From Leadbetterella sp. (GTDB lineage: Bacteria; Bacteroidota; Bacteroidia; Cytophagales; Spirosomataceae): a DNA stretch of 38,299 nucleotides. The notes beneath the pieces were generated by a model. The model saw nothing but the letters and a program-made list of their open reading frames with translations. It ran no database searches and was not told the origin of the DNA. Below are positions 1 through 38,299 of the stretch, one piece after another (the first letter of the stretch is position 1; each line of letters starts with the position of its first letter). The position numbers and the translations under genes are program-made. The stretch covers positions 1 through 38,299 of the forward strand of contig JAIPAJ010000011.1 of the NCBI GenBank assembly GCA_021740125.1, read 5' to 3'.

Positions 1-1169
1 ATACCCAAATCGCTGATCGTAAGCTTGATAGTCTTATCTACAGACTCAACTTTAACCGTAACGGGCTGATTGTTAGAGTACTTTATGCCATTGCTAATGA
101 TATTCGAAATGGCTAAAAGCAAGAGTTGTGGATTCGCTGTTATCAATAAACTTTCTGGATTCTCAGGCAGAGATGAGAAATTGAGTGCCAAATGGTTATT
201 TGGATGAATTTTATCGATTGTTGATTTACATTCCAACAAAAGTTCGTCAATTCTTACAGTTTCGAAGTGGAGCTCTTTTCCTTTGAAACCCGTTTGAGCT
301 AAAAACAACAAAGCTTGGGTTTTTGTATTTAGCTTTTCAGCTTCTGTCAGAATTACCTTTAGCGATTCTTCATAGTGTTTTGTGTCTCGCTTTCTACTCA
401 AAGACAAGTCTGCCTCGGCTATAATTGTAGTGAGAGGAGTTCGTAATTCGTGAGAGGCATTTGACACAAAATTATTCTGAGCCTCAAATGATGTCTCGAG
501 TCTATCCAACATTTGATTGAAGGTAAGAATTAAACTACCTAATTCATGATTTTGATTATTGCCTTCAAGTCTCAAATACAAATTATCAGTTCCGATTTTA
601 TTGATATCACCCATGATTTCTTTAAGCGGCTTGGTGATTTTGAGCGAGAACCAATACGAAACAAAAAAAATTAAAAGCAGCGAAATAATAAATGCCCCAA
701 AAAGGAGCTGCCTTAAAAAAACTACATGGTGTGTATTGTAATAATTTTCAGCAGATACAATCACCAAATAATTTTTGTCTTCAACTGTATAACTTATTCC
801 AGTAAAAAATACGCCGTTTTTGTTAAAATAAGACTCTTTCAGCTTGATTGCATCATTTAAAAAAGTACTACTTACATTGAGATTTTTAGATAATGCTGAA
901 AAATCCTTTAGGGTATCCAATGCAAAAATATAATCCTTTTCATTAGCCAGTTTTTCGAGATACTCAGCCTTAAAAGACTTCAAATAACTACCTTCTCTAT
1001 GATATTCGAGTTGAATTTTAGCAGTTGTAACGGCCCGAATATGTAGTCTTTCGTGAAAATCCTGATAGGAGTATTGTGTAAAAGTATAATAAATGAAACC
1101 TCCAAATACCAAGATAAAACTTAGCAATATGCTTGACAGTAAAAGTATTATCTTGTTTTGGGTTTTCAT
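1..1169 (-). CDS. Sensor histidine kinase (C-terminal end outside window)
   Basis: Membrane histidine kinase that should phosphorylate the response regulator encoded 26 bp upstream of it. Translating the minus strand from the ATG at 1169 gives an N-terminal membrane segment (about residues 6-27), an extracytoplasmic sensor region, a second membrane segment near residue 190, a HAMP-like linker, and the dimerisation/phosphoacceptor motif ASHELRTPL with His240. An N-box (NIISNGIKYSN) follows, and the frame then runs off the window, so the G boxes of the ATPase domain are missing here. The ATG fits because the first membrane segment begins at once and the RR gene ends just before it. The stimulus cannot be read from the sequence. 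The kinase assignment is firm. Confidence 0.93.
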   Translation of the reverse strand, partial: MKTQNKIILLLSSILLSFILVFGGFIYYTFTQYSYQDFHERLHIRAVTTAKIQLEYHREGSYLKSFKAEYLEKLANEKDYIFALDTLKDFSALSKNLNVSSTFLNDAIKLKESYFNKNGVFFTGISYTVEDKNYLVIVSAENYYNTHHVVFLRQLLFGAFIISLLLIFFVSYWFSLKITKPLKEIMGDINKIGTDNLYLRLEGNNQNHELGSLILTFNQMLDRLETSFEAQNNFVSNASHELRTPLTTIIAEADLSLSRKRDTKHYEESLKVILTEAEKLNTKTQALLFLAQTGFKGKELHFETVRIDELLLECKSTIDKIHPNNHLALNFSSLPENPESLLITANPQLLLLAISNIISNGIKYSNNQPVTVKVESVDKTIKLTISDLG

Positions 1170-1195
1170 AAGTCATTAGTTTTCAAATCAAATAC

Positions 1196-1876
1196 TCAAT
1201 CTCGCATCACATAGCCCATTCCAACAACGGTTTGAATGATTTTTGGGCAATTTTGCTTATCCAGTTTTTTGCGTAGATAATTTACATAAACGTCCACAAC
1301 GTTTGTGCCCAAATCAAAATTGATTCCCCAAACTTCCTCTAAAATCTCTTGTCTTGAAAAAACCTTATTAGGACTTTTCAACAAAAGGAGCAAAAGTTTA
1401 TATTCGGTACTTGTAAGCTGTACTTCCTTACCATATACGGCTACGATTTTCGACGTATCATTTATTTCTATAGCCGAAAACCTAAAAATGAGTTTTGCTG
1501 GTTCAGCAACCGCTAAAGTAGATCTTCGCAATAAAGAGTTTATGCGAGCAATGAGTTCAATAAACTTAAATGGCTTCACCAGATAATCATCCGCACCTTG
1601 GTTGAGTCCCATGGCCACATTCTCGGCAGTACCCAGTGCTGTTAAAAGCAAAATCGGCACATTGCTATTTGTTCTTATCTTTTGACAGAGCTCCAATCCA
1701 TTCATTTTGGGCAACATTATATCTAAAATTACTAAGTCGTAGACATTAGAATTAGACAAAAAGTATCCTTTTTCGCCGTCATTGGCTTCGTCAACTTGAA
1801 AGTTCTCCTCTTCCAAACCTTTCTTGACAATGGCACAAACTTGGTGGTCGTCTTCTACGAGCAATATTTTTTTCAA
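1196..1876 (-). CDS. OmpR/PhoB-family response regulator
   Basis: Two-domain DNA-binding response regulator of 226 residues, the usual length for the family. The receiver domain (about 1-118) has the acidic pair Asp9/Asp10, phosphoacceptor Asp52 in the context VILDIMLP, Thr79 and Lys101. A winged-helix output domain (about 130-226) ends in the typical VDVYVNYLRKKL and VGMGYVMRD segments. It lies directly upstream of the truncated histidine kinase on the same strand, so the two form an operon and a cognate pair. Its paralogue at 21534-22226 is quite similar, especially in the output domain. No convincing operator was found upstream. The targets are unknown. Confidence 0.95.
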   Translation of the reverse strand: MKKILLVEDDHQVCAIVKKGLEEENFQVDEANDGEKGYFLSNSNVYDLVILDIMLPKMNGLELCQKIRTNSNVPILLLTALGTAENVAMGLNQGADDYLVKPFKFIELIARINSLLRRSTLAVAEPAKLIFRFSAIEINDTSKIVAVYGKEVQLTSTEYKLLLLLLKSPNKVFSRQEILEEVWGINFDLGTNVVDVYVNYLRKKLDKQNCPKIIQTVVGMGYVMRD

Positions 1877-2050
1877 GCTGCTAATGTTTCTTGTAAAAAT
1901 AGTAAAATATGTGGCAGGAATTCAAAAAAAAGCAAAGCAATGCGGTTAATTCGGAAATTATTTGGAATTGACCAAAAGCCCTTTATAATGCATTTAGAGC
2001 ATTTTCTCAAGCATTTTAAACCCCTTAGTTACCAAAAAATAGCAAAAACC

Positions 2051-3316
2051 TCAATTCATATTTAAATAACTATAGGCCAAGCCCATGGCTACACTATTGA
2101 AATTGTCTCCAGATTTGAGTTTGTCCTCTCCAAATTTGTCTTTAAATATCTGATTCAAAGGCTTTATAAGTGAAGTGCCCCCAGTCATAAACACCACATC
2201 TATTGATTCTATGGCAATGCCTTTTTCTTCTAAAAACCGGTCCAAGTATTCTTCGATCTTTGATAAATTTTGAGCAATAATTTCATCTTTAAACTCAATC
2301 AAACTTACTTCTTCTTCTATATCTATTCCATGATTCTGAAAGCTCAATTCGGTCTTTTCTTCATGGGTCAGCATGATTTTGGCTTTTTCAATTTCCTTAA
2401 AAAAAGAATAACCCAAGTTTTCAGAAATCAAAATTTGAAGGTTTTTTACCCTATGGTCTTTCCCTGAATATTGATAAGACTTTTCGATACTCAGCTTCAT
2501 TCGAAGCGTATCCAAAAAGTTCATTTTTTCCCAAGAACAGATATTTTGAAAATAAGAAAGGGGCAAATCGAGCGGTTTACCAGGCGTAAATTCTTCCTTC
2601 ACTCCCCTACCAAAATGCGGGGTGCCTTTGTGCCACATGATATCTGAGTCGAAATTATCGCCTCCAATATAAATACCACCCTGACCTATGATGTCGCTTT
2701 TGCGATTCGCCATATTTTTTGCTTCAGGGTCTAGTCGCATCAACGAAAAATCAGATGTGCCGCCGCCAAAATCTGCTACTAGTACTAACTCAGATTTCTC
2801 TATTTGTCGCTCATAAGTATAGGCTGCACCAATGGGTTCTAACTGAAAATGAATCTTTTCAAAACCTGCTATTTTAGCAGCTTTTTCTAACCTCGTTTGA
2901 GCCAATGCATCTTTATCGGAGTCTTCGTCGAACACTACTGGTCGGCCAATAACCGAAGTTTTTATATCTTCGCCGAGAAACTCGTCCGCCATGGATTTTA
3001 AATGGCTCAAAATAAACGCCACCAAGTCTTCAGCCTTGTACATTCGGTTACCAATTCGGGTATCTACGAAGCTTTTGTTAGGCAATACCTTTTTGATAGA
3101 CTTCATAAAACGGCCATTCATCCGATTTTGAACATACTGGTCAATGGCATCTTGACCCACCGCCACTCTGGTAAATTCTCCACGTTCCTTAGGTTCCTGA
3201 AAAAACAGAAGCGAGGGTACAGTAAAAAGTTTAACAGCCTGTCGAGTCTGTATATCTAAAATGGCCAAAGCTGAATTGGAAGTGCCGAAATCTATACCGT
3301 AGATGTATTTTTGCAT
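2051..3316 (-). CDS. Hsp70-family ATPase, YegD-like
   Basis: Actin/Hsp70-fold ATPase of 421 residues. The phosphate-1 loop (GIDFGTSNSA, residues 7-16), phosphate-2 loop (VADFGGGTSDF, 180-190) and adenosine motif (MTGGTSLIKPL, near 377-387) are all clear. At about 420 residues it is much shorter than DnaK (about 640) and lacks the substrate-binding beta-domain and lid. It therefore belongs with YegD-type Hsp70-like proteins, whose clients are largely unknown. No DnaJ or GrpE gene is adjacent. It lies upstream of the response-regulator pair on the same strand, with a gap of about 175 bp, so co-transcription is possible but not evident. The fold assignment is secure and the cellular role is not. 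Confidence 0.88.
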   Translation of the reverse strand: MQKYIYGIDFGTSNSALAILDIQTRQAVKLFTVPSLLFFQEPKERGEFTRVAVGQDAIDQYVQNRMNGRFMKSIKKVLPNKSFVDTRIGNRMYKAEDLVAFILSHLKSMADEFLGEDIKTSVIGRPVVFDEDSDKDALAQTRLEKAAKIAGFEKIHFQLEPIGAAYTYERQIEKSELVLVADFGGGTSDFSLMRLDPEAKNMANRKSDIIGQGGIYIGGDNFDSDIMWHKGTPHFGRGVKEEFTPGKPLDLPLSYFQNICSWEKMNFLDTLRMKLSIEKSYQYSGKDHRVKNLQILISENLGYSFFKEIEKAKIMLTHEEKTELSFQNHGIDIEEEVSLIEFKDEIIAQNLSKIEEYLDRFLEEKGIAIESIDVVFMTGGTSLIKPLNQIFKDKFGEDKLKSGDNFNSVAMGLAYSYLNMN

Positions 3317-3523
3317 GTAAAACTATTGAAGTAAAAGAACCCACTCTGCCGAGCAAATCCCACAAAAGGGCTGCAAATATAGGGAGAAAATGGGCTGAAC
3401 GGATTGTGTTTATTGGGTTTGTGGGAAAGTTTATTTTGGCTAATAATTAAAAATAACCACCCCTACCACTAAAGATAAGTTAGAATTGAAAACCAACTTT
3501 CAAATAATTAAACAACCCATCCC

Positions 3524-4291
3524 TCACTTTCTATAATACAACATCTTCTTACCAGTTTGAAGGTCTGTCAGCAGCAATGCTCCGTCTTTTATAAAATACT
3601 TTGAGTTTGGAACATCCTTAGATTGCCCATTTACTTTTACTCTCCAATAGAATATATTGCCTTTGGTAAACCAGCGAGCACCAGAGGCACTAACTTTTTC
3701 TATAGTTGAATTTCCACCACCGCTCGAATTCCCCGAACTATTTGGGCCACTTGCATAACTTTTTGAACCTCCATCCCCAATCCTTCCATCAGCAAAAAGC
3801 ACAATACTGCTACTTGATCCACCATAAAAACCTCCGCTGCTAGAATAATTTTCGTGGTGTGTCCAATGGCCAACTAAAGCGGGATCTCTATACAATCCAT
3901 CGTTTTTTACAGACTCTATACTTGGTTTTTGTACTCCTTTTTGAAAAGTTCCTAGTAAAATCACCTGATTATTATAGGCTATTTTCTGTGATAAACCTCC
4001 ACCTGAAAGCGTCATTTCAATATTGAAAACTGTGCCGTCTTTGTATTTCAATGTACCTTTTGCCAAACTTTGAGAGACTTCGGTATTTATCGTATAAAAG
4101 TCTTTTGCTCCAGAATTGGTCACTATCATTTCTCCCAAAATTTGAGTTTTTGTAGTATTATATTTTAGATTCATCTCTGAGTCCAAAGTACCATTGCTTC
4201 CGCTTACCGTCCCAGTCCATTTTCCTTGAAATGGTTGGGAATTTGAATTCATAGAAATCAAAAATAAAATTAAAGAAAGGGCTGTTTTCAT
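3524..4291 (-). CDS. Secreted protein of unknown function
   Basis: The 255-residue product starts with a signal peptide (MKTALSLILFLISMNSNS, cleavage near residue 18). The first 110 residues read as a beta-rich domain (KWTGTVSGSNGTLDSEMNLKY and following). A Gly/Ser-rich stretch (about 150-195, including GGFYGGSSSS and SSGNSSGGGNS) is followed by a C-terminal segment ending in FIKDGALLLTDLQTGKKMLYYRK, a form seen in secreted Bacteroidota proteins that describe display or threshold domains of unknown role. I do not recognise the family. It is divergent from the exported lyase-like gene at 4513, and the 221 bp between them should hold both promoters. Confidence 0.8.
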   Translation of the reverse strand: MKTALSLILFLISMNSNSQPFQGKWTGTVSGSNGTLDSEMNLKYNTTKTQILGEMIVTNSGAKDFYTINTEVSQSLAKGTLKYKDGTVFNIEMTLSGGGLSQKIAYNNQVILLGTFQKGVQKPSIESVKNDGLYRDPALVGHWTHHENYSSSGGFYGGSSSSIVLFADGRIGDGGSKSYASGPNSSGNSSGGGNSTIEKVSASGARWFTKGNIFYWRVKVNGQSKDVPNSKYFIKDGALLLTDLQTGKKMLYYRK

Positions 4292-4496
4292 CTAATAATT
4301 AAGTTTGAGACAAAGGTAAAACATTACCTTAAAACCAAAAACTACTAAAAGTAATAGGTATTGAAAAGTTTAAACAATTCTCAGATTTATTTTATATCCA
4401 AAAATCGTCATAAATTATCTTTAAACTTCTTGATATTTAAAAAATTAAAGCAATAATTCAGTAAAATTGTGTGGCTGTTATTATTGAAGATACCTT

Positions 4497-4503
4497 TTCA
4501 ACC
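4497..4503 (+). promoter_or_regulatory. TTCAACC start-proximal motif (site 1)
   Basis: TTCAACC ends 9 bp before the ATG at 4513. The same heptamer precedes the next three genes of the cluster. Seen directly; its function is unknown. Confidence 0.45.
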
Positions 4504-4512
4504 TAAAATGCA

Positions 4513-6210
4513 ATGCTAAGACGCTCATTCATTCAATCAAGCTTAGGAACACTCTGTGCAATGCCTATGTTTGGATTAACTGCTTTGTCAAATAAGAAAG
4601 AATCAAAACCTGTTTGGCTATTAGAATGGATAAAAATCCTTGATCAACAGATGCCTATTTTTACAAAATCAAGAGTGAGTGAATCGTCGAAAAAACATTT
4701 TGGGGCGTTTATGGATGCCACCGAAATGCCGAATCCGCATTCTACAGCAGGATATATTGCAAGAGCATGTATGTTAATGTTTTGTGCTGAATCACATTTT
4801 TATCAATCAAAAGAAACATTAATAACTGTCGAACAGGCTGCCGAGGCTTTGTTGAAATTTCAATATTCAGACGGAACAATAGATTTGTTATCTACGAATT
4901 TCCACTCTACTCCTGACACTGCATTTGTCCTAGAAAACATCATTCCTGCTTATAAATTTCTGAAAGAAACCAAAATTACTGGTTCGGGAAAAACATTGGC
5001 TTTTCTGGAAAAATTTATAAAAAATGCCGCAGAAGCACTGATAGTTGGCGGAATTCACACCCCAAACCACCGTTGGGTAGTTTCTGCTGCTTTGGTAAAA
5101 ATAAATGAGGTCTTTCCAGACAAAAGACTGGTAGATCGAGCCGAGCAGTGGTTGGCAGAACATATCGACATCGATCCAGATGGACAATACACCGAAAAAA
5201 GTACACATGTTTATTCGCCCATCGTAAACAGAGCATTAATAGACATTGCAGAAGGGCTAAAAAAACCTGAATTGCTCGAACATGTCCGTAAAAACCTTTT
5301 AATGACGCTCTATTATATTCATCCAAATGGTGAAGTGGTGACAGAAGCTTCTAGCAGACAAGACCGTGGAGTAATAGGCAAAATGTCGGTTTATTATGGA
5401 AACTACCGCTATATGGCATTGATGGATAATAATGGACAAATGTCAGCAGCCTGCCGATTGATTGAAAATACCAATTCACCCCAGGCCCTTTCAGGATATT
5501 TGCCTTATTTTCTTGAAAACCCAAAACTTTGGCGAGAATTACCAGCCAATCAAACTCTGCCAACAAACTATTTAAAAGCATTTCCATATTCAGGTTTAGT
5601 ACGTATCAGACGAGAAAATTGGGATTGTACTATATTATCGAAAAATACCAGTTGGCTCACATTTCATAAAGGAAATGCAGTATTGCAAGCCATGCGGGTG
5701 GCTTGTTCGTTTTTTGGTAAAGGTCAGTTTGATTCAGAAAAAATAGAACTTTTAGGCGACACTTGGATGCTTAGTAAAACTTTGGAAGGGCCATATTATC
5801 AGCCATTTGAAAAAGACCAAATTTCGCCAGATGGAGATTTTGAGAAAATGCCAAGAAATCTGAGAAAACAAAGCGAAATTCAGAAATTAGAAACTACAGT
5901 AAAAATTATTGAAAAACCGCAAGGCATTGAAGTAGAAATCGAAATGAAAGGTACCGAAAATGTCCCAGTATCTTTAGAACTAATTTTCAGACCTGGCGGT
6001 ATTTTTAAAGGTGTTGAGCAAATATCAAATTCGTATCTACTATCAAGTCAACTGGGAGAATACTTAGTGGGTGAAGATAAAATCAGTTTTGGACCTGGAA
6101 AAATTGAACATAAAGGCCTTCAATTACGAGGGGCGTTACCAGCAATAGATGCTCCAACAATTTATATTACAGGATTTACGCCATTTAATCATGTGATTAA
6201 CATTTATTAA
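4513..6210 (+). CDS. Tat-exported heparinase/polysaccharide-lyase-like protein
   Basis: The 565-residue protein begins with a twin-arginine signal (LRRSFIQ at residues 2-8, followed by a hydrophobic stretch up to about residue 26), so it should be exported folded. The body (about 50-360) is helix-rich and has the look of an alpha/alpha-toroid. A beta-rich C-terminal region (about 365-565) follows, with segments such as PVSLELIFRPGG. That two-part plan matches heparinase II/III-like and related polysaccharide lyases, but I see no family-defining catalytic motif, so the enzymatic call is inference. It opens a run of four plus-strand secreted-protein genes and shares the TTCAACC leader motif with them. 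The ATG at 4513 is preferred over the out-of-frame ATG at 4508. Confidence 0.6.
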   Translation: MLRRSFIQSSLGTLCAMPMFGLTALSNKKESKPVWLLEWIKILDQQMPIFTKSRVSESSKKHFGAFMDATEMPNPHSTAGYIARACMLMFCAESHFYQSKETLITVEQAAEALLKFQYSDGTIDLLSTNFHSTPDTAFVLENIIPAYKFLKETKITGSGKTLAFLEKFIKNAAEALIVGGIHTPNHRWVVSAALVKINEVFPDKRLVDRAEQWLAEHIDIDPDGQYTEKSTHVYSPIVNRALIDIAEGLKKPELLEHVRKNLLMTLYYIHPNGEVVTEASSRQDRGVIGKMSVYYGNYRYMALMDNNGQMSAACRLIENTNSPQALSGYLPYFLENPKLWRELPANQTLPTNYLKAFPYSGLVRIRRENWDCTILSKNTSWLTFHKGNAVLQAMRVACSFFGKGQFDSEKIELLGDTWMLSKTLEGPYYQPFEKDQISPDGDFEKMPRNLRKQSEIQKLETTVKIIEKPQGIEVEIEMKGTENVPVSLELIFRPGGIFKGVEQISNSYLLSSQLGEYLVGEDKISFGPGKIEHKGLQLRGALPAIDAPTIYITGFTPFNHVINIY

Positions 6211-6262
6211 AAACATTTTGATTCATTACGGCTAAAACATCACATTATGCAAGATAAGAATC

Positions 6263-6293
6263 TTTGCTTTTCTAAGAATTTGTATTAATTTAG
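6263..6293 (+). promoter_or_regulatory. Putative Bacteroidota-type promoter of the DUF1080 gene
   Basis: TTTG at 6263-6266 and TAATTTAG at 6286-6293 are separated by 19 bp. This fits the known Bacteroidota sigma-A arrangement (TTTG, about 19 bp, TAnnTTTG) with one mismatch in the -7 box. Transcription would start near 6300, which puts the TTCAACC motif at 6328 inside the 5' leader. Confidence 0.4.
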
Positions 6294-6327
6294 CAAGACT
6301 AAAGGGATTTTCAATCACCTTTTAAAA

Positions 6328-6334
6328 TTCAACC
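6328..6334 (+). promoter_or_regulatory. TTCAACC start-proximal motif (site 2)
   Basis: TTCAACC ends 4 bp before the ATG at 6339. Same heptamer as at 4497, 7044 and 9981. Confidence 0.45.
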
Positions 6335-6338
6335 TTAA

Positions 6339-6968
6339 ATGAAAAAACTTATTCTGGCGGCAATAGTCTTTGGCTTGTGCGGTTTTGTGGTGCATACATC
6401 ACAAAAATCTACTCCCCTTTTCGATGGAAAAACCTTCAATGGTTGGCAGGGAGATATCAAAAATACATGGAAAATAGAAAACAATACCATTGTGGGCGGT
6501 TCCTTGGAAAAAACCGTTCCGCAAAACGATTTTCTTTGTACAGCTCGGACATACGACAATTTTATCCTAAAACTCAAAATAAAACTTATTGGAAACGAGG
6601 GATTTATTAATTCAGGTATACAATTTCGTAGCATAAGAACCAGTAATCCAGCCAACGAAATGATTGGCTATCAGGCAGATTGGGGTAAAGATTATTGGGC
6701 AAGCCTTTACGATGAATCTAGACGAAACAAAACCATTGCCAAAGCAGATTCTGCCCAAATTCTGAAATGGATAAAAATAAACGACTGGAACGACTACGAA
6801 GTGAGAGCGGAAGGCAGAAGGATTAGATTGTACATCAATGGTCACCAAACAGTAGATTACACCGAGTCAGATGCCAACATTCCCCAATCTGGTCTTATAG
6901 GTTTACAAATTCATGGTGGTGGAAAGGCTCAAGTAGCTTTCAAAGATATTTACTTAACCGAGCTATAA
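6339..6968 (+). CDS. Secreted DUF1080 (3-keto-disaccharide hydrolase-like) protein
   Basis: The 209-residue protein has a signal peptide (residues 1-21) followed by a single DUF1080 domain, a concanavalin/LamG-like beta-sandwich. Diagnostic segments are LFDGKTFNGW (26-35), the internal WKIENNTIVGG, and the C-terminal GLIGLQIHGGGKAQVAFKDIYL. Some members of this family hydrolyse 3-keto-glycosides, working after a sugar is oxidised at C3. A FAD-dependent oxidoreductase is encoded nearby at 11226-12884, but its family is not the GMC type known for that oxidation. It sits between the lyase-like gene and the cupredoxin/propeller gene on the same strand, with its own likely promoter at 6263. The domain call is firm; the substrate is unknown. 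Confidence 0.9.
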   Translation: MKKLILAAIVFGLCGFVVHTSQKSTPLFDGKTFNGWQGDIKNTWKIENNTIVGGSLEKTVPQNDFLCTARTYDNFILKLKIKLIGNEGFINSGIQFRSIRTSNPANEMIGYQADWGKDYWASLYDESRRNKTIAKADSAQILKWIKINDWNDYEVRAEGRRIRLYINGHQTVDYTESDANIPQSGLIGLQIHGGGKAQVAFKDIYLTEL

Positions 6969-7043
6969 TTTTTTGATTATGTAATGACTTTGATTTTTTC
7001 ATACTTCTGTGTTTAATTTCATATCATTAACAAAAAGACAATA

Positions 7044-7050
7044 TTCAACC
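7044..7050 (+). promoter_or_regulatory. TTCAACC start-proximal motif (site 3)
   Basis: TTCAACC ends 12 bp before the ATG at 7063. The flanks (ATATTCAACCA) also match site 4. Confidence 0.45.
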
Positions 7051-7062
7051 ATCATATAAAAA

Positions 7063-9930
7063 ATGACTTTACTACGTATCTCTATTGCACTAATTTGTTT
7101 TACAAGTTTTTGGATATTTAGCAAAACAGAATCTTCTTTTCAGCAAAAATCTATTTTAGAAGATACCACAAAAATCGACAAAGAATACTTCCTAGAAGCC
7201 ACTATGTTGGGCTATTTTGCAAAAAACGGCACTCGAAATCCTGTATTAAAAGCCAATAAAGGCATGAGAGTACGCATCACTATTACTAATGGAGAAGTGA
7301 TGACACACGATATTTCGATGGAAAAACTGGGTGTAAAAAGCAAAACTATATTTGAAAAAGGAGCTACTACGAGCATCACTTTTATGGCAGAAAATAGCGA
7401 CACCTATTTTTGTACTGTTCCAGGACACCGAGCAGCTGGGATGTTGGGAAAATTTGAAGTGGTTGATGGTTCTTTAGCCCCAAAAGTTGTGATTGGAAAA
7501 GTCCCAATAAAAAATGGAAAACCTCTTAATTTCAATTTCGAGTACGGAAATATTCAAGATTGGACAGCCATTGGCGATGCTTTCAAAAATCCAATTGTTG
7601 GTGAAAACACTTCGCCGCTCCATGAAAAAGAAATGAAGATTGGAGCTGAGGGGAAAAATTTCCTCAGCAGTGGCGGTACAATCAATTATAAACTGACAGG
7701 AACTTTGAAATCTACTAGCTTTAAAATTACACATCCTTTTGCTAGTTTCTTGGTTTCTGGAGGAGCTTTAGTAGATACAAGGGTAGAATTGGTTTTAGAC
7801 GAAACCAACAAAGTTATTTTTCAATCCACAGGACAAGGAAGAGCTACTTTACAGCCCGTTGTGGCTAATTTGAAGCCTTATTTGGGCAAAAACATTTTCA
7901 TTAGAATCATAGACAACGAAACTGGAATTTCACAGATTCCTTATATTTCAAACGACAAATGGGCTCACATAAACTTCGACAATTTCCTTTTTTATTCTGA
8001 ACGGCCAGAATTTGAAAACGAATTATTCCAAAAAGACATCATCATTTTACCACCACTTGACAGAGTTTTGAATGCCGGCCTTTCAGGTATAGAAGCCGCC
8101 AAAGCCATGACGTTGCCCAAGGGGTTTAAGGTAACATTGGCAGCTGCTGAGCCAGATATTGTTAGACCAATAAGCTTTACAATTGATGCTCGCGGAAGAC
8201 TTTGGGTGGTTGAAGGACACACTTACCCTGTGCCTGCACCTGAAGGCGAGGGACGAGACAAAATCTTGATTTTCGAAGATACCAATGGCGATGGCACGCT
8301 TGACTCCAGAAAGGTTTTTATGGAAAATCTTAACTTGGTCAGTGGAATCGAAGTGGGAATGGGCGGTGTTTGGTTGGGTGCAGCCCCTTACCTTATGTTT
8401 ATTCCGGCTGACCTCCAAAATGACAAACCACTTGGCCCACCCCAAAAACTCCTCGATGGTTGGGGAACACAAGACACGCATGAAGTACTAAACAACCTCC
8501 GTTGGGGCCCTGACGGTTGGCTTTATGGTGTACATGGTGTTTTTACACATTCCAACGTCGGGAAACCGGGTGTACCGGATAGCGAGCGTACCAAAATCAA
8601 TGCAGGGGTGTGGCGATATCATCCAATAGAACACAAATTTGAGGTTTTTGCAGAAGGCACTAGCAATCCTTGGGGTATTGATTTTAATGATTACGGCCAT
8701 CCATTTATTACGGTATGTGTGATTCCGCACATGTATCACGTAATTCAAGGTGCTCGTTATCAGAGACAGGCAGGCAAAAGTTTCAACCCTTATACCTTCG
8801 ATGAAATAAAAACAATCGCCGACCACAAACACTATGTAGGCGAAAGAGGCCCACACGCTGGAAATTTTAGATCTGGTTCTGCTGGTGGTGGGCATGCACA
8901 CGCAGGAGCAATGATATATTTGGGAGGCGACAATTGGCCAAAAGAATATCGAAACACCATATTTATGAACAACATAAATGGTGCAAAACTCAATAACGAT
9001 CTACTCGCCCGAAAAGGCTCTGGATATGTAGCATCACACCGAAAAGATTTCTTGGCCATGAATGACTCTTGGAGTCAGTGGCTCAATATGAAATACGACC
9101 AAAACGGCTCAGTTTACGCCATTGACTGGTACGATAAAAACCAATGCCATAGTTCAAATCCTGACGTTCATGATAAAACCATGGGGAGGATTTTCAAAAT
9201 CACCCACGAAAATGACAAGTTTACAAAAGTGGATTTGTGGAAAGCCACAGACATGGAATTGGTAAATTATCAATTCCATATAAACGAATATTATGTGCGT
9301 CAAGCTAGGACCATTTTGCAAGAAAGAGGTGGAAATAATGCAGTTAACGCAGCTTTGAAAGATATTCTAAACAAAAATCCTGATGTAACACGAAAATTGC
9401 GTGCATTGTGGACTTTGCAAGTAGTTAAAGGTATTTCAGAGAAAGAATTGAGAGATTTACTAACACATGCTGATGAAAACATCAGAAGTTGGGCGATACA
9501 ATTTTTGACCGAGAAAAAAACTATTTCCGACGAAACTTTAGCAAGTTTTGAGGCATTGGCAAAAACCGAAAAATCACCTTTAGTCCGTTTATATTTAACT
9601 TCAGGAATGTTACGTTTGGAAGCTTCAAACCGCTGGAATGTGTTGGAAATGTTGACAAAAAATGAAATGGATGCAACCGATCAAAACATGCCATTGATGC
9701 TATGGTATGCCTCTGAACCGTTGGCCGAACTTGACCCCAATAGAGCAATTGTTTTAGCTGAAAAATCTAAAATGCCTAAAATGCTAAATTATATGATTCA
9801 ACGAATTGGAGCAATTCAAAGCGACGAAACAAAAAAAGTATTAAAAGATCTTAGCTTGCGTCTTGGACATTCTCACGAAAATCACGAAAACATGATGTTG
9901 ATAGAGAAAATATTAGAAACGAACCACTAA
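7063..9930 (+). CDS. Exported cupredoxin / sugar-dehydrogenase-like propeller / HEAT-repeat protein
   Basis: Multidomain exported protein of 955 residues. After a signal peptide comes a plastocyanin/azurin-like domain (about 42-135) with a complete type-1 copper ligand set: His82, Cys117, His122 and Met127, in the context FCTVPGHRAAGM. Residues of about 150-320 form a beta-sandwich beginning NFEYGNIQDWTAIGDAF. Residues of about 345-740 are the beta-propeller of PVC-type 'membrane-bound dehydrogenase' proteins (LPKGFKVTLAAAEPDIVRP, then RLWVVEGHTYP). The last 200 residues look like HEAT repeats. The cytochrome c CxxCH motif common in this family is absent, so the copper domain may be the electron acceptor; that is inference. 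It is flanked by DUF1080 and FG-GAP genes, which suggests periplasmic oxidation of a sugar or related substrate. Confidence 0.85.
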   Translation: MTLLRISIALICFTSFWIFSKTESSFQQKSILEDTTKIDKEYFLEATMLGYFAKNGTRNPVLKANKGMRVRITITNGEVMTHDISMEKLGVKSKTIFEKGATTSITFMAENSDTYFCTVPGHRAAGMLGKFEVVDGSLAPKVVIGKVPIKNGKPLNFNFEYGNIQDWTAIGDAFKNPIVGENTSPLHEKEMKIGAEGKNFLSSGGTINYKLTGTLKSTSFKITHPFASFLVSGGALVDTRVELVLDETNKVIFQSTGQGRATLQPVVANLKPYLGKNIFIRIIDNETGISQIPYISNDKWAHINFDNFLFYSERPEFENELFQKDIIILPPLDRVLNAGLSGIEAAKAMTLPKGFKVTLAAAEPDIVRPISFTIDARGRLWVVEGHTYPVPAPEGEGRDKILIFEDTNGDGTLDSRKVFMENLNLVSGIEVGMGGVWLGAAPYLMFIPADLQNDKPLGPPQKLLDGWGTQDTHEVLNNLRWGPDGWLYGVHGVFTHSNVGKPGVPDSERTKINAGVWRYHPIEHKFEVFAEGTSNPWGIDFNDYGHPFITVCVIPHMYHVIQGARYQRQAGKSFNPYTFDEIKTIADHKHYVGERGPHAGNFRSGSAGGGHAHAGAMIYLGGDNWPKEYRNTIFMNNINGAKLNNDLLARKGSGYVASHRKDFLAMNDSWSQWLNMKYDQNGSVYAIDWYDKNQCHSSNPDVHDKTMGRIFKITHENDKFTKVDLWKATDMELVNYQFHINEYYVRQARTILQERGGNNAVNAALKDILNKNPDVTRKLRALWTLQVVKGISEKELRDLLTHADENIRSWAIQFLTEKKTISDETLASFEALAKTEKSPLVRLYLTSGMLRLEASNRWNVLEMLTKNEMDATDQNMPLMLWYASEPLAELDPNRAIVLAEKSKMPKMLNYMIQRIGAIQSDETKKVLKDLSLRLGHSHENHENMMLIEKILETNH

Positions 9931-9980
9931 AAATTGTCTATTAACTTTTTATAAAACTCCGTTCACTATGTGTCAAAATA

Positions 9981-9987
9981 TTCAACC
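9981..9987 (+). promoter_or_regulatory. TTCAACC start-proximal motif (site 4)
   Basis: TTCAACC ends 2 bp before the ATG at 9990, close enough to lie within a ribosome footprint. Confidence 0.45.
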
Positions 9988-9989
9988 AA

Positions 9990-11144
9990 ATGAATAAAAT
10001 AACAATTCTATCCATTTTCTGTCTAATTGTATCAATTGCGATTGGTCAAGTTCCAATATTCAAAAAAACGGTCTTAACAAGAGACTTCGTTTCTGAAGGC
10101 GTAGCGGTAGCCGACCTCAACAAGGATGGCAAAATAGACATCATTGCAGGTTATTATTGGTTCGAGGCACCCAAATGGACACGCCACGAAATGGCACCTT
10201 CAAGGACATTCGACCCAAGAAAAGAATATTGCGAGTCATTCCTGAATCACGCCATGGATGTAAACCTTGATGGCTGGGAAGATGTAATTATCATTGATTA
10301 CCCAGGTAAACCTGCATTTTGGTTCGAAAATCCGAAAAACAAACCCGGCCAATGGCAAAAACACATTATGGCAGACTCCATGGGCATTGCCAACGAATCT
10401 CCTGGATTTATAGATATTGATGGTGACGGACGTTTAGATCTCTTGTGTGGCGATGTAAAGAAAAAACAGATAGTATGGCTGCAGGCACCTACAAAAAAAA
10501 GCGAAACCGAATGGAAAAGACATAATATCAGTAAAGAAAATGTGAACGGAACTGAGAGATTTTCGCACGGTATAGGCTTTGGTGACATCAATTTGGACGG
10601 AATCAAGGATGTGGTTATAAAAGAAGGCTGGTTTGAAGGCAAAAAAAACCAAAGTTCAGGAGACTGGACATTTCATGCAGCTAATCTGGGCGACGCTTGC
10701 TCGCACATGCAAGTATTGGATATGAACGGTGATGGCAAAAACGATGTTCTGACGGCTTCTGCCCATAAGTTAGGCGTTTGGTGGTACGAACAAATAATTG
10801 AAAATGGACAAATCAACTTTAAAATGCATGAAATTAGTCGTACTACCGCCCAAACTCACTCTTCTATAATGGCAGATATAAATGGCGACGGTAGAAAAGA
10901 CTATATTACTGGAAAAAGATTCTTAGCCCACAACGGTAACGATGCTGGTGATGGCGATGCACCCATACTGATGTGGTTTGACCTTCATCCCAAAAAAGCA
11001 CCTTACTACACCGAACATATCATAGACTCAGACTCTGGTGCAGGACTAAACATAGCCGTAAAAGATATGAACAAAGACAAAAAACTCGATATCATTATTG
11101 CTAATAAAAATGGGGTGTTTCTGTTGGAGAATGGTGGGAAGTGA
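9990..11144 (+). CDS. Secreted FG-GAP/VCBS repeat protein
   Basis: The 384-residue protein has a signal peptide (about 1-19) and then at least six copies of a calcium-loop repeat of the form D-x-N/D-x-D-G-x-x-D, for example DLNKDGKIDI, DVNLDGWEDV, DIDGDGRLDL, DINLDGIKDV, DMNGDGKNDV and DINGDGRKDY. The last, DMNKDKKLDI, has lost the Gly. Repeats of this type build a beta-propeller with bound calcium, as in FG-GAP/VCBS proteins. No catalytic residues are apparent, so it may act in binding or as a partner of the neighbouring exported proteins. It is the last plus-strand gene of the cluster and is followed by a hairpin at 11172 shared with the convergent oxidoreductase gene. The repeat architecture is certain; the function is not known. 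Confidence 0.88.
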   Translation: MNKITILSIFCLIVSIAIGQVPIFKKTVLTRDFVSEGVAVADLNKDGKIDIIAGYYWFEAPKWTRHEMAPSRTFDPRKEYCESFLNHAMDVNLDGWEDVIIIDYPGKPAFWFENPKNKPGQWQKHIMADSMGIANESPGFIDIDGDGRLDLLCGDVKKKQIVWLQAPTKKSETEWKRHNISKENVNGTERFSHGIGFGDINLDGIKDVVIKEGWFEGKKNQSSGDWTFHAANLGDACSHMQVLDMNGDGKNDVLTASAHKLGVWWYEQIIENGQINFKMHEISRTTAQTHSSIMADINGDGRKDYITGKRFLAHNGNDAGDGDAPILMWFDLHPKKAPYYTEHIIDSDSGAGLNIAVKDMNKDKKLDIIIANKNGVFLLENGGK

Positions 11145-11171
11145 TTTTGTACGAAAGGAATTAAAGATATA

Positions 11172-11201
11172 TTAACCACCTCGACAGGTAGAGGTGGTTA
11201 A
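11172..11201. terminator. Hairpin between convergent genes, probable bidirectional terminator
   Basis: Perfect inverted repeat: arms TTAACCACCTC (11172-11182) and GAGGTGGTTAA (11191-11201) around an 8-nt loop. It lies between the stops of the FG-GAP gene (plus) and the oxidoreductase gene (minus). The A/T-rich flanks suit termination in both directions, although neither side has a long U tract. Confidence 0.6.
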
Positions 11202-11225
11202 AAAAGACAAATTTAATCCCCACTT

Positions 11226-12884
11226 TCAGAGGGTCAATTTTTGTCCAAACTTTATCAAAGTAGCCTCCAAATCAGCATATGAAAGTCTTTGTGGAGCAAT
11301 TTTTTTATCAATAGACAAAACCGCCGCCGTAGCAGCCGATTGACCAAGGATCATAAAAACGGGCTCCATTCTGATAGAACCATAAGCAATGTGCGAGCTT
11401 GACACGCAAACGGGCACAAGCAAATTGTTACATTCTGATTCTTTCGGCAATATCGATCCATAAGCTATCGAATAAGGTTTGTCTGGATGCACTCCTATAT
11501 CGCCTTCGTTTTGCACATATCCTTCTTCGGTTACATAACGCTGAATATTGTGAGAATCCAGGGTATAAGAACCCATTCCGATAGGTTTCGGTACATCTGT
11601 TTTACCAAGAGCATCTGCTTCAGTCATCACAAAATCTCCAATCATACGGCGAGCCTCACGAATGTATAATTGATGAGGCCAGTTGCCGTTATCTTTAAAT
11701 TCGTCCATAGGCAATCCCCATTTTTGCATTTGCTCATGAACATCCGCTGGCACACTTGGGTCATTTTGTAAGAAATAAAGTAATCCTTTCTGATACAATT
11801 CATGCTCTTTTATGATCTGTTGACGTCGCTCATAGCTGGCTTCTGGGTAATCATAATTTTTGCCAATGTAATCGGTACTAAACGGCCCATGATTGTTGGT
11901 GTCTGTTTTCCGGTTTGGAATTGCATCGTATTTGTCAAAAAGTTCTCTCCAACCAGCATCAAAAACCCTTGCTACCAATTCATATCTTGCAGCATCATAA
12001 CCAACGGGTTTTGGAAAAGGAATCCGATTTTGAGGATGATTGCTCAAGCACATTCTAAAACAATAAGCTTGAATTTTATTATCTCCGGTTCCGTTTACTC
12101 CCAGTTTCTCAGATGATATTTCTGGTAACAAACCACTAGAGGTATCGCCAACTATTTTGAATGGGCTAATTTTGGATTTGAAATGATGTCCATGATGAAA
12201 GATTCCTGCTTGTACTCCGTTCCATTTTTCATTATAAACTCTATTTGCTTCTCGCCCAACATGATAACTTACTCCTGCAAGAGCCATCAAATCTCCTTCA
12301 TAAGTGGCGTCAATAAACATTTTGCCCTTATATATATTGCCAGATAATGTCTTTATTGAACGAATACATGCATTGGTTTTGACTATTCCTTTACTTGATC
12401 TATCTATCCATTCATTGCGAAAGACCACCAGTTTATTTTCTAGTACAAAATCCTCAAAAACCTTTTCGGCAGCATGTGGCTCAAATATCCACATCGTACG
12501 GTTAGCCCCATCGATTGCTGGAGTTCCTTGTCCTTTATTGCCATATTCTTCTTTTTTCTGCCAATTCCATGCCTCATGATTTTGGTAATGATCATACAGT
12601 CTTTGATAAAACTCACGAGAAAGTCCACCTATCACTTCTTTATTTCCAGTATCAGTAAATCCCAAGCCGCCAGAGGAAAGCCCGCCTAAATGTGAATCCG
12701 GTGAAACAATTATAACAGATTTCCCCATTTTTTTTACTTGAACAGCCGCAGTAATTGCTGCCGATGTGCCACCATAAATGATTACATCAGCAGTACGAAC
12801 ATTGGCTTTTATTGAACTGGAGATTTTAAAACTGGGAAAAGACACAGAAATTGTGCATAAGATAAGCACAAGCATTTTTTTCAT
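11226..12884 (-). CDS. Exported FAD-dependent oxidoreductase (FAD_oxidored family)
   Basis: Flavoprotein of 552 residues with an N-terminal signal-like hydrophobic segment (about 1-25). The dinucleotide-binding region follows: ADVIIYGGTSAAITAAVQ, then GKSVIIVSPDSHLGGLSSGGLG. This is the signature of the FAD_oxidored family (PF12831) rather than GMC or succinate-dehydrogenase types. Further family landmarks are MFIDATYEGDLMALAGVSYHVGREA and the C-terminal SHIAYGSIRMEPVFMILGQSAATAAVLS. Members are common beside carbohydrate-degradation genes in Bacteroidota and Planctomycetota, and most have no known substrate. It converges on the plus-strand cluster at 4513-11144 and may serve the same pathway. 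The ATG at 12884 gives the signal segment; no strong promoter was found. Confidence 0.88.
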   Translation of the reverse strand: MKKMLVLILCTISVSFPSFKISSSIKANVRTADVIIYGGTSAAITAAVQVKKMGKSVIIVSPDSHLGGLSSGGLGFTDTGNKEVIGGLSREFYQRLYDHYQNHEAWNWQKKEEYGNKGQGTPAIDGANRTMWIFEPHAAEKVFEDFVLENKLVVFRNEWIDRSSKGIVKTNACIRSIKTLSGNIYKGKMFIDATYEGDLMALAGVSYHVGREANRVYNEKWNGVQAGIFHHGHHFKSKISPFKIVGDTSSGLLPEISSEKLGVNGTGDNKIQAYCFRMCLSNHPQNRIPFPKPVGYDAARYELVARVFDAGWRELFDKYDAIPNRKTDTNNHGPFSTDYIGKNYDYPEASYERRQQIIKEHELYQKGLLYFLQNDPSVPADVHEQMQKWGLPMDEFKDNGNWPHQLYIREARRMIGDFVMTEADALGKTDVPKPIGMGSYTLDSHNIQRYVTEEGYVQNEGDIGVHPDKPYSIAYGSILPKESECNNLLVPVCVSSSHIAYGSIRMEPVFMILGQSAATAAVLSIDKKIAPQRLSYADLEATLIKFGQKLTL

Positions 12885-12950
12885 ATAAACATTGAATAAA
12901 TTGTGTCCTAAGATACGTAGTTTTTAGACATATTCAACTATGCTTAATTT

Positions 12951-13850
12951 TCAACGAGCCAAAACCGCTTCAGAATAAGTAAAAATTTTATATCCAGTGA
13001 AGTTCAAGTCTAATAGAATGTAGCTATTCGATTTTTTCAGATCTTTTATAAAATCATCAAATGCGGTTATGAAGTTCTTGTTTTGATGAGTTTTGGAAAA
13101 ATATTTAAACATAAATTCTTGTTCTGAACTAAATATGATTAAAATCTCAGGTTTTTTATTTAGTTCTTTTGCAGCTTTTGCAAGAAGCAGTAGTCGTTCC
13201 TTTGTGTAGTCAAAGTTAGGAGTGCCATCATAACAATGTACAGCAATTTTATCTAGATTATTTACTAAAAATTTAGCTTCTTCAAAGTCATTATTTTGGG
13301 CATTTAGCCATCCAATGTATATTTCGGTGTCAAAGTTATCTTTATTCTGAATTTTAAGGTCTTTTATATGCAAAATCAGATTTTGATTACAGGCGTAATT
13401 ACACTCAGGATTGGTTTGCCACCACTCATTTTCTATCGAAAAAACATCGAATTTCTCACTTTCATTGTTTCTGCCAAGGTTATAGGCTTCACACTCATTA
13501 AATGCTTTTATGGTGCTGTGAGTAGCAGATATTTTTGTAACACCAAAGTCTTTTCTGGCCTTTGAAATAAATCTAGCCAAACTTGGATATTTGCTTGGTC
13601 TATTGGTAATTTCCCAAAGACCATAGAGACTCAACTCATTGAAATCATGAGATTTTACATATCTTAGAAGCTTGTTTTCCTTAGCAGTATCGCCCAAAAT
13701 ATCTTGAAATCTATCCACATATAAGCCCTTATGCAGCAAATTTACCTCTATAGGCACAGCCAGATTGTCTTGTACATTACAAGATTGAAAAACAATAAAT
13801 GTACCCGCAATAAAAAGTATTATTACAAAAAGCCTAGACCAAGTTTTCAA
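12951..13850 (-). CDS. Predicted lipoprotein, possible TIM-barrel-like
   Basis: The 299-residue product has a hydrophobic N-terminus (about 6-20) ending in a lipobox-like FQSC with Cys24, so it is probably an anchored lipoprotein. The rest alternates predicted strands and helices (for example FNELSLYGLWEI, FGVTKISATHSTIKAF, FDVFSIENEWW, DTEIYIGWLNAQ, KIAVHCYDG, KPEILIIFSSE), which resembles a TIM barrel such as a glycoside-hydrolase-like fold. Acidic residues in IENEWW could be active-site candidates, but this is inference only. I do not recognise the family. It is upstream of the FAD oxidoreductase on the same strand, with a 66-bp gap. Confidence 0.75.
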   Translation of the reverse strand: MKTWSRLFVIILFIAGTFIVFQSCNVQDNLAVPIEVNLLHKGLYVDRFQDILGDTAKENKLLRYVKSHDFNELSLYGLWEITNRPSKYPSLARFISKARKDFGVTKISATHSTIKAFNECEAYNLGRNNESEKFDVFSIENEWWQTNPECNYACNQNLILHIKDLKIQNKDNFDTEIYIGWLNAQNNDFEEAKFLVNNLDKIAVHCYDGTPNFDYTKERLLLLAKAAKELNKKPEILIIFSSEQEFMFKYFSKTHQNKNFITAFDDFIKDLKKSNSYILLDLNFTGYKIFTYSEAVLAR

Positions 13851-13989
13851 AACGATTCAATTAAGATGATAAAGCACTGATAATTATTTAAAAATTATCA
13901 AAAATTAAGCCGAATTTAAAAACTACATTAATACGATATGAATCATCTAAAAGTAAATTTATACAAATCGAATTTTATAACGATTTACA

Positions 13990-14655
13990 TCACTTCAATA
14001 CCCCATCCACCATTTTATATCGATATGTTGATGTACTTTTGTTTTGATATTCCATCTCTTTATCGTCGATGCCACCATTGTTTACAGTTTCAATGATAGT
14101 AAGATTTCCCATTTTGTCTAAAACTGAGTTCGTTTTAAAGCTATCATAAAAAGGAGCATCTGCCCAATTATGAAAATAAGCAAAAGGCACACAGCCAACA
14201 TTTTTACTGTCTTTAATCGAACTAACCAAAATCACTTTTCCGTTCGCATAAGGGCAAGCTTCATAAGTCTGATAATCAAATCCCCAAATTTTAAGTACAT
14301 TACCCTCACCAAGATCTATGTCTTTATATAAAACCGCCTTAATGTCTTTATACATTCCGATGTCTAGATGAGAAACATAGTCTGGATAACTATTAGTTTT
14401 TTTGATAGAATCTAACTTCAAAAATCCATCTCCTAATCCATAAAAAAGACTTGTATCAGCCAAGTTCTTGGTTAATTCTTTTATATCTAAGGCGTTTACG
14501 AGCTTCAAAGTAGTATCAGCAAAGATTTTCTCTAAGCCAAGACTGTCGAGTTTAATTTCTTCAGAAATGGCATTAGTTATTTCAGTCGTATTATCTTTTT
14601 TGGAATAACATCCCAAAAGGATAGCTAAAGTAAAAATGCTGTATAAAATTCTCAT
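13990..14655 (-). CDS. Predicted lipoprotein of unknown function
   Basis: The 221-residue product begins MRILYSIFTLAILLGC, a lipoprotein signal with Cys16 as the lipidated residue. The mature part starts with a low-complexity acidic and polar stretch (about 17-60) and continues as a compact domain with two Cys residues (EACPYANGK and KNVGCVPFAYF) that could form a disulfide. No family is recognised. It stands alone, with 139 bp to the lipoprotein gene downstream and the tRNA-Val region upstream. Confidence 0.75.
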   Translation of the reverse strand: MRILYSIFTLAILLGCYSKKDNTTEITNAISEEIKLDSLGLEKIFADTTLKLVNALDIKELTKNLADTSLFYGLGDGFLKLDSIKKTNSYPDYVSHLDIGMYKDIKAVLYKDIDLGEGNVLKIWGFDYQTYEACPYANGKVILVSSIKDSKNVGCVPFAYFHNWADAPFYDSFKTNSVLDKMGNLTIIETVNNGGIDDKEMEYQNKSTSTYRYKMVDGVLK

Positions 14656-14825
14656 TTGTTTCAGATATAAGGTTTGTACTTAAAATTACAATAGAATTTT
14701 TGAAGAATAGTAATCTGGAATTTATGCCAATTAGAATTTTGTATTTATGAAGGTCCGTTCATGTCTAAAAAAACTTCAGATATTTATGAGTCTATTGAGG
14801 GTTTGAATGGAGTGCGAAGTTTCAT

Positions 14826-14847
14826 TTCGAAAGCGAGTCTTTGCAAT
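14826..14847 (-). repeat. REP-like short repeat, copy A
   Basis: On the minus strand this reads TTGCAAAGACTCGCTTTCGAA, closely matching copy B at 14924-14945 (GTGCAATGACTCGCTTCGAA). Such GCAATGAC/CGCTTCG-containing units resemble intergenic repeats scattered in many bacterial genomes; that resemblance is from memory. Confidence 0.45.
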
Positions 14848-14863
14848 CTTCGTATCGAAAAAT

Positions 14864-14892
14864 AAAAAAAGCCTCCTATTTCTTTGAGGATA
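14864..14892 (-). terminator. Decayed copy of the tRNA-Val terminator
   Basis: The plus strand reads AAAAAAAGCCTC, a spacer, then TTTGAGGA. This is a degenerate version of the intact hairpin at 14990-15019, with the stem shortened. It lies beside the tRNA fragment in the same order as the functional pair. Confidence 0.45.
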
Positions 14893-14895
14893 ACA

Positions 14896-14970
14896 TGCGA
14901 GTTGAGGGGTATAACAATTCGCAATTCGAAGCGAGTCATTGCACCGTCTCGACCCTCCGCTTGTAAGGCA
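14896..14970 (-). pseudogene. Degenerate partial duplicate of tRNA-Val(UAC)
   Basis: Two blocks match the functional tRNA at 15022-15096: TGCGAGTTGAGGGG at 14896-14909 (3' acceptor and T stem) and CGACCCTCCGCTTGTAAGGCA at 14950-14970 (variable loop and anticodon arm). Between them the T loop is replaced by about 40 bp that contain REP-like copy B (14924-14945). The 5' half is missing, so no cloverleaf can form. The order of tRNA fragment then terminator copy shows a tandem duplication followed by decay. Confidence 0.65.
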
Positions 14971-14989
14971 AATATCAATTTTTGTTCAT

Positions 14990-15019
14990 AAAAAAAGCCT
15001 CAACTTTCGTTGAGGCTTC
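14990..15019 (-). terminator. Rho-independent terminator of tRNA-Val
   Basis: On the minus strand a 10-bp stem AAGCCTCAAC / GTTGAGGCTT closes a GAAA tetraloop and is followed directly by a run of T. It starts 2-3 bp beyond the tRNA 3' end. A textbook intrinsic terminator. Confidence 0.9.
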
Positions 15020-15021
15020 CG

Positions 15022-15096
15022 TGGGAGTTGAGGGATTCGAACCCCCGACCCTCTGCTTGTAAGGCAGATGCTCTGAACCAACTGAGCTAAACTCCC
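15022..15096 (-). tRNA. tRNA-Val (anticodon UAC)
   Basis: The minus strand folds as a complete 75-nt cloverleaf: acceptor stem GGGAGTT/AACTCCC with discriminator A, D arm GCTC/GAGC, anticodon stem TCTGC/GCAGA with loop CTTACAA, variable GGGTC, and T arm with TTCGAAT. The anticodon TAC reads GUN valine codons. No CCA end is encoded. A promoter (15120-15151) precedes it and a strong terminator (14990-15019) follows. Apparent open frames across it are incidental. Confidence 0.96.
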
Positions 15097-15119
15097 TTTT
15101 TCCCTGTGCGTTGGGAGTG

Positions 15120-15151
15120 CAAAGATGCAGGACTGATTTTTTATTTCCAAA
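15120..15151 (-). promoter_or_regulatory. Promoter of tRNA-Val
   Basis: On the minus strand TTTG (15151-15148) is followed after 20 bp by CATCTTTG (15127-15120). This fits the Bacteroidota -33/-7 pattern with one mismatch in the -7 box, and is placed correctly for the tRNA 5' end at 15096. Confidence 0.6.
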
Positions 15152-15156
15152 TATTG

Positions 15157-15184
15157 AGTAAAAAAAAATATCTTTTTTTTTACT
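15157..15184. repeat. Perfect A9/T9 inverted repeat
   Basis: Left arm AGT plus nine A (15157-15168), loop TATC, right arm nine T plus ACT (15173-15184). Perfect 12-bp arms. It lies upstream of both the tRNA promoter and uxuA, so it is not an obvious terminator for either gene; it could be a structural or protein-binding element. Confidence 0.6.
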
Positions 15185-15202
15185 TTCATAATTCATCACA
15201 AA

Positions 15203-15215
15203 TTTTTGACAAAAA
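15203..15215. promoter_or_regulatory. Putative distal operator of uxuA-kdgK
   Basis: TTTTTGACAAAAA, an inverted repeat with 5-bp arms. It shares its core, in reverse orientation, with the promoter-overlapping site at 15263-15282. The centres are about 63-64 bp apart, close to six helical turns. Confidence 0.45.
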
Positions 15216-15262
15216 AATACAATTATTTAAATCTATAATGGTAGTATTTCGATACTCTATCC

Positions 15263-15282
15263 ATTATTTTTGTCAAAATAAT
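15263..15282. promoter_or_regulatory. Putative operator overlapping the uxuA promoter
   Basis: Perfect inverted repeat: ATTATTTT (15263-15270), spacer TGTC, AAAATAAT (15275-15282). The -7 box TATTTTTG (15265-15272, plus strand) lies inside it, 25 bp before the uxuA ATG. A repressor bound here would block the promoter. The regulator is not encoded in the window as far as I can tell. Confidence 0.55.
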
Positions 15283-15296
15283 ATCAATCGAATTTT

Positions 15297-16490
15297 ATGG
15301 CATTAGAACAAACTTGGAGATGGTATGGTCCCAATGACCCCGTGAGTCTTTCAGATGTACGTCAGGCTGGAGCCACAGGTGTGGTATCGGCACTTCATCA
15401 CATTCCAAACGGTCAGATTTGGACGGTTGAAGAAATTCAAAAACGAAAAGATATAATTGAAGCTGCGGGATTAACATGGTCCGTGGTGGAAAGTATTCCA
15501 GTTCATGAAGACATCAAAAAACGCTCTGGAAATTTTGAGATTTACATAGAAAATTATAAAACTTCAATTACTAACCTCGCCACCTGCGGAATAGACATCG
15601 TTTGTTATAATTTCATGCCTGTTTTAGACTGGACAAGAACTGACCTTGACTATCCAATGAAAGATGGCTCAACCGCTCTCAGGTTCGATATGGTTGAGTT
15701 TTGTGCTTTTGAAGTACATCTTTTGAAAAGAAAAAATGCCTCGGATGCATATTCGGCTGATGTTCTTGAAAAGGCTGAGCAATGGATTCAATCGGCTACT
15801 GATACTCAAAAATCTAAATTGGTCAAAAATATAATCGCTGGACTTCCTGGAAGTGAGGAGAGTTTTACAATTGAGCAGTTTGGGAATGTACTGGCTACTT
15901 ATAACGGCATCGACGATCAAACGTTGAGAAAAAATTTATACGCTTTTATAGCAGAAATTGGTCCAGTAGCTGAACAAAATAAAGTTTCACTGGCCATACA
16001 TCCAGATGATCCACCTTACACCATTTTGGGCTTGCCAAGGGTAGTAAGTACAGAAGCCGATGCCAAAGCATTACTTGAGGCGTACCCTAGCAAATACAAT
16101 GGACTTTGTTTCTGCACAGGTAGCTATGGTGTAAGAGCCGACAATGATTTGGTAGGTATGATTGAAAGAATGGGCGATAGAATTAACTTTATTCATTTAA
16201 GAGCCACCAAGCGTGATGAAATGGGGAATTTTCACGAAGCTGACCACTTGGACGGTGATGTAGATATGTTCGGTGTCATGCAAGCATTGGTAAAAGAACA
16301 AGAAAAACGAAGAATTGAAAAAAGGGAAGATTACAGGCTACCATTCCGCCCAGATCATGGACATAGAATGTTAGATGATTTGAATCCAAATAAGAAAACT
16401 AATCCAGGTTATACTGCCATAGGTCGTTTGAGAGGCTTGGCTGAGTTGCGTGGGTTGGAATTAGGTATTAGAAGAAATTTGGGTGTTTAA
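15297..16490 (+). CDS. uxuA: Mannonate dehydratase
   Basis: Converts D-mannonate to 2-keto-3-deoxy-D-gluconate in hexuronate catabolism, in the cytoplasm. The 397-residue length equals that of typical UxuA. The start [18 protein letters not shown] and the early [15 protein letters not shown] are family hallmarks. The expected metal and active-site segments are present in order: [26 protein letters not shown] and RPDHGHRM. It is followed 40 bp later by a PfkB-family kinase that would phosphorylate its product, so the two form an operon. Two TTTTGTCAAAA-type sites upstream suggest repression. Fructuronate reductase, uronate isomerase and KDPG aldolase genes are not in the window. Confidence 0.95.
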
Positions 16491-16530
16491 TCTTAAATGC
16501 TATTTTTGTTGAAAAATAAATCGTTTTGCA

Positions 16531-17538
16531 ATGCCAAAAATCGTCACTTTCGGTGAAATACTGTTACGCCTTTCTACGCCTGGATTTCAAAAAATAGCCC
16601 AAGCGGAATCCTTCGACTGTACTTTTGGAGGTACAGAGATGAACGTTGGTGCAGCTCTAGTCAATTTTGGATTTGATGTGACCCACGTAGGTGTTTTTCC
16701 AGAAAATCATATTGGCAAAAAAGCGAAAGCATTTATTAGAAAATTGGGTATTTCTGATGAAAAAATTCACCTCAAAGGTCAGAGAATGGGGTTGTTTTTT
16801 CTCGAAACTGGAGCAGTAAGTCGTGCAAGTCAGATTGTTTATGACAGAGCAGATTCAGCTTTTGTAAATCTTGATCCGAGTTGGTTTGACTGGGAAGAAA
16901 TACTAAAAGATGCTGATTGGTTTCATTGGTGTGGAATTACACCAGCTGTGGGCGAAAAACCTGCAATTGCACTTTTAGATGCTTTAAAAGTGTCCAAAAA
17001 ACTAGGCATAAAAGTATCTTCTGATATTTATTATAGAAGTAACCTCTGGAATTATGGCAAAACTCCCCAAGATATCTTACCAGAATTGGCTTCTTATTCT
17101 AACGTGATATTGGCATCAAGAAAAAATATTGAAGAGATATTTGGAATAATTTCTAATGAAGAAAAGGGTAAATTTCAAGACACTGCCAAAAAACTAATGG
17201 GACGATATTCTTCAATAGAAAAAATAATTGATACTGAACGCATTCAAATAAGTGCTTCTCACAATCGTATGAATGCTCGCATGTGGAACGGCCTAGAATA
17301 CTTAAAAACCAGCAATTTGGACATTACGCACATTGTTGACCGTGTGGGTACTGGTGATGCATTTCTTGGTGGATTTATATACGGACAGTTGACTTATAAA
17401 GACGACTTGAAGTCTTTAGAATTTGGTAATGCCGCTAGTGCCTTGAAACATACTATTCATGGTGATCAAAACTTAGTGGATATTGCTGAGGTAGAAAATC
17501 TTATGCTGGGCGATGGAAGTGGAAAGTTGAAAAGGTAA
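16531..17538 (+). CDS. kdgK: 2-keto-3-deoxygluconate kinase (PfkB family)
   Basis: Phosphorylates 2-keto-3-deoxygluconate to KDPG with ATP. The 335-residue product has the PfkB N-terminal start MPKIVTFGEILLRLS and the FGGTEMNVGAALVNFG glycine motif (about residues 32-47). The C-terminal signature VDRVGTGDAFLGGF carries Asp276 as the expected catalytic base, in the GxGD anion-hole motif 273-276. Substrate choice rests on linkage to uxuA 40 bp upstream; other PfkB sugar kinases look alike in sequence. A clear hairpin terminator follows at 17543. Confidence 0.88.
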   Translation: MPKIVTFGEILLRLSTPGFQKIAQAESFDCTFGGTEMNVGAALVNFGFDVTHVGVFPENHIGKKAKAFIRKLGISDEKIHLKGQRMGLFFLETGAVSRASQIVYDRADSAFVNLDPSWFDWEEILKDADWFHWCGITPAVGEKPAIALLDALKVSKKLGIKVSSDIYYRSNLWNYGKTPQDILPELASYSNVILASRKNIEEIFGIISNEEKGKFQDTAKKLMGRYSSIEKIIDTERIQISASHNRMNARMWNGLEYLKTSNLDITHIVDRVGTGDAFLGGFIYGQLTYKDDLKSLEFGNAASALKHTIHGDQNLVDIAEVENLMLGDGSGKLKR

Positions 17539-17542
17539 AAAA

Positions 17543-17569
17543 ACAGCGAGAATTTCTCGCTGTCTTTAC
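17543..17569 (+). terminator. Terminator of uxuA-kdgK
   Basis: Stem ACAGCGAG/CTCGCTGT (17543-17550 and 17556-17563) with loop AATTT, followed by CTTTACTT. It begins a few bases after the kdgK stop. Confidence 0.75.
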
Positions 17570-17656
17570 TTACCCCTAAACTACTCTGAAAAAAACTATC
17601 ACTATTATTTTGAAAATCTATGCAAACCAATCAAATTGGCTTTTTGCCTATTGTAT

Positions 17657-17863
17657 CTATGTACTTACTTCTAGGACTTTATAAGACACAGAATTCTGCT
17701 TTCTCTTCGCTCCAAATTTTTGTTTAACCCAAGACTTCAGATGTCCATATTCCTCTTTGCTAACATAATTCACAGCTTTTTTAAGCTCTTTTCTAAAAAT
17801 TCTTGGATCAAAACTGACTTTCTCAAGTATAATTTTGGTGTATTCCAACATCGTCATTTTCAT
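17657..17863 (-). CDS. Small conserved-type cytoplasmic protein
   Basis: The 68-residue basic protein (MKMTMLEYTKIILEKVSFDPRI) appears all-helical, with no signal peptide. I recall similar short proteins starting MTMLEYTKxILxKVSFD in other Bacteroidota, all of unknown function, which supports it as a real gene. A TTCAACC motif ends 10 bp before the ATG on the coding strand. Starts at Met3 or Met5 are also possible. It is convergent with kdgK. Confidence 0.65.
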   Translation of the reverse strand: MKMTMLEYTKIILEKVSFDPRIFRKELKKAVNYVSKEEYGHLKSWVKQKFGAKRKQNSVSYKVLEVST

Positions 17864-17873
17864 ATATTTTTAA

Positions 17874-17880
17874 GGTTGAA
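17874..17880 (-). promoter_or_regulatory. TTCAACC start-proximal motif (site 5)
   Basis: On the minus strand TTCAACC is followed by TTAA, as at site 2 (6328), and ends 10 bp before the ATG at 17863. This copy lies outside the exported-enzyme cluster. Confidence 0.35.
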
Positions 17881-17895
17881 AACTCGGAATCAATT

Positions 17896-18267
17896 TTACT
17901 CCTTTATGTCTGCCAATTGATCCTTGCTGATTTCTTTTTGAACAATTTTTGAAAAAACAGCTGATTTATAGTTCCTACTTGATTCTAATGGATTAATTCC
18001 TGGCTGAACATTTAGGGTATTATTACGTAAAACTAGCAAGTCTTGAATTCCATTTTCCCTGTTAAACACCTGATGTTTATAATTTTGAGGTGAGTCAAAA
18101 GAATTAGAAACCGAAGCATTTTTTTTGTTAATGGCAATTTCTTGTGTTTTTACCTGTATCCTTTCCTGAACTGGCATTTTATAATTTCTGGCCGAATTGG
18201 TTTGACCAAAAACTGCTAAAGTTGGAATTAACATTGTACCAAGTATTATTCTTATTAAATTTTTCAT
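17896..18267 (-). CDS. Small secreted protein with three NYK repeats
   Basis: The 123-residue product has a signal peptide (residues 1-21, ending VFGQ). The mature chain contains three spaced copies of an S-x-x-N-Y-K-x-x-V motif: SARNYKMPV, SPQNYKHQVF and SSRNYKSAVF. The stretch between them is polar and charged, and no enzyme family is recognised. The best-preserved TTAG operator of the window (18328-18364) and a TAGGTTTG -7 box lie upstream. It is therefore a predicted target of the response regulator at 21534-22226. It may be an envelope protein; that is inference. Confidence 0.75.
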   Translation of the reverse strand: MKNLIRIILGTMLIPTLAVFGQTNSARNYKMPVQERIQVKTQEIAINKKNASVSNSFDSPQNYKHQVFNRENGIQDLLVLRNNTLNVQPGINPLESSRNYKSAVFSKIVQKEISKDQLADIKE

Positions 18268-18308
18268 TTGTTTTGTTGTAATTATTTGTCCTCGACCTGA
18301 TGACTATA

Positions 18309-18364
18309 CAAACCTAAGACACTAATATTAGACCCAACTTAGGTAAAAATTAGAAAGTTATTAG
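18309..18364 (-). promoter_or_regulatory. Promoter with four TTAG direct repeats (NYK-repeat gene)
   Basis: TTAG starts at 18328, 18339, 18350 and 18361 on the plus strand, exactly 11 bp apart. The -7 box TAGGTTTG (minus strand, 18316-18309) ends 12 bp from the first repeat start. Tandem 11-bp repeats are the binding pattern of OmpR/PhoB-family dimers. Confidence 0.75.
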
Positions 18365-18483
18365 AATTTGTATGGTCACTTTTTTTATTGAAATTATAAT
18401 TAAGAAACTAATATTAGAATTGGCTCAGAGTCCAATATACACCTTAAATAATATTATAGAATAAGGCCACAAAAGGAATAAAC

Positions 18484-19131
18484 TCACCTGATCTTTACGC
18501 CATAGGTGACGTGGTAAATACTCATGTGGATTTTCTTAATTGGATTATTCTGAAAATCTATAAATTTTAAGTTCTCCATTAAATATATTTCCTTTGGCAC
18601 ATACCTTAGCATACTTTTATTTACAAAAACCGAGTTCACATTTTGTAATTTTTGAAGCGAGAAATTGGTTGGAAATTCTCGATTGTTTTCCAAATGTAAA
18701 ATTCTCAGTTTGGGTATAGCTGCAATGACTTCAAGGCTATTCTCAAAATCTAAGTTTCGTTCATTATCAATGAATAGTTCCTCTAAAGACTCGAAAGAAG
18801 ATAAGCTTTGTGGTAAGGAAGAAAATAAGTTTTCGCCAACATCTAAAACTTTGAGGTTCTGAAGTTTTGAAAGTTCTTCCGGAAAAATTTTGAAATGATT
18901 GTTTCTAAGATTTAAATATCTAAGGTTTTTAAAAAGGGATATTTCCTGCGGTAAGGACTCCATATTCAGGCCACTTAAATTTAATCTTGTTACTTTATCA
19001 GGAAAGGCCAAAGCCTGTTTGAGTTCGGTGTATTCTTTCTCTTGGGCAAATACAAAATTTAGTGATCCAATTTGAGCCATAACAATGGCCAATAAAATCC
19101 TTATGTTTGTTGAAGCTCTCATGTTTTTCAA
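18484..19131 (-). CDS. Exported leucine-rich repeat protein
   Basis: The 215-residue product has a signal peptide (about 1-29, ending FVFAQ) followed by leucine-rich repeats over most of its length: VTRLNLSGLNMESLPQEI, LRYLNLRNNHFKIFPEEL, LKVLDVGENLFSSLPQSL, LEELFIDNE, LRILHLENN and LKFIDFQNN. The LPxEI/L turns are typical of bacterial and plant-type LRRs, which serve as binding surfaces. There is no other domain, so a role in protein binding at the cell envelope is the most that can be said. It lies between the SPFH lipoprotein gene and the NYK-repeat gene on the same strand, and no TTAG repeat array was found directly upstream. Confidence 0.85.
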   Translation of the reverse strand: MKNMRASTNIRILLAIVMAQIGSLNFVFAQEKEYTELKQALAFPDKVTRLNLSGLNMESLPQEISLFKNLRYLNLRNNHFKIFPEELSKLQNLKVLDVGENLFSSLPQSLSSFESLEELFIDNERNLDFENSLEVIAAIPKLRILHLENNREFPTNFSLQKLQNVNSVFVNKSMLRYVPKEIYLMENLKFIDFQNNPIKKIHMSIYHVTYGVKIR

Positions 19132-19237
19132 ATTTAGGTTTTACAGATAAATTTATACTACTGAGTGACAGTTAATTACTGGTAATCAGTGTTTTGAATA
19201 AACCAAGACTTATACATTTCTAACTTGCCAATGTTTG

Positions 19238-20023
19238 TTATTTATCCGAATTGGCATTCAGCATAAGCGGTTGCTCGGCACTGGTTATGATAACTTTGGC
19301 ATTTGGCGAGGCTGATAGCTTTTTAAATGCCTCGATAGCCTTGAATCTAATTAACAAAGGTGTGAGGCCTTCTGCTACGATTTTTTGTGCGTCTCTAATT
19401 CCTTCGGCTTCTATAATTAACCTTTTGGCCTCCTGCTTTTCCTTATCAAGCACAAATTGCATTCTTTGTGAATCTTGCTCTGCTTCCAATTTGTCCTCTA
19501 TGGCTTTCGTAAGGCCAGGAGGCAACACGATACTTTTTAACAATACCGATTCCACAACAAAGCCTCTTTCTTTGAGTTGAGTCATCATTAATTCCTTAAT
19601 TGATTTCTCAATGACCGACCTTTGTCCAGTATGCATATCTTTGGCATAGTACTGTGAAGAAATATCGGCTACCGCAGATCTGAAGACAGGCAAAATAACC
19701 ACCTGCTCATAATTTTTACCCAATTTTTCTATAACTTTAGGGGCGTAGCTTCCCTCCAAACGATAGAGTATTGAAACATCAGACTGAACGGTTAGACCTT
19801 CTTTTGAAGGAAGTGGCACTCGGACTTCCAAGTTCATTGTGCGGGTGGGCAACTTGATTATCGTACTAGTAAACGGATTAAACCCTCTAGCACCTTCCAT
19901 GAGAGGCTCAGACTTTATTTTACCGAACGATCGCTTTACACCAACCTCTCCTTGGCGAATTATAGTACAACTACTAAAAAATAAACTAAAAGCAATTCCC
20001 ATTAAAACCAATCGTGTTTTCAT
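19238..20023 (-). CDS. SPFH/prohibitin-family lipoprotein
   Basis: The 261-residue protein starts MKTRLVLMGIAFSLFFSSC, a lipoprotein signal with Cys19. An upstream in-frame Met at 20068 would bury that signal, so 20023 is preferred. The SPFH (band 7) domain spans about 25-200: RQGEVGVKRSFGKI, then TRTMNLEVRVPLPSKEGLTVQSDVSILYRL. It continues in a helical, probably coiled-coil, segment (IEDKLEAEQDSQRMQFVLDKEKQEAKRLIIEAEGIRDAQ). SPFH proteins form membrane-bound rings that scaffold proteases and stress responses. The upstream TTAG repeats and -7 box (20073-20128) predict control by the adjacent two-component system. Confidence 0.88.
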   Translation of the reverse strand: MKTRLVLMGIAFSLFFSSCTIIRQGEVGVKRSFGKIKSEPLMEGARGFNPFTSTIIKLPTRTMNLEVRVPLPSKEGLTVQSDVSILYRLEGSYAPKVIEKLGKNYEQVVILPVFRSAVADISSQYYAKDMHTGQRSVIEKSIKELMMTQLKERGFVVESVLLKSIVLPPGLTKAIEDKLEAEQDSQRMQFVLDKEKQEAKRLIIEAEGIRDAQKIVAEGLTPLLIRFKAIEAFKKLSASPNAKVIITSAEQPLMLNANSDK

Positions 20024-20072
20024 CTCTATGTAAATTTTAGTTTTATTATTTGATGCCCTTTTGAGCACAGAA

Positions 20073-20128
20073 CAAAGCTAAAACCTAACTATTAGAACCA
20101 ACTTAGGAGGAAATTAGAAGAATATTAA
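20073..20128 (-). promoter_or_regulatory. Promoter with TTAG direct repeats (SPFH gene)
   Basis: TTAG starts at 20092, 20103 and 20114, with TTAA at 20125: four units at exact 11-bp steps. The -7 box TAGCTTTG (minus strand, 20080-20073) ends 12 bp from the first unit, the same register as at 18309-18364. The core CCTAAGTTGG is also shared with that site. Confidence 0.75.
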
Positions 20129-20129
20129 A

Positions 20130-21488
20130 TTATCGTTTAGGAAGACAAACCTCAAAAAGAATTAGATCTTGATCTGGTTTGGATACTTCTATAGTCCCGA
20201 GATGCATTTCTACAATACCTTTTACCAAGGAAAGACCTACTCCATGACCCACTTTGTTTTTCGAATTACTTCCTCTCTTGAAGGGCTCAAAGATGTTATT
20301 TAGATCTTCGTCAGTTATGTTTTGAAAATTATTTTGGAATTGGATGATGACATCTTGGGGGGTATTTCTCACCTCAATATCGACTTTCTGATCTAATGAG
20401 TACTTAATCCCATTGTCAATGAGATTATAAAAAGCCGTATAAAGCAATGGTGGATTACCAAGAAGCTCGGGTATTTCTTCCTCATCAAAATCGAATTTTA
20501 TCAATACATGGGCAAAAGGATTTTTCTTAATAGCTTCGTCTCTAACTCGCGACATTTTGTCAAGCACGTTCACCAAGCTTAGATTGGAATTCGTCGAGTA
20601 TGAGGTGAGAGAGGTAAGGTCCAATAAATTATTGCTCAGTCGATTAAGTTGCTTTACATCTTCTAGCACCGATTGAATCATTTTCTTCAGGTCTTCAGGA
20701 CTATCATCTGCCAAAAGCGAAACCTGAATCTGCCCAGTAATAGAAGTCAGTGGGGTTCTTAGCTCATGTGATGCATTCGATACGAATGCCTTTTGAGCCA
20801 AAAAAGACTTTTGCAGTCGATCAAGCATCTGGTTAAATCTGTCGGCAAGTTGGGCAAATTCATCATTTTCACCACCTACTTCCAAACGTTCGCCTAATTG
20901 AGAGGCTTTAATTTTGTCAATTTTTCTAATAATTTCCTGAATGGGATTTAACATTTTTTCCACAAAAAACCAGCCAGTAAGAGCACTCAAAAACAAAATA
21001 CATAAGCCCCCAATTATAAGAACATACCTAAGGTTTTGAAGTTTAAATAATCCATAATTATCTATGGCATATGAAACAATGACATAATTCTGGTTATTTT
21101 TTTCAAACAAAATACCTATGAATTCGTGTTTTGAATCCACCCAATAATACTCTTTTTGGGCTTTTATTTTCTCTAAAACTTCTTTTTGTATTTTAAAACC
21201 ATCTTCACCACTTTCATAAATTACATGATTTTTACTATTAAAAATTACGATTTCCTCATTTGTAAGAACCGTGAAATCGTTTCTATCAAGGAGTTTAAGT
21301 ACCTCTGGACTTATACCTTTTTTATTAAAATAGATGTTTGCTGCCGAAAGTGCCTCTTTTCTCAATCTGTCCTTAAATTCTGCCTTTCGGTAATCTTTAC
21401 TCTGAATGTATATTACCACACAAAAAAAGGTCATTAACACAGAAGTGATGGCGAGATAAATTATTATTAGTTTGTTCCTAATCTTCAT
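20130..21488 (-). CDS. Sensor histidine kinase with HAMP domain
   Basis: The 452-residue kinase starts at the ATG at 21488 (MKIRNKLIIIYLAI); the longer frame upstream adds only a poorly plausible tail. It has a first membrane segment (about 7-27), an extracytoplasmic region (about 30-150), a second membrane segment (about 153-176), a HAMP linker (to about 230), a phosphoacceptor ASHELRTPL with His241, an N-box (NLIDNGIKYS) and G-boxes (IFEPFKRG and GHGVGLSLVKGI). It is encoded 45 bp downstream of its response regulator and shares organisation and sequence style with the pair at 1-1876. Its stimulus is unknown, but the predicted targets (SPFH, TerC, envelope proteins) point to envelope or metal stress. 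Confidence 0.93.
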   Translation of the reverse strand: MKIRNKLIIIYLAITSVLMTFFCVVIYIQSKDYRKAEFKDRLRKEALSAANIYFNKKGISPEVLKLLDRNDFTVLTNEEIVIFNSKNHVIYESGEDGFKIQKEVLEKIKAQKEYYWVDSKHEFIGILFEKNNQNYVIVSYAIDNYGLFKLQNLRYVLIIGGLCILFLSALTGWFFVEKMLNPIQEIIRKIDKIKASQLGERLEVGGENDEFAQLADRFNQMLDRLQKSFLAQKAFVSNASHELRTPLTSITGQIQVSLLADDSPEDLKKMIQSVLEDVKQLNRLSNNLLDLTSLTSYSTNSNLSLVNVLDKMSRVRDEAIKKNPFAHVLIKFDFDEEEIPELLGNPPLLYTAFYNLIDNGIKYSLDQKVDIEVRNTPQDVIIQFQNNFQNITDEDLNNIFEPFKRGSNSKNKVGHGVGLSLVKGIVEMHLGTIEVSKPDQDLILFEVCLPKR

Positions 21489-21533
21489 TATTTTTTGACA
21501 AAATTTGAGCAAGTTTGCTATCAAAACCCTATT

Positions 21534-22226
21534 TTACTTACTTTTCAAGGTATAACCCATTCCAAATATTGTATGAATAAGTTTGTCTGTAAATCCTTTA
21601 TCTATCTTATTTCTGAGATAGTTTACATACACTTCTATAAAGTTTGTACCTGTATCAAAGTCAATATCCCAAACATGCTCTGCAATATCGAGTTTCGAAA
21701 CTACTCTTCCTCGGTTTCTCATCAGGTATTCTAAAAGGCTAAATTCCTTTGCCGTTAAAGCAATCACTTTACCTGACCGAATCGCTACTTTTTGATGAAG
21801 ATTCAGCTCAAGATCCGCAACTTTTAAAATTTCATCCTCCTCTTTCAACTTTTCGTTACTTCTTTTCAGTAGGGCTTTTATTCTAACCAAAAGCTCCATA
21901 AAATCGAAAGGTTTAACCAGATAGTCGTCTGTTCCAACCTCAAAACCAGAGAGTTTGTCACTCACGCTTCCTAGAGCCGTAAGCATTAAAACAGGAATTT
22001 GAGTGTTTTTTTTTCTAATTTCCTCACATACTTCGAGACCACTAAAATCTGGCAAACCGATGTCTAAGATGACAAGATCAAACTTTTGAGATTCAAAAAA
22101 ACCTAGAGCTTCTCGGCCGGTAGTTGCAATAACCGAAATATAACCTTGAGTAAACAAGCCTTTTTTTATAAATGAGGCTACCTTTTCTTCGTCCTCAACA
22201 ATTAAAATAGTTTTGCTGTCACTCAT
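21534..22226 (-). CDS. OmpR/PhoB-family response regulator (likely TTAG-repeat binder)
   Basis: The 230-residue regulator starts at MSDSKTILIVEDEE (ATG at 22226); an in-frame ATG 42 bp upstream gives an atypical extension. The receiver domain has acidic residues in VEDEE, phosphoacceptor Asp55 (LVILDIGLP), the LMLTALG Thr and DYLVKPF Lys. The winged-helix output domain ends in VYVNYLRNKIDKGF and FGMGYTLKSK. It is followed by its kinase. TTAG repeats at 22272-22308 suggest autoregulation, and matching arrays precede three other transcription units in the neighbourhood. DNA binding to these arrays is predicted, not shown. Confidence 0.93.
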   Translation of the reverse strand: MSDSKTILIVEDEEKVASFIKKGLFTQGYISVIATTGREALGFFESQKFDLVILDIGLPDFSGLEVCEEIRKKNTQIPVLMLTALGSVSDKLSGFEVGTDDYLVKPFDFMELLVRIKALLKRSNEKLKEEDEILKVADLELNLHQKVAIRSGKVIALTAKEFSLLEYLMRNRGRVVSKLDIAEHVWDIDFDTGTNFIEVYVNYLRNKIDKGFTDKLIHTIFGMGYTLKSK

Positions 22227-22252
22227 ATTTTTATATTTTTGAAAATAATTCT

Positions 22253-22308
22253 GAAATCTACTAATCACAAATTAGAGTTTTCTTGTAAAAACATTAGATA
22301 ATCCTTAG
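22253..22308 (-). promoter_or_regulatory. Autoregulatory promoter with TTAG repeats (response regulator)
   Basis: TTAG starts at 22272, 22294 and 22305, with the near match TTGT at 22283: four units at 11-bp steps. The -7-like box TAGATTTC (minus strand, 22260-22253) keeps the 12-bp register seen at the other sites. The last repeat overlaps the stop codon of the DUF2490 gene. Confidence 0.65.
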
Positions 22309-22988
22309 AATTTCTTTTTGCTTAAAATGGTGTGATAGTATCCTATTTGAACGAAATTTTTCCCCGTTTCATCATTTATTTTGTAATCAAACTGGTTCAA
22401 AAAACCTACCATAAAGGAATTGGCAGGACCAGGTTTGTAAAAGACATTTACAGAAAATCTATTTCGCTCAAAATAGGGTTCATTATTGGTAAAGAAAAGT
22501 TCATTAAAAACACCTAGCTCAATATTGTCTTCCGGGAAAATGGGGTAAATCACACCTAATCTATTCCGAAATCGGTTCTTATATCCTTGCGAGGTAAACC
22601 TCATTTCAGTCCTGAATCGGTTTTCGATTTTGAACTTATTAATTTCTTGCGAAATTTGCACTTGAGGCCAAAGTCTGATCTCTGAATTGTTTTTGGGTAA
22701 TTCAAAATTTCCACCTTCTTTATAAGTATCATATTTCCCTACCGCCATGGATAGCATTAAATTTTTATGGGCCTTATAATTTATTCCCCCCTTAAATTCA
22801 TGGTAATGAAATTCGTTGTAATATTTTAAAGACCTCAACTGTCCCTCCGCAAACAGAGTAAATCCATTGTTTAAGTCTATTCTTAGGTTTAAAATATTCC
22901 AAGAACCAGTAGACTGACCAGAAGTCTGAAAAACGTTAAAAAACAATAGAAAGAATGTGGAAAACCTTTTTAACATTTTAGTATTCAA
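22305..22988 (-). CDS. DUF2490 family outer-membrane-type protein
   Basis: The 227-residue product has a signal peptide (about 1-24) and then amphipathic beta-strands throughout, typical of the DUF2490 family of predicted outer-membrane barrels. Landmarks are WNILNLRIDLNNGFTLFAEGQ, the strand pair NRFRTEMRFTSQGYKNRFRNRLGV, the FNELFFTNNEPYFERNRFSVNVFY segment and an aromatic C-terminal strand (NFVQIGYYHTILSKKKF). Function is unknown for the family. It starts 4 bp after the TerC gene stop, so the two should be co-transcribed, and it precedes the response regulator. A remnant of a related gene lies at 27787-27984. Confidence 0.85.
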   Translation of the reverse strand: MNTKMLKRFSTFFLLFFNVFQTSGQSTGSWNILNLRIDLNNGFTLFAEGQLRSLKYYNEFHYHEFKGGINYKAHKNLMLSMAVGKYDTYKEGGNFELPKNNSEIRLWPQVQISQEINKFKIENRFRTEMRFTSQGYKNRFRNRLGVIYPIFPEDNIELGVFNELFFTNNEPYFERNRFSVNVFYKPGPANSFMVGFLNQFDYKINDETGKNFVQIGYYHTILSKKKF

Positions 22989-22992
22989 ACAT

Positions 22993-23688
22993 TTACTTTT
23001 TTACAGTTTTCATTTGAATGATATCCACCAAAAATGCAAAAGACATAGAAAAATATATATAGCCTTTCGGAATTTCAAATGATAATCCTTCGGCTATCAA
23101 TGAAACACCAATCATCATCAAAAAACATAGAGCCAAAACCTTAAAAGATGGGTGCTTACTAATGAATTCGCTAATGGGTTTGGAGGCCACCAACATTATT
23201 AAAACAGTAACGATTACCGCTGTGTACATAATCCAAAGCTCTTGAACCATTCCAACTGCAGTAATTATAGAATCTATTGAAAAAACCAAATCGAGAATAA
23301 TAACCTCAGAAAGTAATTTCGAAAAAGAACCTTTTATGAGATTTTCCTTATCTCTTGAGTTTTCGTGAAGCTCTGTTTTATGATAAATCTCTTTAGTACT
23401 TTTATAGATCAAAAACAATCCTCCAAACAGAAGAATTAGCCCTTTTCCCGTAAAATCGGTATCCAAAAGGGAAAATAGAACTTCGTCAAGTTTTAATATC
23501 CAAGATATTAATGCCAACAGTACCAATCTCATCACCATAGCCAAGCCAATTCCCCAATATCGCAGTTTGTTTCTCTGTTCTTCTGGTAGTTTGTCCGCAA
23601 GAATAGAAATAAATATGATATTGTCAATTCCTAAAATTACCTCTAGGGCAATTAAAGAAAGTAAAGGGATTATAATTTCAGAGAGCAT
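22993..23688 (-). CDS. TerC-family integral membrane protein
   Basis: The 231-residue protein starts at MLSEIIIPLLSLIALEVILGIDN (ATG at 23688; a Met 27 bp upstream is less likely). The TerC signature ALEVILGIDNIIFISILADKLP and its second-half counterpart VIILDLVFSIDSIITAVGMV carry the paired Asp residues in membrane segments. About seven membrane helices are predicted. TerC homologues export Mn(II) or load metal into exported proteins in other bacteria, and were first named for tellurite resistance. The two TTAG repeats and -7 box upstream predict control by the adjacent two-component system. DUF2490 follows in the same operon. Confidence 0.9.
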   Translation of the reverse strand: MLSEIIIPLLSLIALEVILGIDNIIFISILADKLPEEQRNKLRYWGIGLAMVMRLVLLALISWILKLDEVLFSLLDTDFTGKGLILLFGGLFLIYKSTKEIYHKTELHENSRDKENLIKGSFSKLLSEVIILDLVFSIDSIITAVGMVQELWIMYTAVIVTVLIMLVASKPISEFISKHPSFKVLALCFLMMIGVSLIAEGLSFEIPKGYIYFSMSFAFLVDIIQMKTVKK

Positions 23689-23712
23689 ATTTTGATTAAA
23701 TATATTGAATAA

Positions 23713-23768
23713 CAAAAGTACCTATCTTATCGCACCATTTGGACGGATAAATATTAGAATTTCATTAG
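23713..23768 (-). promoter_or_regulatory. Promoter with TTAG repeats (TerC-DUF2490)
   Basis: TTAG starts at 23754 and 23765, 11 bp apart. The -7 box TACTTTTG (minus strand, 23720-23713) places these in repeat positions 3 and 4 of the register used at the other sites; positions 1 and 2 (23732 and 23743) are not conserved. Confidence 0.55.
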
Positions 23769-23794
23769 AAATATAGCCCAAGTCATGGATATTA

Positions 23795-24763
23795 TTAAAA
23801 ACTAAAATACTGAACAGTAGCAAAATAAAGTGGCATTCCAAGTGTTATATTAATAGGAAAAGTAATTGCTAATGCCATGGGCAAATATAAGCCTGGGTTC
23901 GCTTTGGGGACAGTTATCTTCATTGCCGCTGGAACAGCAATGTATGAAGCACTGGCTGCTAAAATACCAAACATAAACCTATTTGAAATATCGCTGGTTA
24001 AAAATCCACTAAGGATAGAAAATACAACTCCATTGATCAATGGAATAAAAAAAGCGAAAACTATTGGAAACCACCCAAATGAAAAAAACGATTTAAGTTT
24101 TTTACCACTTGTTAATCCCATATCCATTAAAAAAATCGCTAAAAACCCTTTAAATAAATCGTTCGTAAACGGCTTTATTCCTTCAGCTTGCTTTGCATTC
24201 GCTAAAAAACCTATTACCAAACTTCCCAAAATTAAAAGGACGCTACCATTAGTCAAACAGTGACTTATAATTGACATTTTTCTTATTTTTGTACTCTTTT
24301 CACCTTCGAAAATAGAAATTAAAATAAGACCTATAATTATTGCAGGAGACTCCATAAGGGCCATAATTGCTACCATGTAACCATGGGTGTTTAACTGCAA
24401 AGTTTCTAAATATGCCACAGAAGTAACGAATGTAACAGCACTGACAGATCCATATGAAGCAGCAATTGCACCAGCATCTTGTACAGATAACTTCCTTCTT
24501 AGTATAAAATATGTATAAACCGGAATTATTATTGAAATAGCTATACCAAAAATCATCGCAATTCCAATTTCTGAGTTAAACGTTTCGTGGGATAATTCTT
24601 GTCCTCCTTTAAATCCAATTGAGAACAATAAGTAAATAGAAATAAATTTTGATGAATTGGAAGGGATCTCCAGGTCGCTTTTCAAATAAACTGCCAAAAT
24701 ACCCAAAACAAAAAATAACAGTGCAGGATTTCTTAAATTCTCGATTAGTAAATCAACATTCAT
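23795..24763 (-). CDS. sbtA: SbtA-type sodium-dependent bicarbonate transporter
   Basis: The 322-residue, ten-helix-type permease begins MNVDLLIENLRNPALLFFVLGILAVYLKSDLEIP, the hallmark of the SbtA family (DUF897). Other landmarks are FSIGFKGGQELSH, AGAIAASYGSVSAVTFVTS and the second-half ASASYIAVPAAMKITVPKANPGLYLPMALAITFPINITLG. In cyanobacteria SbtA takes up bicarbonate with sodium and is controlled by the PII-like SbtB; no SbtB-like gene is seen here. It starts 1 bp after the stop of the 162-residue gene upstream. In a heterotroph, imported bicarbonate would feed carboxylases; that is inference. Confidence 0.9.
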   Translation of the reverse strand: MNVDLLIENLRNPALLFFVLGILAVYLKSDLEIPSNSSKFISIYLLFSIGFKGGQELSHETFNSEIGIAMIFGIAISIIIPVYTYFILRRKLSVQDAGAIAASYGSVSAVTFVTSVAYLETLQLNTHGYMVAIMALMESPAIIIGLILISIFEGEKSTKIRKMSIISHCLTNGSVLLILGSLVIGFLANAKQAEGIKPFTNDLFKGFLAIFLMDMGLTSGKKLKSFFSFGWFPIVFAFFIPLINGVVFSILSGFLTSDISNRFMFGILAASASYIAVPAAMKITVPKANPGLYLPMALAITFPINITLGMPLYFATVQYFSF

Positions 24764-24764
24764 A

Positions 24765-25253
24765 TTATACCTTGTGAGTTAGTTTCAAATGATTAAATAC
24801 AGTTTTGTTTTCAGAAATAATTAGTCCTCCTATTTCTATGTTGCTTGTCAAAATATGACTCCCAAGAATATTTGACTGTAGTATCTCAAGCGTATAATAC
24901 GATATACTAAGTTCTGCCAATTTATAGGCTTGTTTGTTTAAAGTTAGACCATTGAAATCAGTTTTGTAGTTTTTATGAAACAATTCTCGTAAGACTTCTA
25001 CACTTCGGAAATGGCATTGTTTTGAGTTACTAATAACTTCATTAATAAATCTACATGTTGTACTATTTACAATAATGATTTCAGTTATTTTTTCAGTTTC
25101 AATTATGCATTTTAGTGCATTCAAAAATTGAATATCCGTTGTTTCAACAGAAGCTAATGGTGAGGTTAGAAAATAAATTGACTTTCCAAACTTCTTCTTT
25201 AAAACAGGCTCTAAACAAGAAAAAGGACAAATAATAAACAATTGATTTGGCAT
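24765..25253 (-). CDS. Unknown protein in sbtA operon; possible degenerate beta-carbonic anhydrase
   Basis: The 162-residue cytoplasmic protein has alternating strands and helices. Two segments line up with beta-carbonic anhydrase motifs: FIICPFSCLEP (6-16) with the CxDxR loop, and ITEIIIVNSTTCRF (56-69) with the HxxC loop preceded by a helix like SLEYAV. In this alignment Cys9 and Cys67 are kept as zinc ligands, but Asp, Arg and His are replaced by Phe11, Cys13 and Ser64, so catalysis would be lost or altered. The alignment was made by eye and is uncertain. Spacing of 1 bp to sbtA makes co-transcription near certain, so a regulatory or bicarbonate-binding partner role is plausible. Confidence 0.7.
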   Translation of the reverse strand: MPNQLFIICPFSCLEPVLKKKFGKSIYFLTSPLASVETTDIQFLNALKCIIETEKITEIIIVNSTTCRFINEVISNSKQCHFRSVEVLRELFHKNYKTDFNGLTLNKQAYKLAELSISYYTLEILQSNILGSHILTSNIEIGGLIISENKTVFNHLKLTHKV

Positions 25254-25438
25254 TAGAGGTTTGATATTTAAGCTAGATATGATTGCTAATTATATTAAAA
25301 ATTTAAACTATTAGTTGGTCAAGGCACTAAACACTCATAATTGTTTTAGGGTTTTAAAGCTCGAATAATCATTCATAATAAATTAGATATATAATAATCG
25401 CCTAAAAGATTTTTTTGCAAAATTGAGTCACAATTTTC

Positions 25439-25459
25439 ATAAATTTTTATTTATTTTTG
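25439..25459 (+). promoter_or_regulatory. Promoter and inverted repeat upstream of the LysR gene
   Basis: TATTTTTG at 25452-25459 matches the -7 consensus, 25 bp before the ATG. It overlaps a perfect inverted repeat ATAAAT-TTTT-ATTTAT (25439-25454), a possible operator. The 230-bp gap to the divergent sbtA operon should also hold that promoter, which I could not place. Confidence 0.45.
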
Positions 25460-25483
25460 CTATCAAAACCATAAATAAAATTT

Positions 25484-26410
25484 ATGAATTATACTTTAAA
25501 TCAGTTACATATATTTCTTAAAATTGTTGAAACTCGGAGCATAACAAAAGCCGCTGAAGAACTTAATTTAACCCAACCCGCTGTCTCAATACAACTAAAA
25601 AACTTCCAGAATCAATTTGACATTCCTGTCACAGAGATAATCGGACGAAAGATTTATATTACTGATTTTGGAAAAGAAATAGCCGAGATTTCTAGAAGTG
25701 TCATAGACAAACTTTATGAATTAAACTTTAAGACTCTGGCCTATAAAGGCCACATTACAGGGAAGTTAAAAGTATCTGTTGTTTCTACAGGAAAATATGT
25801 GATGCCCTTTTTCCTCTCCGAATTTTTGAAAACACACAATAAAATAGATCTGATGATGGATGTCACGAACAAAAATCAGGTTATAGAAAGTATCCTCGGT
25901 AATAAAGTTGATTTTGCTCTAGTTTCGCTAATCCCAGCATCCTTGCAAATTGAAAAAATAGATCTACTACAAAACAAACTTTTTCTTGTAGGGAATAAAC
26001 TGCCAGACCCTAAAGAGTCCAAAAACTTAAAAAAGTTTTTAGAAAACTCGCCTTTAATATTCAGAGAAAAGGGTTCTGGAACTAGACAAATAATGGAAAA
26101 ATTTTTAGATTCTAATAATATATTTCTCCGAAAGAAACTTGAATTGACATCAAATGAAGCAGTAAAACAAGCTTTAATTGCTGGCCTGGGCTTTTCAATA
26201 ATGCCTTTGATAGGAATTAAAAACGAGTTGCAAAATAAAGATCTTGTTATCATTCCCCTAGAAGGGCTACCATTAAGTTCAACTTGGAGCTTAATTTGGC
26301 AAAAAGAGAAAACACATTCGCCTATTGCAAGTGCATTTCTGGACTTTTTAAAAACTAATCACATGCAAATTGTAGAAAGTAAGTTTAAATGGTATGAACA
26401 ATACATTTAG
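25484..26410 (+). CDS. LysR-family transcriptional regulator
   Basis: The 308-residue regulator has the LysR helix-turn-helix (residues about 1-62: LNQLHIFLKIVETRSITKAAEELNLTQPAVS, then IQLKNFQNQF) and a periplasmic-binding-protein-like effector domain (about 90-295: KLKVSVVSTGKYVMPFFLSEF, then LKKFLENSPLIFREKGSGTRQIMEKFL). It is transcribed divergently from the unknown gene and sbtA, the standard arrangement for a LysR regulator and its targets. Cyanobacterial CmpR and autotroph CbbR, which govern bicarbonate uptake and carbon fixation, belong to the same family, but orthology is not claimed. The effector is unknown. Confidence 0.93.
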   Translation: MNYTLNQLHIFLKIVETRSITKAAEELNLTQPAVSIQLKNFQNQFDIPVTEIIGRKIYITDFGKEIAEISRSVIDKLYELNFKTLAYKGHITGKLKVSVVSTGKYVMPFFLSEFLKTHNKIDLMMDVTNKNQVIESILGNKVDFALVSLIPASLQIEKIDLLQNKLFLVGNKLPDPKESKNLKKFLENSPLIFREKGSGTRQIMEKFLDSNNIFLRKKLELTSNEAVKQALIAGLGFSIMPLIGIKNELQNKDLVIIPLEGLPLSSTWSLIWQKEKTHSPIASAFLDFLKTNHMQIVESKFKWYEQYI

Positions 26411-26585
26411 TTAATGATATAAATTATAAAAACTAAGTTTTGTCAACTAATTCTACTTGAATAAAATAGGTAATTAAAGTAATTTATCCCAATAAACTTT
26501 ATTTTTTGCAACCAACCCACTTTTTTGTAGATATTCCAGTACTACAAGGTATATGTTTTAAGAATTACGAAAACTAAAAAAAAAA

Positions 26586-27752
26586 TTACTTACAATATTT
26601 TTGGATAAATGTGTTTTTATCTGAAATAGATAGACCAAACTGGGTGGCTTGATTTAAAGAATTGACACATTCTGTTTTTTGTCCCGACTTATTATAATAC
26701 TGGGCGGCTTGTATAAAATAGGCAGACTTGTGCTTTGGATCTCTCAAACCAGCTAGCCACTTATCCTTTATTTCTAGAAAATAATCGTACATTTCTACGC
26801 CTTCTACTTTGGCATTTATTTTCTCCGATAAAAAAGAATACGTATTTGCATCAGGATATATAAATGTCATTTTTCGGCATAAGTTTTTTGCCGAATTATA
26901 ATCTTTTGAAGTTAAATGATAATTTAATTCTAAGCCCCAAAGCCAAGATAATCGACGTTTTTCATCAGCCCCAAGCTTGGCTAAATATGCATGTAAGGAA
27001 TCCAATTCCCATTTTGGATATACATCCTTGTTTTCAAGAAATTTGGAGTGAATTTGAATAATTGATGCGAAAGCATCTTTTTCCTTGTTGCTATTCCCTT
27101 CTAAACTTGCAGCTTGGAAATGATTTTTTATCCAAAATTGAAAAAACATATTATTGGGAGAAAAAACAACTTTCTTGAAAATATTCCACGAACCCAAACT
27201 GGCTTTTTCACCCTCCTCAAGGCTCTCGAAAATCTTGTTATTTATGGCATTTCCCTTTTCTTGATCCTTCAAAAGTCTGTAAAAAATTGCACACTTTACA
27301 TTTTCATTTAATGTTGCATTTACCCTTTTTTCGCATTCCAAGCAGTTATTTACTCTTTCCGCTTCAAACTGAACGATAATCTCTTCGGCGGTTTCTTTAG
27401 GTTCCAAAAAATACTGCAGTTTGCCGTCAGTGTCAAAAAACAAAAAAACTGGATAGTTTATTAACCTTATGTTTCTTTCCTCTAGAAATTTAACTTGATT
27501 TTGATTCGTCAAGTCGAGCTTCATATTTGTGTAATTGTCGTTTAGATACTTCGACAACTCTGGGTTTTTTAAATTCTGATTTAAAACCTGACAATGAGAA
27601 CAATCTGGATGAAAACACTCTATAAGAATACTCCTTCCTGTCCTTAATGCGGTTTTCTTTGCTTGCTCAAAATCCGTTTGCCAACTTATCTGGCAAAAAA
27701 CATTGGTAGCAAAAAGTAGAAGTAAAAATGAAGAAAATACAGACTTTTTCAT
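26586..27752 (-). CDS. Secreted thioredoxin-fold protein
   Basis: The 388-residue product has a signal peptide (1-20, ending VFC before QISW, so a lipid-anchored Cys20 is possible). A thioredoxin-like domain follows (about 22-130) with CSHC at 51-54 and the downstream cis-Pro segment INYPVFLFF. The remaining 250 residues are helical and look TPR-like (for example SILIECFH at the front and AAQYYNKSGQKTECVNSLNQATQFG near the C-terminus). This resembles periplasmic disulfide or reductase proteins with a helical extension; the redox partner is unknown. It is transcribed from a promoter between it and the DUF2490 remnant. Confidence 0.85.
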   Translation of the reverse strand: MKKSVFSSFLLLLFATNVFCQISWQTDFEQAKKTALRTGRSILIECFHPDCSHCQVLNQNLKNPELSKYLNDNYTNMKLDLTNQNQVKFLEERNIRLINYPVFLFFDTDGKLQYFLEPKETAEEIIVQFEAERVNNCLECEKRVNATLNENVKCAIFYRLLKDQEKGNAINNKIFESLEEGEKASLGSWNIFKKVVFSPNNMFFQFWIKNHFQAASLEGNSNKEKDAFASIIQIHSKFLENKDVYPKWELDSLHAYLAKLGADEKRRLSWLWGLELNYHLTSKDYNSAKNLCRKMTFIYPDANTYSFLSEKINAKVEGVEMYDYFLEIKDKWLAGLRDPKHKSAYFIQAAQYYNKSGQKTECVNSLNQATQFGLSISDKNTFIQKYCK

Positions 27753-27786
27753 CTACATCATGGATTAATTCTTTTGAAATGGTATA

Positions 27787-27984
27787 TTATTGAATAACAA
27801 TATTTTGCATCTGGTCTCTTTTAGAATTTTCGAGTATTTGAGAAATATATCCTATTTCTACTCTGAAGTTCTTTTTGATTACATAAACGAGTCTGCCATA
27901 CATTCGATTACGTTCAAAAACATTGGCTTTGAAATTGATAAACACCTAATCACCCATAGATAAATAAACAGCATGAGGAGCCAT
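27787..27984 (-). pseudogene. Remnant of a DUF2490-family gene
   Basis: Minus-strand translation gives MAPHAVYLSMGD, an in-frame TAG, then FINFKANVFERNRMYGRLVY and on to VEIGYISQILENSKRDQMQNIVIQ and a stop. The part after the TAG aligns with the C-terminus of the DUF2490 protein at 22305 (FFTNNEPYFERNRFSVNVFY, then FMVGFLNQFDYKI and NFVQIG). An in-frame TAA lies just before the ATG, and the N-terminal two thirds are absent. It fills most of the gap between the thioredoxin-like and helicase genes. Confidence 0.7.
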
Positions 27985-28045
27985 GGTTTATCGAGTAACA
28001 GGAATGGGGCTATTTAAGAAAGTTAAGATAGCTAAAATAACTATT

Positions 28046-29290
28046 CTATTTTTTCTTCTTCTTTTTAACTTCCATTGCCTTTTCGAACTCCGCAATTTCT
28101 TTAAAAACGTCCTTGTAAGTCTTTTGGTCTGCCTCTGAAAAAATTATAGTTTCTTGATAGTCCAAATCTTCTAGTTTTTGGGTAGAAATAGAATGCCCTA
28201 TATAATCTTCAATAGCATCCAACATCGGACGTTCTTCCAAACTACAAAAAGACAAGGCTCTTCCCTTCAGTGTTCCCCTACCAGTTCTACCAATTCGGTG
28301 AACATAGTTTTCTGGAACATCTGGCAAATCGTAGTTAATCACATAATCTACGTTGGGAATATCCACTCCTCTAGCACTCACATCTGTAGCAATAAGTACT
28401 TTCAACTGTCCACTTTTAAGCCTTTTCATGGTATCATTCCGCTCTTGGTGAGTTTTCCCTGAGTGAATAGATTCTGTAACTAAACCCACACGATCCATGG
28501 CTGCCACTACCCTATCTGCACGCACTTTGGTACGAACAAACACCACTAGTTTTTTCTCTGGATTTTGTTTGATAAAACGCTCCAGAAAGAAACGCTTATC
28601 ATCCATCTCTATCAGTATCATCGAATGACTGATGTTTTTGGAGATGGGGTCGTCAGGCGAGATTTGAATTCTAATGGCATTCTTTACGATAGAATACGCT
28701 AGTTTTTTTATCTTTTCATCAATTGTAGCGGAGAAAAAAAGCGTTTGTTTGTTTTTGGGCAAAAATCGCATGACGTCTTCTATATCTTTATAAAATCCCA
28801 TGTCCAACATTCTATCTGCCTCGTCAAGTATAAGAAATTCCGTCCCTCTAAAGTCTATGTATCCTTGGGCACGAAGATCAAACATCCTCCCGGGTGTAGT
28901 TATCAATATATCCACGCCTTTTTGAAAAGCGGCAATCTGCGGATCTTGGTCTGTACTGCCAAACAATGCCAGAATACGCAGTTTGGTGTATTTGGCTATT
29001 TCTTTAAAAACCTCTGCTATTTGCTGAGCAAGCTCATGCGTAGGGACCATAACCAAAGCCCGCACAGAACCTTTTGCAAACCACTCAGGTGGGTTGCTAT
29101 GAAGAATATTTATAACAGGGATAGCAAACGCCGCGGTTTTACCGGTACCAGTTTGGGCTATAGCAAGCACATCTTCGCCCTTCAGAATATTGGGAATAGC
29201 CTTAAACTGAATATCAGTGGGCTTTTTAAATCCTTTTTCTGCTAAACTTTTCTTTATGTCATGCGATATTCTGTAATCGTCAAATTTCAT
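28046..29290 (-). CDS. DEAD-box RNA helicase
   Basis: ATP-dependent RNA helicase of 414 residues with all core motifs: Q motif (FKKPTDIQ, 21-28), Walker A (AQTGTGKT, 45-52), PTHELA (83-88), TTPGR (131-135), DEAD (156-159), FSAT, and the second-domain motifs VRTKVRADR, ATDVSARGVD and HRIGRTGR. The C-terminal tail after the core is short and ends in a run of lysines (MEVKKKKKK), which may aid RNA binding. It resembles RhlE/CsdA-type cold-shock and ribosome-assembly helicases. The start codon overlaps the stop of the RRM gene upstream (TAATG), so the two are translationally coupled. Confidence 0.95.
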   Translation of the reverse strand: MKFDDYRISHDIKKSLAEKGFKKPTDIQFKAIPNILKGEDVLAIAQTGTGKTAAFAIPVINILHSNPPEWFAKGSVRALVMVPTHELAQQIAEVFKEIAKYTKLRILALFGSTDQDPQIAAFQKGVDILITTPGRMFDLRAQGYIDFRGTEFLILDEADRMLDMGFYKDIEDVMRFLPKNKQTLFFSATIDEKIKKLAYSIVKNAIRIQISPDDPISKNISHSMILIEMDDKRFFLERFIKQNPEKKLVVFVRTKVRADRVVAAMDRVGLVTESIHSGKTHQERNDTMKRLKSGQLKVLIATDVSARGVDIPNVDYVINYDLPDVPENYVHRIGRTGRGTLKGRALSFCSLEERPMLDAIEDYIGHSISTQKLEDLDYQETIIFSEADQKTYKDVFKEIAEFEKAMEVKKKKKK

Positions 29291-29616
29291 TAACCGCCAA
29301 AAGTTATAATGTTATCGTTCTTCTTTTTGGGTTTGTGCCAATCTCTCGGAGCTTTGTCTATCCTTTGGCCATCTTTATCCTTATTTGCTTCTGCCACCAC
29401 AATTGCTCTGCCCAGTTGATCAGAACCATTCAACTTCTTTATAGCAGCGGTTCCACTTTTTCTGTCTCCCATTTCAACAAAACCAAATCCTTTGTTCTGT
29501 CTGGTGGTTTTGTCTATTACTATTTTGGCTGATTTCACCTCTCCGAATGGAGAAAACAAATCTACCAAATCTTGGTCTTTGTATTTGAAAGGAATGCTAC
29601 CTACAAAAATATCCAT
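29290..29616 (-). CDS. RNA-recognition-motif (RRM) protein
   Basis: The 108-residue protein contains one RRM domain (about 1-80): RNP2 as IFVGSI (3-8) and RNP1 as KGFGFVEM (42-49), with the typical loop-and-helix order. A short basic tail (KAPRDWHKPKKKNDN) follows. Bacterial RRM proteins of this size bind single-stranded RNA and are common in Bacteroidota and cyanobacteria, often cold-induced. Overlapping by one base with the DEAD-box helicase, it probably acts with it on the same RNAs. Confidence 0.93.
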   Translation of the reverse strand: MDIFVGSIPFKYKDQDLVDLFSPFGEVKSAKIVIDKTTRQNKGFGFVEMGDRKSGTAAIKKLNGSDQLGRAIVVAEANKDKDGQRIDKAPRDWHKPKKKNDNIITFGG

Positions 29617-29632
29617 ATCTCAGTTTCTTTAA

Positions 29633-30340
29633 TCAGTTTGTTAATTTTCTAAATATTTCTTCGAGTGTTCCTCCGTCTTTCTTAAGGTTTTCTAAAGTGT
29701 CATCGGCCACTAAGTTTCCCTTATTGATTATAATGACCCTGTCACAAATAGCCTCCACTTCTTGCATAATGTGGGTGCTGAGTATAATCGTCTTGTTTTT
29801 TCCAACTTCTTTAATCAGCTTTCTTATTTCTACCAATTGATTTGGATCCAAACCCGTTGTTGGCTCATCAAGAATCAACACTTCTGGATCATGAATTAAA
29901 GCTTGAGCGAGACCTACTCTCTGTCGATATCCCTTAGAAAGTTGTTCAATTTTCTTATGTTTCTCAGGCATTAGTCCAACCATCTCAATAACTTTTACAA
30001 CTTTTTCTCTAAGTACAGTTCCTTTCAAACCAAACATACCACCAACAAAACTCAAATATTCTGTTACGTACATTTCTAAATACAAGGGATTGTGCTCGGG
30101 CAAATATCCAATTTTACTTTTCGTAATTAAAGAGTCGACAGTGATGAAATCGCTGTCCAATTGTGCCTCTCCCGATGTTGAACTTATGTAGCCAGCAAGT
30201 ATTTTCATGGTTGTCGATTTCCCAGCTCCATTGGGTCCTAAAAATCCCAATATTTGCCCTTTTTCTATCGAAAAAGAAATATTGTTAACAGCCGTTTGGC
30301 TTCCGTAAGTCTTTGTCAGCTGATTTACTGATATAGCCAT
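29633..30340 (-). CDS. ABC transporter ATP-binding protein, GldA-like
   Basis: ATP-binding subunit of 235 residues with Walker A GPNGAGKST (35-43), Q-loop region (GYLPEHNPLYLEMYV), signature LSKGYRQRVGLAQAL, Walker B VLILDEPTTGLD and the switch STHIMQEVEAICDRV. These segments closely match GldA, the gliding-motility ATPase of Flavobacterium, as I recall it, but GldA has about 60 more C-terminal residues; here the chain ends after FRKLTN. It may be a short orthologue or another DrrA-type exporter ATPase. No permease gene (gldF/gldG) is adjacent. It lies 17 bp downstream-side of the RRM gene start and is transcribed in the same direction. Confidence 0.8.
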   Translation of the reverse strand: MAISVNQLTKTYGSQTAVNNISFSIEKGQILGFLGPNGAGKSTTMKILAGYISSTSGEAQLDSDFITVDSLITKSKIGYLPEHNPLYLEMYVTEYLSFVGGMFGLKGTVLREKVVKVIEMVGLMPEKHKKIEQLSKGYRQRVGLAQALIHDPEVLILDEPTTGLDPNQLVEIRKLIKEVGKNKTIILSTHIMQEVEAICDRVIIINKGNLVADDTLENLKKDGGTLEEIFRKLTN

Positions 30341-30430
30341 AAAAATAGTTAAGAAAAAAATTTCACAAAATTAATCATTAATTACTTAAAACACGTGATA
30401 ATTAGCCATTATGATACTGCCACACGCATA

Positions 30431-30481
30431 GTTAAAAAGTGTTAAAGCTCTTTCGTTATTCTGTTAAAAAACCTAGTTTTG
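30431..30481 (+). promoter_or_regulatory. Promoter with GTTA repeats upstream of the RprX-like kinase
   Basis: TAGTTTTG at 30474-30481 matches the -7 consensus, about 20 bp before the start codon. GTTA units occur at 30431, 30441, 30455 and 30463; those at 30441 and 30463 (GTTAAA) are 22 bp apart, two turns. It could be the autoregulatory site of the downstream regulator, but the phasing is less regular than in the TTAG arrays. Confidence 0.4.
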
Positions 30482-30501
30482 GAAAATCAAATATCTGAAA
30501 A

Positions 30502-32313
30502 TTGAATCGAATTAATGTTTTGATTGGATTAATGCTTTTGGCATTGGTTTCTTTAATAGCTTTCCAATGGTATTGGATAGAGAATGCTATTGCTGAAAAA
30601 AATGAGCAGTTTGACAGAAAAGTAAATGAAATATTGAGAGAAACCTCTCGACAAATAGAAAAGCAAGAGGTCATATTTATGGCCAAACAAAGAATAATTC
30701 AAGAAGAAAAAAATCGATTACTAAATATTTCAAAACCTAAAAAAAGATTTTCTCGTAAAAAACCTGAAATTGTAAACCATACAAACATCACTTCTGACAC
30801 TATAAACTTTGCTTACAACGAGGGTAATCTTCTGAAAATAGATCCTAGACACGTAGTTACTGTAAATGTGAGTCCGAGTTTTGAGCCAAAAAACGATGTG
30901 CTGGCCGAACGCATGTATGTATATCCTGAGCAACAAGGCGAATATTTAAGGGCATTTTTGGAAGACGAACACCGAACTTTTGAGAAATTCAGGAAAAGAT
31001 CCATAGAACTTGCAAAAAAACAGAGCAATTTAAACGATCTCTCTAGATTTTTTGAAGAAGACCCTTTCTTTGATTTCTCTGAGCAATTGCCTAGTTTCAA
31101 TTTTATTGTTACTGAAGACAACTCAGCATCAAATGTGTTGGGTCAAGAAATGAAGCCAAAAGAATATCTTAAGCCACATAAAAGAAGTACTGAAAAGAGA
31201 TGGGAATCTGAAAAAAAGCAGGAAAAAGTAAACCTGATGAAAGATGTTTTCAAGGATTTTATAATTGGCAAACGAAGCATTTACGAGCGATTGGGCCATG
31301 TTATGCTCGATACATTATTAAAAAAAGAATTTGCTGAAAGTGGAATCAATATACCCTTTAAGTACAGTGTAAAAGACAATGGAAACATGGTTTTTGCCTC
31401 TTTCAACAAGAATGAATCTTTTTCCAACTCCAAAACCTATAAAGTAAAGCTTTTTCCAAATGACACCTTTCAACAAGACCAGACCCTCCAAGTATATTTT
31501 CCTGAGAAAGACAACTATATTTTACGAAATCTTTGGTCGATTTTTGGAAGTTCATTTCTATTAATTGCCTTTGTAGGCGGTATTTTCTACTATTCAGTAA
31601 ATAGTCTTTTGACTCAAAAGAAACTCTCCAATATCAAAAATGACTTCATCAACAACATGACGCATGAATTGAAAACGCCAGTTTCTACAATTGCCCTAGC
31701 TTTGGAGGTTATTAAAGATAAAGAAATAAATAAAAGCCCTGAAAAAACAGAAAGATATCTCAACATCATAACAGAAGAAAATAGAAGATTGGGCACTCAA
31801 ATAGAAAAGGTTCTTCAAATAGCAAAGCTTGAAAAGGGGGATTTAAACCTTAATTTTGAACCTATAGATATCAATGAAGTGCTGGATCAGGTGGTGAAAA
31901 ACCAAAGTGTTCAGATGGAACAATTCGGGGTAAAACTCAATTTAGACCTTCATGCAGAGGAAACCATTATTTCGGCAGATAGGGTGCATTTGACAAATAT
32001 TATTTTTAATCTCATGGACAATGCCATCAAATATTCGAAAGAAAAACCTGAAATTACGATAGCAACAAGTAATACTGAAAAAGGACTACTTTTAAAAATA
32101 TCAGACAAAGGAATAGGCATTCCCAAGGATCAATTGAGCAAAATCTTTGAGAAATTTTATAGAGTTCCCAAAGGTGACCTCCATGATGTGAAAGGATTTG
32201 GACTCGGCCTGAGCTATGTTAAAAACATGGTTGAAATGCACAATGGGTCGATTTCTGTAAACAGTAAAATCGGTGAAGGAACAGACTTTTCGGTACTGCT
32301 GCCTTTAGCTTAA
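30502..32313 (+). CDS. rprX: Sensor histidine kinase, RprX-like
   Basis: Kinase of 603 residues starting at TTG (30502). An in-frame TGA lies at 30496, and the next Met is 10 codons on, inside the first membrane segment, so TTG is the better start. It has a first membrane segment (about 5-24), a long extracytoplasmic region (about 25-345), a second membrane segment (about 348-370), no evident HAMP domain, a phosphoacceptor NMTHELKTPV with His388, an N-box (NLMDNAIKYS) and G-boxes (ISDKGIGIP, IFEKFYR, FGLGLSYVKNM). This resembles the Bacteroidota RprX kinases, and its partner is the RprY-like gene 26 bp downstream. The ligand is unknown. Confidence 0.92.
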   Translation: MNRINVLIGLMLLALVSLIAFQWYWIENAIAEKNEQFDRKVNEILRETSRQIEKQEVIFMAKQRIIQEEKNRLLNISKPKKRFSRKKPEIVNHTNITSDTINFAYNEGNLLKIDPRHVVTVNVSPSFEPKNDVLAERMYVYPEQQGEYLRAFLEDEHRTFEKFRKRSIELAKKQSNLNDLSRFFEEDPFFDFSEQLPSFNFIVTEDNSASNVLGQEMKPKEYLKPHKRSTEKRWESEKKQEKVNLMKDVFKDFIIGKRSIYERLGHVMLDTLLKKEFAESGINIPFKYSVKDNGNMVFASFNKNESFSNSKTYKVKLFPNDTFQQDQTLQVYFPEKDNYILRNLWSIFGSSFLLIAFVGGIFYYSVNSLLTQKKLSNIKNDFINNMTHELKTPVSTIALALEVIKDKEINKSPEKTERYLNIITEENRRLGTQIEKVLQIAKLEKGDLNLNFEPIDINEVLDQVVKNQSVQMEQFGVKLNLDLHAEETIISADRVHLTNIIFNLMDNAIKYSKEKPEITIATSNTEKGLLLKISDKGIGIPKDQLSKIFEKFYRVPKGDLHDVKGFGLGLSYVKNMVEMHNGSISVNSKIGEGTDFSVLLPLA

Positions 32314-32339
32314 GACAAACCTACACTTAAATAAACAAT

Positions 32340-33026
32340 ATGAATCAAATAAAACTACTCCTCGCAGAAGACGACCATAACTTAGGATCATTACTCCATG
32401 AATATCTCACAGCAAAAGGCTACGACGTGACCTTGGCAAAAGACGGAAACCAGGGTTTGGATATATTTTTAAGCACCGAGTTTGATTTTTGTATCTTAGA
32501 CGTCATGATGCCAAAAAAAGACGGCTTCTCTTTGGCCAAAGAAATAAGAACCAAGAATCCAGATATTCCTATTGTGTTTCTTACTGCCAAAAGTATGCCT
32601 GAAGATACCATAAAGGGATTTGAAGTTGGTGCTGATGACTATATCACAAAGCCATTTAGCATGGAAGAACTTTTAGTAAGAATAAAAGCGATTCTAAAAA
32701 GATCTAAAAAAGGAGAGATAAACCCTGAAGCTGAAGTTTTCACACTTGGTAAATTTGCTTTCAATTCCTTACAACATGAGCTAAAAAGTGCAGAAGGAAT
32801 CAATAAGTTAACTACCAAAGAGTCGGATCTACTTAAGTTATTTTGTCAAAATCAAAACAAAACTGTAAGCCGTAGCTACGCCTTAAAGCTTATTTGGGGC
32901 GACGATTCTTACTTTAATGCCCGAAGTATGGATGTATATATCACCAAATTAAGAAAATATCTTAAATCAGACAGCAGCATACAAATCATGAATCTTCATG
33001 GGGAAGGATTTAAGCTGGTTTGTTAA
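32340..33026 (+). CDS. rprY: OmpR-family response regulator, RprY-like
   Basis: The 228-residue regulator has acidic residues in LLLAEDDHNLGSLLHEYLTAKGYDV, phosphoacceptor Asp54 (CILDVMMPKKDGFSLA) and the conserved TAKSMPEDTIKGFEVGADDYITKPFSMEELL block, which strongly resembles RprY of Bacteroides. The winged-helix domain (about 130-228) ends in DVYITKLRKYLK and NLHGEGFKLVC. It is translated 26 bp after its kinase. Its stop codon overlaps by 3 bp the stop of the convergent permease gene. Confidence 0.93.
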   Translation: MNQIKLLLAEDDHNLGSLLHEYLTAKGYDVTLAKDGNQGLDIFLSTEFDFCILDVMMPKKDGFSLAKEIRTKNPDIPIVFLTAKSMPEDTIKGFEVGADDYITKPFSMEELLVRIKAILKRSKKGEINPEAEVFTLGKFAFNSLQHELKSAEGINKLTTKESDLLKLFCQNQNKTVSRSYALKLIWGDDSYFNARSMDVYITKLRKYLKSDSSIQIMNLHGEGFKLVC

Positions 33027-33913
33027 AACCACTTCACCAAAGTCCTCAAACTCAAGAAAATAATCATTAAACCTACTGCTACCATGGCAGGTCTTCTAGG
33101 GATTTTATTGATGAAATATGCACCTAGCGGTGCTGCAATAACGCCCCCGAGTATTAAACCAGCTATTACTTGCCAACCGTGTATGCCTTCGAAAAGCAAA
33201 AATGTAATACCACTGGCAAAAGAAATGGCAAACTCGGCAGCATTTACTGAGCCGATGGTATAACGTGGGTCACGCCCACGCCCTATAAGTGTAGAAGTTA
33301 CGATGGGGCCCCAACCTCCGCCACCAACAGAATCCATGAATCCACCGAAGATGGCTAAAATACCTAATTGCTTAGTTGGCTTTTTGGGACGTTTTTTTCT
33401 AACAGCTTTAACTATAATTACAATAGCCAAAATAATCATATAAAGGGCTATGTAGGGCTTTATAGCATTACCGTCAATCACGTCTGACAACAAATATGCT
33501 CCTATAATAGAACCTATCACACCAGGAATAATAAGCATTTTAGCCAACTTACGGTTGATATTGCCAAATTTATGATGTGAAATAGCCGATGCTCCAGTAG
33601 TAAACATTTCAGAAACATGAACAGCGGTACTACTTATAGCAGGCGGAACACCAAAAGACAATAAAAATGAGGTGGAAGTCGCTCCATAGCCCATACCAAG
33701 TGTACCATCAACCAGCTGTGCAAATACACCAATAATCAAAAATATAAAAAATTCAGAGGTAAATCCGTTAGCAATTTTTGTAAAAGAAAACTGACTTGAA
33801 TAGTTAAAGTAAATAATCAAAAATAAGCCAATCAACAGAGAAGCAGGTATAATGTACCACCAATGGTTGCTGGATAAGATGGCTTTAGAGGAAGTGTTTT
33901 TTGCAGATGCCAT
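33023..33913 (-). CDS. TauE/SafE-family sulfite/sulfonate exporter
   Basis: The 296-residue permease is strongly hydrophobic, with about eight membrane segments. Family landmarks are GVFAQLVDGTLGMGYGATSTSFLLSFGVPPAISSTAVHVSEMF and, in the second half, GGFMDSVGGGGWGPIVTSTLIGRG, the two inverted TauE repeats. The first segment follows a short cytoplasmic leader. Members export sulfite, taurine-derived or other small organic anions; the substrate cannot be read here. It ends in a 3-bp overlap with rprY. The aminotransferase gene lies 81 bp upstream of it. Confidence 0.9.
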   Translation of the reverse strand: MASAKNTSSKAILSSNHWWYIIPASLLIGLFLIIYFNYSSQFSFTKIANGFTSEFFIFLIIGVFAQLVDGTLGMGYGATSTSFLLSFGVPPAISSTAVHVSEMFTTGASAISHHKFGNINRKLAKMLIIPGVIGSIIGAYLLSDVIDGNAIKPYIALYMIILAIVIIVKAVRKKRPKKPTKQLGILAIFGGFMDSVGGGGWGPIVTSTLIGRGRDPRYTIGSVNAAEFAISFASGITFLLFEGIHGWQVIAGLILGGVIAAPLGAYFINKIPRRPAMVAVGLMIIFLSLRTLVKWF

Positions 33914-33994
33914 TAAAATTTTCGATAAAATGTCTGCAAATATAGCACGTCCTATTTAATCTACCAAATTAGTAGATTAATAAATTATAAATAT

Positions 33995-35134
33995 CTACAA
34001 ACTTGATAGGATTTCTCCTGCCTTTTTAAGCGTTTGGTCGTCCTTTGCAAAACAAAACCTAAGTACTTTCTGATCAAGCTTTTGATGATAAAATACCGAT
34101 ATAGGAATGGATGCAACACCGACGGTCTTTGTTAAACGAATGGCATATTCAGTATCATTTGTGTCGGTGATATTTCTATAGGAAACATTTTGGAAAAAAC
34201 TTCCTTGGCTTGGTATAAACTCAAAACGTGAACCCGCAATACTATCTAAAAACACATCTCTTTTTCTTTGATAAAAAGCAGGAATAGAAAGGTAATTATC
34301 TTCGTTTTCAAGATATTTGGCCAAAGCGTATTGAGCAGGTGTAAAAGTACTAAAAGTAAGGTATTGATGAATTTTCCGAAACTCTACACTCAGTTCCTTT
34401 GGAGCCAAACAATAACCAATTTTCCAACCAGTAATATGAAATGTCTTCCCAAAAGAACCACAAATGAAGCTTTTCTCCTTCAAAACTGAATTTGTGCAAA
34501 GGGAATGATGAATCAATCCGTCAAAAATAATGTGCTCGTATACCTCGTCTCCAATAAGATAAATATCCCTGTCCTCAATTAATTCTGCAAGTTTATTGAG
34601 GTCATTTTTCGAAAAAACGCTTCCAGTAGGGTTGTGAGGAGTGTTTAAGATTATAAGTTTGGTTTTGTCAGAAATTTTAGATTTTACCAAATCCCAATCT
34701 ATCACAAAATCTGGATAGTATAAGGTAATGTAAACCGGAACACCTCCACAAAGTTCTATAGCTGGCAGATAAGAATCATAAGAAGGTTCGAAAACTATGA
34801 CTTCGTCTCTAGTGGAAACAGTAGCCGCAATAGCGGCAAAAATAGCCTCTGTAGCACCCGAAGTTATTGTTACCTCTGTTTCAGAATCATAAGAAGCTCC
34901 GTAAAGTTTCTTAGTTTTTAAAGAAAGCTGATCTCTCAGTTCTTTAACACCTATCATAGGAGCATATTGATTAAAACCATTTGCACCATACATGCCCAAT
35001 AAACGGAGAAGTTCGGGATTGGCAGCAAAATTTGGAAAACCCTGTGAGAGATTCAAAGCACCATGTTCAGCCGCAAGGGCCGACATGGTGGTGAAAATTG
35101 TGGTGCCGAGATTGGGCAGTTTGGACTTGAACAT
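33995..35134 (-). CDS. ybdL: Methionine aminotransferase-like PLP enzyme (YbdL family)
   Basis: Class I/II aminotransferase of 379 residues. The start FKSKLPNLGTTIFTTMSALA and LSQGFPNF, NQYAPMIGVKELRDQL and TSGATEAIFAAIAA match E. coli YbdL (MetAT) closely. The NTPHNPTG loop (165-172), DEVYEH (196-201), and the PLP lysine Lys230 in SFGKTFHITGWKIGY are all present, as is the Arg that binds substrate carboxylate (LRFCFAKDD) near the C-terminus. YbdL prefers methionine and aromatic amino acids, and homologues work in methionine salvage. Its ATG abuts the stop of the aldo/keto reductase gene (TAGATG), so the two are translationally coupled. Confidence 0.92.
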   Translation of the reverse strand: MFKSKLPNLGTTIFTTMSALAAEHGALNLSQGFPNFAANPELLRLLGMYGANGFNQYAPMIGVKELRDQLSLKTKKLYGASYDSETEVTITSGATEAIFAAIAATVSTRDEVIVFEPSYDSYLPAIELCGGVPVYITLYYPDFVIDWDLVKSKISDKTKLIILNTPHNPTGSVFSKNDLNKLAELIEDRDIYLIGDEVYEHIIFDGLIHHSLCTNSVLKEKSFICGSFGKTFHITGWKIGYCLAPKELSVEFRKIHQYLTFSTFTPAQYALAKYLENEDNYLSIPAFYQRKRDVFLDSIAGSRFEFIPSQGSFFQNVSYRNITDTNDTEYAIRLTKTVGVASIPISVFYHQKLDQKVLRFCFAKDDQTLKKAGEILSSL

Positions 35135-36001
35135 CTATTTTACAACCGAAAATACTTTATACCAATCTTCGTGTGAAAGTTTCACTTCTGTAGCTTCGGC
35201 AGCATTACGGATTCTTTCCAAACTCAATGAACCTATTATAGGTAATGCACCAAGCTGGATTAACCAAGCTACGGCCAATTGCTCAATGTTTACGTTTTGC
35301 TTTTGGGCAATTTCATTCAGTATTTTACGAATTTTTATAGCTTTCTCAGAACCTCCACTCAGTATTTCGCCACCTGCAAGCGGAGCCCATACCAATGGCT
35401 TACTGTAAGTTTCTTTTATAAAATCGAGCCTTCCGTCGAAAACAGCATCGGGTTTCAGCAGGTTCATTTCAATATGGCTGGTCACAATTGGTATGGATAA
35501 AAACTTAGAAAGTAGCTTGTGCTGGCTATTGTTGAGATTGGCAATTCCAATATGTTTTGCCTTACCAGTGTGCACAATGTATTCCAATGTCGCAGCTATT
35601 TCTTCTAATTCAGAAATAAAATCAAGTCCTTCTAGCAAGAAAATATCTATATATTCTAAATTTTGTGCTTCCAAAAACTTATCTAAACTTTCGAGTAGAA
35701 AACTTCTGGAATTGTTGAAATATTCAACGCCATCTTTCTTTTGTAATCCAAATTTGGCAAAAAGCACTACATCTTGACGTTTTAAACCCAGCTTGTTTAT
35801 CTCATTAAAAAATATTTTTTGAGAATTTGAGCTTGTCTCATAATTTCCTAAATCAAAAGTGTTGATTCCTAAATTTACACAGTGCTCAATTACACTTTTA
35901 GCAACTTCGTCTGTAAGAGCACTCTCATTTTCCCAACGCCAAAAACTATAAATTGCTTTGGAAACCTTTGGGCCGCTATCACTTATATATATCTTTTTCA
36001 T
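35135..36001 (-). CDS. Aldo/keto reductase with Glu replacing the catalytic His
   Basis: The 288-residue protein aligns with YdhF-type aldo/keto reductases: Asp50 and Tyr54 (TFDLGNYE), Lys83 (FAKFGL), then IDIFLLEG where the family has LLIHRPD, followed by GKAKHIGIANLNN and the NADPH-site region QLGALPIIGSLSLERI. The catalytic tetrad is normally Asp, Tyr, Lys, His; here position 124 is Glu instead of His. The Asp-to-Tyr spacing is one residue shorter than usual. In the human steroid 5-beta-reductase AKR1D1 the same His-to-Glu change goes with C=C rather than C=O reduction. The enzyme may have an unusual substrate. It abuts the aminotransferase gene. Confidence 0.82.
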   Translation of the reverse strand: MKKIYISDSGPKVSKAIYSFWRWENESALTDEVAKSVIEHCVNLGINTFDLGNYETSSNSQKIFFNEINKLGLKRQDVVLFAKFGLQKKDGVEYFNNSRSFLLESLDKFLEAQNLEYIDIFLLEGLDFISELEEIAATLEYIVHTGKAKHIGIANLNNSQHKLLSKFLSIPIVTSHIEMNLLKPDAVFDGRLDFIKETYSKPLVWAPLAGGEILSGGSEKAIKIRKILNEIAQKQNVNIEQLAVAWLIQLGALPIIGSLSLERIRNAAEATEVKLSHEDWYKVFSVVK

Positions 36002-36069
36002 CAGTAGATTAATTAATTCCCAAAATTAGCACAGTTATCATTAAGTTTTTTTGAATTATTAAACAAATA

Positions 36070-36564
36070 CTAAAGAATTTTAATAGTAACCAACATCTGA
36101 CCAAAATGTCGGGTGGTATGTTCGGCTGCATGAAACAAAAGGCCAATTACAGTAGATGGCAACATTTTCCTACCGACAAATCTAGTTTCAGTTAAGGTTT
36201 CTGGATTAGTATTTTTGAGTTGCTCGAGTGATTTAATTACTTGTAGATCAAATGCTTTCAATAATTCTTTTGAGCCTGTATCAATGTTTTCTATCCCTTC
36301 TTTTTTCAGGAACACCATTTGTTCGTCTGACAGGCTTTTTCCTTCTGCGTAAGTGAAAAGCCTGTCCAAAACTCCAGTTAGGTGATTAAGATGGAAACCC
36401 ACAGAAGCCACATCTCTAGGTCTTTCCCATAGTTTCTTTTCATCAAAATCTATGAAAACATCCTTCAATTCTTTTTGAACTTGTAATAAAGCATGTGCAA
36501 CTGGCTGCAAAAGAAGGGGTATTTCAGGAATTGATCCCTTCAACCAAAATTCTAAATCATCCAT
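36070..36564 (-). CDS. DinB-family metal-binding protein
   Basis: Four-helix-bundle protein of 164 residues. The metal-site histidines are visible in GFHLNHL (His58/His61) and LLFHAAEHTTRHFGQ (His145, 149, 153), as expected for DinB_2-type proteins. Some family members are thiol-dependent transferases or damage-inducible proteins, and most are uncharacterised. Its start overlaps the 3' end of the APC permease gene by 8 bp, so the two are co-transcribed and probably act together. Confidence 0.85.
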   Translation of the reverse strand: MDDLEFWLKGSIPEIPLLLQPVAHALLQVQKELKDVFIDFDEKKLWERPRDVASVGFHLNHLTGVLDRLFTYAEGKSLSDEQMVFLKKEGIENIDTGSKELLKAFDLQVIKSLEQLKNTNPETLTETRFVGRKMLPSTVIGLLFHAAEHTTRHFGQMLVTIKIL

Positions 36565-37843
36565 TTTCTAATTCTTTTTTTGAGATCAAATAAGTAAAAG
36601 CTCCAAAGGCTAAAATCCCTAGTCCGATTATACTTTCAAATGGCTTATCATAAATAATGAAAGCAAGAACAAACAAACTAAAAACTACATAAAAGTATTG
36701 AATAAATGGGCTCCATGGACTTTTGAACCCATTCGAGTTCCTTTTGATTTTTAAAAAACTTGCTACTGCCAGAGTTCCCATTAATTGTAGCAAAAAAGAG
36801 GTATAAATCAAGACTTGTTGTAAACTTCCCGACAAAAGTAAAATCAAAATGACCAAACATTGAAACCAAATGGCCCTTACTGGAATATCATAGGCATTTA
36901 AAGGTCTTAGCCAGCTCCAGAAAGTGTAGTGTTTTGCCATGGCATGAATAATTCTTGGGCCAATCCACACGTATGAACTCATAGTAGCTATCAGTTGAAG
37001 ACCGATTCCTGCACTTATCCAAGGCATACTTGATTTTCCCAAAACATTTTGAACAGAAATGATTGCAACTTCTGCTTGTCCTTCTAACTGAGGAAGGGTT
37101 CCAAATTTCAGAAAGACGATTTGAAGCAAAACATAAACTATCATAACCGCTAAAGTACCGAGTATTAAGGCTCTTGGAAGATTTCTTTGAGGGTTTCTTA
37201 TTTCTCCAACAATGTAGGCGGCAGCGTTCCAGCCTGTATATGCATAAGTTACATATAACAATGAAACAGCAAACCCAGACTTTGAAATCTCTGAGAGAAA
37301 AGAGGTTTCTAAATTCAAGGCATTATCTGCTGTTGAAGGAAACCACAATCCTACACCCAATAAAAACAGCACAAAAAGTACTTTAAAAACTGTCGCACTT
37401 ATTTGAAAGAAACTGCTATGTTTAAGAGATAATGTATGAAAAAGAGAAACCCCAACAATAACCAAAACTATATACCATCGCAAATTTGGAATATGGAAAG
37501 GAGACAAATAAGCCTCCATAGCTAACCCAGCTATTGCAACTGGAGCCGAAAATCCAACAATCAGCGAAGTCCATGCAGACAAATAGCCCAAAAATGGACT
37601 AAATCCTTCACTTATAAAAACATAATCACCACCAGATTTATTATAATGTGTGCCTAACTCCGCAAATGTAAACGCACCAATTAAGGCCAAAACACCACCA
37701 AGAATCCACAATAAAACAATACTCCAAACATTCTGAACCTCCACCAACTGGTACCCTAAACTCGTAAAAACTCCCGTACCAACCATATTGGAAATTACCA
37801 GCATCAAAGCAGTTTTCCATCCAATCTTGTGCGTTTTGGACAT
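36557..37843 (-). CDS. APC-superfamily amino acid permease
   Basis: The 428-residue transporter has about 12 membrane helices. The family motifs are GWKTALMLVISNMVGTGVFTSLGYQL (helix 1), GALTFAEL-like IGAFTFAELGTHYNKSGGDYVF, and LLYVTYAYTGWNAAAYIVGEIRNPQRNLPRAL (helix 6). It belongs to the amino acid/polyamine/organocation superfamily, with no substrate determinable here. It overlaps the DinB gene by 8 bp. An intergenic gap of about 120 bp separates it from the divergent endonuclease-like gene. Confidence 0.93.
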   Translation of the reverse strand: MSKTHKIGWKTALMLVISNMVGTGVFTSLGYQLVEVQNVWSIVLLWILGGVLALIGAFTFAELGTHYNKSGGDYVFISEGFSPFLGYLSAWTSLIVGFSAPVAIAGLAMEAYLSPFHIPNLRWYIVLVIVGVSLFHTLSLKHSSFFQISATVFKVLFVLFLLGVGLWFPSTADNALNLETSFLSEISKSGFAVSLLYVTYAYTGWNAAAYIVGEIRNPQRNLPRALILGTLAVMIVYVLLQIVFLKFGTLPQLEGQAEVAIISVQNVLGKSSMPWISAGIGLQLIATMSSYVWIGPRIIHAMAKHYTFWSWLRPLNAYDIPVRAIWFQCLVILILLLSGSLQQVLIYTSFLLQLMGTLAVASFLKIKRNSNGFKSPWSPFIQYFYVVFSLFVLAFIIYDKPFESIIGLGILAFGAFTYLISKKELENG

Positions 37844-37964
37844 AAAAAAATGGTATTAATAAAACTAGAAAGTAAAGCTAGGAAATCTGTTCATAAAATG
37901 TCTTTTTGAAATTACATTTTCGAAAAATAATACCCTAAATTCGTAATCTAAAATTATAACAACC

Positions 37965-38299
37965 TTGAAACATTCAATCTTAACTTTTACATTTATCATA
38001 TTCTCCATTTTCAGTTCGACTGCCCAAAAAATCAATTTCATGACATTTAATATTCGGTACAATACCGAAAAAGATGGTATCAATAAATGGGACAATAGAA
38101 AAGACCGAGCCGCTGAAATGGTTAAGTTTTATGAAGTTGATTTTTGTGGTATGCAAGAAGCCTTAGTTGGCCAAGTCAACGATTTGCAAGAGCGTTTACC
38201 TGATTACAATCATTTTGGACTAGGGCGTGATGACGGAAAAGAAAAAGGAGAATTCTCTCCTATATTTTACAACAAGACTAAGTTTAAACTACTTAAACA
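37965..38299 (+). CDS. Secreted endonuclease/exonuclease/phosphatase-family protein (3' end outside window)
   Basis: The frame runs from a TTG at 37965 to the window end. An in-frame TAA lies at 37944 and no ATG gives the signal peptide, so TTG is the likely start. The product begins with a signal peptide (KHSILTFTFIIFSIFSSTAQ), then INFMTFNIRYNTEKDGINKWDNRKDRAAEMVKF, with the MTFNIR and GMQEAL motifs of the endonuclease/exonuclease/phosphatase superfamily; the metal-binding Glu is in QEA. Secreted members of this kind in Bacteroidota hydrolyse phosphodiesters or phosphoesters. A CAACC precedes the start codon directly. Confidence 0.88.
   Translation, partial: MKHSILTFTFIIFSIFSSTAQKINFMTFNIRYNTEKDGINKWDNRKDRAAEMVKFYEVDFCGMQEALVGQVNDLQERLPDYNHFGLGRDDGKEKGEFSPIFYNKTKFKLLK

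Follow-up and report, generated by a model that had tools for sequence, protein, structure and literature searches.

The window, the whole 38.3-kb stretch of DNA that was analysed, encodes a two-component system whose kinase and response regulator are accompanied by genes for an SPFH protein, secreted proteins, TerC and a DUF2490 protein (Table 1). The receiver and C-terminal winged-helix (Trans_reg_C) domains of the regulator (E = 2.1e-27 and 2e-24) place it in the OmpR/PhoB family, and phmmer returned near full-length matches to 1kgs, PrrA, RegX3 and PhoP. Its best-scoring NCBIfam models were TIGR01387, the heavy metal response regulators CzcR/SilR/CopR (242.2 bits, under the cut-off of 279.2), and PRK09836 (211 bits, also under the curated cut-off); it scored 130.8 bits against the RprY family NF051850, under the cut-off of 370. 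Similarly, the kinase reached 176.9 bits with the heavy metal sensor kinase model TIGR01386, under the cut-off of 292.55. The small secreted protein, which carries NYK motifs, had no match in Pfam or NCBIfam.

Table 1. Genes and phased-repeat sites of the two-component locus, in window coordinates.
Feature	Position	Strand	Details
Site 1	18309..18364	-	CTAA units 18361, 18350, 18339, 18328; N11; -7 box TAGGTTTG (18309-18316); 0/22 mismatches
Site 2	20073..20128	-	TTAA and three CTAA; N11; -7 box TAGCTTTG (20073-20080); 1/22 mismatches
Site 3	22253..22308	-	CTAA, CTAA, ACAA, CTAA; N11; -7 box TAGATTTC (22253-22260); 3/22 mismatches
Site 4	23713..23768	-	TTCTAAT-N4-TTCTAAT (CTAA 23765, 23754); -7 box TACTTTTG (23713-23720) 33 nt on
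Small secreted protein	17896..18267	-	three NYK motifs; downstream of site 1; predicted target
Leucine-rich-repeat secreted protein	18484..19122	-	downstream of SPFH; neighbour retained in many loci
SPFH/Band 7 protein	19238..20023	-	lipobox-like FSSC; Pfam Band_7; predicted target
Sensor histidine kinase	20130..21488	-	adjoins regulator; Pfam HAMP, HisKA, HATPase
OmpR/PhoB-type response regulator, CusR/CopR-like	21534..22226	-	Pfam Response_reg and Trans_reg_C; recognition helix TNFIEVYVNYLRNKIDKG
DUF2490 protein	22305..22976	-	downstream of TerC; Pfam DUF2490
TerC family membrane protein	22993..23688	-	Pfam TerC; predicted target

Four promoters in this region carry phased direct repeats. 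Read on the coding (minus) strand, the site has the form (CTAA-N7)x3-CTAA-N11-TAnnTTTG, with TTCTAAT as the half-site and a step of 11 bp. Three four-unit sites are present, in the promoters of the small secreted protein (site 1), the SPFH lipoprotein (site 2) and the response regulator itself (site 3, which predicts autoregulation), and a two-unit site, also present in four relatives, lies in the TerC-DUF2490 promoter (site 4). The initial annotation had described TTAG units at 11-bp steps on the opposite strand; all 14 tetramers that it quoted are found at the positions given, and so is the degenerate unit in the regulator promoter (unit 3, ACAA on the minus strand). Its constant distance between repeats and -7 box proved to be exactly 11 nt at three sites, whereas the distance is 33 nt at the TerC site, where the two units occupy the places of units 1 and 2 and units 3 and 4 are missing, with the register kept. 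The repeat unit itself, TTAG/CTAA at an 11-bp step, likewise stood but was incomplete: the full unit comprises four half-sites, and two only at TerC, with a constant N11 before TAnnTTTG in the four-unit form. The 3' end of the DUF2490 gene overlaps unit 1 of site 3.

Units 4 and 3 start 15 and 26 nt ahead of the -7 box, and TTTG is absent there in the consensus of 78 sites described below. At sites 1 and 2, however, a TTGG falls between unit 3 and unit 4; measured from its TTG, it lies 18 nt ahead of the -7 box and could be a weak -33 element, so it is not certain that the repeats replace that element. Inverted repeats with arms of at least 7 nt were confined to site 1, where one pair flanks the array and another joins unit 18339 with the -7 region; sites 2-4 had none.

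The phased repeats are more than a product of chance. TTAG pairs occur 7 times at step 11 in the window and never at steps 8-10 and 12-16. Exact TTAG triples at step 11 number 3, and at least three triples were reached by 1 of 300 first-order Markov sequences (all tetramers except homopolymers, steps 8-15). Moreover, the 22-base pattern at up to 3 mismatches gave 3 sites on the minus strand and none on the plus strand, with a mean of 0 in 300 Markov sequences. Chance was rejected on these counts together with the locus and genome-wide comparisons below. Searches for other kinds of element yielded only a tRNA in the window (Rfam, gathering thresholds) and 22 sigma-70-type promoters versus 23.6 expected, and neither an RNA element nor a sigma-70-type promoter was retained as an explanation.

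To the window were added 45 loci picked only by regulator similarity (46 loci, 651 kb), which are related and in part nearly identical (L075/L076; L081/L083/L087), so that the locus counts are not independent. Across this set the pattern at up to 3/22 mismatches occurred 76 times at period 11 and gap 11, versus 0 at periods 8, 9, 10, 12, 13 and 14 with any gap of 6-16; the 3-21 matches counted at other gaps of period 11 all belonged to arrays with an additional site at gap 10 or 11. Among 93 four-unit arrays (period 11, up to 2/16 mismatches), an exact TAnnTTTG stood at gap 11 in 56, at gap 22 in nine and at gaps 10 and 0 in one each, with none at other gaps from 0 to 29. In the register of the two-unit form, CTAA-N7-CTAA-N33-TAnnTTT matched 65 times, versus 0-6 times for N29-32 and N34-37. 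Accepting up to 4 mismatches at gap 11 or up to 2 at gap 10, and dropping overlapping shifted copies, left 81 sites, and the 78 with gap 11 were used for the consensus.

These sites track the regulator. The regulator's strand carries 80 of the 81, and 79 are followed, 2-255 nt downstream, by an ORF that starts with ATG and spans 55 or more codons, although a few such ORFs, 68-74 codons long, may not be real genes. Both counts bear indirectly on the condition set in the initial annotation, that such repeats be equally frequent inside coding regions. In 42 of the 46 loci a site is present between -1.5 and +4.5 kb relative to the regulator. Loci of Lacihabitans, Emticicia, Flectobacillus, Arcicella, Runella, Spirosoma and Pedobacter are represented, and the layout is kept in the Pedobacter loci L072-L078. 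The site passes only at gap 10 in L074, and L088 (where the contig ends just past the regulator), L092 and L093 have none. The nearest named relatives of the window are Lacihabitans. Of the targets named in the initial annotation, the regulator, SPFH, the NYK protein and TerC recur downstream of sites in related loci, with the regulator gene behind 18, SPFH behind 19 and NYK-like small proteins behind 21 of the 81. The comparison of orthologous promoters that it had proposed recovered sites 1, 2 and 4: site 1 could be aligned in L051-L053 and site 2 in L051-L054 and L064, while the TerC promoters of L051, L052 and L064 have the identical two units, N33 and TAnnTTT of site 4. The same layout with TTAA as unit 2 precedes TerC in L053, and L054 lacks the site; in L057, L059, L060 and L062, TerC is preceded by a four-unit site.

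The proposed genome-wide search also bore out the pattern. In 200 genomes of the family it matched 549 times, versus 41 times reversed (both sums from the count table) and 11 times with a 10-bp step; the reversed control varies by pattern, since the 10-bp-step version gave 48 reversed matches versus 11 forward. A class-wide search yielded 38 matches in 27 of 295 genomes, some beside paralogous CusR-like regulators, and none for the reversed control. Similarity to histidine kinases or response regulators (HK/RR) adjoined 14 of the 19 new loci from the class-wide pattern search, versus 4/19 and 2/8 of low-specificity control loci, both of the latter 2 lying inside the window. The control loci L165 and L179 resemble true Usp-type boxes. 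For a separate set of loci the count is 13/18 once L191, a class member grouped with the other set in the control comparison, is included. An exact triple on another contig (C221) lies between two genes and, judged by eye, faces one of them from its 3' end; it was taken as chance.

Direct repeats of this kind have precedents outside the phylum. Bacillus subtilis PhoP recognizes about four TTAACA-like A+T-rich direct repeats at 11-bp steps, and PmrA/BasR boxes (CTTAAT-N5-CTTAAG) are likewise A+T-rich direct repeats at 11-bp steps, at promoters and with sigma factors other than those of the window. Proteobacterial Cus/Cop boxes, in contrast, are palindromic; the window sites share no inverted repeat (arms of at least 7 nt), so a palindromic Cop-type box was rejected, and the regulator differs from CusR/CopR/CzcR also in scoring below the family cut-offs. 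E. coli PhoB, also a winged-helix regulator, binds in tandem to direct repeats overlapping the -35 region (structural model, PMC3348028), and the E. coli KdpE site consists of two A+T-rich 6-bp direct repeats with 5 bp between them, an 11-bp step (PMC3264566). The geometry of the window sites, with same-orientation half-sites in tandem at the 11-bp step of OmpR/PhoB operators, resembles both. It differs from that described for PhoB in the half-site, in the usual four units, in the fixed N11 to the Bacteroidota TAnnTTTG and in the targets, and from KdpE in having four TTCTAAT rather than two half-sites, TTTATA/TTTACA. Porphyromonas gingivalis RprY and HaeR and Bacteroides fragilis PhoB belong to the same phylum and regulator superfamily; no comparable repeat appears in the available text on them (PMC3764172, PMC3547664, PMC3646045), nor in that of the F. 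psychrophilum start-site map (PMC9723704). The corresponding text on F. johnsoniae reports that CusS/CusR is needed for chitin use and gives no binding site (PMC5127042). Among the papers listed on Bacteroidota OmpR-type regulators, no operator of such form was found, which is weak evidence of absence. The window sites add a new variant to the direct-repeat operators known from the OmpR/PhoB family.

From the sequence comparisons, the four sites are likely operators through which the adjacent CusR-like regulator would activate its own gene and those for SPFH, the NYK protein and TerC-DUF2490. Phosphorylated by its kinase, the regulator would bind the TTCTAAT-N4 direct repeats as tandem dimers, two per four-unit site and a single dimer at the two-unit TerC site; we infer binding, dimer number and activation alike. 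As units 3 and 4 would cover the -33 region, we propose that the regulator, once bound, brings sigma-A RNA polymerase to TAnnTTTG 11 nt downstream, in a class-II-type activation. That the regulator is instead a repressor at some or all of these sites is very improbable: the sites do overlap the promoter region, but the repeats stop 11 nt before the -7 box, over the -33 region, the usual activator position of the family, and the consensus lacks TTTG there. Hardly credible at all is a protein-free strengthening of the promoters by a sequence-directed bend or UP-like element. The A+T-rich units are close to helical phasing upstream of a promoter; however, the step is 11 rather than 10, the C of CTAA and its TTCTAAT context are conserved in the 78-site consensus, and the sites are linked to one regulator class.

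A stronger, though still unlikely, rival holds that the boxes are bound mainly by a paralogous CusR-like regulator, or that paralogs share one operator code and cross-regulate. Very similar boxes adjoin other CusR-like HK-RR pairs, with Usp-like and TolC/CusC-like targets, and one lies beside another kinase in the same genome (contig C79), so the box is not unique to the window regulator. Furthermore, 20 regions fetched for the box held 18 regulators whose recognition helix follows (T/S)N..(E/D)VY.(N/S)YLR.K, as does that of the window regulator. Cross-binding is possible because the boxes of these paralogs are near-identical. Against this, in the genomes of the four best-matching regulators (G084, G117, G093 and G047) 12 of the 14 matches lie near the regulator on its own contig (one of the 12 being a shifted copy), and the box precedes the regulator itself at the 18 sites counted above. 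In addition, a paralog in L312 is accompanied by two boxes that keep the layout but consist of TTAA units, which suggests insulation between paralogs. Specificity was also gauged at 59 other regulator loci from 20 chosen genomes, picked among the matches listed and scanned on the regulator's strand over about -2 to +5 kb (4 shortened by contig ends). None of the 42 regulators with a helix of another type was near a site at up to 3 mismatches (one was at 4), and the family's RprY-type regulators had a box in 0 of 19 (two of these without an extracted helix). Counting against the proposed assignment, 15 of 17 other CusR-like regulators lacked a CTAA box at up to 3 mismatches, so the box cannot be predicted from the helix class alone. 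A further CusR-like regulator outside the 17 (L286, minus strand) had no box. The choice of the adjacent regulator in the initial annotation is supported as regards a local, self-regulated regulon with recurring targets, but the box is not private to it. A box past the window edge had been considered for a third two-component system (regulator 1196-1876) and was dropped because its counterpart in G084 (L313), with the same helix residues, has none at up to 4 mismatches.

There is about an even chance that four half-sites at 11-bp steps, N11 and TAnnTTTG form a promoter class spread over much of Bacteroidia, the common operator layout of a CusR-like clade, in which tandem dimers would replace a weak -33 element and changes of half-site (CTAA, CTTA, TTAA) and spacer would separate paralogs. 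If so, the targets of many uncharacterised two-component systems in Bacteroidota could be read from sequence. The TTCTAAT-N4 repeats with N11 and TAnnTTTG form a code that predicts the regulon of the window system and probably those of its sister systems. This code also suggests a switching mode for sigma-A promoters whose -33 element is poor, and paralogs within one genome would serve as a natural experiment in the avoidance of cross-talk between regulators. In L065, the gene for the leucine-rich-repeat protein lies directly behind a site.

The tetramers quoted in the initial annotation were all located at their positions in the window sequence. Since the target genes lie on the minus strand, the sites read best there, as (CTAA-N7)x3-CTAA-N11-TAnnTTTG, i.e., four CTAA half-sites (units 1-4) and a -7 box, with 22 fixed bases. 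The additional claim of a constant distance between the repeats and the -7 element held for sites 1-3 (N11); at site 4 the -7 box lies 33 nt on, in register, exactly as in a four-unit site stripped of units 3 and 4. Seven TTAG pairs in the window are 11 bp apart and none are at steps 8-10 or 12-16; the observed triple count was reached by 1 of 300 Markov sequences (all non-homopolymer tetramers, steps 8-15). Just outside the four units, site 1 is flanked by a 12-nt inverted repeat (18301-18312/18367-18378, 92% complementary, TGACTATACAAA/TTTGTATGGTCA).

Phased sites and associated genes in the window
Feature	Position	Strand	Description
Site 1, before secreted protein gene	18309-18364	-	22/22 fixed bases matched
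Site 2, before SPFH lipoprotein gene	20073-20128	-	21/22 fixed bases matched
Site 3, before regulator gene	22253-22308	-	19/22 fixed bases matched
Site 4, before TerC-DUF2490	23713-23768	-	two units, -7 box 33 nt further on
Small secreted protein, no family	17896-18267	-	three NYK motifs, no Pfam/NCBIfam match
Histidine kinase	20130-21488	-	
OmpR/PhoB-type regulator	21534-22226	-	

Using relatives of the regulator, rather than the motif, as bait, we assembled 46 sequences (651 kb; loci L051-L093, L112 and L125 from other genomes, plus the window), more distant relatives being excluded from the count. At ≤3/22 mismatches, period 11 with an 11-nt gap between unit 4 and the -7 box yielded 76 sites, and periods 8, 9, 10, 12, 13 and 14 yielded none at any gap of 6-16 in these sequences; other gaps at period 11 gave 3-21 sites each, all on arrays also having a gap-10 or gap-11 site. 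Disregarding the -7 box (≤2/16 mismatches), the 46 sequences contained 93 arrays at period 11; period 12 gave 2, and periods 9, 10 and 13 gave none. An exact TAnnTTTG followed 56 of the 93 arrays at gap 11, 9 at gap 22 and one each at gaps 10 and 0. Gap 22 corresponds to an additional, fifth unit that precedes the other four in register; L052 shows one immediately ahead of site 1.

A set of 81 sites (≤4 mismatches at gap 11 or ≤2 at gap 10) was spread over 43 of the 46 loci, with 80 on the regulator's strand; L088, L092 and L093 had no site at these thresholds. By similarity, the downstream ORF encodes an NYK-type secreted protein at 21 sites, an SPFH protein at 19 and the regulator at 18; a 99-aa protein follows 7 sites, TerC follows 4, another secreted protein and a 120-aa protein follow 3 each, other types are less frequent, and 2 sites have none. 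The NYK proteins, the commonest predicted targets, carry two or three motifs (HNYKH, RNYKM, PHNYKRP) and have members in the window, L051, L055, L061, L066, L081, L084 and other loci. The promoters of the window and L051-L053 align, with the units kept and the flanks variable. The two units of site 4, followed by N33 and TAnnTTT, also precede TerC in L051, L052 and L064; L053 has the two-unit layout with TTAA as unit 2, and the two units plus N33 are absent before TerC in L054. In Pedobacter-type loci, which belong to a different order from the window, the box precedes the regulator in L072-L078 and SPFH in L072, L073 and L075-L078. Some regulator promoters in L073 to L077 have gap 10 rather than 11, or ATAA/GTAA as unit 3.

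A box lies within -1.5 to +4.5 kb of 42 of the 46 regulators of the ortholog set. Near 42 family regulators with other recognition helices (19 RprY-like, 20 and 3 from two further sets), there was no box at ≤3 mismatches and one at 4, and among 17 other CusR-like regulators, a CTAA box was present at 2 (≤3 mismatches) or 4 (≤4). In locus L312, two minus-strand four-unit boxes of the 11-bp/N11 layout, with TTAA half-sites and 1 mismatch, adjoin a CusR-like paralog whose helix is TNVIDVYVNFLRKKVDKD. The layout thus goes with some regulators of a CusR-like clade, and for the window sites the obvious predicted binder is the adjacent one. Kinase or regulator (histidine kinase/response regulator, HK/RR) similarity occurred near 14 of 19 new loci from a class-wide pattern search. 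Of the 18 loci that a phylum-wide search gave at order or class level, 13 had such similarity nearby, as did 4 of 19 low-specificity control loci, two of which resemble true boxes. Class-wide boxes most commonly sit between a kinase 3' end and a target with its ATG ≤50 nt away; the targets, named by eye, are presumably UspA-like, TolC/CusC-like and SulP-like proteins. In the Leadbetterella genome itself, C221:19400-19444 (L014) reads TTAA-N7-TTAA-N7-TTAA-N11-TACTTTTG, possibly the operator of another regulator of this kind. In L208, L209 and L210, a similar layout built on CTAACAT units precedes proteins of 479-485 aa that by eye resemble carboxypeptidase-regulatory-domain proteins; these 3-kb loci have no HK/RR similarity.

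Genome-wide, the phased pattern had 549 matches in 159 of 200 family genomes versus 41 in 36 for the reversed control (≤3/22 mismatches); a 10-bp-step pattern gave 11 matches in 11 of these genomes, and its reversed form 48. Within the genus, 8 of 10 genomes had matches to the 22-base pattern and G073 and G101 had none; in G084 and G117, every match is at the regulator's locus and the four-unit regulon is thus local there. The Leadbetterella assembly is 77% complete (3.74 Mb), so sites in it may have been missed. Across the phylum (395 genomes, ≤2 mismatches), the pattern gave 32 matches, spread over 26 genomes, versus 11 for the reversed pattern; among five outside the class, one (L215) adjoins HK/RR similarity and the other four may be due to chance. 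A refined pattern gave 38 matches in 27 of 295 class genomes versus 0 reversed (≤2 mismatches). The other 268 had no match, so that at this threshold the box is widespread yet far from universal.

The Bacteroidota sigma-A consensus comprises TAnnTTTG at -7 and TTTG near -33. Units 3 and 4 start 26 and 15 nt upstream of the -7 box, covering the -33 region, in which the 78-site consensus has no TTTG; the half-site consensus is TTCTAAT plus a 4-nt spacer, best kept in unit 2. The TTGG between units 3 and 4 of sites 1 and 2 could be a weak -33 element. Published reports describe tandem binding of PhoB to direct repeats, with sigma contact at an overlapping -35 site in a model (PMC3348028), and 6-bp KdpE repeats spaced by 5 bp (PMC3264566). 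By analogy with PhoB and KdpE, two regulator dimers on the four units would recruit the polymerase; we infer the dimer number, activation and signal, and TerC together with the CusR-like kinship weakly suggests metal or envelope stress. Direct-repeat operators at 11-bp steps are of an already known kind. As far as our searches show, in a literature with few subscription papers, what is new is the form of the half-site, the use of four units as a rule, the constant N11 ahead of TAnnTTTG, and the distribution across Bacteroidia next to a single clade of regulators.

By ascending position, the minus-strand genes encode a small secreted protein, an LRR protein, an SPFH/Band_7 lipoprotein, the histidine kinase, the OmpR/PhoB-type regulator, DUF2490 and TerC. 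The best-scoring models for the regulator (CzcR/SilR/CopR and Cu/Ag regulator) and the top model for the kinase (heavy-metal sensor) all score below cut-off. Adjoining the TerC operon, and retained in L051-L053, is an Sbt_1-type bicarbonate transporter gene preceded by a gene for a 162-aa protein without a Pfam family (23795-25253). Among named regulator matches, the closest is from Lacihabitans sp. CS3-21, at 97%, followed by L. soyangensis at 90%; a record titled Spirosoma fluviale matches at 89%. Some titles contradict content: the 'Spirosoma fluviale' locus L053 is near Lacihabitans, the 'Cellulophaga' locus L056 is near Flectobacillus, and the 'Alphaproteobacteria' contig of L083 carries a Runella-like locus.
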